Assembly (NCBI GenBank): GCA_024278215.1
Contig: JAJRTR010000140.1
Location: 8,612 to 72,611, forward strand
Direction: 5' to 3'
DNA length: 64,000 bases
Source of the DNA: a bacterium
Lineage (GTDB): Bacteria; UBP15; UBA6099; JAJRTR01
A model generated the notes under the pieces. It made no database searches. It saw only the letters and a program-made list of their open reading frames with translations, and was not told the DNA's origin. Numbering within the stretch: the first letter of the stretch is position 1; every line of letters begins with the position of its first letter. A program made the translations under genes and the position numbers. This document shows, piece by piece, positions 1-64,000 of the stretch.

Positions 1-206
1 ACGGGGCGCATATTGCCGTCTGTGAAAGAATATACCCTGATGTTTTCATTATTTTCGCCGAGCAGGCTTTCGAGTTTTGCGCCTGCGATAATCACGGGAT
101 CGGCTACACGATCGATCCGCTTTTCCGCAGCGTGTGCCCTGGCGACTACTGTCAGCATTACGATAAATACAGTGAAGAGCTTATTTACAATATTATTAAT
201 CATCAT
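1..206 (-). CDS. Exported protein, N-terminal part only (cut by window edge)
   Basis: On the minus strand an ATG at 206 (or the adjacent ATG at 203) opens a frame that runs off the window with no stop. The first residues are a basic/hydrophobic signal peptide (MMINNIVNKLFTVFIVMLT...) ending near VARAHA, so the product is exported. The mature part begins EKRIDRVADPVIIAGAKL and is not recognised. Only about 68 codons are visible, so no function can be given. A weak AAGGG lies upstream of the double ATG. It is on the same strand as the flagellin gene behind it and could be cotranscribed, with a gap of about 160 bp. The opposite-strand frame here is a shadow. Confidence 0.6.
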   Translation of the reverse strand, partial: MMINNIVNKLFTVFIVMLTVVARAHAAEKRIDRVADPVIIAGAKLESLLGENNENIRVYSFTDGNMRP

Positions 207-369
207 ATTCAGGCCCTTATCAGCACATCATTACATGTGAAAACGCGCAATGGGAGTAACACATATACCCCGATCGGGACAACATGCGCTATTTTAGACA
301 ATCGGGCTGCAAATATGAAGCAAAAGCAATAAAAAAGAGTGGAATTGTCGGAAAAAGAAGGAAGAAAAA

Positions 370-1653
370 TCAGGAAAATTCGGCAAGGAGAGTGCCGGCG
401 GCGGTTTTGAGCCTGTCGATCTCGTGGCTTATCATAGCTGTGGCGGATTGCGCTGTTATTACCGATTTCGTCATACTGGTGATCTCATCGGCATAGTCAG
501 TGTCCTGGAGACGTGATTGCGAGTCGGACATATTAGTTGTCTGGACACTGTTTTCATTAAGCATGCGCTGGAGTTCGTTTATCCTGGCACCGTCCTCGAC
601 CTGCCGGTTCGCCAGTTTCTGCAATGAAGAATCCAGGGAAGAAATCGACGCTTCAGCATCGGTCGCAGTGGAGACATTGGCGTTTATTCCCAGCGCGACC
701 GAGTCGACTTCGTAGAAGCCGAGACTGTATTGCGCGTCGCTGTTTGTGTTGGGCGCAATCTGGATATTATCTTTATCCTGGGGTTCAACAGCCGGTTCGT
801 TGAAAAAAATGCCGAAGGTGATGTCCAGCACCTGTTCGTTATCAATAATAATAGTCCATGATCCGGCTGCCGGGTTTGTAAGAGTGAAACTCTCTTCGTC
901 CCAGCCACCCGCGCCGACATAGCCGCCCCAACCCGAGTAATCCACCTGTGTTGCACTGTCGACCGGCGCTCCCGAAACCGACTGCGCACCGCCGCCGCCC
1001 AGATAAGTCTCCACTCCGCCGGGCGGATATGTGCTGTAAAGATATCCGAATGCTTCTGTTCCATCGGGAGAAACAAGATTCAGATCGGGAAAAGCCGCGA
1101 AACCGTCGTACCACGATGCATATATGTTTACAACTCCGCCGTTCTGGGCGGCCAGCGATGCTAAATCCACCGACATGCTTACCTGGCCGGGATGGGATGT
1201 ATCAAATGGTCCTCCATAGCCCGGCACAGTCGCAAAATTGAGGTTAAAAACCTTCATGTTGTTGAATCTGGAGGCATCGTTTATCCTGTTTATTTCGTTG
1301 ACCAGCGCGGTAGCCTCTTCCTGCATTTCACTGCGCTGCTTATCATTTAACGTAGCGCTATTTGCAGAACGCACGGCGAGGTCCCTTAATCTTACGAGGA
1401 TGTCTCCGACTTTTTGCGTGGCAGAATCCCTCATCTGAAGAAAACTGAGGCCATCCTGGATATTGCGCTCGGCCATCGTCAGGCCGCTTTTTTCGGATTT
1501 TATGGTATTTATTATTCCATGAGCAGAGGGGTCCTGCCCCGCACGGGAAACTTTCTGTCCGGAGGAAAGTTTTTCCATCGCAGACGAAATCCGCCCACCG
1601 GCGGCGGTGAGGTTCCTGAAAAACTGACGTTCGTTTATGCTGCCGATTCTCAA
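370..1653 (-). CDS. Flagellin with an inserted beta-rich central domain
   Basis: Structural subunit of a flagellar filament. The N-terminal 140 residues are a flagellin D0/D1 region (RIGSINERQFFRNL, then KLSSGQKVSRAGQDPSAHGI and NEINRINDASRFNNMKVF). The C-terminal 100 residues are the matching flagellin C domain, with DTDYADEITSMTKS and a coiled-coil end. Between them lies about 150 residues rich in Gly, Tyr and Trp, with DLNLVSPDGT and GSWTIIIDN, resembling a P-domain or pre-peptidase beta-sandwich; that identity is inference. I chose the TTG at 1653, preceded by GAGAGAG, because flagellins begin M-(L)RI. An ATG 63 bp upstream would add an unrelated tail. No other flagellar gene is in the window. 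A promoter lies at 1824-1852, and the long leader holds a GCGGG/CCCGC hairpin. Confidence 0.85.
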   Translation of the reverse strand: MRIGSINERQFFRNLTAAGGRISSAMEKLSSGQKVSRAGQDPSAHGIINTIKSEKSGLTMAERNIQDGLSFLQMRDSATQKVGDILVRLRDLAVRSANSATLNDKQRSEMQEEATALVNEINRINDASRFNNMKVFNLNFATVPGYGGPFDTSHPGQVSMSVDLASLAAQNGGVVNIYASWYDGFAAFPDLNLVSPDGTEAFGYLYSTYPPGGVETYLGGGGAQSVSGAPVDSATQVDYSGWGGYVGAGGWDEESFTLTNPAAGSWTIIIDNEQVLDITFGIFFNEPAVEPQDKDNIQIAPNTNSDAQYSLGFYEVDSVALGINANVSTATDAEASISSLDSSLQKLANRQVEDGARINELQRMLNENSVQTTNMSDSQSRLQDTDYADEITSMTKSVITAQSATAMISHEIDRLKTAAGTLLAEFS

Positions 1654-1823
1654 ACGTTTTCTCTCTCTATGCGGTGTGTAATATAAGTAATGCATCGCCT
1701 GCGGCACTGCATGCAATGTCCATAGACGTAATAGTAGTTTTATGTTTTGGAAAATAGTTTTGATGCTGAAACGATGCGGGTGGCTTATGCCCGCAACGAT
1801 AACAGATTTTCTCTCTACTGCAA

Positions 1824-1852
1824 ATATTATTAGAGAATCCGGTTTTTGTCAA
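1824..1852 (-). promoter_or_regulatory. Sigma-70-type promoter for the flagellin gene
   Basis: On the minus strand TTGACA (1852-1847) is followed after exactly 17 bp by TAATAT (1829-1824). It lies about 170 bp upstream of the flagellin start, giving a leader of roughly 160 nt. The hexamers fit the housekeeping sigma factor, not the sigma-28 class usual for flagellin. Confidence 0.7.
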
Positions 1853-1896
1853 TCGTTTTATTAATAATTTATTATTAAATATCCAGTCTAATATCG

Positions 1897-4068
1897 TCAA
1901 GAATCTTTCTCGACGATGAAGCCGTAGTAGCGTCCCAGCCAGTATGGGAGCAGCCAGAATGTGCCGGCTTCCTCGCGCCGCGCGCCGCAACCCGTGTCGA
2001 GTTTGTATGGGTTTTCGTTCCATTTCATAACGGAACGCTCGTCGGGCGGAAGCGGTGTTTGGGCGAGGTTGTCGCCGTGTCTGCCAAGCGATGTCCTGAA
2101 GACGACATCCGCGCGCTGGCTGTTTCGATGGTCCCACCAGATCAGGTCGAGCGATATTCTCTTCAACGTGAAAATCGCGCCGTTGATGTCGAAATCCGTG
2201 CCGTCAGGCATCACGGCGCCATATATGAAATTGAAGAGCGGGTTTCGCTCGGGCTGTTCGATTTTCCATGAACGAACGATGCTTTTGCGGTAATACTTGA
2301 GGAGGAAAGGATGCTGCTCATATTTCAAAAGCGGGTAGTAGGAGAGGAAAGCGAGTTCGTCGTCCGAGTGGTTTGCCATGCCGGGCTGATTATTTTTCTG
2401 TTTAACCATATATTTCGCGTAATTGTGGTTTTTCGCGAGGTCGGTGTAAGCATCGGCGAACTTTTTGTCCCCTGTGATGTGGTAGGCGGTTTTCATGATG
2501 GAGAGTATCTCGAGCGCGTTGAGGTTGCGCTGGAAACGGAATTTAGTGTTAAGGTAGTGTGGGTTCCAGCGGCCCCAGGTGGTGGGTTCGCCGTCGGCGT
2601 CGATGAGGAAGTAGTCGTTGTCGACGAGATAGCCTGCGATGAGACGCACTTTCTCGCGGATTTCCTCTTTTTCGGACTCGGTCGCGCACACGTCGTAGTA
2701 TACGGAATAAGCGTAGAAGTGGCCGTCCATTTCATCGGAACTGGTGTCGCCCTTCCAGCGCCATTTGCCGTCGGAAGTGATGTGGTTCCATTCGCCGCCG
2801 CCGTGCGGATAGTCGGGTTCGGCGAACGAACGTGAGATGAAACCGGGTATCTCGTTCACCGTCTCGAGAAACATGAGTGCTTCGAGCGACTCGCGGGCGA
2901 ATTTCTTCGCTTCCGGCGCGCCCGTCACCGCATAGCGGTAGCATTCGGCGGCGATATACATCGACGTCCATAGCCCGTCGTTGTCGTTGGTGTTGAGAAA
3001 AACCGAATCGAGATCGCCGGGGATTTCGAGCACGGAGTCCGATACGAGGCCGTGGCGAACATGGCGAAGCCGTGTTTTTTCTTCCATGCTCTCCGCCTTC
3101 TCCGCGAGCGTCATCATCCTGTATTCTATGCGCGACGCGCCTGCGGGAGTTCCCAGCCACGCGCCGCCGCCGGGCATTTCAATTATTGCTGTAACCCGGT
3201 CGTCGGGGATGTATTCGAGACCCTGGAGATACTGCCATTCTCCCGCATTGTAGCGCGCCGCGCCTATCGCCGTGCCCACCCACAGCAGGTCGCCGCCGCC
3301 CGCAAGGCACAGAACGTTTTCGTAGGGCAGTCCGCCGTTCTTTCCCGTAATATTCTTCCATTGCGTTTTCCTGTCGAACCTGCTGATGCCCTTCGATGTG
3401 GCGACAAACAGGTAGCCGTCTTTGTCCACGAGCAAGTCGCGCACATTGTTGCTGATGAGGCCCGGAGCATTGTCGGCGTGTCGGTATGCCGTCACGGACC
3501 GCCCGTCATAGGATGCAAGCCCGTTGTTGAACCCGATCCACGCCTTACCGTCGGCATCCTTCGCCAGTGCCGTGACAGCGCTCGATCCGAACAGATCGAT
3601 TCTTTCGTGCCTTCCGTCTTTAATCCAGAACAAACCTTTGGAAGTGCCGGCGAGAAACCCGCCGTTCCAGTCGATGAAGGAAGTGACATCGCGGTTGAAC
3701 AACTGCTCGGCGGGCTCTGCCGCACCGGTTGATATACGAAACAGTCCGTCGAGCCCGGATACGATAAGTCCGTTTTCCGCACATTCGATCCGAGTGATGC
3801 CGGTCGAAACACCGGTCGCCGCCGATTTTTTCCATTCACTGCCGTCGAAATATACGATTCCCTCCTGCGTGCCCGCATATAAGGTTCCCCCGCACATGGC
3901 GAAAGTGTTTATTGCAGGCGAAGGCACTTTGCCCGCAAGCGGATACTTGTGCACGACTTTCTGCGGATACCTGCCGACTGCAACGGACTGCTTCGCGGCT
4001 ATCGCTGCGGAAGCAGCCATCGTGATTAAAAGTAATGCGGTTAAGGATATTCTTTTTATCTGTTTCAT
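1897..4068 (-). CDS. Exported beta-propeller plus alpha-helical toroid protein
   Basis: A 723-residue secreted protein with a clear signal peptide (MKQIKRISLTALLLITMAAS, cleavage near AIAA). Residues about 40-320 are repeated blades of the two-component-regulator propeller type (LYAGTQEGIVYFDG, AWIGFNNGLASYDG, LFVATSKGISRFDR, LWVGTAIGAARYN, AWLGTPAGASRI). Residues about 340-700 are helical and Trp/Tyr-rich (NDNDGLWTSMYIAAECYRYA, WGRWNPHYLNTKF), resembling six-hairpin glycosidase or epimerase folds. The propeller half normally occurs as a sensor ectodomain, but here there is no membrane anchor or kinase. Enzyme activity is inferred from the fold-like pattern only. GGAG lies 9 bp before the ATG. 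It precedes the flagellin gene on the same strand, with a separate flagellin promoter between them. Confidence 0.75.
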   Translation of the reverse strand: MKQIKRISLTALLLITMAASAAIAAKQSVAVGRYPQKVVHKYPLAGKVPSPAINTFAMCGGTLYAGTQEGIVYFDGSEWKKSAATGVSTGITRIECAENGLIVSGLDGLFRISTGAAEPAEQLFNRDVTSFIDWNGGFLAGTSKGLFWIKDGRHERIDLFGSSAVTALAKDADGKAWIGFNNGLASYDGRSVTAYRHADNAPGLISNNVRDLLVDKDGYLFVATSKGISRFDRKTQWKNITGKNGGLPYENVLCLAGGGDLLWVGTAIGAARYNAGEWQYLQGLEYIPDDRVTAIIEMPGGGAWLGTPAGASRIEYRMMTLAEKAESMEEKTRLRHVRHGLVSDSVLEIPGDLDSVFLNTNDNDGLWTSMYIAAECYRYAVTGAPEAKKFARESLEALMFLETVNEIPGFISRSFAEPDYPHGGGEWNHITSDGKWRWKGDTSSDEMDGHFYAYSVYYDVCATESEKEEIREKVRLIAGYLVDNDYFLIDADGEPTTWGRWNPHYLNTKFRFQRNLNALEILSIMKTAYHITGDKKFADAYTDLAKNHNYAKYMVKQKNNQPGMANHSDDELAFLSYYPLLKYEQHPFLLKYYRKSIVRSWKIEQPERNPLFNFIYGAVMPDGTDFDINGAIFTLKRISLDLIWWDHRNSQRADVVFRTSLGRHGDNLAQTPLPPDERSVMKWNENPYKLDTGCGARREEAGTFWLLPYWLGRYYGFIVEKDS

Positions 4069-4135
4069 ATTTGATTTCTCCGGAATGTCATGTGATATTG
4101 CAGACCCATGCTCACAAGTTTATTGCGCACCGCCG

Positions 4136-5290
4136 TCAGCGTCTGCGTTCGCGCATCAGTTGCATAGCAATGACGAGTTTCTGTATCTCGCTGGTGCCTT
4201 CATATATTTCCGTGATGCGGGCGTCGCGGAAGAATCGCTCGACGGGATAGTCCGTCATGTAGCCCATACCGCCGTGTATCTGGACCGCCTCGTAGGCGCA
4301 GAAGTTTACAGCCTTCGAGCAGAAAAGTTTTACCATCGCGGAATGTTTCGTCAGTTTCATGCCCCGGTCGGCCATCCACGCAGCGTGATAGACCATAAGG
4401 CGCGCGGCCTCGATCTGTGTCGCCATGTCGGCGAGTTTGAACTGAATAGCCTGTGTTTTGATAATCGGCTGCCCGAACTGAACGCGTTGTCGCGCGAAGT
4501 CCTGACTGAGATGCAGACATCGTTGCGCCATGCCGACACAGCCCGCGCCCAGCCCGAGACGGCCGCGATTGAGCGTTTTCATCGCCACTACGAAGCCGGT
4601 GCCCTCGTTGCCCAGCATGTTTTCGGCCGGCACGCGCATGTCGTCGAAGATAAGCTCGGCGGTGCTCGAACCGCGAATGCCCATGTGTTTCTCGATGGTC
4701 CCGACAGCGAAGCCGGGGAAGTCTTTCTCGACGATAAACGCCGATATGCCGCCACGACTGTCGGCGTTTTTTTCCACGTTGGCGTATACAACAATGATGT
4801 CTGCTTCTCCGCCGTTTGTGATCCATATTTTCGAACCGTTGATAATATATTCGTCGCCGACACGGCGGGCTTTTGTTTTTATCCCGGCGGCGTCCGAACC
4901 GGCTGTAGGTTCGGTGAGTGCGAACGCGCCCAGTTTTTTGCCGGTGGCAAGCGGCACGAGGTACTTCTTTTTCTGCTCTTCGGTGCCGCCGATGAACACC
5001 GACTGCGCGGCTATGCCGATATGCGCGCCGACAGCGGTGCACATTGTCGCCGACGAGTAGGCCAGTTCCTCGTTAAGAACGCAGTAGCCGAGTTCGCCCA
5101 GGCCCGTGCCGCCGTACTCGACAGGGAACGGTACGCCGAGCAGTCCGATCTCGCCGGCCTTTTTTATCGCTTCGCGTGGGAACATTTCTTCCTTGTCGAT
5201 TTTGTCGGCTATCGGCTCGACATCTTTCTTCACGAAATCTTTCACGAGTTTCTGAAGTGAGATTATGTCCTCAGGCAACTGGAAATCCAT
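4136..5290 (-). CDS. Acyl-CoA dehydrogenase
   Basis: FAD flavoprotein of 384 residues that oxidises an acyl-CoA to the 2,3-enoyl-CoA and passes electrons to ETF. Family marks are visible: AFALTEPTAGSDAAG in the flavin/substrate region, KIWITNGG, the RVQFG-type Arg-Gln segment, QIHGGMGYMTDYPVER, and IYEGTSEIQ, whose Glu is the catalytic base position of short/medium-chain enzymes. The start is the ATG at 5290, preceded by GGGAGG with 7 bp spacing; the longer frame upstream is not family sequence. The length is normal. No ETF or thiolase gene is adjacent, but a crotonase is at 52.4 kb. The exact substrate cannot be told from sequence. Confidence 0.93.
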   Translation of the reverse strand: MDFQLPEDIISLQKLVKDFVKKDVEPIADKIDKEEMFPREAIKKAGEIGLLGVPFPVEYGGTGLGELGYCVLNEELAYSSATMCTAVGAHIGIAAQSVFIGGTEEQKKKYLVPLATGKKLGAFALTEPTAGSDAAGIKTKARRVGDEYIINGSKIWITNGGEADIIVVYANVEKNADSRGGISAFIVEKDFPGFAVGTIEKHMGIRGSSTAELIFDDMRVPAENMLGNEGTGFVVAMKTLNRGRLGLGAGCVGMAQRCLHLSQDFARQRVQFGQPIIKTQAIQFKLADMATQIEAARLMVYHAAWMADRGMKLTKHSAMVKLFCSKAVNFCAYEAVQIHGGMGYMTDYPVERFFRDARITEIYEGTSEIQKLVIAMQLMRERRR

Positions 5291-5397
5291 AGGGGGGCCT
5301 CCCGGTGTTGGTTGTAATACTATTGATTCTGTTCGATAACGCAAATATAAAAGACACGCAATTTCAGATGTTATTCTATAGGTGAATCGCGACAGGA

Positions 5398-6312
5398 TCA
5401 AAGGAAATCGCGGGATACCATGACAAGCCGCTCGTTGAGCATGTTGAGCGCGACATCCGTCGCGTCGAGCGGATAGAGGGAAAGCGACTGTTTGTCGAGC
5501 AGGATAGTGACCTTCGCTGGGAACTCGTCGTCGGCAAGCCAGAGGATATATTCGGCGGGCAGCCGGGGAAATATATTGAAGATAGCCGAAGCGTCGCCGC
5601 GGTCGGTTTTCTCGCCGCCGAGCGCCTGTGCGGATTCGAGGAAAAGCGCCGTGTCGTGTCCGAAAGTATCTTCGAGGTTCTGAGTTTCGATGCGGTGTTC
5701 ACCTGTGAAAAAGTCGCGGCCCGGAAGCACATCGCGCGGTGCCGCCATGACGCCGGAAGGTTTGCCACCCGCACCTTTTGTCAGGTATACGAGACATAGA
5801 AACGGGGCGAACCTGTCCCACTCGCCGCCGTTGCCGCCCTGTTGCTTTTTGACGGTCGTGGATTCGACGTCCACTTCCCATGTGTCACAAAGGCTTTTTA
5901 AAATGTAGCCTCCGTTGCCCGATGGCGTCGCCAGGGTGCGTTTGCAGACCTCGGCGCGGTCGCGTGTCTCGAGTTCGTCCCAGAGATGCAACACGGCCTT
6001 CGGCATGTCGTGCTTGCAGGTGGTTTCTTTCTGCTCGCGCCGCCGCTCCTGCATCGAAAGAAAACCTTCACTAAACGGGTATGGACCTTTCCTGTAGTGT
6101 TCACAGGGGAAGCTGCCGCAGTCGCGGTTGCAGTAGGAAATCTTTTTCTCCGAAGCGCATTCGAGAATAGTGCAGGCCATGCCGAAAAGGTCGAGCTGGG
6201 CGGCGATTTTCCGCTCACCGGCAAGCGACGTGCCGCTCCCGCACGAACTGCACAACCCCATCGTGTGCAGCCTGCACACCGCGCAATCTATTCCACATGC
6301 TCCCGTACCCAT
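5398..6312 (-). CDS. DUF3795 / DUF3786 protein, Cys-rich N-terminus
   Basis: A 304-residue probable cytoplasmic protein. The first 80 residues carry many cysteines (GACGIDCAVCRL, LCSSCGSG, CTILEC, CNRDCGSFPCEHY), as in DUF3795 proteins, and probably bind zinc or an Fe-S cluster. The remainder (DRFAPFLCLVYLTKG, FFTGEH, FPAKVTILLD, YPLDATDVALNML) matches the DUF3786 pattern known mainly from anaerobes. The function is unknown. The ATG at 6312 follows a TATAAT by only 6 bp and has no Shine-Dalgarno, so the mRNA looks leaderless. It is upstream of the acyl-CoA dehydrogenase on the same strand, 107 bp away. Confidence 0.75.
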   Translation of the reverse strand: MGTGACGIDCAVCRLHTMGLCSSCGSGTSLAGERKIAAQLDLFGMACTILECASEKKISYCNRDCGSFPCEHYRKGPYPFSEGFLSMQERRREQKETTCKHDMPKAVLHLWDELETRDRAEVCKRTLATPSGNGGYILKSLCDTWEVDVESTTVKKQQGGNGGEWDRFAPFLCLVYLTKGAGGKPSGVMAAPRDVLPGRDFFTGEHRIETQNLEDTFGHDTALFLESAQALGGEKTDRGDASAIFNIFPRLPAEYILWLADDEFPAKVTILLDKQSLSLYPLDATDVALNMLNERLVMVSRDFL

Positions 6313-6318
6313 AGCGGT

Positions 6319-6347
6319 ATTATATATGTTTTATTAAAATGAACCAA
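6319..6347 (-). promoter_or_regulatory. Promoter placing the transcript start at the DUF3795 gene's ATG
   Basis: On the minus strand TTGGTT (6347-6342), 17 bp, then TATAAT (6324-6319). Six bases separate the -10 box from the ATG at 6312, so transcription should begin at or next to the start codon. Confidence 0.6.
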
Positions 6348-6592
6348 ATACAATTTTCCAATATCCTGAACGGTTATGACCAATCATAATTTCAACCCAA
6401 AGAGTCCGCGGAGAGGGAGATAACAAATAAACTGAACTTGTGCGTTTTCATAAAAGGTAGTGCCATGTCAACAAAGAGAAGATGTAAGATGTGGTAGCGT
6501 AAAAATAATAAAAGTGTAGGGCGGAGTCACCGTACCCCGCCTCAACTTGTGCCTGCACAAACCGTTTCCGCGAGAAATATGTTCAGACGGAG

Positions 6593-6614
6593 TTCAGAAT
6601 TTTGCAATTGGCTC
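6593..6614 (+). repeat. Solo right end of the palindromic mobile element
   Basis: TTCAGAATTTTGCAATTGGCTC is the right terminus of the element seen complete at 11783-11961. Nothing else of the element is present here. Confidence 0.6.
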
Positions 6615-6663
6615 TTTAGAAATAAACTTAAATTTTGAATCAGACCATATATCGTGGTAAAAT

Positions 6664-6864
6664 ATGTACAATAAGTTTATTGATCGAAAAGAATTCTCCG
6701 ATGCTTGCATCGGTATTAAAAGAAACTATGTGTGCTGTGCTCGAACTGTTTTTTGGGGCACGGACAACAGCGTTGATGACGAATGCAGAAGCGGAATACT
6801 TTATGAACTGAATAATGATTCCGGCGCAAAAGTGTTTGTTGCTATTAGGCAATCGGCGATTTAA
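6664..6864 (+). CDS. Possible small protein, 66 aa, unrecognised
   Basis: ATG-started frame (MYNKFIDRKEFSDACIGIKRN...) with no convincing Shine-Dalgarno and no family I recognise. It has three Cys and a Trp and no membrane segment. Its stop codon lies inside a perfect 9-bp inverted repeat (6860-6887) that could end a transcript. It lies among repeat fragments, so it may equally be chance. Confidence 0.25.
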   Translation: MYNKFIDRKEFSDACIGIKRNYVCCARTVFWGTDNSVDDECRSGILYELNNDSGAKVFVAIRQSAI

Positions 6865-6887
6865 CACTATCGCACGCAAGTGTTAAA
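6860..6887 (+). other. Perfect 9-bp stem-loop
   Basis: TTTAACACT, a 10-nt loop, then AGTGTTAAA. No clear T-tract follows, so it may be a protein-binding palindrome or a weak terminator for the small ORF ending inside it. Confidence 0.4.
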
Positions 6888-7013
6888 GACTTTGATGCAC
6901 AATCACGACCACAATAAGCAGCAGAATGGTAAGACCGGACTTTTTGCGCAGGAATCAATAATATACTAACCCTCTAACCTAATAGGGGAAATACGCTCGG
7001 AGAGGTGTTTCTG

Positions 7014-9461
7014 ATGAAAAAGACGGAGAATCGTGGAAAAGTATTAGCAGCATTACTGTTTGCTTTTGCGCTGGCGCTTGCCGGTTGCGGCGGTGGTGGC
7101 GGTGGAACTACAGCCACAACACCCGCTCCCACAGGCGGAAGCGCAGATAAAGTTGTAACCATTTCAGGAGATTTCAATGAAACCGCATCCCGTGTTGCAG
7201 GCCGCAGCGCCGCCGCCACAGCCAATGCCTCCGTCCTTGTATATGAGGCGGGAGATGCCGATAAGACACGGCTCAACTCCTCGAGCGACATGACCGATGC
7301 CGACGGCAATTACACTGTGAGCATCGACTTCGGAACGAAAACGACAATGGACATAATCGTGGAACTGGTCGGGCAGAACCTGAAGGTGGCCGTGGACAAC
7401 CTTACAAGCGATAAAACAACGGTTAACGGGGACCCCGACACGACACGCAAAGCAAAAATATTCGATCTTATCCCGAGCGAAGCGCTTTCCGACATTTCGC
7501 TGCTCGACAATATTTTCGACAGTGAGAATGTTGATATTACAACAGCGCTGACCTCCTCGACACTCGCATCACAGTTTATGACCGACATGAAGACCGTGGT
7601 GAGCACCTGCAACATTGCGACTTCTTCACTTTCCAATGACGATAAAACCTGCATAGCGGATAAAATCAACGACATAGCGGCAACGTCCAGTGCCGCCCAG
7701 GCAGTGAAAGACCTTGTGGAATCTCTCGAGGCAACGTACAGGGAAGAACTGGACCTTCCCGATCCGGCCGACTATTTCTCTGTCGCCGGCACATTCACCG
7801 GCGGCGCAAACCAGTCTGTGCTGGTCTACCAGGCAGGCGACACGGCGAAAACACAGTTGAACTCGCCTGGCGACATGACCGACGCGAATGGGAACTTCGA
7901 CGTGCAAGTCTATGTCGGGAGCGGCAACACGATCGACATAATTATCGAGCTTGCCGGGCAAAACCTGAAAACAGCGGTGGATGATTTCGCCACGGACGTT
8001 TCCGGGCTGACCGGCGACGCGGGCTCGACGCGAAAGGCCGCCGTCTTCGACCTTGCTCCGGATAAACCGCTCGCGACAATTTCCATCATCGACGATATGT
8101 ACGACAACGAGAACTACGATATCTCATCAGTTATCACGAGCGCATCGCTCGCGGACTCATTCCTGTCCGACATCAGTTCCGTCATCAGCGTCTGCTCGCT
8201 TGCGGACGGTTCGCTGGACACATCGGAAAAAACCTGTGCGACGGGTGAACTCTCCTCTATCCTTTCGACAACAACAGCAGTAGACACGGTGAAAGATCTG
8301 ATCGAGTCTATCGAGATAGCTTACAAGGTTGAACTGGGCACCGGCACCGACTACGAATACATGGCAAACACGGCCCGCAACGAAGACCGTGACGACCTCG
8401 AAGTCATTTACGAGATATTCTCGGACGGCCAGGTCAGCCTCAGTTCTCTTACCGAGACGGAAATACAGGAACTCGTATCGAAGATGCAGAGAGCTATCAC
8501 CGCATGGAAGAAAACATACGACACAACAGTTGGGAAACGCGTTGCGATAAAGGACGAATGCCTTGCGCTCCAGAAGGGCGAAACATTCGCCGACTCGACG
8601 GTGGAAAGCAAAATCGTATACTTGAAAAGCAATCTTGTTCAACTGATACAGGCCGACGCCGCCGCGCTGTCCACGCTGATTTCAGAAACAGACATGGGCA
8701 GCCTTATAAGCGGCTACGATGTAATACGCGGAGTGCTGATCGACTCGTTTGTCAACGATGCACAGGCGACAAGCGGCCAGGCGCTCGACGGTGTCGAGGG
8801 TCTGCTGCTGGTGGTGGCCGCGCTGGGCGCGTCGTCTGAAGACACTTCGTCGATGGGCGGCATCATGGACAACTGGGTAACCGAATGGGACAAGACTGAT
8901 GTCGAGGCCGACCTGATGAACGGGCTCGCCCCGCTCGACATGGACGACTCCGACAAGACGGAAAACCTTATGCGCCTCGCCCATGATCTCCAGGCAGAAC
9001 TCCCCGCGGACCCGACAGACGAGCAGATTCTCACTATTCTCAACAGGTATCTCACTACCGAAACCAGCACCGAAGCGCTCGCTCTTTATCATCAATACAA
9101 GGACAACAACTGTGAATACGGCTACGAGTTGAACGGTCTCAACAGCATAACATTCACCGTCAACAACTCCGCCTGCCCCGGCAAGGAGGAGGTTATCCAC
9201 CTCATCGAAACGCATTATGAAAAAGGCACGCTTACGAAACTGCGCGCGGTGGTCGACGGCATCGAGGATTATCTTAAAGCGATTCCCACGACGGATGAGC
9301 TCGCCGTCGGAAGCGCGTTTTCAATCGCGCAGAATGTTCTCGACGACATGAAAGCAAGCGAAGCGAATAAAACCGAACTCAGCGCCGCGCTCAGTGCGGC
9401 GGGTGTCAAGCCGGAACTCTTCTGGCTCTACATGAACCTCGAACCATATATGAGCGAATGA
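7014..9461 (+). CDS. Large lipoprotein with two tandem repeat units
   Basis: An 815-residue lipoprotein: a basic start, a hydrophobic core and the lipobox LALAGC followed by a run of Gly. Residues about 50-245 and 260-455 are two copies of one unit, sharing SVLVYEAGD/SVLVYQAGD, DMTDADGNY/DMTDANGNF, VELVGQNLK/IELAGQNLK and TRKAKIFDL/TRKAAVFDL. The N-terminal part of each unit resembles a carboxypeptidase-regulatory-like fold. The C-terminal half is acidic, helical and not recognised. The ATG at 7014 is chosen over the GTG at 7005 because GGAGAGG sits 8 bp upstream of the ATG and overlaps the GTG. The gene ends at a strong terminator. An extracellular structural or binding role is inferred; the function is unknown. 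Confidence 0.85.
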   Translation: MKKTENRGKVLAALLFAFALALAGCGGGGGGTTATTPAPTGGSADKVVTISGDFNETASRVAGRSAAATANASVLVYEAGDADKTRLNSSSDMTDADGNYTVSIDFGTKTTMDIIVELVGQNLKVAVDNLTSDKTTVNGDPDTTRKAKIFDLIPSEALSDISLLDNIFDSENVDITTALTSSTLASQFMTDMKTVVSTCNIATSSLSNDDKTCIADKINDIAATSSAAQAVKDLVESLEATYREELDLPDPADYFSVAGTFTGGANQSVLVYQAGDTAKTQLNSPGDMTDANGNFDVQVYVGSGNTIDIIIELAGQNLKTAVDDFATDVSGLTGDAGSTRKAAVFDLAPDKPLATISIIDDMYDNENYDISSVITSASLADSFLSDISSVISVCSLADGSLDTSEKTCATGELSSILSTTTAVDTVKDLIESIEIAYKVELGTGTDYEYMANTARNEDRDDLEVIYEIFSDGQVSLSSLTETEIQELVSKMQRAITAWKKTYDTTVGKRVAIKDECLALQKGETFADSTVESKIVYLKSNLVQLIQADAAALSTLISETDMGSLISGYDVIRGVLIDSFVNDAQATSGQALDGVEGLLLVVAALGASSEDTSSMGGIMDNWVTEWDKTDVEADLMNGLAPLDMDDSDKTENLMRLAHDLQAELPADPTDEQILTILNRYLTTETSTEALALYHQYKDNNCEYGYELNGLNSITFTVNNSACPGKEEVIHLIETHYEKGTLTKLRAVVDGIEDYLKAIPTTDELAVGSAFSIAQNVLDDMKASEANKTELSAALSAAGVKPELFWLYMNLEPYMSE

Positions 9462-9491
9462 CATCGGGCGCACGGAAAACGGACATTTACA

Positions 9492-9524
9492 GAAGGGAGC
9501 TTTCATTAGCTCCCTTCTTTGCTT
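9492..9524 (+). terminator. Rho-independent terminator after the lipoprotein gene
   Basis: GAAGGGAGCT, loop of 6, AGCTCCCTTC, then a T-rich tail. The stem is a perfect 10 bp, 30 bp after the lipoprotein stop. Confidence 0.9.
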
Positions 9525-9569
9525 ATACTTAAGATTTATAGCATTGCAATTATCTCGGGAGACGCAATT

Positions 9570-10367
9570 TTGAGAATAACAGAAAGATTAGCTTATTGCC
9601 TTGTTTTCATTGCCGTTGTAGCCATTGCCTCAGCAGCAGGCGCGGCGGAGGGGCTGCCGGGATACACCGGTAAGTTCGATTTCGTGCATCCTGCCAGTAT
9701 ATGGGGCGACGGCATGCGCGTTGCAGTAATGACAGACAAAAACCTTGCCTTATACGAGGGCCAGGAACTGCCCGTAATACGCGACAAAGAGTTTATCGGT
9801 ATGGTCTATATTACGGAAATCGGCATGCTTAACGCAATGGGCGAGTTCTACCCGCATAAACAGCTCACACTGATCAAGGGAACAGACAATATCGTCGTCC
9901 CGAAAAAAGACACGCTTCCCCGCTCACTGCCCACGCCCGGCACAGCACAGATAATATACTTTTCAAAATCACCCGCGAATCTCTGGGTTTTCATCGACGC
10001 GGGCACACTCGACAGCCTCACGGAACGCACCGAAGGAAAAGCATTCCGCGACGGATTTTATGTCGGCAAATTCGAAATGGTTTTTGTCGGACGCCACTTC
10101 TCTTACGGCAGGCTTATTCGCGAAGCTATCGTGCCGCTGGCGGTAGTCCAGGAACTGCGCATCGTGTTTCCCGACGTCATTGATAAACTCAAAAAAAGCG
10201 GCGGCAAGAATGTCGCGCCCAGCACATATCCGCCCGGCGTCAATCCGTTCAAAAGCAAAAACAAGGGGAAAAGCGGCAACACAAAAAAGAAGAAAAGTAA
10301 GTTCAAGGATAACAACGGCGGTGATAAAGAAAAAGAAAGCGGCAATATCCTCCTGAGTCCGTTTTGA
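9570..10367 (+). CDS. Exported protein with Lys-rich tail, unknown function
   Basis: 265 residues with a signal peptide (LRITERLAYCLVFIAVVAIAS, cleavage near AGAA). The mature part has a beta-rich region (MRVAVMTDKNLALYEGQELPV, FIGMVYITEIGMLNAMGEFYP) reminiscent of small beta-barrel repeats in envelope proteins. It ends with a long Lys/Asn/Gly tail (KSKNKGKSGNTKKKKSKFK). I chose the TTG at 9570, which has GGGAG 8 bp upstream. The longer frame would start inside the preceding terminator. It converges on the SRPBCC gene, with stops one base apart. The basic tail could bind nucleic acid or anionic polysaccharide; that is inference only. Confidence 0.65.
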   Translation: MRITERLAYCLVFIAVVAIASAAGAAEGLPGYTGKFDFVHPASIWGDGMRVAVMTDKNLALYEGQELPVIRDKEFIGMVYITEIGMLNAMGEFYPHKQLTLIKGTDNIVVPKKDTLPRSLPTPGTAQIIYFSKSPANLWVFIDAGTLDSLTERTEGKAFRDGFYVGKFEMVFVGRHFSYGRLIREAIVPLAVVQELRIVFPDVIDKLKKSGGKNVAPSTYPPGVNPFKSKNKGKSGNTKKKKSKFKDNNGGDKEKESGNILLSPF

Positions 10368-10368
10368 T

Positions 10369-11598
10369 TCACCGGGATTCGCACCACTTTTTTATTTCAT
10401 CAGTGATGATCATGCCCTGTGAAAGGTCGATGGACTCCTGGAGCGCGGGCAGTTTGTCGAGCATGATGTTTGCAATTGCTCCCATGGTGCTGATGTCGCT
10501 GACAGATGAGTTGAACAACCCGGTTTTCGCGCCGTCCGCAAATGGTTTGAGTTCCCAGATATTGAAGAGATCGCTTCGTTTGCTTTTTTCGTCGGTTGTA
10601 GTCATTTTATCAGGCTTCTCGAAGGAGTAAATATTTATTCCCCGCGTGGCGATTTTTATCGGACCGAGCCTGATGATCTCGGTTTTCATCTTCACACGTG
10701 CGCCGTTTTCATCTTCAGACAGAACGCGCGACCTTGTTATCTGCGGTATGCGCCGGGCATAGTCTTTGAAGTCTGTAAGTATCTTCCAGACATCAGTCTG
10801 TTTCTTATTCACAAGCACCGCGGCGGTTGCGATCTCCCGGACTCCGATGCGTGAGAGGAAGCCCACCCGACCGCCTTCAAGCAGTTTGAGCAAGTCGGCC
10901 TTGTCCATCCCTTTCCACATCAGCTCCGAGCCTGTGGGCGCGTAAGATAGTGGTTTGCCCTGTGCCTTCTCGACTATAGCTTTGACAAAAACGATTGCGC
11001 TCGACAGATTTATCGCCATCACGGTGGCGGGCTGTCTGGCGAGCGCACCGCCGACAATCGGATTCACCGACGCCAGGTCGGATGTGATAGCGTATATCGC
11101 AACGGTTTTCTTACCGTCGGCCACGGGATACAGTTCCCAGTAGCCTTCGACGTTCTTCACGTCGCCTTCCACCCAGTGGATATTAGCGCGGCGGGGCGGC
11201 TCCAGATTATAGTGCAATGTGTATTTCGCCTTTATATTTATCAGACTCATTTTTAGAACGCTTATCTCGAACCGGACATCGACAGTGTTCCCGTCGCGCT
11301 TCAGTTCTTTAGTCAACATCGTATCGGGCATCAATGTCGAGTAGCCATTGAAATCGGTGACGACCTGCCAGAGTTTGTCCGGGGGCGCATCGGCAAGTAT
11401 GCCTATGCTGCACATCTCGATGCCGCCTTCTCCTACGGAATCCACGGATATGAGTTCGCCCTTTTCGAGTATGGTAGCGAGCACTTCCTTGTCCATGCCG
11501 CGCCACGACGGTATGTTGTCGGGGATATCCAGCGCAAGCGCCACGACCGGCATCAACAGCATCAGGATAAATGCGGGAAACTGGATGGTTCTTTTCAT
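10369..11598 (-). CDS. Exported protein with two SRPBCC/START-like domains
   Basis: 409 residues with a signal peptide (FPAFILMLLMPVVALAL). Two tandem copies of a cyclase/START-type lipid-binding fold follow. In the first (about 45-215) DKLWQVVTDFNGYSTLMP marks the family, with WELYP later. In the second (about 240-395) DVWKILTDFKDYARRIPQ and WELKPF repeat the pattern. Each unit is preceded by a matching linker (SWRGMDKEVLATILEKGE and LMWKGMDKADLLKLLEGG), so the protein arose by duplication. Such folds bind lipids or hydrophobic ligands, and a periplasmic location suggests lipid handling; that is inference. AAGGGG lies upstream of the ATG. Confidence 0.8.
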   Translation of the reverse strand: MKRTIQFPAFILMLLMPVVALALDIPDNIPSWRGMDKEVLATILEKGELISVDSVGEGGIEMCSIGILADAPPDKLWQVVTDFNGYSTLMPDTMLTKELKRDGNTVDVRFEISVLKMSLINIKAKYTLHYNLEPPRRANIHWVEGDVKNVEGYWELYPVADGKKTVAIYAITSDLASVNPIVGGALARQPATVMAINLSSAIVFVKAIVEKAQGKPLSYAPTGSELMWKGMDKADLLKLLEGGRVGFLSRIGVREIATAAVLVNKKQTDVWKILTDFKDYARRIPQITRSRVLSEDENGARVKMKTEIIRLGPIKIATRGINIYSFEKPDKMTTTDEKSKRSDLFNIWELKPFADGAKTGLFNSSVSDISTMGAIANIMLDKLPALQESIDLSQGMIITDEIKKWCESR

Positions 11599-11782
11599 AT
11601 TTATTCGGCCCCTTTTTGTTATTGCGGAAACTATACTCTCACATTACAGTTGAAGAAGGAAGGTGTCAAGAGATAATCTATACATGTAGCAGCGCTGAAA
11701 TTGCAAAAAAATTGATTTGAAGTTACGATCTTAGTGGTGCTGACAGGTTATTATGGGACAACATGATATAGAATACATGTCA
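11599..11782. other. Intergenic region between divergent genes, left of the mobile element
   Basis: 184 bp, AT-rich, between the SRPBCC gene start and mobile element copy R1. It must hold promoters for the divergent SRPBCC and histidine kinase genes, but no hexamer pair is convincing. Part of it (GTTATTATGGGA near 11751) recurs near 22836. Confidence 0.4.
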
Positions 11783-11961
11783 GAGCCAATTGCAATATTA
11801 TGTTCGTAGCGAGGTCGAGCGAAATTATCCAGAGCAAGGAGGAGGTGTAAAATCCTCGCTGGCGTACTTGTAGAGTACGTCGAGAACGATTTTGTACCGA
11901 CAACGCAGCTATGGACAACCAGCAGCCAACCGCAGCAGAATCGTAATTTTGCAATTGGCTC
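11783..11961 (+). mobile_element. Palindromic miniature element, copy R1 (179 bp)
   Basis: Starts GAGCCAATTGCAATAT and ends ATTTTGCAATTGGCTC. The whole element is an imperfect palindrome centred on GTACT-TGTAG-AGTAC. It is flanked on both sides by GTCA, a perfect 4-bp target duplication. It has no ORF. It ends 27 bp before the histidine kinase ATG, so it probably lies in that gene's leader or promoter. Confidence 0.9.
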
Positions 11962-11988
11962 GTCAGACAATGGAGCGGGTGGTTTAAT

Positions 11989-13437
11989 ATGGAACTGAGT
12001 CACGCTCACCTGCGCATCGGTGCGAGCGATGTGAAGAGCGATCTCAAACAGCGGATGATCAACAGGCTTCACTGGATACACGTGATGCGCTGGTTCGCGG
12101 TGGGCGTCGCATGTATCGCGATGCTTTCCGCGTGGTTTCTGTACAGGCTGCCGCTCCATTACGCCGCGCTTGCGTCTTCCGTACTGCTGCTTGCGATATT
12201 CAATGTAACATTTACATACGCCGGGCGTCGTTTCGATCATGAAACCACGCCGATGTGGAAATTCAACCGCCTGATATATTCAGAAATATCTGTCGATTTC
12301 ATATTGCTCGCCTGCATGATTCACCTCACCGGCGGGATCAGCAATTTTTTCGCTTTCTATTACGTTCTGCATATCGTAATCGGCAACCTGCTCGTGCCGC
12401 GCAAGGTCGGCTATTTCATGGCGGCCATGGGCACATTGCTCGTCGGTGCAGTCGCCATTCTCGAAATGAAAGGTATCCTGCCTCATTATTCACTGGGTTC
12501 CTTCGCGCCCGACAACGCTTATGCCGAACCCGGCTATGTGTTCCACTACATGATCATTTTATCCGGACTGCTTTTCGCCATGTCTTATGTCGCATCTACT
12601 CTTTCCATGATGATTTACCGAAGGGAACGCTACCTGACCGAACTGAAAGAAAAACTCGAAGTATGGAACCGGCAGATGCGGCTTGCAAACGACCGTCTCA
12701 TAGAGATCGACAGGACGAAAACGCAGTTTATGCGGCTGTCGGGGCACGAGATACGCTCGCCCCTGAGCGCGATGCTAAGTATAATGCGGACGATACTCGA
12801 GGGGTACGTCAAGGAAGAAGGGAAGATACTCGAGATGATCGGCCTGGCGAACCGGCGCGCGAACGAAGCGCTCGAGATCACTAATAAGCTCCTGCAACTC
12901 GCCCGCGAAAAAGGCAAAGACCTCGAACCCGAATCCTTCGACATGATCGCCGAAACTATAGCGGAGATCAAGGAAATCGGGCCGCTCGCCGAAAAACATT
13001 TTGTCAGTGTCGACCTCGAACCCCCGACCGCCGATTCGATACTCGTGCATGTAGACCGCGAAAGTTTTCGCCTGGCTGTTCAGAATCTTCTTTCAAACGC
13101 GATAATATATTCGAACCCGGAAAGCAGGGTAACCGTGCATCTCGAAAAGTGGCATGACAAGGGCATGGTGATCATTGTCGACCGCGGTATCGGCATACCC
13201 GAGGAGTTCATGCCCGGCATCTACGACGAGTTCAGCCGCGCGCGCAACGCACGCAAACACGACCACTCGGGCACAGGGCTCGGCATGTCCATCACAAGGC
13301 AGGCGGCCGTCAACATCGGCGGCAGCATCACCGTCAGAAGCATTTCGCTTCAGGGAACTGTAGCCCGCCTCACGGTGCCGCTCAGGAAAAATGAATCGTC
13401 GGTCGACGACTCCGAAGCGCAACAGCAACTCGCATAA
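11989..13437 (+). CDS. Membrane sensor histidine kinase
   Basis: 482 residues. The N-terminal 210 residues contain about six transmembrane segments (from MRWFAVGVACIAMLSAWF to FHYMIILSGLLFAMSYV) with no sizeable extracytoplasmic domain, so it may sense membrane state or a small ligand. A coiled coil (LKEKLEVWNRQMRLANDRL) leads to the HisKA box SGHEIRSPLSAM (phosphoacceptor His about 254). The ATPase domain has an N box (NLLSNAIIYS), G1 (VDRGIGIP) and G2 (HSGTGLGMS). No response regulator is adjacent, so it is an orphan; the lone receiver at 24.9 kb is one possible partner. The mobile element just upstream may affect its expression. Confidence 0.92.
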   Translation: MELSHAHLRIGASDVKSDLKQRMINRLHWIHVMRWFAVGVACIAMLSAWFLYRLPLHYAALASSVLLLAIFNVTFTYAGRRFDHETTPMWKFNRLIYSEISVDFILLACMIHLTGGISNFFAFYYVLHIVIGNLLVPRKVGYFMAAMGTLLVGAVAILEMKGILPHYSLGSFAPDNAYAEPGYVFHYMIILSGLLFAMSYVASTLSMMIYRRERYLTELKEKLEVWNRQMRLANDRLIEIDRTKTQFMRLSGHEIRSPLSAMLSIMRTILEGYVKEEGKILEMIGLANRRANEALEITNKLLQLAREKGKDLEPESFDMIAETIAEIKEIGPLAEKHFVSVDLEPPTADSILVHVDRESFRLAVQNLLSNAIIYSNPESRVTVHLEKWHDKGMVIIVDRGIGIPEEFMPGIYDEFSRARNARKHDHSGTGLGMSITRQAAVNIGGSITVRSISLQGTVARLTVPLRKNESSVDDSEAQQQLA

Positions 13438-13513
13438 CAGAAAAACCCGGACGGTTTTTCTTGAGAAGGCAAACCCTGCAACAGCAACTTAGACAAAGGA
13501 CAGAAACAGATAC

Positions 13514-14938
13514 ATGCTTGAAAAAGTGGAAACGACAACAGACAGAACACTTATAAAAAATGTCGATCTTCTTGATGTGAAAAACGGTGATATAAGCAAG
13601 ACTGTGAATGTGTTCGCATCGGGAGGAGTGATAGCGGATGTGGATGCCGCCCCCAAGCGGGAAGATTGCGATGTGATCGACGGGCAAGGCTATACGATGA
13701 TCCCCGGCCTCATAAACTGCCACGCCCACATACTGAGTCCGTTTATATCCGAGCAGGACGGGCTGCCCGGCCTGTGGTCGTTGCACCAGATGCGCCTCAA
13801 CATGGAGGCGACACTCGCGGCAGGCGTCGTCTGCGTGAGGGACCTGCTTGCGGTGATACATGTGATGAATCGAATGAGAGCGAAAATCGAATCCGGAAAA
13901 ATCGCCGGCCCCGACATCGTGGCGGCAGGTCCGGTGCTGAGTTGTAAAGGCGGATACCCTGAGTTCATAACACCGTTGTACTTTCCTCTGTCGGCGATAG
14001 CCGGTCAACCGAAGTTGCATCTGCGCACAGTCAAAAAAGCCGTGGCCATGGTTCGCCATATCCACAAATGCGGCGCGGAAGTCGCAAAAGTCGGCTACAC
14101 TTCATTCACACGAGATTTCTTTTCAAAGAATAATATGCCGACAATATCCGACGAGGTTTTTGACGCTGTATGCAGCACCGCCCACAAACTCGATATGAAG
14201 GTGGCTGTGCATCACAACTGGGCGGACGATGTGCCGAAGATACTGCGCGCGGATATCGATTCGCTCGAACATGTCGTTTACGACCGGGAAATGAACGACC
14301 GGGAAATCGCCATGATCAAGGACAGCGGTGTGGTTGTTGTGCCGACTTTGACGATCTCGAACAGCATGGCGCGTCTCGAGGAAAAGAGAGGATTCCTGCA
14401 CAGCGAACGCGCGAAAGAACGCTTCGACTATCATGCGCTGGAACATCTCCAGTGGATCGCCGATACGTGGCTCGACTTTAACGGGGAAAAATACGACAAG
14501 TCGTTCGGCTTCTGGCGCGCAAACAGAAAACATTCCGCTATAACAGAGCGAAACGCCACAAAACTGTACGAGGCGGGTGTGCCGCTGTGCGCCGGGACAG
14601 ACCTGGGCGCGGTGGTCGCCTGGCCGGGTGAGCTTGCCGACGAAATAAAACGGCTCCACCACATCGGCATGACAAAGCTCGAAGCTATCCAGGCAGCTAC
14701 AATAAATGCGGCGAAACTTGTCGGCCGGGAAAAGCTTCTCGGCTCCGTCGAAGTCGGAAAAAGGTCGGATGTCGTTCTCGTCGAAGGCAATCCGCTCGAT
14801 GACCTCGACGCGCTCAAGAAGGTTCGCCTTGTGGGCCGGGGTGGCCGATGGTACAGGCCGCTGCACTCGGAAGTACCGGACTTCTGGCCCGGCTACAATG
14901 TGCTCTCCCACTACGACGAGTCGGAAGATACTCTTTAA
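13514..14938 (+). CDS. Metal-dependent amidohydrolase (imidazolonepropionase-like)
   Basis: 474 residues of the amidohydrolase superfamily: a beta-sandwich start (LIKNVDLLDVKNG), then a TIM barrel. Metal ligands are visible as NCHAH after the first strand, VHHNW and SLEHVVY for the later histidines, and the Asp of CAGTDLG. The end (AAKLVGREKLLGSVEVGKRSDVVLVEGNPL) is typical. The substrate is unknown; relatives act on cyclic imides, N-acyl amino acids or dipeptides. No signal peptide is seen, so it is cytoplasmic. It follows the histidine kinase by 76 bp on the same strand. Confidence 0.9.
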   Translation: MLEKVETTTDRTLIKNVDLLDVKNGDISKTVNVFASGGVIADVDAAPKREDCDVIDGQGYTMIPGLINCHAHILSPFISEQDGLPGLWSLHQMRLNMEATLAAGVVCVRDLLAVIHVMNRMRAKIESGKIAGPDIVAAGPVLSCKGGYPEFITPLYFPLSAIAGQPKLHLRTVKKAVAMVRHIHKCGAEVAKVGYTSFTRDFFSKNNMPTISDEVFDAVCSTAHKLDMKVAVHHNWADDVPKILRADIDSLEHVVYDREMNDREIAMIKDSGVVVVPTLTISNSMARLEEKRGFLHSERAKERFDYHALEHLQWIADTWLDFNGEKYDKSFGFWRANRKHSAITERNATKLYEAGVPLCAGTDLGAVVAWPGELADEIKRLHHIGMTKLEAIQAATINAAKLVGREKLLGSVEVGKRSDVVLVEGNPLDDLDALKKVRLVGRGGRWYRPLHSEVPDFWPGYNVLSHYDESEDTL

Positions 14939-14991
14939 GATACTCAACAATATTTTGCCGATAAGCAGCACGGTCGAAAGTGCAGGAATAA

Positions 14992-16227
14992 ATGAAAACT
15001 AAAACCAATTCTTTTTTGGCCGTTTTGTTTTTTGTCGCCGCGGTTCTTTCAACACCAGCAATCAGCGCGCTTGAGGACGGCGGCAATCATGCGGTAATCA
15101 ATACTTATTCTGTTTCTGTCGAAGGAAAATGGATCGACGCATTCGGACAGGCTGCCGGGGCTGAGATCGAATCGGTAATGCAGGCAAACGGTTTCGTCAC
15201 GGCTGGAGGCGAAGGCGACAAGGATAATATCGCTATTCTGTTTCGTGTTAAAGAAGCGGAATCGAAAAAGAAAGTTAATCCCAGCGGGATGCTTCTCGCC
15301 GGAGGTATTTCATCGGCGGTCGCCCTGGATGTACGCATCGAGGCGGAGATGACCGCCGAGATCGCGGGCCACAGTATTTTCAGCGAGAGCATAGTACATA
15401 GAAACAGGCCGCGCGAGCTTTTCTCGGGCTGGATACGAAGCCGCGGCGTCAAAAAACACGCGATAGAAAACGCGGCGAAAAAACTTGCGGCGCGTTTGAT
15501 CGGGAGCCTGTCCGGAGGCAACGTAAATCCTGTTGTTCCACCACGCTCAAACGCTGATCTTCTTACAGGCGACGGGGATATATGGCCTGTGTTCAGGGGT
15601 GGTCTCGCGGCGATAGCGATACATGAAGCAGGCCATACGATAAACGCGCGCCTGCTGGGTCATGACGTTGAATTTAAGGGGAACGACTCGCGAACATTTG
15701 TCGACGGGCCTGATATGACGCTGGGCCTTTCCCTGTTTTTCGCGCACAGGACAGGCAAAGACATGTTGCTTCCCCTGTTGCCGGATGTCACCTACGATTT
15801 CAACCCGGTGGAGACTTCCAAGGGCGACATCTCCTATGTCGACAAATACGGCCGGCCTGTTTCCGGCGGCAGTCGCGACAGCGCCCTGCTTTCATACTCG
15901 GGAATACTCTTTCAGAACATGACAAACGAGTACATACTTACTAAACATCCACGGCTGATAGACGAGGACAGGCCATTCCTAAAGGGCATTGTTCTGATGA
16001 ACTTTTTCCTGCCTGCTTTTTATACAGTGAAGGGCTACGACGATCCGAACAGCGATCTGCTGCGGCTGCAAAGCGCTCTCGGAGCGGACCGATGGAAGGT
16101 TAATTCCATGGTTCTACTCCCCACCGCTATCGACTTTTACCGCTACTACCATCCGGAAAAAAAGAAGCTGCGCCGTTACTCCAGGATAGCAAAACTTATT
16201 CCACTAATCGTATGCCTGTCCGAGTAG
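14992..16227 (+). CDS. Exported protein with HEAGH metalloprotease motif
   Basis: 411 residues. A signal peptide (NSFLAVLFFVAAVLSTPAIS) is followed by about 160 residues with a lipoprotein/DUF-like alpha-beta pattern, including a Gly-rich hydrophobic stretch (GMLLAGGISSAVALDV). At residue about 212, IAIHEAGHTINARLLGHDVEF gives the HExxH zinc motif with a hydrophobic context like membrane-embedded or M50-like peptidases. A third ligand is not obvious. The C-terminal half (FAHRTGKDMLLPLLPDVTYDF, LLSYSGILFQNMTNEYIL) is unrecognised. I infer a periplasmic or membrane-associated protease. The stop is TAG. It is followed within 15 bp by a palindromic terminator-like repeat. Confidence 0.75.
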   Translation: MKTKTNSFLAVLFFVAAVLSTPAISALEDGGNHAVINTYSVSVEGKWIDAFGQAAGAEIESVMQANGFVTAGGEGDKDNIAILFRVKEAESKKKVNPSGMLLAGGISSAVALDVRIEAEMTAEIAGHSIFSESIVHRNRPRELFSGWIRSRGVKKHAIENAAKKLAARLIGSLSGGNVNPVVPPRSNADLLTGDGDIWPVFRGGLAAIAIHEAGHTINARLLGHDVEFKGNDSRTFVDGPDMTLGLSLFFAHRTGKDMLLPLLPDVTYDFNPVETSKGDISYVDKYGRPVSGGSRDSALLSYSGILFQNMTNEYILTKHPRLIDEDRPFLKGIVLMNFFLPAFYTVKGYDDPNSDLLRLQSALGADRWKVNSMVLLPTAIDFYRYYHPEKKKLRRYSRIAKLIPLIVCLSE

Positions 16228-16241
16228 GAGGAAATAGAGAA

Positions 16242-16308
16242 AATAGGGACAGTTCCCATTTATTTTCCAGCTTAGTTGGTTAAGCAATAAATGGTAACTG
16301 TCCCTATT
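16242..16308. repeat. GGGACAGTT inverted repeat, REP-like and terminator-like
   Basis: AATAGGGACAGTT and AACTGTCCCTATT face each other, with inner arms CCATTTATT / AATAAATGG, and T-rich sequence follows on the plus strand. It sits between convergent genes and can act as a bidirectional terminator. GGGACAGTT palindromes of this type commonly accompany REP-associated transposases; a dead one is at 46.97 kb (association from family knowledge). Confidence 0.8.
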
Positions 16309-16328
16309 TTTCCTGTTTTTCCTGTTTT

Positions 16329-17471
16329 TTATTTCTCCGGAACGGCGGGCGCGTTGTCATTGCTGATGAAATACTTGCTTTGCCTGCTGGGAATCACAAG
16401 CGTTTCGTCTGAATACTTGTTGTCGACAATTCTGATAATGCGATAAAAACCGTCGGCATAGGCAGGTGTGTCGACGAAGACGACAGGCGGCGCTCCGGCC
16501 TGCCGCACATCCTTGCTGCTGTCGTTCCCCGTTAATAATAAATCTATTCTCCGCGGCTTGAGCGCGTCGACAAGCGCTTCGGGCGTATCTTCATATCTTT
16601 GCGTAAAGAGGATTTTCAGCGGCGCGTCCCCGTGTTCCCCGAGTACGCCTTCGAGCCAGTTGATCCTGCCCGTTTCATCATCAGCGTCAAGGATATGCTC
16701 CGACTGTGTATCCAGCGATACGAACAAATGACCGCCTAGCATGAAACTGTAATTCGCAGGTCCGAAACAGGCTTCCAGGTTATCATTCGCCGCATCTCCG
16801 AGGCCTGGCGCGACGAAAGTCGGCACATTTATTTTGTCGATGAAATCAAGAAATCTTTTTATTTCATCGGGGCGCGACCCGCTTGTGATGTTGCCTGTGA
16901 TAATGACAACAGCAGGATCAATCTTCGCGATATCCGATAACGTGCGGTCGAGTAGCAGTGTGTATTTTTTTGTTGTGTTCGCGTCGAGTTCGCGACCTAC
17001 CTGCGGGTCGGATATGTAAAGTATGTTATAAGATTCGGGGAATTCCGCGACGACTTCGACAGCTCTGCGGCTGAGGTCGTCTCTTGTGCCTTTCGCGACA
17101 TAAAGCCCATACAGGCCAGATTCGGTGTCCTGCGGTATCAAGGCTTTGTACCTGTAAGCCCTGATGTCGGCATCGGTTCCGCCCTTAACAGGCACTTTTG
17201 CGGGCAGCCTGTCTCTTGTCACGCCCGGCAGCATGATACGTTCGCCGGTCGGCTTCTCCAGGTAGACCCGCAGCGTGCAGGAGCACTTGTCGTGAATTGC
17301 GATATCGAGGTCGACCGTTATGTAGTCGTTGGGTTTTACGATCTGGGGACGAGTGGATACGGGCTGCCTGATGAAGCCGAGTTCACCGCCCGGCCGGCGA
17401 GCGTCGCCGCGATCCACGCCGGTGAATATCACTGTTAAGCAACAAACGGCTATAATCGCGAATCTTCTCAT
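16329..17471 (-). CDS. Metallophosphoesterase-fold protein lacking its metal ligands
   Basis: 380 residues with a signal peptide (MRRFAIIAVCCLTVIFTGV). An N-terminal beta domain (about 30-150) precedes a calcineurin-like phosphoesterase core. The family's five metal-binding blocks are recognisable by position but altered: YISDPQVG for DxH (Asp kept, His to Gln), IITGNITS for GD (Asp to Asn), APGLGDA for GNH, LFTQRYE for the single His, and LLTGNDSS for GHxH. The protein is probably a catalytically dead scaffold or binding protein. The start is the ATG at 17471, with AGGAG upstream. It lies downstream of the TolC-like gene on the same strand, gap 108 bp. Confidence 0.85.
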   Translation of the reverse strand: MRRFAIIAVCCLTVIFTGVDRGDARRPGGELGFIRQPVSTRPQIVKPNDYITVDLDIAIHDKCSCTLRVYLEKPTGERIMLPGVTRDRLPAKVPVKGGTDADIRAYRYKALIPQDTESGLYGLYVAKGTRDDLSRRAVEVVAEFPESYNILYISDPQVGRELDANTTKKYTLLLDRTLSDIAKIDPAVVIITGNITSGSRPDEIKRFLDFIDKINVPTFVAPGLGDAANDNLEACFGPANYSFMLGGHLFVSLDTQSEHILDADDETGRINWLEGVLGEHGDAPLKILFTQRYEDTPEALVDALKPRRIDLLLTGNDSSKDVRQAGAPPVVFVDTPAYADGFYRIIRIVDNKYSDETLVIPSRQSKYFISNDNAPAVPEK

Positions 17472-17579
17472 GGAGGCTCCTGTCTGCGTATGGCAACAAG
17501 TGGAATGACGCCATAAAATATTTATCTCCGTTACGCCGGGATCGTTGTCCGCAGGGGACAATCCGTACACCGTAACGTA

Positions 17580-19367
17580 TCAGTCGAACTGGCCCATGAG
17601 CGCCCTGAGGTTCTCCTGCGCGGTGATCAGGTTTTCCTGTTCCTTGAAGACATTATCGAGCTGAGAAAAGTAACTGTTGCGGTAGTTGTCGACCTCGAAC
17701 TGCTGGACTCTGTCGTATTCCCTGAGTTTGCGAGTGATGTTAAGTCTCTTGTCATAGATATCGAGTATAGCCTTCTGCATGTCGAGCTTATCTTTTGTTT
17801 CTTTGTAATTACGAAAAGCCGTCCGGGCGTCGAGTTCTTCCTGCAGGATGAGATTCCGCAGTTCTTCACGGGATTCGTTGAGTTTCTCGAGTGTAACTTT
17901 ATCTATTCCCTTTCTCTGAGTGCTGTCGTAGAGGTTCCACACGACACCGGCGCTGAGTGAATAGTTGTGGTCCTGTCTGCTGGACGAAGTAGAGAGTGAG
18001 GCGGGCATGTTCATGTATTGCTCGACACCCATATCGAGACCGTAAGTCTGGTTTGAATTATTTATGGTGAAAGCCGCCGCCGTCCTGCGGTTTTCGAGGC
18101 CGATATTAGCGGTAAATATCGGTTTATAGTCCCATGCAAGCTGTTGGTAGGCTCGTTCGGATTCCCATACTTCGCCTTCGGTCAGTTGCACATCGTAGCT
18201 GTTTTTCACAGCAAGTTCGGCGACTTCCTCTTCAGTAAAATCGAACTCGGGCAGCTCGCCCACAAGTTTTACATCGTCGGCGATGGGCATGTCGATTATC
18301 TTCATCAACTCATATTTCGTTTCGAGGGCGGAAAGTTCGAGGCGGCGGATACTGTCCTCCTCGTTGAGCACGTCGAGTTCGGCGGTGAGCACATCGAGGC
18401 GCGATACATCCTGCGCGATCTCGAAGCGTTTTTTCTGCTGCCAGTGTCTTTTCTTGTATTCTTCGAGCAGTTTTTTTCTTTCATTCACCTGTTGTTGATT
18501 GAGCAGGAGTGTGAAGAAGTCCACCCTCACATCCCGGATGACTTCGCGCAGTTTCTGCTCGTAGTTGCTTATGGCGGTCCTGCGGACCTTTCTTATGCCG
18601 ACCTGCGAGGACGGGTCGCGGCCCCACTCGATCAATCGGCGCGAATAGCGAAGCGACACTTTTGTGCCTGCTTTTGTGCGGTCGGAAGTCGTAGTTGACG
18701 AACTGAGCAGATCGTTGATTTCGTTAAGGCTGTCGACAAGGTCCTGGAGTTCCTGCACGTCGACGCCTGTGCCGGGGATAGTCTGGTTGGCGACACGCTC
18801 GAGTTTTCTTAAAGACTCAGCCCTGTAGTAGTCGCCCGAAGGCCTCAGGAACTGGCTGATGTCGATGCCGTACTGAGACGCAAGGGAAGAAACCTGGTCC
18901 ATGTCGACACCAGCGAGTGCGGAAGCGTCGATCCCGGACGAGCTGCTGCCGCTGCTCGAGACGCCGAATCCTGCCGCTGCGTCCGGAGACGCCGTTGAAA
19001 GGACAGCTTGCGGGTTGTGTGAATAATTACTCACGGTCTTGAGCACCGAGCCCTGCCCACGGTCGAAACCGGCGATGAAATCCAGGTGTGAGAAGAAGCG
19101 TGACCGGTCGATCATCTCGTCGCCCTTGATAGCGTTCAATGCCGCGACACGTTTTTTGAGTTCGGGGTTGTTTTCGAGCGCGAGTTCTATGCACTTCTCC
19201 ACCGTTAGAACCGTCGGTGGAGACGGCACCTTTTCGTCGAGTTCTTTGATTATCGCATCGACGCCCTCGAAATCCGCGCCGGCGCGTGCTGCGAAACACG
19301 CCATAAGCAGCACGGTAATAACTATCGAAGTCATTTTTCTCATTATCGTTTTCATATCTACCGCCAT
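17580..19367 (-). CDS. TolC-family outer membrane channel protein
   Basis: 595 residues with a signal peptide (SIVITVLLMACFAARAGA) and the TolC/OEP pattern: LTVEKCIELALENNPELKKR at the first helix, long coiled-coil helices, a duplicated second half and the end LITAQENLRALMG. A Ser/Gly-rich insert of about 100 residues (about 125-230) makes it longer than usual. It would form the outer-membrane duct of a type I secretion or efflux system. The inner-membrane pump and adaptor are not in the window. The partner upstream (64 bp away) is a membrane-anchored NEW3-type protein, so the two may form an export-related operon. Confidence 0.9.
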   Translation of the reverse strand: MAVDMKTIMRKMTSIVITVLLMACFAARAGADFEGVDAIIKELDEKVPSPPTVLTVEKCIELALENNPELKKRVAALNAIKGDEMIDRSRFFSHLDFIAGFDRGQGSVLKTVSNYSHNPQAVLSTASPDAAAGFGVSSSGSSSSGIDASALAGVDMDQVSSLASQYGIDISQFLRPSGDYYRAESLRKLERVANQTIPGTGVDVQELQDLVDSLNEINDLLSSSTTTSDRTKAGTKVSLRYSRRLIEWGRDPSSQVGIRKVRRTAISNYEQKLREVIRDVRVDFFTLLLNQQQVNERKKLLEEYKKRHWQQKKRFEIAQDVSRLDVLTAELDVLNEEDSIRRLELSALETKYELMKIIDMPIADDVKLVGELPEFDFTEEEVAELAVKNSYDVQLTEGEVWESERAYQQLAWDYKPIFTANIGLENRRTAAAFTINNSNQTYGLDMGVEQYMNMPASLSTSSSRQDHNYSLSAGVVWNLYDSTQRKGIDKVTLEKLNESREELRNLILQEELDARTAFRNYKETKDKLDMQKAILDIYDKRLNITRKLREYDRVQQFEVDNYRNSYFSQLDNVFKEQENLITAQENLRALMGQFD

Positions 19368-19430
19368 ATCTGCTCCAAACGGATTCGTTTCGGCCTGCCG
19401 AAGCCCGGGCCGCCTTCAGGATACGTATAT

Positions 19431-21041
19431 TTATCTCCGGCTGACCCTGACAAGGATTATTGCAATAATGATCAGGAACCCCAGTAATGCCAGCACCATA
19501 AAGATCGGTCCCTTGAGGTTTGTCTTGGCCTCGATTTTTACTCTCAAGTTCTTCTGGTCCGATTTTATCGTCGATCCCTCATATTCCGTGCTGCCTTCTA
19601 TTCGCAACTCGAATTCACCGACCTCGACATCGTCGGGCGGCAGGATTGCGATCAGCACTTCCTGTTCTTTCCTCGGTTGTAGAGATTTGACTTCCTCGGG
19701 ATCAAAATTCAGCTTCCACTCGTAGGGAAGTTCTTTTTCAAACCGGATATTCGACAGTTTCACAGTGCCGCTGTTTTTGATAGTCATCTTCGTGTTGATG
19801 GTTTCGCCGACTTTGATCTCGTAATAAAGCGTGTTGAGTGAAATCTCGAATTTCCCTGTGCCGCGGGGGGTCAGTTCGAGACGCTCGAATCCTATCTTCA
19901 GGGCCTTCAGGCCTTCTTCCTGAACAGCGCCGGGGTTGTCTTTTTCATATTCCTTAACAGTTTTAATCGCTTTTTCATCGCCGACAACCGCATAGAAAGG
20001 CACTGCTTTCTTCAGTTCCTTCGCGGGAAGCGTGTCGGGCACATTGACCTTGAGCGTCAGCGAGTGTTTGGTGATTCCGGGCGAGAATTTAACACGTGAA
20101 AGCTGGTTACCTTTATCCTGATATTTGTACTGGTATTTTTCGGGCAGATTAACCACTGCCAGCGTGAATGTCTTTTCGTTTTCCGCGAGTCTTTCAAGGT
20201 CGATGCCGAAGTCCACCCAGGTCCCCAGCTGGCCTTCCTGCGCGAATTGCAGTGATGAAACCCTGACGATGTCCACAGTGGATTTCTTCACCAGGCGAAT
20301 GTTGCGGATATCTTCCTGGTTGTGATATTTCAGGATCACACTGACTTCGTCCGCATTGCTGTTGAGTTTAAAATCAAGGTCCACGTTTTTTTTCAGCGGA
20401 AGCTTTTTTACTTTTATTTCAAAAGGATCACCGATGACAGTGGAGCCGACTTTGATCGAAACATACAGGTTTTCGATAGTGAGCAGGCCGGCTACATCTT
20501 CTTTCTTGATACCTGCCTCGGGCAGCCCCTCGCCGAGTCCTATCTTCGCAAGCTCCAGGTCCGAATCGTTTTTCAGCGTTAATGCCATGTGACGGTTGTT
20601 TTCTTCGTCGATATACTGGTATGCGTCGACAAGCGTTATATGGGTTGCATCCTGAAGGAATGAAAGAGCGGTTTTCGCGAGATCAATCTTTGCCTGCTCC
20701 AGTTTACGGGCCGAATTCTTCATTTCCGTATCGGCGTCGCTGACTTCCTTGCCCTTGACGACATCGAGGTTATACAATTCCTCGAGGTCCTTTAAATTCT
20801 TCTGGGCATCTTCGTAGAAGTCCTGCTCTGTCTGCAACGAGAGTTTTGCCTCATCGAGCCGGAGCAACTTCAACTGAGTTTCTTTACTTACCGCTGCTTT
20901 AGAAACCGGCTCGACCGCGCCGCATGGAGTCCCCGACAATAACAAAACCACAATCGCGGCAATCATTAACAACGGTCGCGCTAATGCGCCTTTTTTTATG
21001 CTGTTCTTTTGAACATCAACTGCTCTTCTGAATGTTTTCAT
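19431..21041 (-). CDS. Membrane-anchored NEW3/CARDB-like beta-domain protein
   Basis: 536 residues. A long basic N-terminus and hydrophobic signal segment (LLMIAAIVVLLLSGTPCGA) are followed by a coiled coil (about 50-125) and several Ig-like beta domains. The last one (TINTKMTIKNSGTVKLSNIRFEK, VGEFELRIEG) resembles the alpha-galactosidase NEW3 / CARDB type. It ends with one transmembrane helix (GPIFMVLALLGFLIIIAIIL) and a short basic tail, so nearly all of it faces the periplasm. This topology is common beside ABC exporters. It is transcribed just before the TolC-like gene (gap 64 bp). Confidence 0.75.
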   Translation of the reverse strand: MKTFRRAVDVQKNSIKKGALARPLLMIAAIVVLLLSGTPCGAVEPVSKAAVSKETQLKLLRLDEAKLSLQTEQDFYEDAQKNLKDLEELYNLDVVKGKEVSDADTEMKNSARKLEQAKIDLAKTALSFLQDATHITLVDAYQYIDEENNRHMALTLKNDSDLELAKIGLGEGLPEAGIKKEDVAGLLTIENLYVSIKVGSTVIGDPFEIKVKKLPLKKNVDLDFKLNSNADEVSVILKYHNQEDIRNIRLVKKSTVDIVRVSSLQFAQEGQLGTWVDFGIDLERLAENEKTFTLAVVNLPEKYQYKYQDKGNQLSRVKFSPGITKHSLTLKVNVPDTLPAKELKKAVPFYAVVGDEKAIKTVKEYEKDNPGAVQEEGLKALKIGFERLELTPRGTGKFEISLNTLYYEIKVGETINTKMTIKNSGTVKLSNIRFEKELPYEWKLNFDPEEVKSLQPRKEQEVLIAILPPDDVEVGEFELRIEGSTEYEGSTIKSDQKNLRVKIEAKTNLKGPIFMVLALLGFLIIIAIILVRVSRR

Positions 21042-21170
21042 GGCATTTCCTCTTATAAACGCCGCATTCCCGCGACTGGATTTAAGATATTGGGAACCTG
21101 CTCCGGGCTAACGATAGTTGTGCAGCCCCGACCGCGCGCCCCCGTTCCCGCACCTCATACTTACATGGCT

Positions 21171-22235
21171 CTACGGCAACGCCAGCCTGCACCTGTCGCC
21201 GACTACCATGTCGACGACCCGGGGCCTGCCTTTCGATTTCTCAATCACCACATTGCTGCCGATAAGGCTCGACTCGATCCTGGCGCTGACGCCGGATATC
21301 GTCGTGCTGTTCATCACGATGCTGTTTTCTATTTCACTGTTTTCTATTATTACATTCGTATCTATTGATGTATACGGTCCAACGTATGAATCGACTATTT
21401 CCGCGCCCCGCGCGATCACCACCGGTCCGCTGATCCTGCTGCGCACGACCCGCGCCCCCCTCGCGACAACTATCTCGCCGGCGAGCGAGCTTGCCTCGTC
21501 GACCCTGCCTCTTATCTCGCCCTTCACGTCATCGAGTATCGCCCTGTTGGCCTCGATCATGTCGGACTTCCGGCCCGTGTCTTTCCACCAGCCGTCTACG
21601 ATATGGTGCGTCACCTCGCAACCCATCCTGATCAACTGTGATATTGTATCCGTGATCTCGAGTTCGCCCCGTGCCGACGGTTCGATGCTTTTCGCCGCCT
21701 TGAACACTTTCGGATTGAAGATATACACTCCGATCACGGCAAGATTCGACTTCGGTTTCCGGGGTTTCTCCTCTATGCTGACAATCTGCGGGCCTTTGAC
21801 TTCCGCGACACCGAAATGCTGCGGTTCCGGCACTTCCTTGAGCATTATCGCGGCATCCTGCCCGCCCCTGCCGTATGCGTCGACAAGCCCCGTAAGACCC
21901 TTCTGGAGCAGGTTGTCGCCCAGATACAACAGGAATGTGTCGTCGCCGACAAAGTCTTCGGCGCAGAGCACCGCGTGGGCTATTCCTTTAGTCTCTGGCT
22001 GGTCTATATATGTAAACTTCATTCCCCGGTCGGCACCGTCTCCGAGCAGAGGTTCGATGTCCCCGCGGTTATCGCTCACCACGATGCCCAGTTCTTTTAT
22101 GCCCACTCCGGCAAACGCTTCGAACGCATAGTGTATCACCGGCTTATTAGCCACTGGTATCAGTTGTTTCGGAAGGGAATATGTAATCGGCCTCATTCGA
22201 GTGCCTTTACCGGCGCACAGTATCAGACCCTTCAT
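21171..22235 (-). CDS. rmlA: Glucose-1-phosphate thymidylyltransferase, long form
   Basis: 354 residues. It transfers a nucleotide to a sugar 1-phosphate, the first step toward dTDP-sugars for surface polysaccharides. The pyrophosphorylase signature is at the start (GLILCAGKGTRMRPIT, then LPKQLIPVANKP). LYLGDNLL is the metal/sugar site and GWWKDTG is in the C-half. Residues about 245-345 form hexapeptide repeats of a left-handed beta-helix, which marks the long RmlA-like group. AGAGG lies 6 bp before the ATG. Exact nucleotide and sugar preference cannot be settled from sequence. The stop is TAG. Confidence 0.88.
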   Translation of the reverse strand: MKGLILCAGKGTRMRPITYSLPKQLIPVANKPVIHYAFEAFAGVGIKELGIVVSDNRGDIEPLLGDGADRGMKFTYIDQPETKGIAHAVLCAEDFVGDDTFLLYLGDNLLQKGLTGLVDAYGRGGQDAAIMLKEVPEPQHFGVAEVKGPQIVSIEEKPRKPKSNLAVIGVYIFNPKVFKAAKSIEPSARGELEITDTISQLIRMGCEVTHHIVDGWWKDTGRKSDMIEANRAILDDVKGEIRGRVDEASSLAGEIVVARGARVVRSRISGPVVIARGAEIVDSYVGPYTSIDTNVIIENSEIENSIVMNSTTISGVSARIESSLIGSNVVIEKSKGRPRVVDMVVGDRCRLALP

Positions 22236-22602
22236 TCAGAACCTCTTCTTCTGTTGCTCTATTTCCCGGCTTATTCCTCTTGAACAGTAAATCATGTGTT
22301 TTCGGCCTGTTCCGCCGTCAGAAATTTCGTACAAGTTTTAATCCATACATGTAGTATCTATTGCCCGACCTGCCATTACATATTGAAAATATATGGTTTA
22401 AATCTTCAGGTGGATGTCTCTATTCCATATCCGTATCCGTCATATTAGATCTGACACGACAGAAGTGTCGGAATTTCCGACCACCCGGTCAATAATGAAT
22501 TGAAGTATATCTTTCATTTCGCTGTGTGTCAATGCAATATTTGGCCTAAATCAGGGATTTATACAGGCATTAGCAGCTCGCGATTGAAATGCCGCGCAAG
22601 AA
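22236..22602. other. Intergenic stretch before mobile element copy R2
   Basis: 367 bp upstream of rmlA (minus) with no supported gene. It contains a small GACAC..GTGTC inverted repeat near 22453-22469. The rmlA promoter should lie here, but I see no clear hexamer pair. Confidence 0.4.
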
Positions 22603-22770
22603 GAGCCAATTGCAACATTATGTTCGTAGCGAGGTCGAGCGTAATTGTTCAGAGCAAGGCGGAGGTGTAAAATCCTCGCAGGCGTACTTGTAGAGTACGT
22701 CGAGGACGATTTTGAGCCGACAACGCAGCTATGGTGGCCCTAACGAGCAGAATTATCGTAATTCGTGGCT
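22603..22770 (+). mobile_element. Palindromic miniature element, copy R2 (degraded right end)
   Basis: The left end GAGCCAATTGCAACAT and the centre (GTACTTGTAGAGTAC) match the other copies. After GCAGCTATGG the right arm diverges and only traces remain (AGCAGAATTATCGTAATTC, GGCT). No clean target duplication is visible. Confidence 0.8.
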
Positions 22771-22926
22771 GAACGAAAACCCTGAAAGGAAGAATTCATA
22801 AAAAGTGCAAACGAAGATATGTCACGCTCTTTCCAGTTATTATGGGATATGGGATGTAGATATCGTCTCGACTGTTGTTTGTGCTGTTTTTACTTTGATT
22901 CAGGCTGCTCATATTGTTGCAAATAT

Positions 22927-23634
22927 TCAATGGGCGCTAAGATCGTTCATCGCGTGCTCGACTATCTCATAATCTTCCGGCGTATCCACATCAAGCGAAT
23001 AAATACGATCATATTCCACGAATCCGACATTCCTGCCGAGGTATACGTGTACGCCGGTACGCCCTTCCGTGGCGAACAGCACGGATGCGCGGACAGCCAT
23101 TACAGCCCCGTCCAGCAGATAGAGGTCGGGCAGCAGTTGGCGGCGATAATCCCCGCACTCCATGAACGGTACGAGCGCGCCGTTCTCGTCTGCACGCTTC
23201 ATCCACTCCGGCCTCTGGTTTACCCTGAATGCCGACACGACGGAATCGTATTCTGAATTCACGAGTTTTTCAATAATTTCATCAATTGCGCCCGGTTTCC
23301 GCACGGGGACATTTGTCTGCATCAACACCGCCACATCAGTCTTCACACCTTCCTGCGCCTCGAGGTGTCTCACAACATGACGGAGCGAATCCTCGATGGC
23401 GGCGGTATCGCCGGAAATATCTTCAGGCCGCCGGACGACCTCCGCCCCGAACTCACGCGCCACGGCTGCGATGTCGTCCGCGTCGGTGGATACTATCACC
23501 CTGTCGAGCTTCTCCGCCGCCCGCGCCGCCTCGATCACATAGCCTATCATCGGTTTGCCGTTTATCGGTTTTATATTTTTTCCCGGCAATCCTTTACTGC
23601 CGCCGCGCGCCGGTATGATTCCAACTATGTACAT
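22927..23634 (-). CDS. CMP-sialate synthetase-type cytidylyltransferase
   Basis: 235 residues. It activates a nonulosonic acid (sialic, pseudaminic or legionaminic type) as the CMP-sugar. The family start IIPARGGSKGLPGKNI is complete, followed by the VIVSTDADDIAAVAREFGAEV pattern of NeuA/PseF proteins and SLDVDTPEDYEIVEHAM at the end. Which sugar acid is used is not decidable. GAGGGG precedes the ATG closely. It is downstream of the SHOCT-like gene (15 bp gap), so it may share its transcript. Confidence 0.88.
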   Translation of the reverse strand: MYIVGIIPARGGSKGLPGKNIKPINGKPMIGYVIEAARAAEKLDRVIVSTDADDIAAVAREFGAEVVRRPEDISGDTAAIEDSLRHVVRHLEAQEGVKTDVAVLMQTNVPVRKPGAIDEIIEKLVNSEYDSVVSAFRVNQRPEWMKRADENGALVPFMECGDYRRQLLPDLYLLDGAVMAVRASVLFATEGRTGVHVYLGRNVGFVEYDRIYSLDVDTPEDYEIVEHAMNDLSAH

Positions 23635-23649
23635 TTTCCCCTCTTCCTC

Positions 23650-24039
23650 TCATTCCGCCGTTATCCTGAGTGTCCTGCCGTCTTCACCGATATTTGTGAA
23701 CAGGTCTATGGGCTTGCCCTTTTCCAGCATGCCGAGAATCTCTTCCAGACTCGATTCCGAACCTGGGATAGACGACTCTTTCGGGATGAACCTGAAAAAC
23801 AGCCTCACCAGCGACATCGGTATGCGTATCGGTGTCAGGTTCTTGTACTTCCCGGACGATTTCCCTCTCATCTCGACACTCAGCCATCGCAGTTCTTCTT
23901 TGCTTTCTGCACAGGACGAACCTTTTTTCTCGGACTTGTCCAGAGCTTCAATCAGCCGCACACCCTGCTCGGGCGTTATATTGCCGTCCTTTATCATGTT
24001 CAGTATCTCGAGTTTTTCCTCGCTGTCACTCATGTTCAT
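23650..24039 (-). CDS. SHOCT-like domain protein
   Basis: 129 residues. The first 35 (EEKLEILNMIKDGNITPEQGVRLIEAL) form the short helical SHOCT-like module found at the start of YvlB/LiaX-type proteins. The rest (LRWLSVEMRGKSSGKYKNLTPIRIP) is a short beta segment like the bactofilin/adhesin-like domain of those proteins, ending early. There is no signal peptide. It follows the DUF2089 gene, whose own C-terminus carries the same helical module. I infer a regulatory pair acting on envelope stress or transcription; nothing here proves it. Confidence 0.7.
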   Translation of the reverse strand: MNMSDSEEKLEILNMIKDGNITPEQGVRLIEALDKSEKKGSSCAESKEELRWLSVEMRGKSSGKYKNLTPIRIPMSLVRLFFRFIPKESSIPGSESSLEEILGMLEKGKPIDLFTNIGEDGRTLRITAE

Positions 24040-24134
24040 ATCTCCCGCGTATCTGCATTTTTATGTTCAACGGCTAATTGTAACTATTCACAGAGGCTTT
24101 CGCTTCTGGTCTTTTGTGCCGGAAACAATCCCGG

Positions 24135-24506
24135 TCACAACTCCTCGAGCAGCATGGCGCCTTCGTCGGGAGTAAGGTCGCCCCTTTTTATTGAATCTAT
24201 GATCTCGCGACGCCTTTTCCTGAGTGTCTCGGGGTCCGGTTTCCTGGCATTCGACAATTTTGCGATAACCAGGTCCAGCTTGTTCCTCACAGTAGGATAG
24301 GAAAGCCCAAGCCTTTTTTCCATTTCTTTTATGTTTCCGCGGCTGATCACAAACAGTTCCACAAAACGCGATTCTTCATCCGCCAGTGTCGAAAAAACAC
24401 CGTGGCCGAATTCTCCTTCAATTGCAGTACCGCATTTCTTACATGTCAGCCTTGTTATCACCAGTTCGCTGTCGCAAACCGGACACTGGCTTACTGCCGG
24501 TTTCAT
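24135..24506 (-). CDS. DUF2089 zinc-ribbon/HTH-like protein
   Basis: 123 residues. The start MKPAVSQCPVCDSELVITRLTCKKCG gives a four-Cys zinc ribbon. SRFVELFVISRGNIKEMEKRLGLSYPTVRNKL is a helix-turn-helix-like region, and RREIIDSIKRGDLTPDEGAMLLEEL is a SHOCT-like tail matching the start of the next gene. DUF2089 proteins are probable transcription regulators. The ATG at 24506 is chosen because family members begin just before the first CPxC; a TTG 33 bp upstream is the alternative. Mobile element copy R3 ends 40 bp upstream. Confidence 0.8.
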   Translation of the reverse strand: MKPAVSQCPVCDSELVITRLTCKKCGTAIEGEFGHGVFSTLADEESRFVELFVISRGNIKEMEKRLGLSYPTVRNKLDLVIAKLSNARKPDPETLRKRRREIIDSIKRGDLTPDEGAMLLEEL

Positions 24507-24546
24507 CTTTGTTATTGTCCTCTCTGTGGAAAATCCCAAGTCTATC

Positions 24547-24724
24547 GAGCCAATTGCAAAATTCTGATTCTGCTACGGTCGGCTGCTATTGTCCATAGCT
24601 GCGTTGTCGGCATAAAATCGTCCTCGACGTACTCTACAAGTACGCCTGCGAGGATTTTACACCTCCGCTTTGCTCTTAACAATTTCGCTCGACCTCGCTA
24701 CGAACATAATTTTGCAATTGGCTC
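24547..24724 (-). mobile_element. Palindromic miniature element, copy R3 (178 bp)
   Basis: Inverted relative to R1. It begins GAGCCAATTGCAAAAT and ends ATTTTGCAATTGGCTC. The flanks are TATC on both sides, a perfect 4-bp target duplication. It lies between the divergent DUF2089 and receiver genes. Confidence 0.92.
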
Positions 24725-24914
24725 TATCTTTCATTATTATAAAATTATTATTGAAATGTTTGATAAAATCAAAGGATAGTCTTCAAATAATCAACTGATC
24801 TCGTATAAACATATTATGTCGGCCCACAGGAAATAATAATTATTTTAAAGATTGCATTGATATATTTCCGTAAAATACTAAAATATATATATAATTTTCA
24901 ATTCCGGACTAAAT

Positions 24915-25346
24915 ATGACAGAACAACAGCAAAAGAGAAATGTGCTGGTCGTTGAAGATGACCACGATACAAACGAGATGATTTCAGATATTCTAAGCCG
25001 GGCAGGATATGCACCTCTTGCGGCCTTCAACGGGGAAACCGGGGTGAAGATCGCAAAGACTGAAAAACCCGACTTGATCCTCCTCGACCTGATGTTGCCG
25101 GATATTGACGGACTTGAGGTATGCAGGCAACTCGCAGGTAACGAAAATACACGCTCCATTCCCATCATCGTTCTCACATGCAAAAAAGAATTATCCACCA
25201 AGCTGTCTTCATTTGTCGCAGGTGCAAAGCGTTTCCTCACCAAACCATTCGACGACAAAGAACTGTTGAACGAAATAAGCCGCACTCTGCGCCAGAAAAA
25301 CATGCAGGCACATGACGGCAGCAACTTTATCGAACCACGTGACTAG
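24915..25346 (+). CDS. Single-domain response regulator
   Basis: 143 residues, only a receiver domain. It has the acidic pair VVEDDHD, the phospho-acceptor Asp in LILLDLMLPD, Thr in IIVLTCKK, and Lys in RFLTKPFDDKEL. There is no output domain, so it would act by protein contact, like CheY or Spo0F. It is not next to a kinase; the orphan kinase at 12 kb is a possible partner. The leader (24725-24914) is very AT-rich. It ends in TAG, showing that amber is an ordinary stop here. Confidence 0.9.
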   Translation: MTEQQQKRNVLVVEDDHDTNEMISDILSRAGYAPLAAFNGETGVKIAKTEKPDLILLDLMLPDIDGLEVCRQLAGNENTRSIPIIVLTCKKELSTKLSSFVAGAKRFLTKPFDDKELLNEISRTLRQKNMQAHDGSNFIEPRD

Positions 25347-25444
25347 TTTGATTCCCGCCAGCTATCTTTTCTGTTCCTGATAATTCAAGCGTCAGACAAA
25401 AATCCGCATGTTCCAACGGCGCAGGTTTGTGTCGCCCGGCAGGG

Positions 25445-26137
25445 TTACTCTTCATCCACCGGATAGGAGAAATAGGCGGCCGCTTCGGTGTTGTTGGGAT
25501 CGAGAATGAGGACAGACCAGAAGATGCTGTCGGCGGCCTCATAATCTTCCTGAGCTTCCTTGTTCAGGGCGAGTTCGGTGAGGAAAGAGACATCGGTGGG
25601 GAAGAGTGCGAGCATTTCTTTGACGAGTTTTTCGGCGGTTTCGTATTTTCCCTGCATTCTGAGCGAATAAGCAAGCCTCAGACTGGCGAGATAGTTGTTG
25701 TCGTCGGCGCTCAGCACCTGGTATGCAAGCTGTTCCACATCGCTGTATTTCTGCTGGGCAAGAAGGGGAAGCATGCAGCCGATTTTCGCTTCGAGCGATG
25801 CCGGCGCTGTTTTGATCACCGCCTTGTAGTAGTCGACCGATTCGTCATAAGACTTATTCAGGTAGTTGAGCCAGGCGAGACGCAGGTTGACTGTGTAGCC
25901 GTCGGAATAGAGTTCGTAGACAGGGTCCAGCGCGGCGATGGCTTCGTCGTAGTCGCCGTCCTTCTCGTAGTCATAGGAGTCGTAATACGCATTCTGTATG
26001 TCGGTTGCCGCGAGCTTCGTGTCTTGCGAACGGGTTACGCTGGAAGTTGTGAAGACAAGAAGTGCAGCGCCGAGCAGTATTGCGAGTCCGAAAAACTTCG
26101 AGTCGAATAATGTGTTTGTCTTTTGCGGTTGTTTCAT
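25445..26137 (-). CDS. Membrane-anchored TPR protein
   Basis: 230 residues. One N-terminal hydrophobic segment (FFGLAILLGAALLVFTTSSV) acts as anchor or signal, followed by TPR-like helical repeats (DYDEAIAALDPVYELY, SYDESVDYYKAVIKTAPASLEAK, KYETAEKLVKEMLALFPTDVSF, DYEAADSIFWSVLILDPNNTEA). It presumably holds protein partners in the periplasm. It lies downstream of the outer-membrane barrel gene on the same strand (gap about 110 bp), which with the UT-M23 gene forms a likely operon. Confidence 0.82.
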   Translation of the reverse strand: MKQPQKTNTLFDSKFFGLAILLGAALLVFTTSSVTRSQDTKLAATDIQNAYYDSYDYEKDGDYDEAIAALDPVYELYSDGYTVNLRLAWLNYLNKSYDESVDYYKAVIKTAPASLEAKIGCMLPLLAQQKYSDVEQLAYQVLSADDNNYLASLRLAYSLRMQGKYETAEKLVKEMLALFPTDVSFLTELALNKEAQEDYEAADSIFWSVLILDPNNTEAAAYFSYPVDEE

Positions 26138-26247
26138 GATGTACCCCTCTTTCTTGTTGTGTTTGTCCGGCTTATGCGTTATTGAAAAACGTGCCGAATC
26201 GCGTTGATTCGCGCGAGTTTCAGTTGCTCAAAAATAACACGGAACAA

Positions 26248-27111
26248 TCAATTGAACGTATGCCCGAGCATGAGCGTGTAGCTTGTTGATGTGGCGGTGT
26301 TGTCGGAGCTGGTGTCGTCGAAACGTGTCCGGTTCGCGCCGAGCGTGAGACTGTATAGCTCGGATAGAGCATAGTTGAATTTCACACCGAAACCGCCCCT
26401 CAGGAGTTCCGCTTTGTTGCTGACAACAAAGCCGTCGTTGCCGACACTGAACGCCTGCTTGCCGACCCATCCTGAAACAGTTGTAGTAAGTTTGTCCCGG
26501 TAGAACGTGAATGACTGCTCGGCGGAGAAATAATTCTGCTCGTGGAGATCGGCTTTCTTGGTAAGGTTGATAAGGTTTAACTGCGTAAGGGCATAAATGT
26601 TCCTTTTCGATTTCAGAGTCCGACCGGCCTTGTATGAAATCTGGAAGGCCATGAGGCTCGGCTCGAAATTGTTGTATGAAGAAACGTAGAGATCGAACTG
26701 CGAGTATCTGTCGGTGCGGCTGTAGTCCCCTGTGCCGCCGAACAGGGTGATCACGTTATATTCGTTGATGCTCGCGGTAACAAAATGACCGCCGAAGCGG
26801 GTTTTCTTTTCTTTTGTATAATTTGTGAGTACGAACGTGTAGTCGCGCTGGTCGTAGTCATAGCCCGACCAGTAGTCGATATTGGTGATGTCCATACCAA
26901 ACTCATAAGACCTGTTGTCGCCGATGCCGCGATAGAAATAGAAACCGGATGTTTCGGCGCTGTCCTTATAGATCGAATTGTCGTAGCTGATAGGCACAAG
27001 GTAGATCATGCCGCTGGTTGTAGTTGTTGTGGTGGTATCCAGCGCGGCGGCGGGCATAGCGAAGAAAACAAGCGCTATGACCATGGCGATATTACTTGCG
27101 AATCTTTTCAT
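26248..27111 (-). CDS. Outer-membrane beta-barrel protein, unknown
   Basis: 287 residues: a signal peptide (FASNIAMVIALVFFAMPAAA), a Thr run, then alternating Tyr/Phe-rich strands (FYFYRGIGDNRSYEFGMDIT, YTFVLTNYTKEKKTRFGGHF) ending with the aromatic C-terminus MLGHTFN expected for BAM-dependent barrels. The start is the ATG at 27111 with AGGAG 8 bp upstream, overlapping the end of the M23 gene by 20 bp. The genes are therefore translationally coupled. The role is not known; coupling suggests it works with the fused urea-transporter/peptidase. Confidence 0.75.
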   Translation of the reverse strand: MKRFASNIAMVIALVFFAMPAAALDTTTTTTTSGMIYLVPISYDNSIYKDSAETSGFYFYRGIGDNRSYEFGMDITNIDYWSGYDYDQRDYTFVLTNYTKEKKTRFGGHFVTASINEYNVITLFGGTGDYSRTDRYSQFDLYVSSYNNFEPSLMAFQISYKAGRTLKSKRNIYALTQLNLINLTKKADLHEQNYFSAEQSFTFYRDKLTTTVSGWVGKQAFSVGNDGFVVSNKAELLRGGFGVKFNYALSELYSLTLGANRTRFDDTSSDNTATSTSYTLMLGHTFN

Positions 27112-29314
27112 TCTCGTTTCTCCTGAATTCGTATTCGCCGGCGACGATTCTCTTGAAGCCGACCTGATCGTCGAGTTCGACATGTGTCTTTATGTCGACA
27201 CCGAGCGTCTTCGACCTGACGCTGCCCTCGATAGTGTTTCTGCCGGTAAAGTGCAGGCGGCAATCGACGCGTGCGAGGTCGAACTTAAAGGAATTAAGGA
27301 AGAGGAAGAACTCCCTGCGCGGCCCCGTCACGACCGACCCCACCGGCAGGCGGTCACACCATGACATGTCGTTCATCTGCAGCAGCGGCAGCCTGGGCAC
27401 TGCCATGAATATGTGTTTCAGGTACTTGTCTGCGCCCTGTGTGTGATAGATATAGAAAGTGTCTTCATGCCTGCCGAAGTAGAGGCGGCCCCTGCCGGAA
27501 TCGAAATAAAATGTTCCGTCCGGCGCCATCTTCACTTTCAGGCGTAGTTCATCTATCCTGCGACCTGCCCTGTACACATCATACACGAAACTGTCGTCGA
27601 GCATAAACGACATCCTTGTTTCAATGCTTTTTTCAGGGTTAAGTGTCTCGATCTCTGTTTTTTCTTCAGGTAGTCCGTTGGCGAAAAACTTTTTGTCCTT
27701 GAGATAATTCGAGAAAGTGAAGGGGATAGTAGCCGAGCCGACGCCCTCCGCGGCCTGCGCCTGAACGTGGATGTGCGGCTGCGGCGAGTAGCCCGAGTTG
27801 CCGCATTTGCCCAGAAGCGCACCTTTCTCGACCCACTGTCCTTCGACAACCCTGATTGAATCGTGCGCGAAGTGCGATATCTCGACATAGAAAGCGCGCT
27901 CGTCCCTGATAATCACAAGGTTGCCCCATGTGTTGGACTTGTCGATCGTGCCGATGGGGTTGTCCGGCAGATTCGCGACGACCTTGACAACGCGCCCGCG
28001 GATGGGCGACAGAACGCTTTTCCTGTAAGCGTAGTAGTCCTCGAGTTCGCCGCCGCTGTCGCGACGGCTGCGACCGTCCGCGTCGACGATGATGAAATCA
28101 TAAGCGTGGCGCCAGCTCCCCCTGTGTGTCCATTCTCCGTCGAAGCCCTGCCACACATGCCATTTGCCGGTGAACGGCAGCGCGATCGTCAATCCCGCGG
28201 CACCGAACCGCCGCGAGCCGGCGATAAAGTAATCCAGCGTTTCCTCCGGTGTCGATTTTATGTATCTCGCCACCATCGGATTGTGCACGACTCCCAGTAC
28301 ATAGACGAATGACATCGTGATGAAGTTGAACGGGATCGTGAAGCCCGGTATTCCATAGTATGACCAGAAAACTTCCATCGCTTTGAGCAGCAACGTCGAC
28401 ACGAGAACCGCGACAATGGCAAGCGCGTAGCTCCTGACCGACGGCACGAGAAAGATGCCACCTATCGCCATTGCAATCAATATGTAATTGAAATGGAATA
28501 TGTTCGAGAACGCCTGTTCGAACGAACCCGTGAGGCAGCCGGTCATGATCGTGCCTGTGTAATAGCCCACCACGGCGAGCATGAAAAGTATTCGCGAGCA
28601 GCACAGTATTACCAGCGTAATCGCTATGCCGGGCAGAACATAGGGTAGAAGAAATATCGTACCCATCGACTTGAAGAAACCGGAGAGCCAGAGCGGCAGA
28701 TACCATTGCAGGCCTGATGTCCAGTGGCTGTAGAAACCGCCCGCAAAAAGGTTCGCGTAGTTGGACGACGCCAGATATGTGACGGACGCCACGATCGCGA
28801 AAGGCAGGCTGAGTATGGGCAGTTTGAAGTTGTAATAGAAAAAACTGTTGAGCATTATGGACAGCAGAAGTGTGAATATACCGGCTGTGATCACGATGAA
28901 AACAGTGAGCATGGAAAGCTTGAAAAGAAAACCGACGGCGAGCCCCGAAAGCAGCGGGTTGTATGTGTAGAAGCCGGAATTGAGAAAGGTTTCGTCCATG
29001 TTGATAAGCTTTGCGAAGGCGTATGCGGCCATGACGGAGATGATCCCCGAAACGGCGATATTCGGATTGAAAAGTGTGATCAGGAAAAAGATAAGGCCGA
29101 TTGGCGCGCTGTTGAAGAAGAGTATTTCCGAGTAGCTTTTTACGATGGCGGTCAGGTGGAGCGCGAGAGTCGAGTTGTTGAAACGTGCTGTGAGCGACGA
29201 CAGGGTGGACTCGCCGCCCGGCGCGCCCGGCGAGAACCGGCCGGCTTCATTGTTCCCGTTTTGACCTGTTCCAGCCGGTGGCTCGAATGAAAGTTGACCC
29301 GGCGTTTGTGTCAT
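27092..29314 (-). CDS. Urea-transporter-like membrane domain fused to M23 peptidase
   Basis: 740 residues. Residues about 50-350 hold roughly ten membrane segments of the urea transporter family, with the duplicated fold and the loop GFYTYNPLLSGLAVGF matching the family's selectivity region. Residues about 370-560 form an M23/LytM domain: HAYDF gives the first His/Asp ligands and PHIHVQ the HxH pair, with LSPIRGRVVKV and GNLVIIRD around it. About 180 more residues of beta-rich sequence close the protein. M23 domains cut peptidoglycan peptides, and all visible ligands are kept. It overlaps the barrel gene start by 20 bp. Confidence 0.88.
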   Translation of the reverse strand: MTQTPGQLSFEPPAGTGQNGNNEAGRFSPGAPGGESTLSSLTARFNNSTLALHLTAIVKSYSEILFFNSAPIGLIFFLITLFNPNIAVSGIISVMAAYAFAKLINMDETFLNSGFYTYNPLLSGLAVGFLFKLSMLTVFIVITAGIFTLLLSIMLNSFFYYNFKLPILSLPFAIVASVTYLASSNYANLFAGGFYSHWTSGLQWYLPLWLSGFFKSMGTIFLLPYVLPGIAITLVILCCSRILFMLAVVGYYTGTIMTGCLTGSFEQAFSNIFHFNYILIAMAIGGIFLVPSVRSYALAIVAVLVSTLLLKAMEVFWSYYGIPGFTIPFNFITMSFVYVLGVVHNPMVARYIKSTPEETLDYFIAGSRRFGAAGLTIALPFTGKWHVWQGFDGEWTHRGSWRHAYDFIIVDADGRSRRDSGGELEDYYAYRKSVLSPIRGRVVKVVANLPDNPIGTIDKSNTWGNLVIIRDERAFYVEISHFAHDSIRVVEGQWVEKGALLGKCGNSGYSPQPHIHVQAQAAEGVGSATIPFTFSNYLKDKKFFANGLPEEKTEIETLNPEKSIETRMSFMLDDSFVYDVYRAGRRIDELRLKVKMAPDGTFYFDSGRGRLYFGRHEDTFYIYHTQGADKYLKHIFMAVPRLPLLQMNDMSWCDRLPVGSVVTGPRREFFLFLNSFKFDLARVDCRLHFTGRNTIEGSVRSKTLGVDIKTHVELDDQVGFKRIVAGEYEFRRNENEKIRK

Positions 29315-29461
29315 CGTTACTTACCTCTTATTTGTTGCTTTGAGTCGAAAAATTTTCAAAGTGAAAGCCGTAGCTTCCGGAGCCTGCGTTCGCAAGGTGG
29401 ACCTTGGGAACGAGTGAAAAAAACAATCAAAGTGGGCGGGTGCGCCGTGCCTCGCCTTTAT

Positions 29462-29640
29462 CCCGCATATTTCACCAATGCGGGCAAAAATCGGGAGAAT
29501 GCCTGTAATACAAGGCGCGGCAAATGAGTGGTGAGGGAGCATACTGTCAGGTATGTGACCGATCCCGAATCGCCGCCGCAACGCGGTAGAACAGGCGTTA
29601 TCGCGATTTTCCGGTTTTCTTTGTGAGAAATCCGGGTTAT
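29462..29640. repeat. Second palindromic repeat family
   Basis: Starts with the hairpin CCCGCAT...ATGCGGG (29462-29484). A long imperfect palindrome follows: AAAAATCGGGAGAATGCCTGT on the left pairs with ACAGGCGTTATCGCGATTTT on the right, and the centre is CATAC-TGTCA-GGTATG. The architecture parallels the 178-bp element, but the sequence is unrelated. It lies between the UT-M23 gene and the PLP decarboxylase, a 368-bp gap with no supported gene. Confidence 0.7.
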
Positions 29641-29682
29641 ACATCTTGCGCATTTTAAAGTGTGACATGGCACTATCATTTC

Positions 29683-31035
29683 TCAGTCGAGAACCAGCCT
29701 TTCCGGCAGTCGTTCGCGGCGTTCGATGTCGGAGAGGTCTTCCGCCTCGCGTATAACGTCGACCTGACCGTCCTCGCCAATCAGCACCACGTTGGGCCTG
29801 TACTCGATGAACTGCATCCACTGCGTCACATTATACGCGCCGACCGGCGATATGATAAGGCGCACGCCTCGCTTTAGAGGCGGAAGTTGCACGCTTTCGT
29901 CGATCACGTCGATGTTCATGCACATGGGTCCGTAGATGACCGAGTTTTCGTTGGGGCCGCTCACTTCGCGGTCCATCTCGATGTTGAACTTGTACCAGTT
30001 GGATGTGAACAGGACATTTATGCCGCCGTCGATGATGTAGGAGCGTCGGCCGTCGGGCAGTCGTTTTGTCGCAATAACAGTGGATATCAGGTAGCCTGCT
30101 TCCTCGACCATTGCGCGGCCCGGTTCGAGAATAAGCTTCGGTGTGTCGCCCGGCCTGAGACTGTTGTAGAGCGCGTCTGTTATCCGCTCCGCGTACTCGT
30201 CGATTGACGGTATCGCAATATCAGGCGGCAGGTAGATGCCTTTGAGCCGGTTTTTTGTGGGCAGCCCGCCGCCGATGTCCAGGTATTCGATTTCGTAGTT
30301 AAACTTATCTTTAAGTTCATAAGAGAACCTGACCATCTTCTCGACTTCCACCGCGTATGCGTTCGGTTCCATAATGAAAGTGCCGATATGACAGTGGAGA
30401 CCGCGGATTTTGAGGTGCCCACGCGAGTAGATTCTCTTAACGGCATCCATCGCCTGGCCGGAATCGAGGTTGAAGCCGAAACGCGACCACTGCGGTTTGA
30501 TGCCGGTGTCCATGTTGAGGCGGATACCGATGCCGACCTGCCTGCCTTCCCCGGCGGCGATCTGCTCGAGGTCCGCGATCTCGTCGAGATGGTCCACGTG
30601 TATCATCGCCCCCTCGCGCACAGCCGTTCTCAGCGCGGCCGGCGACTTGTGCGGCCCGTTGAAGATAATGTCCTCGCCCGCGATGCCCAGCTTGCGTGCC
30701 TTGTCGTATTCCATCCCCGAGACGACCTCGGCGATAGCGCCTTCCTGGTGCATCACGGCGCAGATGGCCGAGATGTAATTGGTTTTGTACGACCAGCCGA
30801 ATGTGACATCCGGGTAGCGCGTCGAGAACGCGCCGCTCACCTCGCGGAACTTAGCCCGCAACGCCTTCTCGGAGAATACGAACAGGGGCGAGCCGTATTC
30901 TTTCGCCAGCTCGTCGACAGTCACCCCGTCGATCTCCGTACACACCCTCTTCATATACGCTGGACTGTTCCCATACTTGTTCATCAGGCCCGTGCGCAGC
31001 CTCTTTATTACCGGTTTTTCATACAGCATCTTCAT
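29683..31035 (-). CDS. PLP fold-III decarboxylase (diaminopimelate decarboxylase-like)
   Basis: 450 residues of the DAP/ornithine decarboxylase family. The PLP lysine lies in GWSYKTNY. HCHIGTF, DIGGGLP and LEPGRAM are the barrel motifs that hold the phosphate. GPMCMNID provides the Cys/Asp active-site pair and GAYN the final Tyr. It is bigger than LysA because of a 28-residue N-terminal extension. The ATG overlaps the ATP-grasp gene by 17 bp with GGGGG upstream, so it belongs to that operon. Pairing with ATP-grasp and PqqD-like proteins suggests it modifies an amino acid or peptide rather than making lysine. Confidence 0.85.
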   Translation of the reverse strand: MKMLYEKPVIKRLRTGLMNKYGNSPAYMKRVCTEIDGVTVDELAKEYGSPLFVFSEKALRAKFREVSGAFSTRYPDVTFGWSYKTNYISAICAVMHQEGAIAEVVSGMEYDKARKLGIAGEDIIFNGPHKSPAALRTAVREGAMIHVDHLDEIADLEQIAAGEGRQVGIGIRLNMDTGIKPQWSRFGFNLDSGQAMDAVKRIYSRGHLKIRGLHCHIGTFIMEPNAYAVEVEKMVRFSYELKDKFNYEIEYLDIGGGLPTKNRLKGIYLPPDIAIPSIDEYAERITDALYNSLRPGDTPKLILEPGRAMVEEAGYLISTVIATKRLPDGRRSYIIDGGINVLFTSNWYKFNIEMDREVSGPNENSVIYGPMCMNIDVIDESVQLPPLKRGVRLIISPVGAYNVTQWMQFIEYRPNVVLIGEDGQVDVIREAEDLSDIERRERLPERLVLD

Positions 31036-32074
31036 GGCAGTATTCCCCCGTTGTGACTATTTCCTGAAATGGTTTCATGTCCGTAACAACTTCATAAGTG
31101 TACCTTACATAGAGCTTGCCCGACTCGTAGTCGCGTGCCTTCGGGATAGGCATATCAAACGCACTGCGCAACATGTTCGACGGGAGATTCACACCGACTC
31201 CTGTCGCGAAAAACGACCATGCGGGCAGCCTCGGGTTGATCTCGATCAGGTATACCTCACCGCTGTCGACCATGCACTCAAGCTCGAACGCGCCTTTCCA
31301 CTTATATTCGGAAATGAACTTCGCCGCCGCTTCGAGCATCTCCTCGTTCCTGATTGTCACGCCGGTCCATATCTTGCCGAGTGAAGTGACCCCCATCTTT
31401 TTTATGCCGACCATGCCGAGATTTTCGCCCGTGCCGTCGCCCAGTCCGACAACATTAAGCTCTTCGCCTTTCACCATCTGCTGCACTATTATCGGGTAGC
31501 CCCATTCGGCGACAATCGAGTTGTAGTAGCTCGCCGCCTGCATCGACGTGTACGCGCAATACGCTTTGTAGAACGCGCCCTTGATCATGACCGGATATCC
31601 GATTTCGTCCAGCGCGGACTGCAAGTCTTCGTGTGATGAAACAACTCTCGTGGCCGGGATTCTTATGCCGATGGTTTTCGCCACATCCTCGAGGCGGTCT
31701 TTGCCCCTGAGCCTGAACTGCTCCATAGTCGGCACGACCGTTTTTATACCCATATTTTCGAGTTCTTCGCCATATTTTGTGAAGAATGGCAGCTCGACAT
31801 CGAGCGAAGGGATGACAAAATCCAGCCCGTATGTCGACTTGATATACGCGAGACGTTCCATGTAGGCGTCGCGCCCGCCGGACGGGTAAGGCATGATGTA
31901 GGACTTGTCCATCAGCCAGTCCAGATATATGCCCGGCTCCATCGCGTCGTATGCGAGGCCGACGACTTTCACATTCAATTCACTGTCTTCCCGGAGCGAC
32001 CTCGCCACCCCGACACCCGGGCCGGGATTGTCGACCGCGTTGATTCCCGTTACGCCGATAATCAGGTCTTTCAC
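31019..32074 (-). CDS. ATP-grasp ligase
   Basis: 351 residues of the carbamoyl-phosphate-synthase-like ATP-grasp superfamily. A Rossmann-like pre-domain (DLIIGVTGINAVDNPGPGVGVAR) is followed by the ATP-grasp fold with RGKDRLEDVAKTIGIRIPAT, IVQQMVKGEELNVVGLGD and the metal site YLIEINPRLPAW. Such enzymes join a carboxylate to an amine through an acylphosphate. The GTG at 32074 is preferred over 32086 because GAGGT, overlapping the previous stop, lies 6 bp before it. Middle gene of the PqqD-like/ATP-grasp/decarboxylase operon. The substrate is unknown. Confidence 0.88.
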   Translation of the reverse strand: MKDLIIGVTGINAVDNPGPGVGVARSLREDSELNVKVVGLAYDAMEPGIYLDWLMDKSYIMPYPSGGRDAYMERLAYIKSTYGLDFVIPSLDVELPFFTKYGEELENMGIKTVVPTMEQFRLRGKDRLEDVAKTIGIRIPATRVVSSHEDLQSALDEIGYPVMIKGAFYKAYCAYTSMQAASYYNSIVAEWGYPIIVQQMVKGEELNVVGLGDGTGENLGMVGIKKMGVTSLGKIWTGVTIRNEEMLEAAAKFISEYKWKGAFELECMVDSGEVYLIEINPRLPAWSFFATGVGVNLPSNMLRSAFDMPIPKARDYESGKLYVRYTYEVVTDMKPFQEIVTTGEYCHEDAV

Positions 32075-32082
32075 GCTGCACC

Positions 32083-32421
32083 TCACAGTAGTTTGATGTA
32101 TCTCAACTGGTCGACAAAGTCGGTCGCGTCGCGCTCCGCCTCATCTTTCTCAACGATAAAAAGTTCCGTCAGTCTCAGGGCTATCTCCTCCATCGTTTTT
32201 CTCTCCTTCAGCCCTTTCAGAACTTCGAGTCCCGTACTGTTGACGGTAAAACTCTCGCCGGTCGTCGGGTCGAACACGAAACCTTCTTCATTTATTGCCA
32301 GAAGATACAGGCGTCCCATTTCTGCGCCTTCGACCACCGCCGCTCCCTCGCGGGGTTCCGCCGCGGGCAGGCCATTCTCCGGACCTGAAACCCGCCCGGT
32401 TTCCGATTCCATGTTATCCAT
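32083..32421 (-). CDS. PqqD-like peptide-binding protein
   Basis: 112 residues; the conserved part is about 75 (LYLLAINEEGFVFDPTTGESFTVNSTGLEVLKGL, then a wHTH-like helical end). This matches PqqD-family proteins of the HPr-rel-A type, which resemble RiPP recognition elements that present a peptide to a modifying enzyme. The family normally begins close to LAI, so the ATG at 32319, with AAGG 7 bp upstream, may be the true start. The first 34 residues are low-complexity and acidic. It is coupled to the ATP-grasp gene by overlapping stop and Shine-Dalgarno. Confidence 0.75.
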   Translation of the reverse strand: MDNMESETGRVSGPENGLPAAEPREGAAVVEGAEMGRLYLLAINEEGFVFDPTTGESFTVNSTGLEVLKGLKERKTMEEIALRLTELFIVEKDEAERDATDFVDQLRYIKLL

Positions 32422-32429
32422 TTGTTTCG

Positions 32430-32555
32430 TCAGCGTACTTGCGTCCCGAGGAGTACGAGCGATCCGCAGATAAAATGCAGGTTCGCGTTCGTGAAGTGCG
32501 GATCAGCATCTTCCGGCACCGATATTGCCGCCGCCGTCAATAATAATGTGTCCAT
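32430..32555 (-). CDS. Possible 41-aa peptide gene upstream of the PqqD-like gene
   Basis: ATG at 32555 to TGA at 32430, reading MDTLLLTAAAISVPEDADPH...GTQVR, on the operon strand. It stops 8 bp before the annotated PqqD-like start. Its position fits a precursor peptide for the operon. It has no convincing Shine-Dalgarno and no known family, and in this GC range a frame of this size is easily chance. Confidence 0.25.
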   Translation of the reverse strand: MDTLLLTAAAISVPEDADPHFTNANLHFICGSLVLLGTQVR

Positions 32556-32586
32556 GTTGACCGCGCACCGGTGGATCGGCACTTAA

Positions 32587-32609
32587 CCCGCATTGGTAAA
32601 ATATGCGGA
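32587..32609. repeat. CCGCAT stem-loop shared with the 29.46 kb repeat
   Basis: CCCGCATTGGTAAAATATGCGGA is, on the other strand, nearly identical to the hairpin opening the repeat at 29462. A second shared string, GAAATCCGGGTTA, occurs near 29628 and 32825. It lies in the 412-bp gap between mtaB and the PqqD-like gene, which otherwise shows only the small peptide frame. Confidence 0.6.
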
Positions 32610-32833
32610 TTGATGCTTTTGTACAGGACGTTTCCGCCGCCCCTTCCCGTAAGATTTAAAAATTCATCCGCAAATTTTTATTGTGCACTCGAATGAATTG
32701 TTGCAAACAAAAAACCTGTGGCCTATTCATGTGAGGATTCAAGCGAATGATTATATTCATATCCTATATGATACGAATATCTGCTGAAAAGTTAAATCAA
32801 ATCTGTGTGATGTTGGTCACAACGAAATCCGGG

Positions 32834-34231
32834 TTAGCCGCTTACGGCGCGATAAGGACCCGCGCATCTTCCGGGACTGTCGCCCGGAAGATGGGGCATA
32901 ATCACAACCTCGCCGCCCAGGCCACCGGAGACAGGTTCAGTGATCCGGCAGACGACCAACTTACCCATAAGTTCATCGTCACCTTCCGCGTATATGCGCA
33001 AATAATTTCTCGTCAGACCTGTGAGCAGGCCGTTTTTGCCGTCGCGGCGTTTCTCGAAAAGGACTTCCAACTCCCTGCCGATGAAACGCGCCCGGAATCT
33101 CGCCGCCAGTTCCCCGCGCAAAGCCCTCATTCTCAAGCTACGGTTCTTTTTGATTTCCTCCTGCACCTGACCGGGCATCTCCGCCGCCGTCGTGCCCGGT
33201 CTCTTCGAGTATCGAAATACGTGCATGTAACCCAGCGAAAGTCTGTCAGCAAGTTTATATGTTTCATCGAACGCCGCTTCTGTTTCGCCCGGAAAGCCTA
33301 CTATCACATCCGCGCCCACATTGACATCCGGGAACATGTCCCGTAGCCGCAACACCGTTGTCGCGAACTCGTCCGCAGTGTAGTCGCGTTTCATGGCCCT
33401 GAGTATCCCGTCGTCTCCGCTCTGGAGTGAAATGTGGAAGTGGTCGCAGAGTTTGTCCCTCACGGCATCGAGTGTCTCGAACAGTTCTTCGCTGAATTCT
33501 TTCGGGTCTATGGAACTTAGCCTGATGCGGGAGAGCCCCTCGACTTCATATAAGCGGCGCAGCAGCGCTGCAAGTGTTGTGCGCGGCTCGAGGTCAAGCC
33601 CGTAACGCCCGATATGGATACCGACGACCACGACTTCCCTGTAGCCGTTGGCGGCGAAACGCTCGGCCTGGGCGATCACTTCGCCAGTCGGCGCGCTCCG
33701 GCTCCTGCCCCTCGCGTACGGTACGATGCAATAAGAACAGCGCTTGTTGCAGCCTTCGTGTATGCGCAGGAACGCTTTCGTGTAATTCGCGAACGAGTCG
33801 ACCGGCGCCGGCCTGAACTCGCGTTCATCGAAAATGTCGGGGACCGCCGGCATCGGCACAGGTCCCGACTCATTGCTTACGAGTTGCTCCAGCATGTTCG
33901 GGATTTCCTCTTTTCGCGCGCTTCCGACGACGAGGTCCAGCCCCGGAAGCTCCCGCCGCACATCTTCCGGATGTGTCTGCGGATAGCAGCCCGCGACAAC
34001 GACGCGCACCCCCGGGCACCGCTCCTTGTGCTTGAGCGCGCGCCTGACCATCTGGCGTGCCTGGTGGTCGGTCTTTCCGGTCACCGAGCACGTGTTCACA
34101 ACGTAAACATCCGCCTCTTCACGAAAAGGCACTGTTGTGTAGCCCGACCGCTCGAACGCTTCCCTTATCGCTTCACTGTCCACCTGATTGAGCTTGCAGC
34201 CAAGTGTGTATATCGCAACTTTTTTTGTCAT
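32834..34231 (-). CDS. mtaB: tRNA t6A37 methylthiotransferase
   Basis: 465 residues. MtaB adds a methylthio group to t6A at position 37 of tRNAs reading ANN codons. The N-terminal UPF0004 domain has the MtaB hallmark TLGCKLNQ and cysteines at NTCSVT and AGCYPQ, which bind the auxiliary Fe-S cluster. The radical SAM motif is CNKRCSYC at about 160. DVIVGFPGETEAAF and the C-terminal TRAM-like region (TRNYLRIYAEG) follow. The length is normal. AAAGG is upstream of the ATG. It stands alone on the minus strand. Confidence 0.93.
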   Translation of the reverse strand: MTKKVAIYTLGCKLNQVDSEAIREAFERSGYTTVPFREEADVYVVNTCSVTGKTDHQARQMVRRALKHKERCPGVRVVVAGCYPQTHPEDVRRELPGLDLVVGSARKEEIPNMLEQLVSNESGPVPMPAVPDIFDEREFRPAPVDSFANYTKAFLRIHEGCNKRCSYCIVPYARGRSRSAPTGEVIAQAERFAANGYREVVVVGIHIGRYGLDLEPRTTLAALLRRLYEVEGLSRIRLSSIDPKEFSEELFETLDAVRDKLCDHFHISLQSGDDGILRAMKRDYTADEFATTVLRLRDMFPDVNVGADVIVGFPGETEAAFDETYKLADRLSLGYMHVFRYSKRPGTTAAEMPGQVQEEIKKNRSLRMRALRGELAARFRARFIGRELEVLFEKRRDGKNGLLTGLTRNYLRIYAEGDDELMGKLVVCRITEPVSGGLGGEVVIMPHLPGDSPGRCAGPYRAVSG

Positions 34232-34395
34232 TATACAACAACCTTTTTTCTGAAAAACACCGGTCTTACTGAAGAAGGCACAGCCTATGAAGAAACAAGA
34301 AACGATGACCTGCGTCGATGCAGACTTTGCACAGAACCTGCACGCATTTTATCGCACAGGATCATTCAGGTAAAGAGATCGCTTGAAGAGAAACA

Positions 34396-34412
34396 GAGCC
34401 AATTGCAAATAA
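34396..34412 (+). repeat. Solo end of the palindromic mobile element
   Basis: GAGCCAATTGCAAATAA matches the first 14 bases of the element's inverted repeat. Nothing internal to the element follows. Confidence 0.5.
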
Positions 34413-34500
34413 AGAATAATATTCACAGGATTACTCCTTGCGTCTTTTTCATCATTGGCGCGACGCAAGTTACCGATACGGAAATATTTTTTCATACTTA

Positions 34501-34529
34501 TTGACACCTGGCGATATTATGTATATTCT
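34501..34529 (+). promoter_or_regulatory. Strong sigma-70 promoter of the Rrf2-macro-Hdr operon
   Basis: TTGACA at 34501, 17 bp, TATTCT at 34524. The start of transcription should be near 34536, about 70 nt before the Rrf2 start codon. Confidence 0.8.
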
Positions 34530-34532
34530 GGA

Positions 34533-34561
34533 ATAAAGACCAGTGAAGCGATGGTCTTTAT
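34533..34561 (+). promoter_or_regulatory. 10-bp perfect inverted repeat at the transcript start
   Basis: ATAAAGACCA, 9 nt, TGGTCTTTAT. It begins 4 bp after the -10 box, so a bound protein would block the promoter. The neighbouring Rrf2 regulator is the obvious candidate for autoregulation (inference). As RNA it would form a leader hairpin. Confidence 0.7.
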
Positions 34562-34606
34562 GGTCACCATGGCAACTATAACTACAATAGGGGCGGAGAA
34601 GACACT

Positions 34607-35026
34607 TTGAGGATAAAAACCAGGGTCAGATACGCAGTCAGGCTTATGGCGGATATTATGATTCATGGTAAAGAAAACAATGTGCCTCTCAAAGATGTCG
34701 CCGAGCGCCAGAACCTCTCCAAAAGATACCTTTCCCATCTTGCAATCCACTTGAAAAATGCGCAGCTTCTCAAGAGCGTGTGGGGTATGAACGGTGGCTA
34801 CAAGCTCGGGCGGCACGCATCCGAAATCAGGATAATCGACATTATGGAAGCAGTCGACGGACCTGTGAATATTATTGATTGCATATCCGACCCCACCTGC
34901 TGCGAAAGGCATGATTACTGCGAATGCCTGGAAGTATGGAAAGATATAAACAATGGTATCACGTCGACACTCAAGAGATATACGCTGGAGGATCTTGCCT
35001 GTGTTCCTGCTGTAGTGCAGGAGTAG
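34607..35026 (+). CDS. Rrf2-family Fe-S transcription regulator (first copy)
   Basis: 139 residues of the IscR/NsrR/RsrR family. The winged helix (VRYAVRLMADIMIHG, SKRYLSHLAIHLKNAQLLKSVWGMNGGYKL) is followed by the cluster loop CISDPTCCERHDYC, whose three spaced Cys (plus one extra) fit an Fe-S cluster. It probably senses redox, iron or NO and controls the operon it heads. The start is TTG at 34607 with GGCGGAG upstream. An inverted repeat over the transcript start is a likely operator. The stop is TAG. A paralogue closes the block at 40.3 kb. Confidence 0.9.
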   Translation: MRIKTRVRYAVRLMADIMIHGKENNVPLKDVAERQNLSKRYLSHLAIHLKNAQLLKSVWGMNGGYKLGRHASEIRIIDIMEAVDGPVNIIDCISDPTCCERHDYCECLEVWKDINNGITSTLKRYTLEDLACVPAVVQE

Positions 35027-35124
35027 CACGGCTTGAAATATGTTGTTCCAGGGACGCGAGTCGGGAATTGGATAGAAATTCCCGGCATGTTCCTATCCAC
35101 CAAAAACCCAAAGGAGGCGGGCAA

Positions 35125-35673
35125 ATGTCCATTGCAGCTTTTACAAAGCCTGTAGAGACAAAAGTAGGAAGTACAAAAGTAAAGCTTCTTCGTGAAGACC
35201 TTACTGCGCTTAAGGTAGACGCGTTTGTCTACTATGCGAGAGAGAACCTTGATATCGGGACGGGATACGGCACGGCGATCCAGATGCGGGGCGGGCTGGA
35301 GGTTAAAAAAGAGCTTGAGAAAATCGGGAGCATCAGGATGGGCGAGTGTGTCATTACAACCGCCGGCATGATGAACTGTGAGCATATTATTCATGTCTGC
35401 GGCCCCAAGTTTCTTGAACCCGACATCGAGAAAAAACTCCGCACCTGCATGGAAAATGTACTGAAGACGGCAAAGAAAAACGGACTGAAGACGCTGGCCC
35501 TGCCGCCCATGGGGACAGGATTCTACGGTGTGCCACTGCCTGTTTGCGTCAGCGTGATGATTGACACCATTACGCAGCATATCCGGGGCGGCACGACTCT
35601 CGAGGAAATCATCATTTGTGTCGTCGACAAGCGTGACTTCAACGCTTTTAAAGAAAAAGTCGCAAATCTCTGA
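35125..35673 (+). CDS. Macro-domain protein
   Basis: 182 residues, cytoplasmic. The macro fold (LLREDLTALKVDAFVYYARENL, ECVITTAGMMNCEHIIHVCGPKF, LKTLALPPMGTGFYGVPLPVCVSVMI) binds ADP-ribose or related nucleotides and may remove ADP-ribose from proteins. The usual Asn/Gly loop is altered to GTGYGTAIQMRGG, so hydrolase activity is uncertain. The start is the ATG at 35125 with AAAGGAGG upstream; the longer frame runs back into the Rrf2 gene. It lies 21 bp before the cytochrome-type gene, in the same operon. Confidence 0.85.
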   Translation: MSIAAFTKPVETKVGSTKVKLLREDLTALKVDAFVYYARENLDIGTGYGTAIQMRGGLEVKKELEKIGSIRMGECVITTAGMMNCEHIIHVCGPKFLEPDIEKKLRTCMENVLKTAKKNGLKTLALPPMGTGFYGVPLPVCVSVMIDTITQHIRGGTTLEEIIICVVDKRDFNAFKEKVANL

Positions 35674-35694
35674 GAAAAGGAGCATCAAGAAATT

Positions 35695-36441
35695 ATGGGA
35701 AATGAAATCAATCCGCTTGTAGAGTTCGCTGTACATCAACTCCACTGGGTTCTGTTGTTTATGGGCACGGTGTACGCTTTCAAGATCAGATGGATACTGA
35801 AGCATCCGGCGGGTAAGGACCGACAGGCGCCCACCGGCGAAGCGAACCAGACCTCGAAGTCCGGCGCATGGTATTCCCTCTTCAGCATCGCCATGCCCTG
35901 GACCCTGAACAGTTATCGGGAAAAACCTATGATGTACGTGCAGTTTGTTATTTTTCATATATGTGTGGCGATGTCCATCACTATGACGATTGTCTTTTCA
36001 TACAGGCCGGTGTGGCTGTCGGCCCCTGCCACTATCGCAGTGATTCAGGTGATATATGCCGCCGGTTTCATCGTAGGCCTGTACCGGCTGGCGCGCCGGG
36101 TTTTCTCACCGGTGATGCGCATGATAAGTTCGCCGGACGATTACTTCTCAATGGCGCTCCTCGTAGTGTGGGTGGGGTTCAGCTTCCTAGTGATCGGCCA
36201 GGCACCGGCGTTCGCGGTGGCCATCGGCCAGCTCGACGCGTCGCAGGTCGCCAGTACTCAACTGAATGAAATACCGCTGATCGCTTATTATTTTCTGACG
36301 GCCTTCTTCCTCATCTATGTGCCGTTCAGCAAAATATCGCACTATATTTTTTATCCTTTCACCCGCTGGCATTTCGGCCAGACGATGGGGCACAGGGGTA
36401 TCTACCCGCTCAAGAGAATTGATAAGATGAAAGCAAGATGA
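35695..36441 (+). CDS. Heme-b membrane subunit (NarI/DsrM/HdrE-like)
   Basis: 248 residues with five or six transmembrane helices. Conserved histidines lie near membrane edges (HQLHWVLLFMGTVYAFKI, FHICVAMSIT, ISHYIFYPFTRWHFG), as in NarI-type diheme cytochromes that exchange electrons with quinones. It precedes the HdrD-like gene by 37 bp, and HdrE/DsrM proteins are the partners of such subunits. It should therefore anchor that protein and link it to the quinone pool. No sulfite reductase or methanogenesis gene is nearby. Confidence 0.85.
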   Translation: MGNEINPLVEFAVHQLHWVLLFMGTVYAFKIRWILKHPAGKDRQAPTGEANQTSKSGAWYSLFSIAMPWTLNSYREKPMMYVQFVIFHICVAMSITMTIVFSYRPVWLSAPATIAVIQVIYAAGFIVGLYRLARRVFSPVMRMISSPDDYFSMALLVVWVGFSFLVIGQAPAFAVAIGQLDASQVASTQLNEIPLIAYYFLTAFFLIYVPFSKISHYIFYPFTRWHFGQTMGHRGIYPLKRIDKMKAR

Positions 36442-36478
36442 CCCGCGCTGTGCGCGAGAAACAATTAAGGAGACGGCA

Positions 36479-38224
36479 ATGGGAAAAACAAGATCATATA
36501 AAGCACAAAAAGTTGTAGACCTGATGAAAGCTAAAACAAAGAGCCGGCAAATTATGTTGTCCCTGGAGTCCTGCGTAAAGTGCGGACAGTGCATCGACCA
36601 GTGCCACTATGTGCTGGCGAACCCGGACGACCCGACCTTCGCACCGCCCTACAAGGCGGACAAGTTGCGCAAGTTCTTCAAGGCGCACGAGGACTGGACC
36701 GGCAAGGTCATCCCCTGGTGGGTCGGCGCGAGAAGCATCTACACCGACGAGGAACTCGAGGAACTAAAAGATGTCGTGTTCGGCAAATGCACTGGATGCC
36801 GCCGATGTTCCCTCGTATGCCCTATGGGTGTGGACATGGCCACGTTCAACGGCATGGCCCGCAATCTTCTCTATTCCGTCGGCATCATGCCCGAGGGCGT
36901 GTGGGCGGTGGCCAAAGACCAGTGGGAGATCGGCAACCAGATGGGTGTACTCAAGGAAGACTACCTGGATACACTCGAGTGGATGGAAGAAGAACTACAG
37001 TCCAAACACAACGACCCGAGCATAAAAATACCGATAGATAAAAAAGGCGCTGACATAATGTACACCATCAACCCGCGCGAAGCGAAGTACGACCCGCGCT
37101 CTATAGCGGATGCCGCCGAGATATTTCATTTCGCCGGCGCCGACTGGTGTATGCCCAGCGAAGGCTGGGACATGACGAACTTCGGGCTGTTTGTGGGAGA
37201 CCCGTCGCTGGGTGCCGCCGCATCAAGCAGGCTGTATACAGCAGCCCAGGAACTGGGGGTCAATAAGGTCGTCATCTCCGAGTGCGGACACGGCTACAGG
37301 TCCACCAAATGCGAAGGGCCCAACTGGGCAAAGATGGACCTTGATTTCCCCATGGAAAGTTCCGTCATAACGATGCTCGACTACATCAAGCAGGGTAAAA
37401 TAAAAGTTGACAAATCGAAGAACTCCGAAAAAGTCACATATCACGATTCCTGCAATTTCGCACGCAGCTGCGGCATGACCGAGGAGCCTCGCGAAGTGCT
37501 GAGCCTCGTATGCTCGGACATCCAGGAGATGTATCCCAACCGGCAGTGGAACTACTGCTGCACAGGCGGCGGCGGTGCGATGTCCATGTCGGAATACGCG
37601 CCCATGCGTCTGAAATCCGCCAAGATCAAGGCGGAACAGCTCAGGGCCACCGGTGCGAAGATCGTCGTCACTTCCTGCCACAACTGCGTGGACGGCCTCA
37701 CCGACCTCATCAAGCATTATAACCTCGACATGAAGGTGACACAGCTTGTAAACCTCGTCGCAAACGCGCTTGTCGTGCCGGCGTCGAAAATGCCGAAGGT
37801 TATGAAAGAAGTCTCTATGCCTCTGGCCGGTAAAAAGATTCTTGTCATCGACGACGAACCGGATGTAAGAATATTCCTCACCAAAATATTCAAAGAGAAC
37901 GGCTGTGAGGTTTTTGAAGCGCCGGATGCCAATCAGGGAATGAGGATTATCAGGGACAAGAACCCGGACCTCGTGTCTCTCGATATGATCCTGCCCCACA
38001 AAACCGGTGAAAAACTGTATTGGGAACTTCGCAAAGACGAGAAATACAAAAAGCTCCCGGTTGTTATCGTTTCAGGCTATACGAAGATTGATGATCCGAA
38101 GATAGATTTCGACGCATTCCTGGAAGATAAGGGTATTCCCGCTCCCCAGGGCTTTGTGGAAAAACCGATTCATCCGGATGTGCTGATCGAGACAATATCG
38201 GGTGTGCTGCTCGAAAAGGTTTGA
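36479..38224 (+). CDS. HdrD/DsrK-like Fe-S protein fused to a receiver domain
   Basis: 581 residues. Two [4Fe-4S] ferredoxin motifs (CVKCGQCIDQCH at about 32, CTGCRRCSLVCP at about 104) are followed by two CCG regions: CGHGYRSTKC, then HDSCNFARSCG with NYCCTGGGG and TSCHNC. These bind the noncubane cluster of HdrD/DsrK-type disulfide or thiol redox enzymes. From about residue 455 a full receiver domain follows (ILVIDDEPDVRIF, phospho-Asp in VSLDMILP, Thr/Ser region VVIVSGYT, Lys in GFVEKPI). The fusion implies that electron transfer is controlled by, or reported through, phosphorylation. The kinase and receiver genes follow directly. Confidence 0.92.
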   Translation: MGKTRSYKAQKVVDLMKAKTKSRQIMLSLESCVKCGQCIDQCHYVLANPDDPTFAPPYKADKLRKFFKAHEDWTGKVIPWWVGARSIYTDEELEELKDVVFGKCTGCRRCSLVCPMGVDMATFNGMARNLLYSVGIMPEGVWAVAKDQWEIGNQMGVLKEDYLDTLEWMEEELQSKHNDPSIKIPIDKKGADIMYTINPREAKYDPRSIADAAEIFHFAGADWCMPSEGWDMTNFGLFVGDPSLGAAASSRLYTAAQELGVNKVVISECGHGYRSTKCEGPNWAKMDLDFPMESSVITMLDYIKQGKIKVDKSKNSEKVTYHDSCNFARSCGMTEEPREVLSLVCSDIQEMYPNRQWNYCCTGGGGAMSMSEYAPMRLKSAKIKAEQLRATGAKIVVTSCHNCVDGLTDLIKHYNLDMKVTQLVNLVANALVVPASKMPKVMKEVSMPLAGKKILVIDDEPDVRIFLTKIFKENGCEVFEAPDANQGMRIIRDKNPDLVSLDMILPHKTGEKLYWELRKDEKYKKLPVVIVSGYTKIDDPKIDFDAFLEDKGIPAPQGFVEKPIHPDVLIETISGVLLEKV

Positions 38225-38356
38225 CTTTACAATGTTCGTGAAATAATGACCGCGTGGAAGAATGGGGCCGGGCACTGGAGTAATAACGTAATTATTCGGA
38301 AATGGCTGAGACACTGGATTCGTGTGTCGGCGCCCATTGTAACCCGGAGGTGAAGA

Positions 38357-39829
38357 ATGGCAACTGAAACTCTGGCGGAAAACGGCACAGGTAAACTTGA
38401 TGTCCACGAACTTGTTTGTGAAAGACTCTTCGACGAGGTGCCCTGCTATATCTCGATCCAGGACCGCGATTTCCGGATAGTCGAGGCAAACAGTAAGTTT
38501 GAAAAAGAATTCGGCAAACGCATCGGCGAGTTCTGCTACAAGGTATACAAGGGCACGGACCACGTGTGCCCCGACTGCCCTATAGAAGTGACATTCAGCG
38601 ACGGCAGGGAGCAGACGCGGGAAATTGTCATATTCGACCGCAAGGGCCTGCCCCGCGACATGCTGGTCGTCACAAAACCTCTTCGCGACAACATCGGCAA
38701 CATCGTTTGCGTCATGGAAATGTTCACCGACATCACCGTGACCAAAGAACTCCAGAAACGACTCAAAGACAGCCTGACACGTTATCACACTCTGTTCGAC
38801 AGAGTGCCGTGTTTCGTTTCCGTGCAGGACCGCGACTTCAGGATCATGGAAGCAAACCAGATGTTCGAGGACAGCTTCGGAGAGCGGCGCGGCGAGTTGT
38901 GCTACAAAGTCTACAAGCAACGGGACGAGCGTTGCGAGGAATGCCCGGTCGCTAAAACATTCGAGGACGACCGTGTGCACAGCAGCTAGGAAGTCCTCAT
39001 CACCGGCGACGGCAGTCAGATGAATGTCATGGTTTACACGTCGCCTATAAAGGATAACAGCGGGAACACTGTGGCGGTTATGGAAATGCTCACCGACATA
39101 ACGCAGGTCCGCAAACTTCAGGAGGAACTCGCGCGTGTGGGCAAACTGGTAGCCAGCGCGGCCCACGGCGCCAAAAACGTGATAGACGGCCTGCGCGGCG
39201 GCGTTTATGTGCTCAACATCGGCCTGCGCGACGGAGACCAGGAAAGTATAGACACCGGCTGGGACATGGTCAAAAGAAACGTGGACCGCGTTTCCGCTAT
39301 GGTCATGGACATGCTCTACTGTGCGAAGGAGAGAACCCCGCGCCGACTGGCGGTCTCTGTGCCGGAGATCGCCCGCGAGGTGATCGAACTCTACAGCAAA
39401 CGCGCCAAAGACCGCAATGTGACACTGTCGGGCGAAATAGACGATGTCGAAACTATCACGGCGGACCCTAAAGATATTCACTCCATGCTGGCCAACCTGG
39501 TGACAAATGCCATAGACGCCTGCGGAGAAGTCGAGGACACCGAACGCGAGTTCAACGTTACATTAAGGGTTTTTCAGGATGATGATAAGATCATTATTGA
39601 AGTCGAGGACAACGGGATCGGCATTGGCGACGAAGCAAAAAAGAAACTGTTCAACGTCTTCTACTCGACCAAAGGCGCGTTCGGCACCGGGTTCGGCCTG
39701 CTGGTGTCGCACAAAGTCGCCACGGAACACGGCGGCGAGATATCCGTTTCTTCGGAAAGAAACAAAGGCGCTAAATTTATTGTAAAGCTGCCTTCGAGTA
39801 ATACTCTGGACCCCGAAGCCGGGGAATAA
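38357..39829 (+). CDS. Double-PAS histidine kinase interrupted by one in-frame TAG
   Basis: One open frame of 491 codons if the TAG at 38987 (codon 211) is read through; otherwise two pieces, 38357-38989 and 39020-39829. PAS 1 (about 18-135, FRIVEANSKFEKEFG, FCYKVYKGTDHVCPDCP) and PAS 2 (about 140-260, FRIMEANQMFEDSFG, CYKVYKQRDERCEECP) are duplicates with Cys pairs. The His box is AAHGAKN (about His 270), the N box LVTNAIDA, G1 EDNGIGIG, G2 GTGFGL. Nothing else is damaged. The TAG falls in PAS 2, in HSS-TAG-EVLI, where Glu or Gln is plausible. GGAGG precedes the ATG. It probably phosphorylates the neighbouring receivers. Confidence 0.85.
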
Positions 39830-39842
39830 CTTGCATCTGCGC

Positions 39843-39861
39843 CCACGCAACGACTGCGTGG
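39843..39861 (+). other. Short GC stem-loop between kinase and receiver
   Basis: CCACGCA, 5-nt loop, TGCGTGG, 13 bp after the kinase stop. There is no T-tract, so it is more likely an RNA processing or stability site than a terminator. Confidence 0.35.
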
Positions 39862-39915
39862 TGACACACGCTATATTGTTTCGCGACGATATAAATAATA
39901 TTAAAAGGGGAAAAC

Positions 39916-40320
39916 ATGAAAAAGATACTTGTGGTGGACGACGAGAAAGACATCCGGATATTCCTGAAGAAACTCATGGAGGAGAACGGATACAGCGTAT
40001 CATGCGCGACAGACGGAGAATAGGCGCTTTCGTGCATATCGAGTGAAAAACCGGACCTGATAACACTGGACATGTCCATGCCCAACAAATCGGGAATCAG
40101 GTTCTACCGGGAATTGCGCGACCATGCGGAAACCGCCACGATCCCTGTCATAGTAGTCACAGGCATCACCGGCCAGGGCGGTTCCGACGACACGGAACGG
40201 TTCCTGAAAACAAGAGGAAGCATCCCGCCGCCCGAAGCGTTCGTGCCGAAGCCGATTGATGAACGCGAACTCATAGACACTGTCGGCAAACTGTTGAACA
40301 AAGAAAAAGCGGCGTTCTGA
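39916..40320 (+). CDS. Response regulator receiver with one in-frame TAG
   Basis: 135 codons from the ATG at 39916 (AAAAGGGG upstream) to TGA at 40320, with TAG at 40021 (codon 36). Read through, it is a complete receiver: ILVVDDEKDIRIFL, then CATDGE-TAG-ALSCI, phospho-Asp in LITLDMSMP, Thr in VIVVTGIT, Lys in FVPKPI. It is close kin to the receiver at the end of the HdrD-like protein, with the same PPPEAF/PAPQGF insert, where the aligned residue is Gln. The downstream Rrf2 gene starts one base after its stop. Without readthrough only a 35-residue stub is made. Confidence 0.8.
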
Positions 40321-40321
40321 C

Positions 40322-40807
40322 GTGAAGTTTTCAACCAAAGCAAGATATGCTGTCAGGCTGATGATAGACATTGCCGAACACAGCGTGGATACCCAGCCTG
40401 TGCAGATAAAAGAAATATCTGCCAGGCAGGGTATATCCGAGCGCTATCTCGGGCAACTCGTTATTTCATTAAAAAACAAAGGACTCATCCGCGGAATCAG
40501 CGGCAAAAGCGGCGGCTATCTCCTTGCGAAACAACCAGCGAATATCAGAATCAGCGACATCATCGAGACGATGATCGGACAGATAAATGTTGTTGATTGC
40601 GTGCGAAATCCCGACGCATGCGACAAGACCGGTTTTTGTGAGATGAGAAAAATTTATTCGCTTGTGAACGACCGCATACTCGAGACGCTCGCAGGTTTCA
40701 CACTGGCGGCAGTAGTCGAGTCGAGAAAAAACGCCCCGCCTCATACGGATTCGTGCACTGGTTGTGAAAAATGCTCCGTTCGAGACCTTTGCAGCACCAG
40801 CTTCTGA
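40322..40807 (+). CDS. Rrf2-family Fe-S transcription regulator (second copy)
   Basis: 161 residues, GTG start one base after the receiver stop. The winged helix (STKARYAVRLMIDIAEHS, SERYLGQLVISLKNKGLIRGISGKSGGYLL) and cluster loop CVRNPDACDKTGFC are as in IscR-type proteins. Unusually the C-terminus adds four more Cys (CTGCEKCSVRDLC), which could bind a second metal centre. It closes the block that the first Rrf2 gene opens. Two different Fe-S sensors bracketing an Fe-S redox operon suggests layered redox control (inference). Confidence 0.9.
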   Translation: MKFSTKARYAVRLMIDIAEHSVDTQPVQIKEISARQGISERYLGQLVISLKNKGLIRGISGKSGGYLLAKQPANIRISDIIETMIGQINVVDCVRNPDACDKTGFCEMRKIYSLVNDRILETLAGFTLAAVVESRKNAPPHTDSCTGCEKCSVRDLCSTSF

Positions 40808-40880
40808 GCTTACTTAACTCTCCCGGCGACATACATAGCGGCTGAACGAAAACTTGTATTGTTGTTTGTTTTATATAACT

Positions 40881-41744
40881 TCAGACAGTGCAGCAGGTGC
40901 GGATGAATGAAAGCTGGTCCCATTGCGCGAGCTCGTCGGCGACAGCGCGGGCTGTTTTCTCGTTTTCGCAGAGCCCGAAGATTGTCGAGCCGCTACCTGT
41001 CATGCGTGCCGCGGCGCAGCCCTCGTCCAGGAGCCGCCGCCTGATCTCGACAAGTTGCGGATACTTCGCGAAGACCACATCCTCGAATGAATTATAGAGA
41101 AGTGCGCATATATAACCGAAGTCGCCCTGTTCTATCTTTGAGGCGAGTTCCTTTTCGTCGATCTCTTTATCGCCTTTATAGTCTTTTATCCATTTATACG
41201 CTTCGCCTGTGGAAACGGCGGTTTCCGGTTTGGCGAGCACCAGCCAGAGAGGTTCGGAAAAAGGAGGAAGCTGCGAGAGTTCCGCGCCGCGCCCACGGCC
41301 AATGGCCGAACCGCCCGCGATAAAGAATGGTACGTCCGTGCCCACTTTCGCGCCTATCTCGCGCATCCGGTCATCACTCATGCCCAGGTCGAACATACGG
41401 TTCGTTCCGACAATCACGGAAGCGGCGTTGCTGCTGCCGCCGGCGAGTCCCGATCCGAGTGGTATCTCTTTCTCGAGCGAAATCTCGACAGGTTGTTCCA
41501 GTTCGGCGGCGGCTTTCATAGCTTCGTAAGCCTGTATGCACAGGTTGCGCTTTCCGAACGGAATGGTAGTGTCGTGGCTGCGCAGTACACAGTATTCGTT
41601 TTTCGACTTTTCGATAATTATCTCGTCGGCGAGGTCGATTGTGTGCAGCCAGGTGAGAACATTGTGATACCCGTCAGGGCGCTTTCCCTTGATATCGAGG
41701 AAAAGATTTATTTTTGCGGGGGAAGTGAGTACTATTCTGTTCAA
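40881..41744 (-). CDS. ispE: 4-diphosphocytidyl-2-C-methyl-D-erythritol kinase
   Basis: 287 residues of the GHMP kinase family. It phosphorylates CDP-methylerythritol in the MEP isoprenoid pathway. Visible: SPAKINLFLDIKGKRPDGYHNV at the start, the ATP loop PLGSGLAGGSSNAA, and GTDVPFF and MTGSGSTIFG in the C-half. I chose the TTG at 41744 because IspE proteins begin just before SPAKINL and it lies 4 bp after the stop of the TPR gene, so the two are coupled. The longer frame is the TPR gene in another phase. Last gene of pyrF-TPR-ispE. Confidence 0.92.
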   Translation of the reverse strand: MNRIVLTSPAKINLFLDIKGKRPDGYHNVLTWLHTIDLADEIIIEKSKNEYCVLRSHDTTIPFGKRNLCIQAYEAMKAAAELEQPVEISLEKEIPLGSGLAGGSSNAASVIVGTNRMFDLGMSDDRMREIGAKVGTDVPFFIAGGSAIGRGRGAELSQLPPFSEPLWLVLAKPETAVSTGEAYKWIKDYKGDKEIDEKELASKIEQGDFGYICALLYNSFEDVVFAKYPQLVEIRRRLLDEGCAAARMTGSGSTIFGLCENEKTARAVADELAQWDQLSFIRTCCTV

Positions 41745-41748
41745 TTTT

Positions 41749-42438
41749 TTATGCGCTTTCTGCGAATTGGATAAATCTGCGAGCGACGGAGTCGTCGGGA
41801 TCGATACGCAGAGCCCTGTTGAACGCCGCCGCCGCCTCATCCATCATGCCGCGTGTAAAGTAGGCGATGCCGAGATTTCTGAATGCCTTTGCCGAATCGG
41901 GTATGAGCCTTGCGGCTTCTTCCCAGTGTGAGATGGAACTGTCCAGATCGTTCATGGCGCGTTTGCCGAAAGCGACGCCGAGACTATAGTGAAAACGGTA
42001 GTTTTCCGGGTCCTGCGTCAGTGCCGATTGCAGAAGGTCGATGGCCTCGGTGTATCGTTGTTGTGCTATGTACATGCGCCCGAGCTGTGAAAGGTAATGC
42101 AGGTTGGCCGGGTCGCCGCGCAGGGCGGTTTCCATGCAGGGAACAGCTTTCTCGAGGTCGCCTCTCTCGTAGCAGACGTCCGCCAGCAGGCCCAGGGCTT
42201 CGAGCCAGTCGGGGTCGAGCTCCAGCGCGCGAGACAGTTTTTCTTCCGCCTCGGCCAGGCGGCCTTCCCTGTAGGCCATCTCGCCAAGTGATTTGTACGG
42301 ATAGGGAAACGCGGCGTCTTCGTTCAGAGCGTTGTTGAACTCGCGCGCGGCGTTTTCCATGTCGCCGTCGCGTTCATAGCGGATGCCGAGGTTGTAGTGA
42401 TGCGTCGCCCTGTCATGTGCGTTGTTGCCGTTTGTCAT
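41749..42438 (-). CDS. TPR-repeat protein
   Basis: 229 residues, nearly all tetratricopeptide repeats (about six: HHYNLGIRYERDGDMENAARE, YKSLGEMAYREGRLAEAEEKL, LGLLADVCYERGDLEKAVPC, LSQLGRMYIAQQRYTEAIDLL, HYSLGVAFGKRAMNDLDSSIS, FRNLGIAYFTRGMMDEAAAAF). There is no signal peptide, so it is a cytoplasmic protein-interaction scaffold. The ATG at 42438 lies 17 bp after the pyrF stop; the upstream frame is the pyrF gene in another phase. Specific partners are unknown. Confidence 0.85.
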   Translation of the reverse strand: MTNGNNAHDRATHHYNLGIRYERDGDMENAAREFNNALNEDAAFPYPYKSLGEMAYREGRLAEAEEKLSRALELDPDWLEALGLLADVCYERGDLEKAVPCMETALRGDPANLHYLSQLGRMYIAQQRYTEAIDLLQSALTQDPENYRFHYSLGVAFGKRAMNDLDSSISHWEEAARLIPDSAKAFRNLGIAYFTRGMMDEAAAAFNRALRIDPDDSVARRFIQFAESA

Positions 42439-42455
42439 ATTGGTTTTATCTTTTA

Positions 42456-43181
42456 TTATCCAAGCTCGTCGATAAGGCGTTTCATCGCCGCGGGCGGGTC
42501 GTCGGCACCGGTTATCGGTCTGCCGATAACGATATAGCTCGCGCCCCTGTCGAATGCTTCCCGGGGTGTGACAACGCGCTTCTGGTCGCCCTTTGCCGCC
42601 CATGCGGGCCGTATGCCGGGTGTGACGATAATGAAATCGTCAGGAAAATACTCGCGAAGCATGGCGAGCTCCAGCGCGGAAGCCACGACCCCGTGCAGCC
42701 CGGCGCGCCCGGCGACCATCGCAAGATTTCGGACAAGTTTCGGTATCGAATGCCCTATCTGCAAGTCTTCGCGCAGGGTGTCTTCGTCGATACTTGTAAG
42801 GATTGTTACGCCGAGCAACTTCAGTTCGGAGCCGGAGACATCCACAGCCTCGCGCGCGCGGTTCATCATTTCGTAGCCACCCATAGTGTGCAGGGTGGTC
42901 AGGCTTACCGGGCCTGCCGCAGTGATCGAGTCCACCGATCTGCCTACCGTGTTCGGGATGTCGTGGAGCTTCAAGTCTAGGAAAACATTTTTCCCGGCCG
43001 CCGCCAGCATGTCCAGCGTCCGGCTGCCGTCACGTATAAAAAGTTCGAGACCGACCTTGTAATATGTCACGAGACCGCCCAGCAACTCGACCATCTTTGC
43101 CGCGTGATCGTAGCCCGGTAGATCGAGCGCGACTATTACGCGATCCTTCCTGTTTCCCATTTTCGCATTCATAGGCCGCAT
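42456..43181 (-). CDS. pyrF: Orotidine 5'-phosphate decarboxylase
   Basis: About 241 residues. It makes UMP from OMP, the last step of pyrimidine synthesis. The first strand is RVIVALDLPG, the catalytic block FLDLKLHDIPNTV carries the Lys-Asp network, and TPGIRP with YIVIGRPITGADDP holds the phosphate. Starts are possible at 43208 (TTG), 43181, 43172 and 43160. I chose 43181, which has GGCGGA 7 bp upstream. It heads the pyrF-TPR-ispE operon. Confidence 0.93.
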   Translation of the reverse strand: MRPMNAKMGNRKDRVIVALDLPGYDHAAKMVELLGGLVTYYKVGLELFIRDGSRTLDMLAAAGKNVFLDLKLHDIPNTVGRSVDSITAAGPVSLTTLHTMGGYEMMNRAREAVDVSGSELKLLGVTILTSIDEDTLREDLQIGHSIPKLVRNLAMVAGRAGLHGVVASALELAMLREYFPDDFIIVTPGIRPAWAAKGDQKRVVTPREAFDRGASYIVIGRPITGADDPPAAMKRLIDELG

Positions 43182-43321
43182 TTTAACATCCGCCGCTTCT
43201 TTATTCAATCTTTCAGATGCCGGTGTCTCTTCATGGACTTTTCCCAGAAAAATATGTCCGTGTTGCTTGTGCTGTGTTGTTAATGTAATCTCGGATTATA
43301 ATATGGAATGGAGTACATGCC

Positions 43322-45604
43322 ATGTTACAGATAAGACGTTTTTTGTCTCTAATAATAGTTATGCTGGTGCTGCATGGCGCTTCCGCATTGTGCAAACCGG
43401 TTCGAGTCGAAATGCTGCGTGCCGCAGGTAACCTCGACGCAGGGTACAGGGACGGTAACCTCGTGTTGCAGATACAGTTGAAAAACTACTCCGCGACGAC
43501 CGCCGCTGTCGTTGTCGACGCAGAGTTGCGAGACCCCCACGGCGGCACCATTACCGCGACGGCAACTAGGTCGTTCGAACTGCCTGCGGGCGCCGCAAAG
43601 TCTTTCACGATGAAAAAGGTAGTCGAAAGACCGGCGAAATGGACTGCCGAAACTCCAGCCCTGTATTCACTTACACTCAGGCTTACTGTCGACGGCAAAC
43701 TTGAGTCAACGGTGCGCCGTAAAGTCGCTTTCCGCAAAATCGAAGTGGACGGCGTGTCGCTGATCGTCAACGGCGTACATGTGAAACCACGCGGGGTTGA
43801 TCTGCGACAGATTCCCGTCGTGCGCGACGGGACGCTCGCCGGCGAAGACCTGGCGCGGGACATCCGCATGATGAAAAAAGCCAATATCAACACTGTGCGG
43901 ACTTCGCACTATCCGCCGCCTCCCGAGTTTCTCGAACTTTGTGACCGCTACGGATTATATGTCGTCGGCGAGATGTCTTTCGGCTCCGGCGACGAACTGC
44001 TCCGCTTTCCAAACTTCCGGCCACTGCCCGAAAAACGGGTTCGTGCGACTTACACGCACGTCATATTCGGCAGCGACGGCATCGTGGACGAAGACCGTAC
44101 ACCTCAGCCGGAGTTCTACGAAGTCAAAAAAACATACACGCCGCTCTTCATTACAGACAGGGAAATCGCCGTGCGGCCCGGTCAGGCGAAGATCACAATC
44201 AATCTCGAAAACCGCTATGATTTCACGAACCTGCACGGCATGAAATATTACTGGAAACTGCTCCGTGACTACGACGAGATAAACAACGGAACGGGCCAAT
44301 ACGGATGGATACCGCCCCACGCGACAGGCACGCAGACACTGGACCTCGACTTCCCGGCGCGTGTATATATCGGCTCGGTTTATGTGTTGCGTATCGTCAC
44401 CTACGACAGCGGCGGCGTCAACACTGATGTCACGCAGCTCAGGCTCGTTCCGAAAATCGACATCGGCGCGGCGTTGACATTCGACAAAGAATACTCGATA
44501 AGCCCGATGCCGCCGCCCGCCCGCGCGAAGATTGCGAACAATATGAAGGCCACCCGCGAATTGCGCATTTCTCTCAATGTTTATCGCAAAGACAGGCTGA
44601 TCGCCGAAAAGCAATTGGACTTTGCCGCCGCGCCCGGTGCGGGAAACACGATACGATTTGAAAACTGGTGGAAACAGATGCCCGTGCTGCCCATGTACGG
44701 CGAGATCAGCGCGGAACTCGACGTGTGCGCGAAAGACGGATACTGTGCTGTCGCCACAGCAGTCTATCACCAGGCGCGGAAACTGAAAATATTCCGCAAA
44801 GAATCCTACGTGATTGTACGCAACGAATCGTTCGATGTGCGACTGGACACACGCACCGGACTCATTTACGCATTCAGGGCAGGCGATATGTTCGACCGGA
44901 TAAGCGGCCCCGAATTGAACGCATGGAGACCGCCGCACGTTGTCGAGCTGACGCCGCCGTCATTCGAGTCATACCCGATGTTCCCGCTGCACGAAGACCT
45001 CGAACCGAAAGCTGAAGGTTTTTCCATCAAACAGCACACCGACGAATCGGTCGTCATCGAATCTCGTGTGCGATACGCCGATGCTGACAACCCGTCGGGC
45101 TATTTTATTGTCAATTACAAATATAACATCCTTTGTTCGGGCGAAGTGGACGTCGAGTACGTAATCGAACCTGCAATCGGCGAACAGAAGCTGCTCGAAC
45201 TCGGCGTGCGGTTCCGGTTCCCGCCATACTACGACAAGCTCACCGTCACAGGCCGCGGTCCCGACACATACCCGCATTCTATCAAAGGCACGGAAACATC
45301 ATTCCTCGGAAAAATGCGGCTGATAGCCGGCGCGAGTTGGTTCGAGTCGAACAAAACAGAAGTGTCGAGAGTCGATCTTGACGGCGGAAAAACAAAAATC
45401 CGGTTCGAGCCGGGCGCACCCGACAAAAAGCGCGACAGCAACACGCGTGCCGATCACAACAGCGAAGAAACCATACTTTATTTCAATCCGTGGGTGCAGA
45501 GCCCGACGATGGCGAAAAGCGAGCGGCGGCCCGGATACGCGATTGTCGTTCGTGACGGCGAAAAGTTCCACGGCGAGATCAAAGTCCGGTTTCTTGTGGA
45601 TTGA
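43322..45604 (+). CDS. GH2-type protein lacking the catalytic barrel core
   Basis: 760 residues with a signal peptide (SLIIVMLVLHGASALC). Residues about 30-150 match the Ig-like domain 2 of LacZ-type GH2 enzymes. The TIM barrel then begins normally (KPRGVDLRQIP, ANINTVRTSHYPPPPEFLELCDRYGLYVVGEM, to about 220). Within 30-40 residues it jumps to domain 4 (DGIVDEDRTPQPEFYEVKKTY), followed by the large C-terminal beta domain (FDVRLDTRTGLIYAFRAGD, VTGRGPDTYPHS). The segment that should hold both catalytic Glu residues is absent, as is the N-terminal jelly roll. The frame is open throughout. It is a binding protein derived from a galactosidase, or a recent in-frame deletion. Confidence 0.85.
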   Translation: MLQIRRFLSLIIVMLVLHGASALCKPVRVEMLRAAGNLDAGYRDGNLVLQIQLKNYSATTAAVVVDAELRDPHGGTITATATRSFELPAGAAKSFTMKKVVERPAKWTAETPALYSLTLRLTVDGKLESTVRRKVAFRKIEVDGVSLIVNGVHVKPRGVDLRQIPVVRDGTLAGEDLARDIRMMKKANINTVRTSHYPPPPEFLELCDRYGLYVVGEMSFGSGDELLRFPNFRPLPEKRVRATYTHVIFGSDGIVDEDRTPQPEFYEVKKTYTPLFITDREIAVRPGQAKITINLENRYDFTNLHGMKYYWKLLRDYDEINNGTGQYGWIPPHATGTQTLDLDFPARVYIGSVYVLRIVTYDSGGVNTDVTQLRLVPKIDIGAALTFDKEYSISPMPPPARAKIANNMKATRELRISLNVYRKDRLIAEKQLDFAAAPGAGNTIRFENWWKQMPVLPMYGEISAELDVCAKDGYCAVATAVYHQARKLKIFRKESYVIVRNESFDVRLDTRTGLIYAFRAGDMFDRISGPELNAWRPPHVVELTPPSFESYPMFPLHEDLEPKAEGFSIKQHTDESVVIESRVRYADADNPSGYFIVNYKYNILCSGEVDVEYVIEPAIGEQKLLELGVRFRFPPYYDKLTVTGRGPDTYPHSIKGTETSFLGKMRLIAGASWFESNKTEVSRVDLDGGKTKIRFEPGAPDKKRDSNTRADHNSEETILYFNPWVQSPTMAKSERRPGYAIVVRDGEKFHGEIKVRFLVD

Positions 45605-45831
45605 AGCGCCACGGGACAAGCAGAATATCGAAATATCTCACGTTCACTTCCACTGTAGGTTTTCCGACAAACACGGTTGTTGAGATTGCACGGGAAAAAA
45701 ACTTGACGTTTAAAATGTTTTCCCTTTTGCATCGGCGGGTAAATCATATATAATAGAGCCTGTTGTAATGTTATGTTTGTCGCGAAAACCCCGTGATTAT
45801 CGTTTTGGCGCGTAGACGCGGGATCACTTAT

Positions 45832-46947
45832 ATGTTAAGAATATACCATAATTCATCCGGACATCGCCCGGACGAGTGGAGGCTTTTGGGAAAGGGCGTC
45901 TTCCGCATATTGAAACAGTCTGCAATATCCATAGCGATAGTTTTGTGTGTCTTGATTCCAGCCGCGCACGCTATGATCCCTTCGGAAGTCGAGGGAGTCT
46001 CGCTCATTCTAGGCCGGGATGAAGACACGCTCGTTATGGAGATGACGGAGCAACGCGACCCGCGTGTTTCACGCTACGGCGTGCAGCAACGGATCGTCAT
46101 CGACTTCCAGGAAACTGAAGCGGCCTATTCGCTCAAGCGGCTGATCGAAGGCAAACGCGGCGGCTGCGTCGAAAAGTTCGAGGTGCAGGAGTTCGAACGC
46201 ACCGGTGTGATCGACCCTGTTTTCGCGCCGTCATATAAGAAAAACATCAAATCCACTCTGCTTGTCGCCTACATCGAAAGAGGTGTGGACGTGGACATGG
46301 AAGTGACGGGCAACCTGATTACGGCTCGCTTCTATCGTATTGACGAAGCATACAAACAAAACAGGCCCGCTCCCGTAAATGAACTCCTGGACATTTCGTT
46401 CGACAAACAGGGCGATACAGAATTTCTCGGTTTCGAGACGAGCTACGGCGACCTGCCGGAACTTTATGAAACCAGGGACCCCTACAGGATACTCATCACT
46501 TACAGGAATACACACTTGAGCGAAAAAGTTGAAAACCAGAGATACAGATACATGGAAACGCCGGGTCTGTATCGCATTGAAATATTCGGCACAGGCAGTC
46601 TGCCCGATCCATACCCCGGCATCGACAACGCCGGCCAATACCACTTTGTCGGCATATCCTCGCCGCTCGCCGTGACCGAGTACGAGGACCGTATCCGCGG
46701 CCTGCAGAGCAACGAGGTCGCCATTGCGATATTTCCGGCAAGGAATGTCGAATACTCGATCGTCCGCCGCCACGGCAAGAATTTCGAGATCGCTTTTAAG
46801 AAACGCTACAAGTTTGCCGAGGACCAGCAACTGAAAATGAAGGAAGCCTGCCGCGTATTCACCGACAAAAAACCTGAAGAATCCACCGGTTACTATGATG
46901 TTGAAGACGAGCATGGCCGCACCATAGATTTCCTCTCCGGCGAATAA
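45832..46947 (+). CDS. Exported protein with AMIN-like region
   Basis: 371 residues. A long N-region precedes a signal segment (SAISIAIVLCVLIPAAHA). The mature protein is beta-rich with a repeated pattern (VSLILGRDEDTLVMEMTEQ, GVQQRIVIDFQET, NEVAIAIFPARNVEYSIVRR, GKNFEIAFKKRYKF) resembling AMIN domains that target proteins to peptidoglycan or secretins. It is a weak match. The start is uncertain: ATG at 45832 or GTG at 45793. It lies 17 bp before the dead transposase. A cell-envelope role is inferred. Confidence 0.6.
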   Translation: MLRIYHNSSGHRPDEWRLLGKGVFRILKQSAISIAIVLCVLIPAAHAMIPSEVEGVSLILGRDEDTLVMEMTEQRDPRVSRYGVQQRIVIDFQETEAAYSLKRLIEGKRGGCVEKFEVQEFERTGVIDPVFAPSYKKNIKSTLLVAYIERGVDVDMEVTGNLITARFYRIDEAYKQNRPAPVNELLDISFDKQGDTEFLGFETSYGDLPELYETRDPYRILITYRNTHLSEKVENQRYRYMETPGLYRIEIFGTGSLPDPYPGIDNAGQYHFVGISSPLAVTEYEDRIRGLQSNEVAIAIFPARNVEYSIVRRHGKNFEIAFKKRYKFAEDQQLKMKEACRVFTDKKPEESTGYYDVEDEHGRTIDFLSGE

Positions 46948-46964
46948 CAAAATCCGATAAAAAC

Positions 46965-47225
46965 ATGGGGGCACTAAGAATAGAATTTGAAGGAGCGGTA
47001 TATCACATTGCTGCAAGAGGCAACCATCGTGAGCATATTTACCGCGATGCAATGGATAGACAAAGATTTATCGCGCTCATGCAGAGATATAAGGAACGCT
47101 ATTCCGTAAATATCTACGCGTATGTTCTGATGGACAATCATTATCAAATGGTCATCGAAACCCCGCTTGGGAATCTGACGAAATTCATGCTTGGACTCCA
47201 GTCGCATTACACAAATTACCGGTAA
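46965..47225 (+). pseudogene. REP-associated tyrosine transposase (Y1/RAYT) remnant
   Basis: 86 codons with the RAYT start (LRIEFEGAVYHIAARGNHREHIYRDAMDRQRF, YAYVLMDNHYQMVIETPLGNLTKFM). These enzymes nick DNA through a His-hydrophobic-His motif, DNHYH in active members; here it reads DNHYQ, so one metal ligand is lost. The frame stops at YTNYR, before the catalytic Tyr helix, at about half the usual length. It is therefore inactive twice over. The palindrome at 16242 is of the type such enzymes mobilise. No matching palindrome immediately flanks it. Confidence 0.85.
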
Positions 47226-47295
47226 CTAACAGGCTAAAGTATCACTATAATTCCTATGCACGTCTCGTGCGTGTCTCGCCGGAATCCTCTTCTCG

Positions 47296-49164
47296 TCAAT
47301 CACCGCGAAACGCATCTGCTATCGCAAGCAGGATAAAAGCGGGAAAGGCTTTCATGCGGGCTATACGCGCGGGATCGTTCAGCAATCGCCACATCCACTC
47401 CAGGCCGATCTTCTGCAACAGCTCCGGAGCACGGCGAACATCACCGGCTAAAACGTCGAACGACCCGCCCACCCCAATAAATACCGATGCGTTTATCTTA
47501 TCTTTGTTGTCCCTTATCCAGCGCTCCTGCAGCGGGAAACCCATGCCGACGAGAACTGCGTGCGGCCTGGAATCATTGATTTTCTTTATTACGACATCGG
47601 GGTCTACGTCTTTAAGGTAGCCGTGATGCACGCCCGCAATCAGTGGCCTGTCCGGGTGTTCGCTCAATCTCTTTTCCACTTTTTCGATAACTTCGGGTTT
47701 TGCCCCGATGAGAAACAGCCTGAAGCCCTGTCGCCGTGATTGCTCCATCAGGTGAGTCATCAAGTCGATGCCGGTCACAGGTTCGATCCGCCGCCGGTAT
47801 TTCAAAAGCGCCGTTATTCGCGGGCCGACACCGTCGGGTGTGTTCACCGCATCTCCGGTCAACAGTTCCATACATTCTTTATCATGCCGCGCACGCATGA
47901 TTATTTCCGTGTTCACGGTCACCAGATGCAGCTTTGTCTGTGTCTGGGCCGCATACATGATCTTTCGCAGTGTGCCGTAGAAGCCGAGGCGGCAAAGCGG
48001 AATCCCAAGGATGTTGAACGTGGACGACGTGCCTGTTTCCTTCAGGGTCCGGCTCAACCCCGCGAGTGAAGATTTCACTATTTCAATATTATTCGACGTA
48101 AGCTCTTTGAGTCTCCGTATCGAGTCCGCCCTGCCGTCGCCCATCAGTTCCTTTATCATTTTTGTGACTTCCAGCGGTGTCGCGTGCGCCGGATTCGGCA
48201 CGAGAGGCTGCCCGCACGATTTCGCGAACGCGGTAACTTTCGGGTCATAAGGAAGTGCGACAAACGGCACCCCGGCGAGCGTGGAAAGCACGAGCGAGTG
48301 GAGCCTCATTCCGATCATTACATCAATCCTGCACAAGTATTGAATCATTTCACGGGCCGAGAGAGGACTGCCCTTCATCTCACCTGCAATTATCACGTTC
48401 ATATCCGGCGCGGAGCGTCTCATGTCTTCGGCGAACCTGTTCATCGGGGCAACGTCCTGGTCGCCGTCACAGACGAAAAGATGCGGCTCGACTTCATATT
48501 CTTCAGTGAGCCTCAACGCGCAGCCCTGGATGACGCCGCTGATGTGTTCGAGTCGGTCTGTCGGTCTCAGCGAAACACCGATACGTAATATGCGCTTACC
48601 TGATTTTTCCGATATTCCGGTCAGTTTATCCTGTGTTGTTTTATGTTGTACGTCGCGCCCTAGAAGGAAAACGATATCCGCCGTTTTTTTGACTTTTGCC
48701 GCGTCCGCTCCGATCTCGTCGAGCAATCGAAGCGACATCTCGTCGCGCACTGTCATTCTTTCGCACTGCCCGACCGCACGCGCCACCAGCTTCGCCGACC
48801 ACTTCCTGTTGATAGGCCCGATACCCTGCGAGAGCATATACACGGGCCGCCGCCCGAATAGCCGCGCGGCACCGAGCAGAAAACTATAAAACAGATTGTT
48901 CTTTATACCTGTGGCGTCCTGAAGCAACCCGCCGCCGGGTGCCACCACCACATCACACCACTGCACCGCCGAGATTATCGCCAAGGGGTTCATCTTGTCT
49001 ACTTCTCGAACATTATGCCGCTTTTTCGTTTCACCGGAGTTAGCCGTCAACACTCGAAAATCAGGCATGTCGAATTCACTCTGAGCCCATTCGAGAAACG
49101 ACTCGAGTATCGCCTCGTCCCCGAGGTTGTTTTGTCCGAAATATCCGATTACAAATATATTCAT
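47296..49164 (-). CDS. CsaB pyruvyltransferase fused to TagA/WecG glycosyltransferase
   Basis: 622 residues in two halves. Residues 1-365 are a CsaB-like polysaccharide pyruvyl transferase (GYFGQNNLGDEAIL, APGGGLLQD, LSQGIGPI, GMRLHSLVLS). Residues about 385-615 are a WecG/TagA/CpsF glycosyltransferase (LVTVNTEIIMRAR, TPDGVGP, GMGFPLQERWI, GVGGSFDVLAGDVRRAP, GLEWMWRLLNDPARI). CsaB puts pyruvyl ketals on secondary wall polymers that bind SLH domains. TagA-type enzymes add ManNAc to a lipid carrier. Fusion implies consecutive steps of one surface polymer. The SLH-containing protein at 55-57.7 kb makes this meaningful. Shine-Dalgarno is weak. Confidence 0.9.
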   Translation of the reverse strand: MNIFVIGYFGQNNLGDEAILESFLEWAQSEFDMPDFRVLTANSGETKKRHNVREVDKMNPLAIISAVQWCDVVVAPGGGLLQDATGIKNNLFYSFLLGAARLFGRRPVYMLSQGIGPINRKWSAKLVARAVGQCERMTVRDEMSLRLLDEIGADAAKVKKTADIVFLLGRDVQHKTTQDKLTGISEKSGKRILRIGVSLRPTDRLEHISGVIQGCALRLTEEYEVEPHLFVCDGDQDVAPMNRFAEDMRRSAPDMNVIIAGEMKGSPLSAREMIQYLCRIDVMIGMRLHSLVLSTLAGVPFVALPYDPKVTAFAKSCGQPLVPNPAHATPLEVTKMIKELMGDGRADSIRRLKELTSNNIEIVKSSLAGLSRTLKETGTSSTFNILGIPLCRLGFYGTLRKIMYAAQTQTKLHLVTVNTEIIMRARHDKECMELLTGDAVNTPDGVGPRITALLKYRRRIEPVTGIDLMTHLMEQSRRQGFRLFLIGAKPEVIEKVEKRLSEHPDRPLIAGVHHGYLKDVDPDVVIKKINDSRPHAVLVGMGFPLQERWIRDNKDKINASVFIGVGGSFDVLAGDVRRAPELLQKIGLEWMWRLLNDPARIARMKAFPAFILLAIADAFRGD

Positions 49165-49293
49165 ATCAATTTATTGTCCGGTCGAATATAGTACTTGTTC
49201 ATTGCCGGTGCCGCAAGTACATGTTAATGGTCGCTTCTCAATAATATCCCGAAATCGAGTGTTTTTATGTAAAAAAACAGAATTCATCAGGAC

Positions 49294-49327
49294 GACATTC
49301 CAACAAAGGAATGTCTTTTTATTTTTT
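49294..49327 (+). terminator. Strong terminator with no gene in front of it
   Basis: GACATTCC, 6-nt loop, GGAATGTC, then TTTTTATTTTTT. It lies between divergent genes (minus start at 49164, plus start at 49463), so no annotated plus-strand gene ends here. It may end a small RNA or act as an attenuator in the leader of the GH84 gene. Confidence 0.8.
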
Positions 49328-49462
49328 GCCGGGGTATCTTTTGAGGTGAGAAGTCACCGCAGGCGTACTTGTTTTGATTATCCCATCTATTTTTCATTTA
49401 TCATTTAACCGATTGAAAATCAATGATATAATTTTTTCTCGTTGTGAAAAGGAGATCCGCCT

Positions 49463-51136
49463 GTGAAAAAAATAATATTTGTGATGTGCGCGGCGCTCAC
49501 GCTATGTGCTGCGAAATTCGCCTTTGGCGCCGAATGCGACCCTGCGGCGGCGGCGAAAATCTACCCCTATCCTCAGAAGGCCTGCCTCGGCGCGCCTGTC
49601 GCGCTTCCCGACAACATCGAAATAAGATTCATCACGGGAACCGATCTGCCCGGCGACATATACGAACGTTACACAGGCTGGCTCGGCGACTATGGTGTCC
49701 GGCAGTCGGATACGTCCGGCAGCGTGTTGCTTTTCACACCCTGCGCGCCAAAACACAAAAGTGAGTTCCGGCAGGAAGGCTACGAGATCGAGATCTCCGC
49801 GTCGCCATTTCGCATCAGGGTATCGGCCGCTGCGGAAACGGGTTTCCTCTACGCGCTTTTCACCCTCCAGGATATGACCGATGAAAACGGAATGATATAT
49901 ACCGGCACAGTTGAAGACTGGCCCGTGTTCTACTATCGTGGAGTGCTCGAGGGCGGATACAGTGTCTGGGGGCACAAGCAGCGTCTGGACGTTGTAAAGT
50001 GGATAGGCCGCATGAAGATGAATATTTTCATGTACGGCCCGAAAGAAGGCTACTACTATCGCCGCAGGTGGCGCGAACCATTCTCCGAGGAAGCGCTTGC
50101 GGAATTCAAGGAATACATCGACGCGTGCCGCAGGAACCGGGTGGCTTTCAACCTGGCGCTCTCGCCCGCTCTGTCCATCGAACACTCGAATCCGAATGAA
50201 ATCAAGTTGCTTATCGACAAATACCGTCAGATACAGGAGTTGGGTGTAAACCAGTTTTCCATATTTTTCGACGATGTTCTGCCGATTCTCGCGCACGAGT
50301 CCGACCGCACAGTCTACCACCACATCGCCGAGGCGGAAGCAGACGTAACCAACAAGGTGCTGGCCGGACTGAGAGAGAAAGACCCGACCGCGCGCCTCGC
50401 ATTCTGTCCGCGCCAGTACTGGGGCTGGTATCCCACGAAGTATATCGCCATCCTGCGCGCAAAACTCGACCCCTCCATATCCATCGGCTGGACGGGAGAA
50501 CAGATCGTCTCAAAAAAAGTTACTGTCGGTGATGTCGAGAATTTCATAAATGTATGGGGCCGCCGTCCTGCTATCGGTGAGAATTATTCTCCTTTCGGCC
50601 CACTCCGCAACAGGGAACCCGGCATAAGCAAACTGTTCAACAGTTATCTTAACAATCCCTACGCTTTCGCCGACGATGACGAAGCGCAACTCTCGAAATT
50701 CATCGACGCAACTATCGGCGATTTCGCGTGGAATCCATACGCTTACGATCCGGACCGCTCGATGCTCCAGGGCACACGGCAACTGGCGAAAACTGAAAAA
50801 GAAAAGGACGCGCTCGTGCTGGCGCTCGCGCTCGACAAAGAACCCGACATCGTTTCCGGGTTCCTGACGGAACTCCAGCAGCTTGCCGCAGGTGTCGAAA
50901 ACGGAGACAACGGCGCAGCCGGAATAATCGTTAAAAAGATTGAAAGCGCCGGTCTTACAAACGGCTTCCCGAGGAAAACGGTCAACCCGATGCTGGTCGA
51001 GCAACTGAAACCTTTCTATGAGAATGCCGAGAAAAAGATTTCGACCGCATACAGTGCCGCAAAGGCGATCAGCGCGGGCGACGACAGTGCGGAGAAAGTC
51101 GACGCGCTGAAATCCGCTTTGCAAAAAGGGAAATAA
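49463..51136 (+). CDS. GH84 beta-N-acetylglucosaminidase
   Basis: 557 residues with a signal peptide (IIFVMCAALTLCAAKFAFGA). An N-terminal GH20b-like alpha/beta domain (about 25-155) precedes the GH84 barrel: YRGVLEGGYSVWGHKQRLDVVKWIGRMKMNIFMYGPKEG, ALSPALSIEHS, and the catalytic Asp pair in FSIFFDDV (about 268-271). It ends in a helical domain. GH84 enzymes remove beta-linked GlcNAc using the substrate acetamido group. The usual EGFYG reads EGGYS, a small change in the active-site loop. GTG start with AAGGAG 6 bp upstream. It is followed 23 bp later by a secreted protein of unknown role. Confidence 0.9.
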   Translation: MKKIIFVMCAALTLCAAKFAFGAECDPAAAAKIYPYPQKACLGAPVALPDNIEIRFITGTDLPGDIYERYTGWLGDYGVRQSDTSGSVLLFTPCAPKHKSEFRQEGYEIEISASPFRIRVSAAAETGFLYALFTLQDMTDENGMIYTGTVEDWPVFYYRGVLEGGYSVWGHKQRLDVVKWIGRMKMNIFMYGPKEGYYYRRRWREPFSEEALAEFKEYIDACRRNRVAFNLALSPALSIEHSNPNEIKLLIDKYRQIQELGVNQFSIFFDDVLPILAHESDRTVYHHIAEAEADVTNKVLAGLREKDPTARLAFCPRQYWGWYPTKYIAILRAKLDPSISIGWTGEQIVSKKVTVGDVENFINVWGRRPAIGENYSPFGPLRNREPGISKLFNSYLNNPYAFADDDEAQLSKFIDATIGDFAWNPYAYDPDRSMLQGTRQLAKTEKEKDALVLALALDKEPDIVSGFLTELQQLAAGVENGDNGAAGIIVKKIESAGLTNGFPRKTVNPMLVEQLKPFYENAEKKISTAYSAAKAISAGDDSAEKVDALKSALQKGK

Positions 51137-51159
51137 AAAAACACCGAAAGTTGAGTCAC

Positions 51160-52134
51160 ATGTTGATAATTAAAAGAGAAAATATTTTTGTAATTTTAAC
51201 GATGATAATCGGGCTGGCCGCCGCCGCGCGCCCGGCAGCCGCGCAGGTGATGCCCGACGACATATTCGACAATTGCCCGGAGGCTTTCGGCGACACGCTC
51301 AACGATGTGCCCCCGGATATTCACAGCGTCGAGATCACGCCCGCAGCACCGGCACCCGGCGAAACGGTGACCGTCAGGGCGCAAATAATGACCGACAAAT
51401 GGCTGACCGTTTATAAGGTTGAAAACGCCGTACTCACTTATATCGCCGGAGAAGCCGCCGCGCCGGTGGATGTCGAAATGAAACTTGCGGAACCCGGCAA
51501 TTGGATATGGGAAGCACAAATCCCCGGACAGCCCGAAGGCACTGTAGTCAAGTATGGAATCACAGCTCATGACGGCACGGGCAACGCGGTCGTGCAGCTT
51601 ATCGAAACAGCGGGTTTCGAGCCGGGCCGCTTCACAGATGTGCTGGCCGACAAAGAGAACAAAGATATCGAAGGTTCGCTCGACCTGCTGGGACTTGCGA
51701 TGATGTCCGACGGAGAGAATTATTACTATTGCGAGGAATTCAGAACGCAGTTCAAATGGGCCACCTTCCGGGGTGCGGCGATCACCGGCGTCGGCTTCTA
51801 TCCACAGGATGTACGTGTCATTCCGGCCCATAGCATCACCGAAAACACTAACGCCTTCATAGGCTATGTCCCGGCTATCGGCATCAAGTCGATTATCGGC
51901 CTGAATAATCTGAAAAACATAACCCAGGGCATCCCTGTTTCCATCAAAGTCAAGGGGAATAAAGTGTGTGGCAGGACGAAAATATCGGACCTCACGGACA
52001 AACCTGAACGCGGGCTGAAGATGTTCGCCGCCACTGCTGCTTACGACTTCAACGGCACTGGCAAACTCAATCTCAGCGACTCGACGCCTTATGCTATTGT
52101 GTACTTCAAAGCAAATAAGTATATTGTGAAATAA
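51160..52134 (+). CDS. Exported protein with Ig-like domain, unknown
   Basis: 324 residues. A signal peptide (IFVILTMIIGLAAAARPAAAQ) precedes an Ig-like domain (about 50-145; PPDIHSVEITPAAPAPGETVTVRA, KYGITAHDGTGNAVV), typical of secreted glycan-associated proteins. The rest (YYYCEEFRTQFKWATFRGAAI, AFIGYVPAIGIKSIIGLNN) is unrecognised. The start is ATG at 51160 or TTG at 51151. It lies 23 bp after the GH84 gene, so the two likely form an operon for extracellular glycan degradation. Mobile element R4 lies 12 bp after its stop. Confidence 0.7.
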   Translation: MLIIKRENIFVILTMIIGLAAAARPAAAQVMPDDIFDNCPEAFGDTLNDVPPDIHSVEITPAAPAPGETVTVRAQIMTDKWLTVYKVENAVLTYIAGEAAAPVDVEMKLAEPGNWIWEAQIPGQPEGTVVKYGITAHDGTGNAVVQLIETAGFEPGRFTDVLADKENKDIEGSLDLLGLAMMSDGENYYYCEEFRTQFKWATFRGAAITGVGFYPQDVRVIPAHSITENTNAFIGYVPAIGIKSIIGLNNLKNITQGIPVSIKVKGNKVCGRTKISDLTDKPERGLKMFAATAAYDFNGTGKLNLSDSTPYAIVYFKANKYIVK

Positions 52135-52146
52135 CGGCAACCATTC

Positions 52147-52324
52147 GAGCCAATTGCAAAATCATGTTCGTAGCGAGGTCGAGCTAAATTGTTCAGAGCA
52201 AGGCGGATGTGTAAAATCCTCGCAGACGTACTTGTAGAGTACGTCGAGGACGATTTTATGCCGACAACGCAGCTATGGACAATAGCAGCCGACCGCAGCA
52301 GAATCAGAATTTTGAAATTGGCTC
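52147..52324 (+). mobile_element. Palindromic miniature element, copy R4 (178 bp)
   Basis: Starts GAGCCAATTGCAAAAT and ends ATTTTGAAATTGGCTC. Flanks are ATTC on both sides (perfect 4-bp duplication). It ends 70 bp before the crotonase ATG. Confidence 0.92.
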
Positions 52325-52394
52325 ATTCACAAAGGTGATTAACGTAATTGTTTGCAACTGTTTATCCTCCCGGCAGAGGCAACGAGGTGATACG

Positions 52395-53180
52395 ATGGCA
52401 TACGAAGATATTATCTACGAAAAAAATGGTGGAAAAGCAAAAATTACGATCAACAGGCCGGAGGTCTTCAACTCGTTCCGCACGCAGACAATCGAGGAGA
52501 TGACCGCTGCGATGCAGGACGCCGCGGACGACGGCACAATCGGCGTGATCGTCGTCGCTGGCGAGGGTGGCAAAGCGTTCTGCGCAGGTGGCGACATCAC
52601 CGAGATGCGCGACCTCACACCCGCGGACGGTCGCAGGTTTGTCATGAAACTTTTCAATCTTTTCTCGCTCATCCGCAGTGCGCCGAAACCTGTTATAGCC
52701 GCGATCGACGGCTACTGCCTCGGCGGCGGCAACGAGATAAATGTCGTTTGTGATCTCTCTATAGCAACAGAAAGTTCGAAGATCGGACAGGTGGGGCCGA
52801 CCGTGGGCAGCACCCCCGTGCTCGCAGGCACTCAAATGCTTCCACGCCTCGTCGGCGACAAGAAGGCGAAGGAAATAATCTTCCTCTGCAAACGCTATAC
52901 TGCGCGGGAAGCGAAAGATATGGGCTGGATAAACGAAGTCGCACCGGACGGCGAACTCGACCGCGTCGTGGACGAATGGTGCGACCGCATACTCGAGATG
53001 AGCCCTCAATCGATCCGCATCTCGAAAATTTCACTCAATTTCGAGAGCGACCACCTTCATGCCTCATACATGCACGGCATCGAAATGCTCTGCAACACCT
53101 ACGGCAGCGACGAACTCAAGGAAGGGATGAACGCTTTCCTCGAAAAACGCAAACCGGATTTCAGCCGATTCAGAAAGTAA
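52395..53180 (+). CDS. Enoyl-CoA hydratase/isomerase family protein, MenB-like
   Basis: 261 residues of the crotonase family. NRPEVFNSFRTQTIEEM at the start, the CoA oxyanion segment GKAFCAGGDITEM, AAIDGYCLGGGNEINVVCDLSIAT, and GQVGPTVGSTPVLAGTQMLPRLVG followed by KKAKEIIFLC. The last two blocks are closest to naphthoyl-CoA synthase (MenB) and ring-hydrolase relatives rather than plain enoyl hydratases. No other menaquinone gene is present, so the name stays general. ATG at 52395 with GAGGTGA upstream; the longer frame begins inside R4 and is not family sequence. Confidence 0.88.
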   Translation: MAYEDIIYEKNGGKAKITINRPEVFNSFRTQTIEEMTAAMQDAADDGTIGVIVVAGEGGKAFCAGGDITEMRDLTPADGRRFVMKLFNLFSLIRSAPKPVIAAIDGYCLGGGNEINVVCDLSIATESSKIGQVGPTVGSTPVLAGTQMLPRLVGDKKAKEIIFLCKRYTAREAKDMGWINEVAPDGELDRVVDEWCDRILEMSPQSIRISKISLNFESDHLHASYMHGIEMLCNTYGSDELKEGMNAFLEKRKPDFSRFRK

Positions 53181-53219
53181 GCGAATGAAGAAGTGTTCCG
53201 TCTCACTGGAGGTTGCTGA

Positions 53220-54305
53220 ATGGCGACAATAAGAAAAACCGGGCAGGCCGACCGGGCGAAAAACGGCGTTATCGTCATACTTATACTGGGAACATTGTTG
53301 ATGCTGGGCGATTTTGTATATACGACACTTGATGATGCCGGCGAATTCAAGATACTCGAAACACACTCGAACCTCGATTGCAATGTGGTAAAGGGCGTGC
53401 TGAGTTCCGAAGATATAACTATCGACCGGCAGACCGGCATGGCCTTCGTTTCGTCGGGCATCAGGGGTCTCGGTCTCGATAAAGGCGGCGCGATCATCGG
53501 GTACGATCTGAATGCGAAGTCGCTGAAACCGGTAAATTTGACGAGTGATTTCAAAGAAGAATTTTATCCACACGGAATAGGACTGTATAAGGGTGCGGGC
53601 GGAGCCGCATCTCTGTTCGTAATCAACCATCGCAGCGAAAAAGATTATGTGGAAATATTCGACTACGCCGGCTCGAAACTCGTCCACAGACGGTCTGTAA
53701 GCAATGTTCTCATGTACAGTCCGAACGATATTATCCCGGTGGGACGCGACAGTTTTTATGTGACAAACGACCACGGCTATCGTTCTTTCAGGGGACAGAT
53801 TCTGGAGGATCTGCTTAAACTGGCGAAGTCGTATGTTCTCTATTTCGACGGCGATAAGTTAAGAATTGTCGCGCGCGGCTTGAGCTTCGCCAACGGGATA
53901 AATCTCAGCCCCGACGGAAAAACAGTGTATGTTTCGGAAGTCATCGGAAAACAGATAAGTGTTTTCGACCGCGATGTAAAAACCGGAGCTCTCGCATTGA
54001 AAAACACAATATATTGCGGAACCGGTGTTGATAATATAGACGTTGCGGAAGACGGCAGCCTGTGGGTCGGCGCTCATGCGAAACTGCTCACGTTTGCAAA
54101 ACACGCAAAAAACCAGAAATTGCCGGCACCCTCACAAGTACTGCACATCACCATGAAAAACGGCAAATATTCAGTCGATGAAGTCTATCTGGATGATGGC
54201 AGCACGCTGTCCGCCTCCAGCGTCGCCGCGGCATACAAAAATGAAGTTCTCATCGGCGGCGTCTTCGCTCCGCGTTTTCTTGTGTGTGAAAAGAAGATGC
54301 AATAG
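53220..54305 (+). CDS. Paraoxonase/SMP-30-like six-blade propeller, membrane-anchored
   Basis: 361 residues. One N-terminal membrane helix (GVIVILILGTLLMLGDFVY) holds a propeller in the periplasm. The serum paraoxonase pattern is visible: SSEDITID for the calcium Glu-Asp, FYPHGIGLY for the His, YSPNDIIPV and YVTNDHGYRS for calcium ligands, and FANGINLSPDGKTVYVSE. Such enzymes hydrolyse lactones or aryl esters. GGAGG lies 7 bp before the ATG. It follows the crotonase gene by 39 bp. The stop is TAG. Confidence 0.85.
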   Translation: MATIRKTGQADRAKNGVIVILILGTLLMLGDFVYTTLDDAGEFKILETHSNLDCNVVKGVLSSEDITIDRQTGMAFVSSGIRGLGLDKGGAIIGYDLNAKSLKPVNLTSDFKEEFYPHGIGLYKGAGGAASLFVINHRSEKDYVEIFDYAGSKLVHRRSVSNVLMYSPNDIIPVGRDSFYVTNDHGYRSFRGQILEDLLKLAKSYVLYFDGDKLRIVARGLSFANGINLSPDGKTVYVSEVIGKQISVFDRDVKTGALALKNTIYCGTGVDNIDVAEDGSLWVGAHAKLLTFAKHAKNQKLPAPSQVLHITMKNGKYSVDEVYLDDGSTLSASSVAAAYKNEVLIGGVFAPRFLVCEKKMQ

Positions 54306-54342
54306 GCAACAATGTAAGATACGATATATTGTATCTAAACTG

Positions 54343-54371
54343 GAGCCAGTTGCAAAATTATGATTCTGCTT
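54343..54371 (-). repeat. End fragment of the palindromic mobile element
   Basis: GAGCCAGTTGCAAAATTATG plus ATTCTGCTTG matches the reverse complement of the element's right end. Confidence 0.65.
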
Positions 54372-54792
54372 GATAAGCATTCTGTTATTCTGGGAAAGAT
54401 TATGGGTAGGATTGCAAAACATCCAATTATAAAGCACGGGCAAAATGGCTGATGAAGTTTGTGATTCGGTTAACAAAACAGGACACACCTTAGGGATCAC
54501 AATAAAGAGAGAAAGGATGTAATTGATGGGATATCTGGTGTAGTATGACACTAAAAGCAAAGATATTGTTTTCTTCGTCTTTAATCATTATTTGTGTTTT
54601 GGTAACACTTTAGCCATGTGAAGCTGCACCTTGAAAACCTAACATGAAAAGGAATGGAAGGCATTGGGGTCAGACCTAGAATTATGCACAGAGCGGAAGT
54701 GTAAGGGGCAGAACGTGAATTGTAAAATTTGAGAATAGTTTATTGGCTCGGAATAGTTTTGTTCACGTCGGCTATTTGATCCTGTTGTCTTT

Positions 54793-54829
54793 CGACCTCT
54801 CGCTACAAACATAATTTTGCAATTGGCTC
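54793..54829 (-). repeat. End fragment of the palindromic mobile element
   Basis: CGACCTCTCGCTACAAACAT followed by AATTTTGCAATTGGCTC is the reverse complement of the element's left end. No flanking duplication is visible. Confidence 0.65.
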
Positions 54830-54906
54830 GGTGTGGCGGGAGTGTTTTTTCGCGCGCTCTCAACCTTCGAATATCAGACTTGCAAAAGTTGGTGGTTTTT
54901 AAGGAA

Positions 54907-57723
54907 CTACTTGACGTTCCTGATGCTTTCCGGGGTGTAGGGTTCGTATTCGTCGACGTTGCGCATGAGGTTCCATAGTGGTTCCGGGACAGTGGCGGGA
55001 GATGCTTCGATGACGATTTCGCCTTCTCCGGATTGATTTTCCGATGTAATGCGCCTGTCGGATTTTTCATGCCCGGTCGCCGGTTTCTTACTGGTTCGGG
55101 GCGTGTCGGCAACTGTTTTGCCTGATACAAACGGCTGGACGGCCATTGTATTCTCGAAGTCGGGCAGGTCGAGTTTTAATTGAGCGAGCGCTTTTTTCGC
55201 TTCCGATTTTTTACTGTAGTAGCCGAGAACGACATGGGTGATTTTCAAGCTTCCGATTTTTTCGATGTAAAGGGAAGGCGAGTAGCCAAGGTCCTGAAGA
55301 ATGGCTACGGTTTTATCGGCATTTTTTTCATCGGCGTAGCTTCCGGCGGCGAGGATGAATTTCGGTTTGTCCGCGGCTGCAACTTTCTGTGGTTTTTCCT
55401 TCGATATTGTTATCTCATTCTGTGCTTTTGCAGTTGGTTTTGTCTCTTCAGGAAGTTTCTGATTGTCGTCGATGAGATTGCCCGGCGCTCTGGACAGCAG
55501 GGTGTCGGGTTTCTTCTCGAATGGAGCGAATTTGTCCGCCGGCTTTTCCCTGCCCGGTATGTAGGGTTTCTGGTATGGGGGTTTCAAGTCGTCTTCGCCG
55601 AGGAGTTCAAATCGTGCGATGAGCGCGGCAGCTTCGGCCCGGTTGATTGTTTTCGCCGGTTTGAAAGTTTTGTCGGGATAACCACCCATCAGCGGCTGTC
55701 CGTCGAGAGGCGCCATGCCGCGGGAAGCAAGGTACACGGCGGCTTTTTCACGGGTGTTCAGTCCTTCGATGTCGGAGAAAAGGCCGTCGAGGTTCTGGTT
55801 CACCGGAAGTTGCGCGCCGGCGGATTTAAACAGGGTCAGGATCGCCTCGAGGCGCGACACAGGCCCCTGCATCATCAGCCTGTCAAGGAAATCGACGTTC
55901 AGTCCGATTATGGACATATTTTTTTTCAGCGCGTCGATCTGCTGCATCTTTTCGCCGGGCGGCAGATTCATCAGTCTCGTGAAGTCCATGGAAGTGTTGA
56001 GAACTGTAACATAGTCCTCGATCTCGATGGGCGACAGGTCTTCGTGCTGGAGTTTCAGCCTCAGTTTGTATTTGCCCGAGCCGACACCCGCTTTGTCCAG
56101 CAGGTCGCGATTGACGACCAGCCGCTTTGCACCGGACCGTTCGTAAGTGCCGTCTTCGAGCATGATCGGCCGTCCGATTTCCGGCGACAGCAGCCACAGT
56201 TCCGCTTTCACTGAATACGGGGTTTTAAAGTATACCATTATCGGATCGGCGAACCGGGCGTAAACTTTCGACAGGAAAACGAGACTGTAAAATTCGGATC
56301 GCGAGGCGGTCTGCTCAGGTTTGAAAAGATCGTTCTCCGCGAATGGAAAGAATCCTTTCTTTGCTATGGATTCGACGTAATTCCTGGACCAGTGGTTCTT
56401 CAGGTCGCTGAAGGCCGTCACAGGCGCCTGGGGTATCATTATGATTTTCGGATCGACCTTGAAGTCGGCCACGATGGTTGTTTCTTTCACCGGTTCAGTT
56501 ACAGTCGAATCCCCTTCTGTCCGGGACGCGGCGTTATCGGCATACTCGATGTCGCTGCCGCCGGAAGCGTCCGGGCGGGAGGGCTCGGGAGCCGGTTTTG
56601 CAACAACCGGTTCCGGGGCGGGTGGTTTTTTCAGATCGGATTCTGTTGACGGGAGTTTGTCCTCGTAGACGCTTTTTTCTATTGTATCGACAAGCGCTCC
56701 GGTGTCGGGTTCCTCTTCTTCCGGGATGTATGATTCGCGCCATTTCGCTTTCTCGTCGGGCTTGTAGGAGACGGAAATATTTATCGCCGAATCTAAGGTG
56801 TCGTTGTATGTCAGTGAACCCAGCGCCGCATTATATTGGTCCGTGACATAGCTGACCCCCATCTGTCCGTACTGATCATCGTTGATTCGCGTAAATTCGC
56901 TGTCTTTCTGGTAGCCGTTTCTTACCGAGATATTCCTGTCGCGGAACCTGTATTCGGCCCCGAGGTACAGGAGATTGTTGCTGGAACTGCCCTCCGCGCC
57001 ACCGCGGTCCACAGTGTACAATTTATAACCGCCGTAAATGTCGATCCAGTCGCGGAGCGGATAACGTATACCCAGGTTGAAAATGCGCGGCAGTGTGACT
57101 TTTCTGTCACCGAGAGTGGTAGAAATCTCGCTGGCGGTTGAAATAATATTCTGGATGGAAAGCGCGGCATGAGCGCCGTTGTTCAGTAGCTGGAAACCGC
57201 CTGCATCCACGCTGAAGCCCGAACCGTCGTCACTCGCTATTGTCTGTACCTGTGTCAAGCCCGGCGGCGAAGAAAATCTGAACGCTGAAATATTTACGCC
57301 GATATGATATTTGCTTCCTCCCGGAACCGGGGTGCTGTAGGTGATCATATCACGCGACGCGCCCGACTGGTCGTCAGAGATCAGGCTGTACGCTTTTCCT
57401 CCCGACGCATAGGATAAAATGAAATACTTATAATCATCATCTGTGTTATAGTTGTTCAGCAGACTTGATTTCGAATTCGAGCTATAGTTGCCGAAAGCGA
57501 AAGAATACCTTGTGGACTGAATATATTTTACGTATGCGGGATTGACCAGATAAGCGAAAGCATCATTCTGTGAACCGACGCTCAGGCCGCCGAGAGATAT
57601 CGACACCGGCCCGGCGCCGTAGAGATGGTAGGCCTCGAATTCGGCGCGTGCGTTTCGCGCACAGAGTGAAACCACAACTGCCGCCATTGCAGCAACCATG
57701 AGCAGTTTTGCTGCCTGTTTCAC
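54907..57723 (-). CDS. Envelope protein: PorV-like barrel + SLH-like repeats + SPOR
   Basis: 938 residues. A signal peptide (AAKLLMVAAMAAVVVSLCA) leads into an outer-membrane barrel of PorV/UPF0164 type (about 25-340; VSISLGGLSVGSQNDAFAYLVNPAYV). A Pro/Glu-rich linker follows (about 345-440). Next come an SLH-like unit (FSDLKNHWSRNYVESIAKKG), a beta domain, a second SLH-like unit (YPDKTFKPAKTINRAEAAALIARF, about 680-730), and a SPOR domain (KFILAAGSYADEKNADKTVAIL, about 815-885). It could tie the outer membrane to peptidoglycan (SPOR) and a wall polymer (SLH). GTG at 57723 with GAGG 8 bp upstream is chosen over an ATG 51 bp earlier. The stop is TAG. Confidence 0.82.
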   Translation of the reverse strand: MKQAAKLLMVAAMAAVVVSLCARNARAEFEAYHLYGAGPVSISLGGLSVGSQNDAFAYLVNPAYVKYIQSTRYSFAFGNYSSNSKSSLLNNYNTDDDYKYFILSYASGGKAYSLISDDQSGASRDMITYSTPVPGGSKYHIGVNISAFRFSSPPGLTQVQTIASDDGSGFSVDAGGFQLLNNGAHAALSIQNIISTASEISTTLGDRKVTLPRIFNLGIRYPLRDWIDIYGGYKLYTVDRGGAEGSSSNNLLYLGAEYRFRDRNISVRNGYQKDSEFTRINDDQYGQMGVSYVTDQYNAALGSLTYNDTLDSAINISVSYKPDEKAKWRESYIPEEEEPDTGALVDTIEKSVYEDKLPSTESDLKKPPAPEPVVAKPAPEPSRPDASGGSDIEYADNAASRTEGDSTVTEPVKETTIVADFKVDPKIIMIPQAPVTAFSDLKNHWSRNYVESIAKKGFFPFAENDLFKPEQTASRSEFYSLVFLSKVYARFADPIMVYFKTPYSVKAELWLLSPEIGRPIMLEDGTYERSGAKRLVVNRDLLDKAGVGSGKYKLRLKLQHEDLSPIEIEDYVTVLNTSMDFTRLMNLPPGEKMQQIDALKKNMSIIGLNVDFLDRLMMQGPVSRLEAILTLFKSAGAQLPVNQNLDGLFSDIEGLNTREKAAVYLASRGMAPLDGQPLMGGYPDKTFKPAKTINRAEAAALIARFELLGEDDLKPPYQKPYIPGREKPADKFAPFEKKPDTLLSRAPGNLIDDNQKLPEETKPTAKAQNEITISKEKPQKVAAADKPKFILAAGSYADEKNADKTVAILQDLGYSPSLYIEKIGSLKITHVVLGYYSKKSEAKKALAQLKLDLPDFENTMAVQPFVSGKTVADTPRTSKKPATGHEKSDRRITSENQSGEGEIVIEASPATVPEPLWNLMRNVDEYEPYTPESIRNVK

Positions 57724-57895
57724 CCGGCTAACCTCGAGAATGATCTGCAAAAAAACAAAACACCTGCCTGACACGGGGACCCGTTTCCGTCATTATGTTC
57801 ACGCTTCGAACAGAGTGTTGCAAGCGGCTCTATATAAAATAATGTCCATGAAAAACAGTTTCTGTTTACATATATGATGCACTTTATTAAATAAT

Positions 57896-57967
57896 TGAAC
57901 TTGTGCATTATGTTTTCAGCAACTGAACAAAACAAAACATAATCTTCTTTCAAAATGCACAAGTTCA
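57896..57967. repeat. Two-tier inverted repeat downstream of argS
   Basis: Outer arms TGAACTTGTGCATT / AATGCACAAGTTCA (14 bp) and inner arms ATTATGTTTT / AAAACATAAT (10 bp), both perfect. It follows argS on the minus strand and could terminate it. One arm recurs at about 6433 as ACTGAACTTGTGCGTTTT, so it also behaves as a dispersed repeat. Confidence 0.75.
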
Positions 57968-57983
57968 GTTTAGTAATTGTATT

Positions 57984-59642
57984 TTACATCGACTCCGGCG
58001 CGGTGATGCCCAGAAGGCTCAGGCCGTTTGCGAACACCGTCTGAACCGCCGCGCAGAGAGCGAGCCGTGCGGATGAAAGGGCCTTATCTTTGTCCGACAC
58101 TACCCTGTGACCGTGGTAGAAGGCGTGAAAATCGCCTGCGAGTTCCGTCAGGAAAGTTATAATCCTGTGCGGTTCCCTTGCGAGGCAGCATGTCTGGACC
58201 TCCCAGGGGAAGTTGGCGAGTTTACTCATCAGGGCGAGTTCCCGGGGAGTCTCGAGCAGCGCGAGATCCGCGCCGGTGGCGACCTCGACTCCCTCTTCCC
58301 CTGCTTTTTGCAGCAGGCTGCATATTCGCGCATGAGCATATTGCAGATAAAACATAGGATTCTTCTCCGAGCGTTCTTTCGCCAGTTCGATGTCGAAGTC
58401 GAGGTGGCTTTCCTTTGTGCGCATCAGGAAGAAGAAGCGAGCGGCGTCGCAGCCCACTTCATCCACCAGGTCGGAGAGTGTCACAAGGTTTCCCGCGCGT
58501 TTCGACATGCGCACGAAGTCGCCGCTCTTTTTGAAACGCACAAGTTGCACGACAGCGATTTCGAGCTTATCAGGGTCGATGCCCAGTGCCTCCATAGCAG
58601 ATTTCATGCGGGCGATGTAGCCGTGGTGGTCCGCGCCCCATATATCTATGACTATGTCGAAGCCGCGATCGAATTTATTCTTGTGATACGCTATGTCCGA
58701 AAGGAAATACGTAGATGCGCCGCCGGATTTTTTCAACACCCTGTCCTGCGTGTAGCGATACTTGCTTGTGGCGAACCAGAGCGCGCCTTCGTCTTCATAG
58801 AGCGCGCCTTTTTCTTTCAGTGTTTTCAGCACGTCCTCCACGAGGTCGGCATCGTAAAGTTCGTGCTCGCCGAACCAGCGGTCGAAGGCGACACCGAATT
58901 TTTTCAGCGATTCGTCCTGCTCGTCGAGCACCCTTTTTATCGTGTAATCGGCCATCAGTTTCCGGCGTTCGTCGTCGTCCTTTTTCAGCAGCGAATCGCC
59001 GTATTCTTTTTTCAACTCGAGCGCGTAGGTTTTTATATATTCGCCCTGGTATCCGGCCTGGTCAAGCTGAACGTCCTGTCCGAGCGCCTCCTTGTAACGA
59101 AGGTCGACACTGATCGCGAGATTTTTTATCTGGTTGCCGATATCGTTAACATAATATTCGCGCACGGTCTCATAGCCGCAGGCCTCGAGCAGGCGGGCGA
59201 TAGTGTCGCCGATAGCAGCGATGCGGCCATGCCCCACCGAGAGCGGCCCCGTCGGGTTCGCGCTCACAAATTCAACCTGCACTTTCTTACCTTTGCCGAT
59301 GTCCGATTTGCCATAATCGGCACCGGCGTCGCGCACTTCCTCGATGATTCCGCGCAGAGTGTCAGGTGCCACTGTTAAATTTATAAAACCTGGCCCGGCA
59401 ATTTCCGCTTTCCCGATAATCGCCGATTCCGCAAGCCCGCCCACTATCTTTCCCGCTATTTCTCCCGGTGTTCTTTTTAGCGGCTTAGCCAGTGTCAGAG
59501 ACAGATTCGTAGCAAAATCACCGTGGTCTTTGCTGCGTGGAATCTCCAGCGGCACATCCTGCCACCTGTCGATACCGGTGTTCTCGAAACCGCAACTTAC
59601 GACCGCCTCGTATATTATTCTTTTTACTTTGTCCGCCAGCAT
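57984..59642 (-). CDS. argS: Arginyl-tRNA synthetase
   Basis: 552 residues, a class I synthetase charging tRNA-Arg. The Arg-specific N-terminal domain (RSKDHGDFATNLSLTLAK) precedes the active site NPTGPLSVGHGRIAAIGD (HIGH-equivalent GHGR). WGADHHGYIARMKSAMEALG lies further on, and VRMSKRAGNLVTL replaces the KMSKS loop, as is common in ArgS. The DALR anticodon-binding domain closes it (QYAHARICSLLQKAGE). The ATG at 59642 is preferred (GGAG 9 bp upstream) over the GTG at 59672. The length is normal. Confidence 0.95.
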   Translation of the reverse strand: MLADKVKRIIYEAVVSCGFENTGIDRWQDVPLEIPRSKDHGDFATNLSLTLAKPLKRTPGEIAGKIVGGLAESAIIGKAEIAGPGFINLTVAPDTLRGIIEEVRDAGADYGKSDIGKGKKVQVEFVSANPTGPLSVGHGRIAAIGDTIARLLEACGYETVREYYVNDIGNQIKNLAISVDLRYKEALGQDVQLDQAGYQGEYIKTYALELKKEYGDSLLKKDDDERRKLMADYTIKRVLDEQDESLKKFGVAFDRWFGEHELYDADLVEDVLKTLKEKGALYEDEGALWFATSKYRYTQDRVLKKSGGASTYFLSDIAYHKNKFDRGFDIVIDIWGADHHGYIARMKSAMEALGIDPDKLEIAVVQLVRFKKSGDFVRMSKRAGNLVTLSDLVDEVGCDAARFFFLMRTKESHLDFDIELAKERSEKNPMFYLQYAHARICSLLQKAGEEGVEVATGADLALLETPRELALMSKLANFPWEVQTCCLAREPHRIITFLTELAGDFHAFYHGHRVVSDKDKALSSARLALCAAVQTVFANGLSLLGITAPESM

Positions 59643-59912
59643 AAAACCATTCTCCGAATCTATATTTAACACTTGTCCGAATAAGCTTTCATTCTTACAT
59701 ATATTGTTTGTATTATCAATAGGCTATTGAGGACAATACCGGATGCTGAGTGGCCGGACGCCCTCATCCCGAAAACCATCCCCGACATGCCTCCCTGCCC
59801 AGGGGTTGCGAAGAAATAAGATGAAAATCAGACACGCAATTGTATCATTGTAAACAAGGGAGCCTGGAATACCGCACTTTCTTTTTGATCGCGGCTTTGC
59901 CGGGCCGGGCGT

Positions 59913-60770
59913 CTATCCCCAGGGTTTGAACCACACGAGGTAATAATAGATCACCGGCAACACAAAGAGGAAACTGTCGATGCGGTCGAGGAACCCACCG
60001 TGTGAACCCAGCAGAGTGCCCGAGTCCTTGACGCCCAGCTCGCGTTTGAAGGCCGACTCGACAAGGTCGCCGATCTGGCCGAAGATGCTGGCGACTATTC
60101 CCAGCAGCACAGCATGCCCGAACGGAATTTTTATGAAGATACCGACGATCACAAACAGGAAAGTGGCATAAGCAATGCCGCCGAGGCAGCCCTCGAACGT
60201 TTTCTTGGGGCTCAGCTCAGGAAAAATCCTGTTCCTGCCGAAAAATTTGCCTGCGAAATACGCACCCACATCCGAACCCCACGCGCCGGCCATCGGCAGG
60301 AACAGTACCAGCCGATTCTGAACAGCGCTGTCGGGGAACTGCGTGTCGGCGATGCCCATGATCAGGAACATGAAACTTCCGAAAGCACCGATATAGAGGC
60401 TGCCGAAAACAGTGGACGCGAGGTCCACCATACCGTATCTCTCATGTCTCTGCACTATCTGCCAGAACTGGATCACAAGAATGATAAATACATATATGGT
60501 GACGACAGTGCCGATGTTGCCGCTGCTGTTGCGGAATATCTCGAACTGCGGGAACTTGCTCAGATAGGCAACAAGGATGAACGACAGTCCGAAGATAATG
60601 CCGACGTAGGTCATCGGCTTGATCTTTTTTATTTGTATCAGTCTGTAGTATTCCCACATCCCAATAGCACCACCTGCCATTATCGCTACGAATAGCATCC
60701 AGTCGCCGATCACCAGCGTCAAAACAGCGCAAAACGCCAGCACCAGTCCCATGATAACTTTTTCTCTCAT
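59913..60770 (-). CDS. cdsA: Phosphatidate cytidylyltransferase
   Basis: 285 residues, about eight transmembrane helices. It makes CDP-diacylglycerol, the precursor of bacterial phospholipids. The family signature is intact: ESAFKRELGVKDSGTLLGSHGGFLDRIDS, with GSHGG in place of the common PGHGG but still within the motif. GAWGSDVGAYFAGKFFGR and SPKKTFEG are the other conserved blocks. ATG at 60770 is preferred to the TTG 18 bp upstream. The stop is TAG. The usual partners uppS and dxr are not beside it. Confidence 0.93.
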   Translation of the reverse strand: MREKVIMGLVLAFCAVLTLVIGDWMLFVAIMAGGAIGMWEYYRLIQIKKIKPMTYVGIIFGLSFILVAYLSKFPQFEIFRNSSGNIGTVVTIYVFIILVIQFWQIVQRHERYGMVDLASTVFGSLYIGAFGSFMFLIMGIADTQFPDSAVQNRLVLFLPMAGAWGSDVGAYFAGKFFGRNRIFPELSPKKTFEGCLGGIAYATFLFVIVGIFIKIPFGHAVLLGIVASIFGQIGDLVESAFKRELGVKDSGTLLGSHGGFLDRIDSFLFVLPVIYYYLVWFKPWG

Positions 60771-60938
60771 TTTTTTCTGTCCGTTCAATGATTTGACTGT
60801 ACTATTTTACACTCTTCGGGGAAATATTTGTAGCGTAATACGGAAATCGGTTTTGCGCAACATGAAGACCCGGCGGAATGAAGAGACTCGGACAACAAAA
60901 TACTTAAGTATATGCAACAACAAATGATAGAATCATTC

Positions 60939-60966
60939 TTGAATCACCTGCCGAATGAGTTATAAT
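60939..60966 (+). promoter_or_regulatory. Promoter of the trxA cluster
   Basis: TTGAAT at 60939, 16 bp, TATAAT at 60961. The predicted leader is about 90 nt before the thioredoxin ATG. Confidence 0.65.
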
Positions 60967-61062
60967 GATGAATTGCTTCTTACTATTTTTCGGTCTTTTT
61001 GAATCAGAAAGTTGTTTAATGTATCTAAATACACAGCAAGAGGATAAGAGGAGGTTTCATCA

Positions 61063-61383
61063 ATGTCTGGATTAGCAGTTAACGCAGAAAATTTCGAAGC
61101 GGAAGTATTAAAGGCAGATGTTCCGGTCGTAGTGGATTTCTACGCGGACTGGTGCGGCCCCTGCAAGATGATGGCGCCGGTGCTCGACCAGCTTTCGGAA
61201 ACACTTGCGGGCAAAGCGAAAATCGCCAAGATGGATGTGGATTCCAACCAGCAACTCGCCGGCAACTACGGCATCAGCAGCATACCGTGTCTCATCCTTT
61301 TTAAAGACGGCAAGGACCAGGACAGACTCGTCGGCTTCAGGCCCGCACCGGATATACAAAAATGGATCGAGAAATATATCTGA
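61063..61383 (+). CDS. trxA: Thioredoxin
   Basis: 106 residues, a standard small thioredoxin. It has the active site DWCGPCKMM, the cis-Pro loop SIPCLILF (a Cys follows the Pro where Thr is usual), and KIAKMDVDSNQQLAGNYGI. It reduces protein disulfides in the cytoplasm. AGAGGAGG lies 8 bp before the ATG. It leads a cluster with a zinc-finger anti-sigma-like gene and a small Cys-rich gene, before a terminator at 61.85 kb. The shared theme of thiols may mean redox control of that zinc finger (inference). Confidence 0.95.
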   Translation: MSGLAVNAENFEAEVLKADVPVVVDFYADWCGPCKMMAPVLDQLSETLAGKAKIAKMDVDSNQQLAGNYGISSIPCLILFKDGKDQDRLVGFRPAPDIQKWIEKYI

Positions 61384-61407
61384 TCCTGTCGGCAGGGAGA
61401 TAGCACC

Positions 61408-61659
61408 ATGCACGATCATGACTTACTGGATTGCTCGAAAATCCTCGAAGGGCTTTCCGATTATATCGACGGAGATGCCGCGCCTGAAATATGCAGGCAG
61501 ATTAAAGCCCATCTCGAGGGATGCAGCGATTGCGACAATTTCGTCGAGACAGTGAAAAAAGTCGTGATCATGTACCGTAGCGAAAAAGAGACAATGACGG
61601 AGGAGGCCAGGATGAAGCTGCACAAAATCCTGGAAGAACAATGCAGGGACAGAATGTAA
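61408..61659 (+). CDS. Zinc-finger (zf-HC2) anti-sigma-like protein
   Basis: 83 residues. The zf-HC2 pattern is complete: Cys 9, then LSDYIDGDA, then HLEGCSDC (His 35, Cys 39, Cys 42). Anti-sigma factors of the ZAS group use this zinc site, and in some (RsrA type) thiol oxidation releases sigma. There is no transmembrane helix, so it is cytoplasmic like RsrA. No sigma factor gene is adjacent, which is unusual. GGGAG is upstream. It lies 24 bp after trxA, and thioredoxin is the natural reductant of such a switch. Confidence 0.85.
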   Translation: MHDHDLLDCSKILEGLSDYIDGDAAPEICRQIKAHLEGCSDCDNFVETVKKVVIMYRSEKETMTEEARMKLHKILEEQCRDRM

Positions 61660-61814
61660 AGGAAAAAGATGAACAGCGACCGGGCATAAAGTGGGAGTGC
61701 CGCAAGCACAATGTCGAGATAAAAGGCGATAATCCGCACTGCCCCAGCCCGAAAGTTCACTGCAAATTCAGGACATCGTGCCTTGTCTTCCACAAGTCAA
61801 TGCTCGACGACTGA
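61641..61814 (+). CDS. Small Cys-rich protein, 57 aa
   Basis: ATG at 61641 (GGAAG 4 bp upstream) overlaps the zf-HC2 gene end by 19 bp, and TGA is at 61814. The product (MQGQNVKEKDEQRPGIKWEC...MLDD) has Cys at 20, 34, 41 and 47 and His at 23, 33, 40 and 51. The pattern WECRKHNVEI, NPHCPSPKVHCKFRTSCLVF suggests a zinc or Fe-S site. Similar short Cys-rich proteins exist in anaerobes, but I cannot name a family. The overlap, spacing and terminator 40 bp downstream support a real third gene of the trxA cluster. Confidence 0.65.
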   Translation: MQGQNVKEKDEQRPGIKWECRKHNVEIKGDNPHCPSPKVHCKFRTSCLVFHKSMLDD

Positions 61815-61853
61815 CTCTGAGCAGCAACTATCAACAGTATTGAAGCATACATG

Positions 61854-61887
61854 GGAAACGTCCGATACGGGCGTTTCCTTTGTTTTT
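61854..61887 (+). terminator. Rho-independent terminator of the trxA cluster
   Basis: GGAAACG, 11-nt loop region, CGTTTCC, then TTTGTTTTT. It lies 40 bp after the small Cys-rich gene. The remainder up to aroF (61888-62029) shows nothing else I can support. Confidence 0.85.
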
Positions 61888-62029
61888 GTGAGCGTTTACG
61901 CGTGTACCCGAAAACACAGTGGCCCCCGGAAACAAACAGGAGAGTTCCGAATAGCATCCTGAACAGCAGATTTTCGTTCAGCCCGCAATATTTAACAATA
62001 CCCGGCCGGAGGATATAATGAATGCCTGA

Positions 62030-62132
62030 GAGCCAAATGCAAAAAAGCACGTCGAGGACGATTTTATGCCGACAACACAGCTATGGACAATTGCAGCCGA
62101 CCGCAGCAGAATCAGAATTTTGCAATTGGCTC
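62030..62132 (+). mobile_element. Palindromic miniature element, copy R5 (internally deleted, 103 bp)
   Basis: GAGCCAAATGCAAAA joins directly to the right half (GCACGTCGAGGACGATTTTA...) and ends ATTTTGCAATTGGCTC. Most of the left arm and the centre are missing. The flanks are CTGA on both sides, a perfect 4-bp duplication. It ends 37 bp before the aroF ATG. Confidence 0.9.
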
Positions 62133-62169
62133 CTGAAAATAGAGCAATAATACAGACTGGAGCAACGAC

Positions 62170-63195
62170 ATGCTGATCGTAATGAGAAATGACGCGACGG
62201 ACAAGCAGATAGAAGCGGTATCGAAAGTCGTAAAGGAAATGGGTTTCACGCCCTACGCCATACCGGGCGGGCAGCGGACGGCGATCGGCGTGCTGGGCAA
62301 TGAGAAGCAGGTGGACTCGGCCCCCCTCGAACGCCTGTCCGGAGTTGTGAACATCATTCACGTCTCGCAGCCGTACAAACTAGTGGGCCGCGAAATGAGG
62401 CAGGAAGATTCAGTCGTCGAAGTCGGTCCGGTGAAGATAGGCGCGGGCCGGCTCGTCGTCATAGCCGGGCCTTGCTCGGTGGAGAGCCGCGAGCAGATGA
62501 TGTCCACAGCGAAATTCGTAGTGAAACAGGGCGCTTCCATCCTGAGGGGCGGCGCGTTCAAGCCGCGCACATCGCCGTATTCTTTCCAGGGCCTGGGCAA
62601 AGAGGGTCTCGACCTGCTCGCCGAAGCCCGCGAAGTGTCGGGGATGCCCTTTGTCACCGAAGTGATGGACGAGTCGTCGCTCGAACAGACTGTAGAGGTT
62701 GCGGACATGCTCCAGATCGGCGCGCGCAATATGCAGAATTTCGCGCTGCTCAAACAAGTCGGGCAGACCGACAAACCAGTACTGCTCAAGCGCGGCATGT
62801 CGGCGACTGTCAAAGATCTGCTCATGGCGGCGGAATACATAATGAGCGAGGGCAACGAAAAGATCGTGCTTTGCGAACGCGGCATAAGGACGTTTTCCGA
62901 CGCATCGCGCAGTACACTTGATATATGCGCGATACCGTCGATAAAAGAAAAAAGTCACCTGCCGCTGCTGGTGGACCCGAGCCATGCGACGGGCGAATGG
63001 AACAAGGTTGCACCCGCAGCCTGCGCCGCTGTCGCGGCGGGGGCGGATGCCATTATGGTCGAGGTGCACCCGCACCCGGAGAAAGCGAAAAGCGATGGCC
63101 CGCAATCGCTCACCTTCGAGCATTTCGAGCAGTTTATGCAGCAGGTGAAAGCGATAGCCGCCGCCGCGGGCAAAGAGCTGTTTGAACTCGGGTAG
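62170..63195 (+). CDS. aroF: DAHP synthase (3-deoxy-7-phosphoheptulonate synthase), type I-beta
   Basis: 341 residues. It condenses PEP with erythrose 4-phosphate, the first step of aromatic amino acid synthesis. An N-terminal ferredoxin-like regulatory domain (MLIVMRNDATDKQIEAVSKVV, about 1-70) precedes the barrel with VIAGPCSVES, ILRGGAFKPRTSPYSFQG, LLKRGMSATVKDLL, CERGIRTF, LLVDPSHATG and IMVEVHPHPEKAKSDGPQSL. All are hallmarks of the AroF/KdsA-like I-beta group. GGAG is 8 bp upstream. The stop is TAG. It is followed 27 bp later by rnhB. Confidence 0.95.
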   Translation: MLIVMRNDATDKQIEAVSKVVKEMGFTPYAIPGGQRTAIGVLGNEKQVDSAPLERLSGVVNIIHVSQPYKLVGREMRQEDSVVEVGPVKIGAGRLVVIAGPCSVESREQMMSTAKFVVKQGASILRGGAFKPRTSPYSFQGLGKEGLDLLAEAREVSGMPFVTEVMDESSLEQTVEVADMLQIGARNMQNFALLKQVGQTDKPVLLKRGMSATVKDLLMAAEYIMSEGNEKIVLCERGIRTFSDASRSTLDICAIPSIKEKSHLPLLVDPSHATGEWNKVAPAACAAVAAGADAIMVEVHPHPEKAKSDGPQSLTFEHFEQFMQQVKAIAAAAGKELFELG

Positions 63196-63222
63196 ATTGC
63201 AACCGAACGGAACGCGATAGAA

Positions 63223-63858
63223 ATGAAAACAAAAAAAACAAGAGGTAGCCGTCCCGGTCATTCGCTGGAGATAGCGGCGAAAACCATTGGACTGAATAAT
63301 GTTGCCGGTGTGGACGAGGCGGGCAGGGGACCTCTCGCGGGACCGGTTGTCGCCGCTGCCGTGATACTGCCTGTGGAAGCAAAAATACTGGACATAAATG
63401 ATTCAAAAAAAGTCGCGCCTGAAAAGCGAGAATTATTATATGATGAAATAATAAATGCTGCCGTGTCGTATAATATCTATTCTGTGGGTGTTGTCGCGGT
63501 CGATAAGCTTAATATATTCTGGGCGGCGATGTATGCCATGAAAAAAGCAGTGCTCGGTCTGAAAACACCTCCTGACATTGTGTATGTCGACGGCCCGAAA
63601 ACCCTGGACATCGACATCCCGCAGGTGGCTGTGAAAAAGGGGGACGCGCTGTGTTTCTCAATTGCGGCAGCGTCGATACTCGCAAAAGTTTCCCGCGACC
63701 GCCGGATGATTGAATACGAAGAAATATATCCGGGATACGGCTTCGCGGCACATAAGGGATACGGAACAAAAGTTCATCTGGAAGCACTCGATTTGCTCGG
63801 CCCCTGCCCTATTCACAGGCGCAGTTTCGGACCGGTGAAGAAAGTTATGGAAGAATAG
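63223..63858 (+). CDS. rnhB: Ribonuclease HII
   Basis: 211 residues. It removes ribonucleotides from DNA-RNA hybrids. Motifs: VAGVDEAGRGPLAGPVVAAAV with the catalytic Asp-Glu, INDSKKVAPEKRELLYDEI, YVDGPK for the third Asp region, SIAAASILAKVSRDRRM and GYGTKVHLEAL. The length and order are standard. Shine-Dalgarno is weak. The stop is TAG. It is followed by a YraN-like gene, a common pairing in bacteria. Confidence 0.95.
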   Translation: MKTKKTRGSRPGHSLEIAAKTIGLNNVAGVDEAGRGPLAGPVVAAAVILPVEAKILDINDSKKVAPEKRELLYDEIINAAVSYNIYSVGVVAVDKLNIFWAAMYAMKKAVLGLKTPPDIVYVDGPKTLDIDIPQVAVKKGDALCFSIAAASILAKVSRDRRMIEYEEIYPGYGFAAHKGYGTKVHLEALDLLGPCPIHRRSFGPVKKVMEE

Positions 63859-63887
63859 ATTTTTCTCCACTGGAGACCTGCAAACCA

Positions 63888-64000
63888 ATGAATGGTTCGC
63901 TTATTGATACAATAAAGAGAAGGCTGGGGCTGGAGACCGATGCCGAAACTCGCGACGGGATTGGCTACCGGCGTAAGGGGCTGGGCGCGCGCGGCGAAAA
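63888..64000 (+). CDS. YraN/UPF0102-like protein, N-terminal part only
   Basis: ATG at 63888; 37 codons are visible before the window ends. RRKGLGARGE is the entry motif of UPF0102 (YraN) proteins, a restriction-endonuclease-like fold. The position right after rnhB fits, since the two are often neighbours. About 27 residues precede the motif, longer than the usual few. The name rests on a short match and on synteny. Confidence 0.6.
   Translation, partial: MNGSLIDTIKRRLGLETDAETRDGIGYRRKGLGARGE

Follow-up and report, generated by a model that had tools for sequence, protein, structure and literature searches.

The window analyzed here is a 64,000-nt stretch of DNA, and all coordinates given below are positions within it. 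Seven plus-strand genes at positions 34607 to 40807 encode, in order, an Rrf2-family regulator, a macro-domain protein, a membrane cytochrome, an HdrD-like protein with a receiver domain, a histidine kinase, a free receiver, and another Rrf2-family regulator. The original prediction had described these genes and their domains correctly, but it overlooked one in-frame TAG in the kinase gene and another in that of the free receiver (see below). The first Rrf2-family protein (positions 34607 to 35026; TTG start; 139 aa; Pfam Rrf2, 116.5 bits) has a Cys-rich region of putative Fe-S ligands, and the second (positions 40322 to 40807; 161 aa) scores 117.8 bits against the same model. The cytochrome (positions 35695 to 36441; 248 aa) is an HmcE/TmcC/NarI-like cytochrome b with at least four predicted transmembrane segments and conserved His88 and His216; it scores 40 bits against the NCBIfam model HmcE and 33 bits against TmcC, both far under the respective cutoffs.

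The macro-domain protein (positions 35125 to 35673; 182 aa; Pfam Macro, 79.5 bits) gave an AF2 model with a mean pLDDT of 95.1, which matches macro domains in the PDB. It has in common with the MacroD-type and macroH2A-like domains the fold, the adenine-binding Asp (D25), and the phosphate loop (GxGxYG), which are kept in the alignment. The catalytic loop of MacroD hydrolases is characterized by an NAAN motif. Unlike those domains, the protein of the window is bound to an operon and has Y-A-x-D/N in place of NAAN (Y37, 84%; A38, 84%; D41, 85%), which places it outside the MacroD hydrolases; because the catalytic motif is absent, its sequence makes hydrolase activity unlikely.

The central gene (positions 36479 to 38224) encodes a 581-aa iron-sulfur protein of the HdrD/HmcF/TmcB type. 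It contains two 4Fe-4S motifs and one canonical CCG domain of the CX(n)CCX(n)CXXC form, as in HdrD and DsrK (Pfam CCG, 39.9 bits; Fer4_8, 39.3 bits), with invariant cysteines at 32/35/38/42, 104/107/110/114, and 325/360/361/400/403; these Fe-S ligands are kept in 98 to 100% of 79 loci. The best NCBIfam matches are HmcF (334 bits; cutoff, 750) and TmcB (318 bits; cutoff, 735), both equivalog cutoffs being missed by a factor of two, followed by DsrK (266 bits; cutoff, 400), and membership in any of these three equivalog families is ruled out by the curated cutoffs. The predicted C-terminal receiver was borne out: a domain spanning residues 450 to 577 (positions 37826 to 38209) matches Pfam Response_reg with 61.4 bits over residues 454 to 573. 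Across the 79 loci, its phospho-acceptor Asp502 is invariant (100%), and the acidic pair Asp458/459 and Lys562 are each 98% conserved, as in a phosphorylatable receiver. The predicted structure of the fusion (pLDDT, 82.6; pTM, 0.67) has no full-length match in the PDB, the partial matches being to a LutA-like piece and to receivers.

Downstream lies a cytoplasmic PAS-PAS-histidine kinase gene of 490 codons (positions 38357 to 39829), which a TAG at positions 38987 to 38989 splits into open reading frames of 210 and 269 aa. Read through, the product contains a HATPase domain (Pfam HATPase_c, 87.6 bits) and the phospho-acceptor His270 that define a histidine kinase, with no Pfam HisKA match. Each PAS domain carries a C-x10-C-x2-C motif, and His270 and all six of these cysteines are found in 100% of 66 relatives. 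The stand-alone receiver (positions 39916 to 40320; TAG at 40021 to 40023) has no output domain and resembles the DVU0259 family (NF045717, 106.8 bits for the read-through product; cutoff, 160); Asp52 and Lys112 are present in all of the 51 relatives compared. Both genes are mostly intact in relatives, which mostly have Glu or Gln at the two TAG positions (mostly Glu at that of the kinase). Outside the stops, the window copies deviate at only 5 of 80 near-invariant columns in the kinase and 1 of 21 in the free receiver. Since both genes thus look undecayed, we interpret the TAGs as recent nonsense mutations or as assembly or consensus errors; old pseudogenes are rejected on the same conservation. 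Recoding of TAG across the genome, whether for pyrrolysine or in general, is unlikely, because TAG ends 8 of the 39 long nonoverlapping open reading frames of the window and PylD stayed below its cutoff; no tRNA genes lie within the window. In this genome, both genes may have been broken recently, and the operon may have lost its control half or be able to do without it.

A collection scan for other genomes with the fusion and its neighbors, by which the original prediction had proposed to be judged, recovered full-length relatives in 130 places, so the fusion is far from unique to this assembly. We kept 80 of these, which come from at least 15 named phyla; their gene order is macro protein, HmcE/TmcC-like cytochrome, HdrD/receiver fusion, double-PAS kinase, and, usually, a receiver. 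Among 79 loci, the macro gene is upstream in 77, the kinase downstream in 72, and the free receiver present in 58. The macro protein is hence a conserved core member, a status that had been missed. An arrangement that recurs in about 80 other genomes is far beyond chance. With neighbors kept and phosphorylation residues essentially invariant, the proposal that a two-component system incorporates an Hdr-type complex is upheld. The further claim that the complex is bracketed by two Fe-S regulators is not supported: the upstream Rrf2 gene occurs in 22 of 79 loci, the slot being otherwise variable (e.g., a MerR-type Cys-rich regulator or an LMW-phosphatase/PAS/sigma54 regulator), and a downstream same-strand Rrf2 gene was seen in the window and in one close relative only (L040/L052; 50% identical). 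Desulfobacterota, to which the classical sulfate reducers belong, rarely carry the full fusion (about 9 in 395 genomes). Unfused cytochrome-HdrD-receiver-kinase versions are present there, so the fusion joined genes that were already neighbors elsewhere; the tree is consistent with few fusion changes.

The fusion is tied to dissimilatory sulfite/sulfate genes by both co-occurrence and physical linkage to dsrAB, a connection that the original prediction had missed. Over its cutoff, dsrA was found in 40 of 50 carriers and aprA in 46 of 51, with at least one of the two in 49 of the 50 carriers checked; several of the one-fifth without dsrA over the cutoff have only contig-end fragments. With related genomes treated as independent, dsrA is present in 10/10 fusion carriers versus 17/287 noncarriers among 297 Acidobacteriota genomes (Fisher P = 7e-12; 1e-8 without the seed genomes) and in 29/32 carriers versus 23/100 others in Zixibacteria (P = 7e-12; 6e-11 without seeds). 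In one zixibacterial genome (L062), the operon is inserted in the dsr cluster, with dsrC on one side and dsrT-MK-OP on the other, in the order dsrA-dsrB-cobB/dsrN-NAD(P)-binding Fe-S oxidoreductase-dsrC-[macro-cytochrome-HdrD/receiver-kinase]-RsbRD_N/dsrT-dsrM-dsrK-dsrO-dsrP. The genome of the window itself encodes dsrD, dsrA, dsrB, dsrC, and aprA. A receiver-less member of the family that adjoins dsr genes (L131) weighs against the reading favored below. DsrD, found in 6 of 51 carriers only, is not decisive as a marker of direction (sulfite reduction or sulfur oxidation). It is conceivable that the operon merely travels with dsr islands by lateral transfer and acts in some other process that involves disulfides or quinones, as might be read from core-only relatives in Acidobacteriota that have no macro gene or receiver and adjoin kinases where dsrA was not detected. 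However, the full fusion is always dsrA positive in the Acidobacteriota sample, and the co-occurrence persists even though the linkage varies from 7 to 24 kb on one contig to megabases apart (G097 and G511); we consider such hitchhiking improbable.

We favor instead, with a probability of roughly 0.55, the reading that the operon is a second DsrMK-like electron transfer module serving dissimilatory sulfite/sulfate metabolism, into which posttranslational two-component control is built; we infer its partner, its direction, and its gating by phosphorylation. The cytochrome b would take electrons from menaquinol, and the HdrD-like subunit would relay them via its pair of [4Fe-4S] clusters to a catalytic cluster of the CCG type, where a partner bearing a disulfide or trisulfide would be reduced; given the homology and the position in the dsr cluster, DsrC is the most likely partner. 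The soluble kinase, with its two Cys-bearing PAS domains, is predicted to sense the redox, thiol, or sulfide state of the cytoplasm and to phosphorylate the fused receiver, plus the free one where present, and the phosphorylated receiver might then alter how active the HdrD subunit is or how it docks. An upstream Fe-S or Cys regulator probably sets expression. In the weakest step of the scheme, the macro protein could bind an ADP-ribose-type adenine nucleotide ligand and add an energy or NAD signal.

The signal could also flow the other way, with the HdrD subunit as the sensor: the redox state of the quinone or DsrC would alter the fused receiver, which would tune the kinase by acting as a sink for phosphate or as a docking site, and the output would be the control of genes, exerted by response regulators that include the free receiver, rather than gating of electron flow. 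The free receiver has no output domain and went undetected in roughly one-fourth of the loci, which often leaves the kinase with the fused receiver as its sole partner nearby, and the known regulators rrf1 and rrf2 of the Desulfovibrio vulgaris operon hmcABCDEF-rrf1-rrf2 act on expression (PMC10924467). Against this, the kinase has its own conserved Cys-PAS sensors, making a second sensor less needed, and no DNA-binding response regulator is among the conserved downstream neighbors of these loci; we regard this version as unlikely. Returning to the gated module, a bolder form of it, to which we give somewhat less than an even chance, is that an electron transfer subunit of dissimilatory sulfur metabolism is itself a response regulator, with a soluble Cys-PAS kinase switching quinol-to-DsrC flow by phosphorylating it and with nucleotide input supplied by a macro domain, and that this is standard in many uncultured sulfite/sulfate-metabolizing phyla and rare in classical Desulfobacterota. 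The gene set itself is widely conserved and apparently undescribed in such uncultured bacteria and suggests a phosphorylation switch of part of their respiratory chain. Most dsr-bearing metagenomic lineages are known from gene lists only, and a conserved operon alongside dsrAB in many phyla fills in part of the missing wiring of electrons into sulfite reductase and provides a marker gene set. If true, it would be unusual for a two-component kinase to phosphorylate a respiratory subunit directly, and equally so for a respiratory complex to be associated with a bacterial macro domain.

Several known systems bear comparison. The Hmc complex of D. vulgaris likewise combines a NarI-like subunit (HmcE), an HdrD-like subunit (HmcF), and regulator genes at one locus; of the latter, rrf1 encodes a receiver and rrf2 is the namesake of the Rrf2 family. 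In contrast to Hmc, the window operon has the receiver fused to the HdrD subunit, a macro gene, and a PAS-PAS kinase, and the multiheme cytochrome HmcA and HmcB, HmcC, and HmcD are absent both from it and from the conserved neighbors, which excludes it from the Hmc complexes. With Tmc (TmcABCD) it shares the TmcB/TmcC-like pair, and of all NCBIfam families, the DVU0259 model is the best match to the receivers. It differs from Tmc in the covalent receiver fusion and the macro gene; TmcA and TmcD are not conserved, and no cytochrome c, including periplasmic TmcA or HmcA, is among the conserved neighbors, so the type II cytochrome c3 that marks a Tmc operon is missing. TmcA-less Tmc variants have been published (PMC10553843).

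One might still see here a complex of the usual Hmc/Tmc type to which regulatory genes were fused by happenstance, the receiver being a structural or assembly module whose phosphorylation has little effect. HmcF and TmcB are after all the best matches, and in Desulfococcus multivorans hmc/tmc genes adjoin histidine kinases and response regulators (PMC5109826). This is improbable in view of the missed equivalog cutoffs, the conservation of a macro gene in place of TmcA/HmcA cytochromes, and phosphorylation residues that are all 98 to 100% conserved over deep divergence.

Another comparable system is DsrMK/DsrMKJOP, which also pairs a cytochrome b with a CCG iron-sulfur protein, is tied to DsrC chemistry, and occurs in the same gene clusters. 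The fusion HdrD nonetheless forms a clade separate from DsrK in the tree and coexists with true dsrM, dsrK, dsrO, and dsrP in one cluster; cutoffs, absent subunits, and tree together rule out straight Hmc, Tmc, or DsrMK membership. The dsrM2K2 paralogs of peatland Acidobacteria, a second DsrMK-like pair near dsrAB (PMC6018796), may include the fusion family, although the main text of that paper describes no receiver fusion, kinase, or macro gene. Full-text searches of open-access papers found no description of the present gene set; the original prediction that no such system had been described stands for the exact set only. Related hmc/tmc loci with regulators are known (PMC10924467, PMC5109826), and the operon is thus not of a wholly new kind, as Hmc and Tmc operons with neighboring two-component genes came before it.

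The seven plus-strand genes of the original prediction are present at 34607-40807, six with Pfam support; the membrane protein has no Pfam match and matches HmcE/TmcC weakly in NCBIfam. The HdrD-like protein (36479-38224; 581 aa) contains two 4Fe-4S motifs, one canonical CCG domain and, as had been claimed, a C-terminal receiver (REC; residues 454-573). On the minus strand at 29683-32421, three adjacent genes may form a peptide-modification cluster: by eye their products resemble a PqqD-like small protein, an ATP-grasp ligase, and a PLP decarboxylase.

To follow up the suggestion that the fusion be sought elsewhere and its neighbors tabulated, we scanned 84,980 genomes, one per species, and recovered 130 relatives. 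The 80 that were kept, nearly all aligning over the full query length at 54-78% identity, span at least 15 named phyla (Acidobacteriota, Zixiibacteriota, Myxococcota, Planctomycetota, Calditrichota, Gemmatimonadota, LCP-89, Electryoneota, Thermodesulfobacteriota, Hydrogenedentota, Poribacteria, Ignavibacteriota, Bacteroidota, Pseudomonadota, and Elusimicrobiota). Among the 79 loci with an unbroken fusion, the macro gene lies upstream in 77 (in the other two, the contig begins within the cytochrome), the kinase downstream in 72 (4 of the other 7 reach a contig end), and a free receiver downstream in 58; the cytochrome is present in every locus, a lower count of 74 being due to overlapping ORF starts. 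The predicted bracketing by two Rrf2 genes did not generalize: the upstream slot holds Rrf2 in only 22 loci, and elsewhere MerR/HTH Cys-rich regulators (two clusters, 20 and 7 loci) or a low-molecular-weight (LMW)-phosphatase/PAS/sigma54 protein (15 loci). Because this regulator differs between loci while the core neighbors recur, the conserved unit is macro-cytochrome-HdrD/REC-kinase-(receiver), without the two Rrf2 genes. As regards the alternative regulators, that at 2119-3861 of locus L127, like those of 14 other loci, combines LMW tyrosine phosphatase, PAS, and sigma54 activator domains, and that at 6931-7731 of L118, like those of 19 others, is a MerR/HTH protein whose middle is Cys-rich and whose C-terminal part resembles a receiver but has no Pfam call.

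In G002, a genome of the same order, the fusion is 78% identical and the macro, cytochrome, kinase, receiver, and downstream Rrf2 genes stand in identical succession; the fusion of a second relative, G012, is 61% identical. In-frame TAG codons, missed in the original prediction, cut the window's kinase (38987-38989) and free receiver (40021-40023). Both positions are mostly Glu or Gln in relatives, and the G002 and G012 copies lack the stops. TAG is an ordinary stop in the window (ending 8 of 39 long ORFs), PylD matched below cut-off only, and the remaining near-invariant positions of both genes are largely retained. Real inactivation, suppression, and consensus error are candidate causes of such stops in an adjacent, otherwise intact kinase and receiver; we regard them as either recent nonsense mutations or draft-genome consensus errors, and the window copy may be a damaged example of the operon.

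The 79 fusions retain the phospho-acceptor Asp502 (100%), Asp458/459 (98%), and Lys562 (98%) of the receiver, and Cys 32/35/38/42, 104/107/110/114, and 325/360/361/400/403 are invariant. All 66 kinase sequences (100%) have His270 and, in each of the two PAS domains, the C-x10-C-x2-C triad; no transmembrane segment is predicted for the kinase. The only conserved His residues of the cytochrome, His88 and His216 (98-100%), would suffice for one bis-His heme b. The macro structure is predicted with confidence (pLDDT 95) and matches those of macroH2A and MacroD; since the adenine-site Asp (D25, 94%) and GxGxYG loop are kept and Y-A-x-D stands in place of NAAN, ligand binding appears more likely than hydrolysis.

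In a tree of the HdrD core, the macro-bearing fusions form one supported clade separate from DsrK, and fused proteins without a macro gene (L137 and L161) branch just outside it. The fusion state changes at least 4 times; the change at L127 probably reflects a broken frame, and that at L131 is a real absence, beside dsrMKJOP-like genes. Full fusions are rare in Desulfobacterota (about 9 of 395 genomes), some of which carry cytochrome, HdrD, receiver, and kinase as unfused neighbors. Such unfused operons occur at L155, L156, L157, and L158, and a similar small gene without an NCBIfam match, which looks like a universal stress protein, follows those of L155, L156, and L158.

The window genome encodes dsrA with dsrB, a DsrC-family gene, dsrD, and aprA. 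Among genomes carrying the fusion, dsrA exceeds the curated cut-off in 40 of 50 (several others have fragments at contig ends), and 49 of 50 have dsrA and/or aprA when we compare the two lists; with the window genome counted, aprA is above cut-off in 46 of 51 and dsrD, the window genome's included, is found in 6 of 51. All 10 full-fusion carriers in Acidobacteriota fall within the 27 of 297 genomes with dsrA, and five core-only relatives fall outside them; in Zixibacteria (132 genomes), dsrA occurs in 29/32 carriers versus 23/100 others. Fisher tests, which treat genomes as independent and hence overstate the strength, gave 7e-12 in each group, and 1e-8 (Acidobacteriota) and 6e-11 (Zixibacteria) without the seed genomes. 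Acidobacteriota genomes where dsrA was not detected (loci L138, L139, L141, and L142) carry, next to a larger kinase and a response regulator of 225 aa, a close HdrD-cytochrome pair that lacks both the receiver fusion and the macro gene.

In several genomes, dsrA and the operon are 7-24 kb apart. In one locus (L062), the gene order is dsrA-dsrB-cobB/dsrN-NAD(P)-binding Fe-S oxidoreductase (presumably DsrL-like)-dsrC-macro-cytochrome-HdrD/REC-kinase-RsbRD_N (which we take to be dsrT)-dsrM-dsrK-dsrO-dsrP, with dsrA, dsrB, dsrM, dsrK, dsrO, and dsrP above cut-offs and a DsrC-family match. Elsewhere in the window genome (L042, contig C151, 5636-10921), an Rrf2 gene, a similar kinase, and a DVU0259-like receiver flank a DsrMK-like pair that scores 314 bits for DsrK, below cut-off, and the same contig carries dsrAB; here the same control parts are joined to a second module.

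To the gene anatomy, conservation, and dsr linkage established here we add a conditional mechanism: the cytochrome/HdrD module would draw electrons from menaquinol, with DsrC as its putative partner, and the neighboring kinase would phosphorylate the receiver fused to HdrD, which would in turn affect the module. The operon is well conserved and merits bench work.

In the open-access literature, we found neither the receiver fusion nor the macro gene nor the cross-phylum link described, and the main texts of large dsr surveys mention no macro domain and no two-component genes. The coupling of an Hmc/Tmc-kind complex with regulators is, on comparison with published clusters, not new: rrf1/rrf2 accompany hmcE/F in their operons (PMC10924467, citing Rossi 1993 and Keon 1997), and kinases and response regulators adjoin hmc/tmc clusters (PMC5109826). 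The dsrM2K2 paralogues reported from peatland Acidobacteria (PMC6018796) could be kin.
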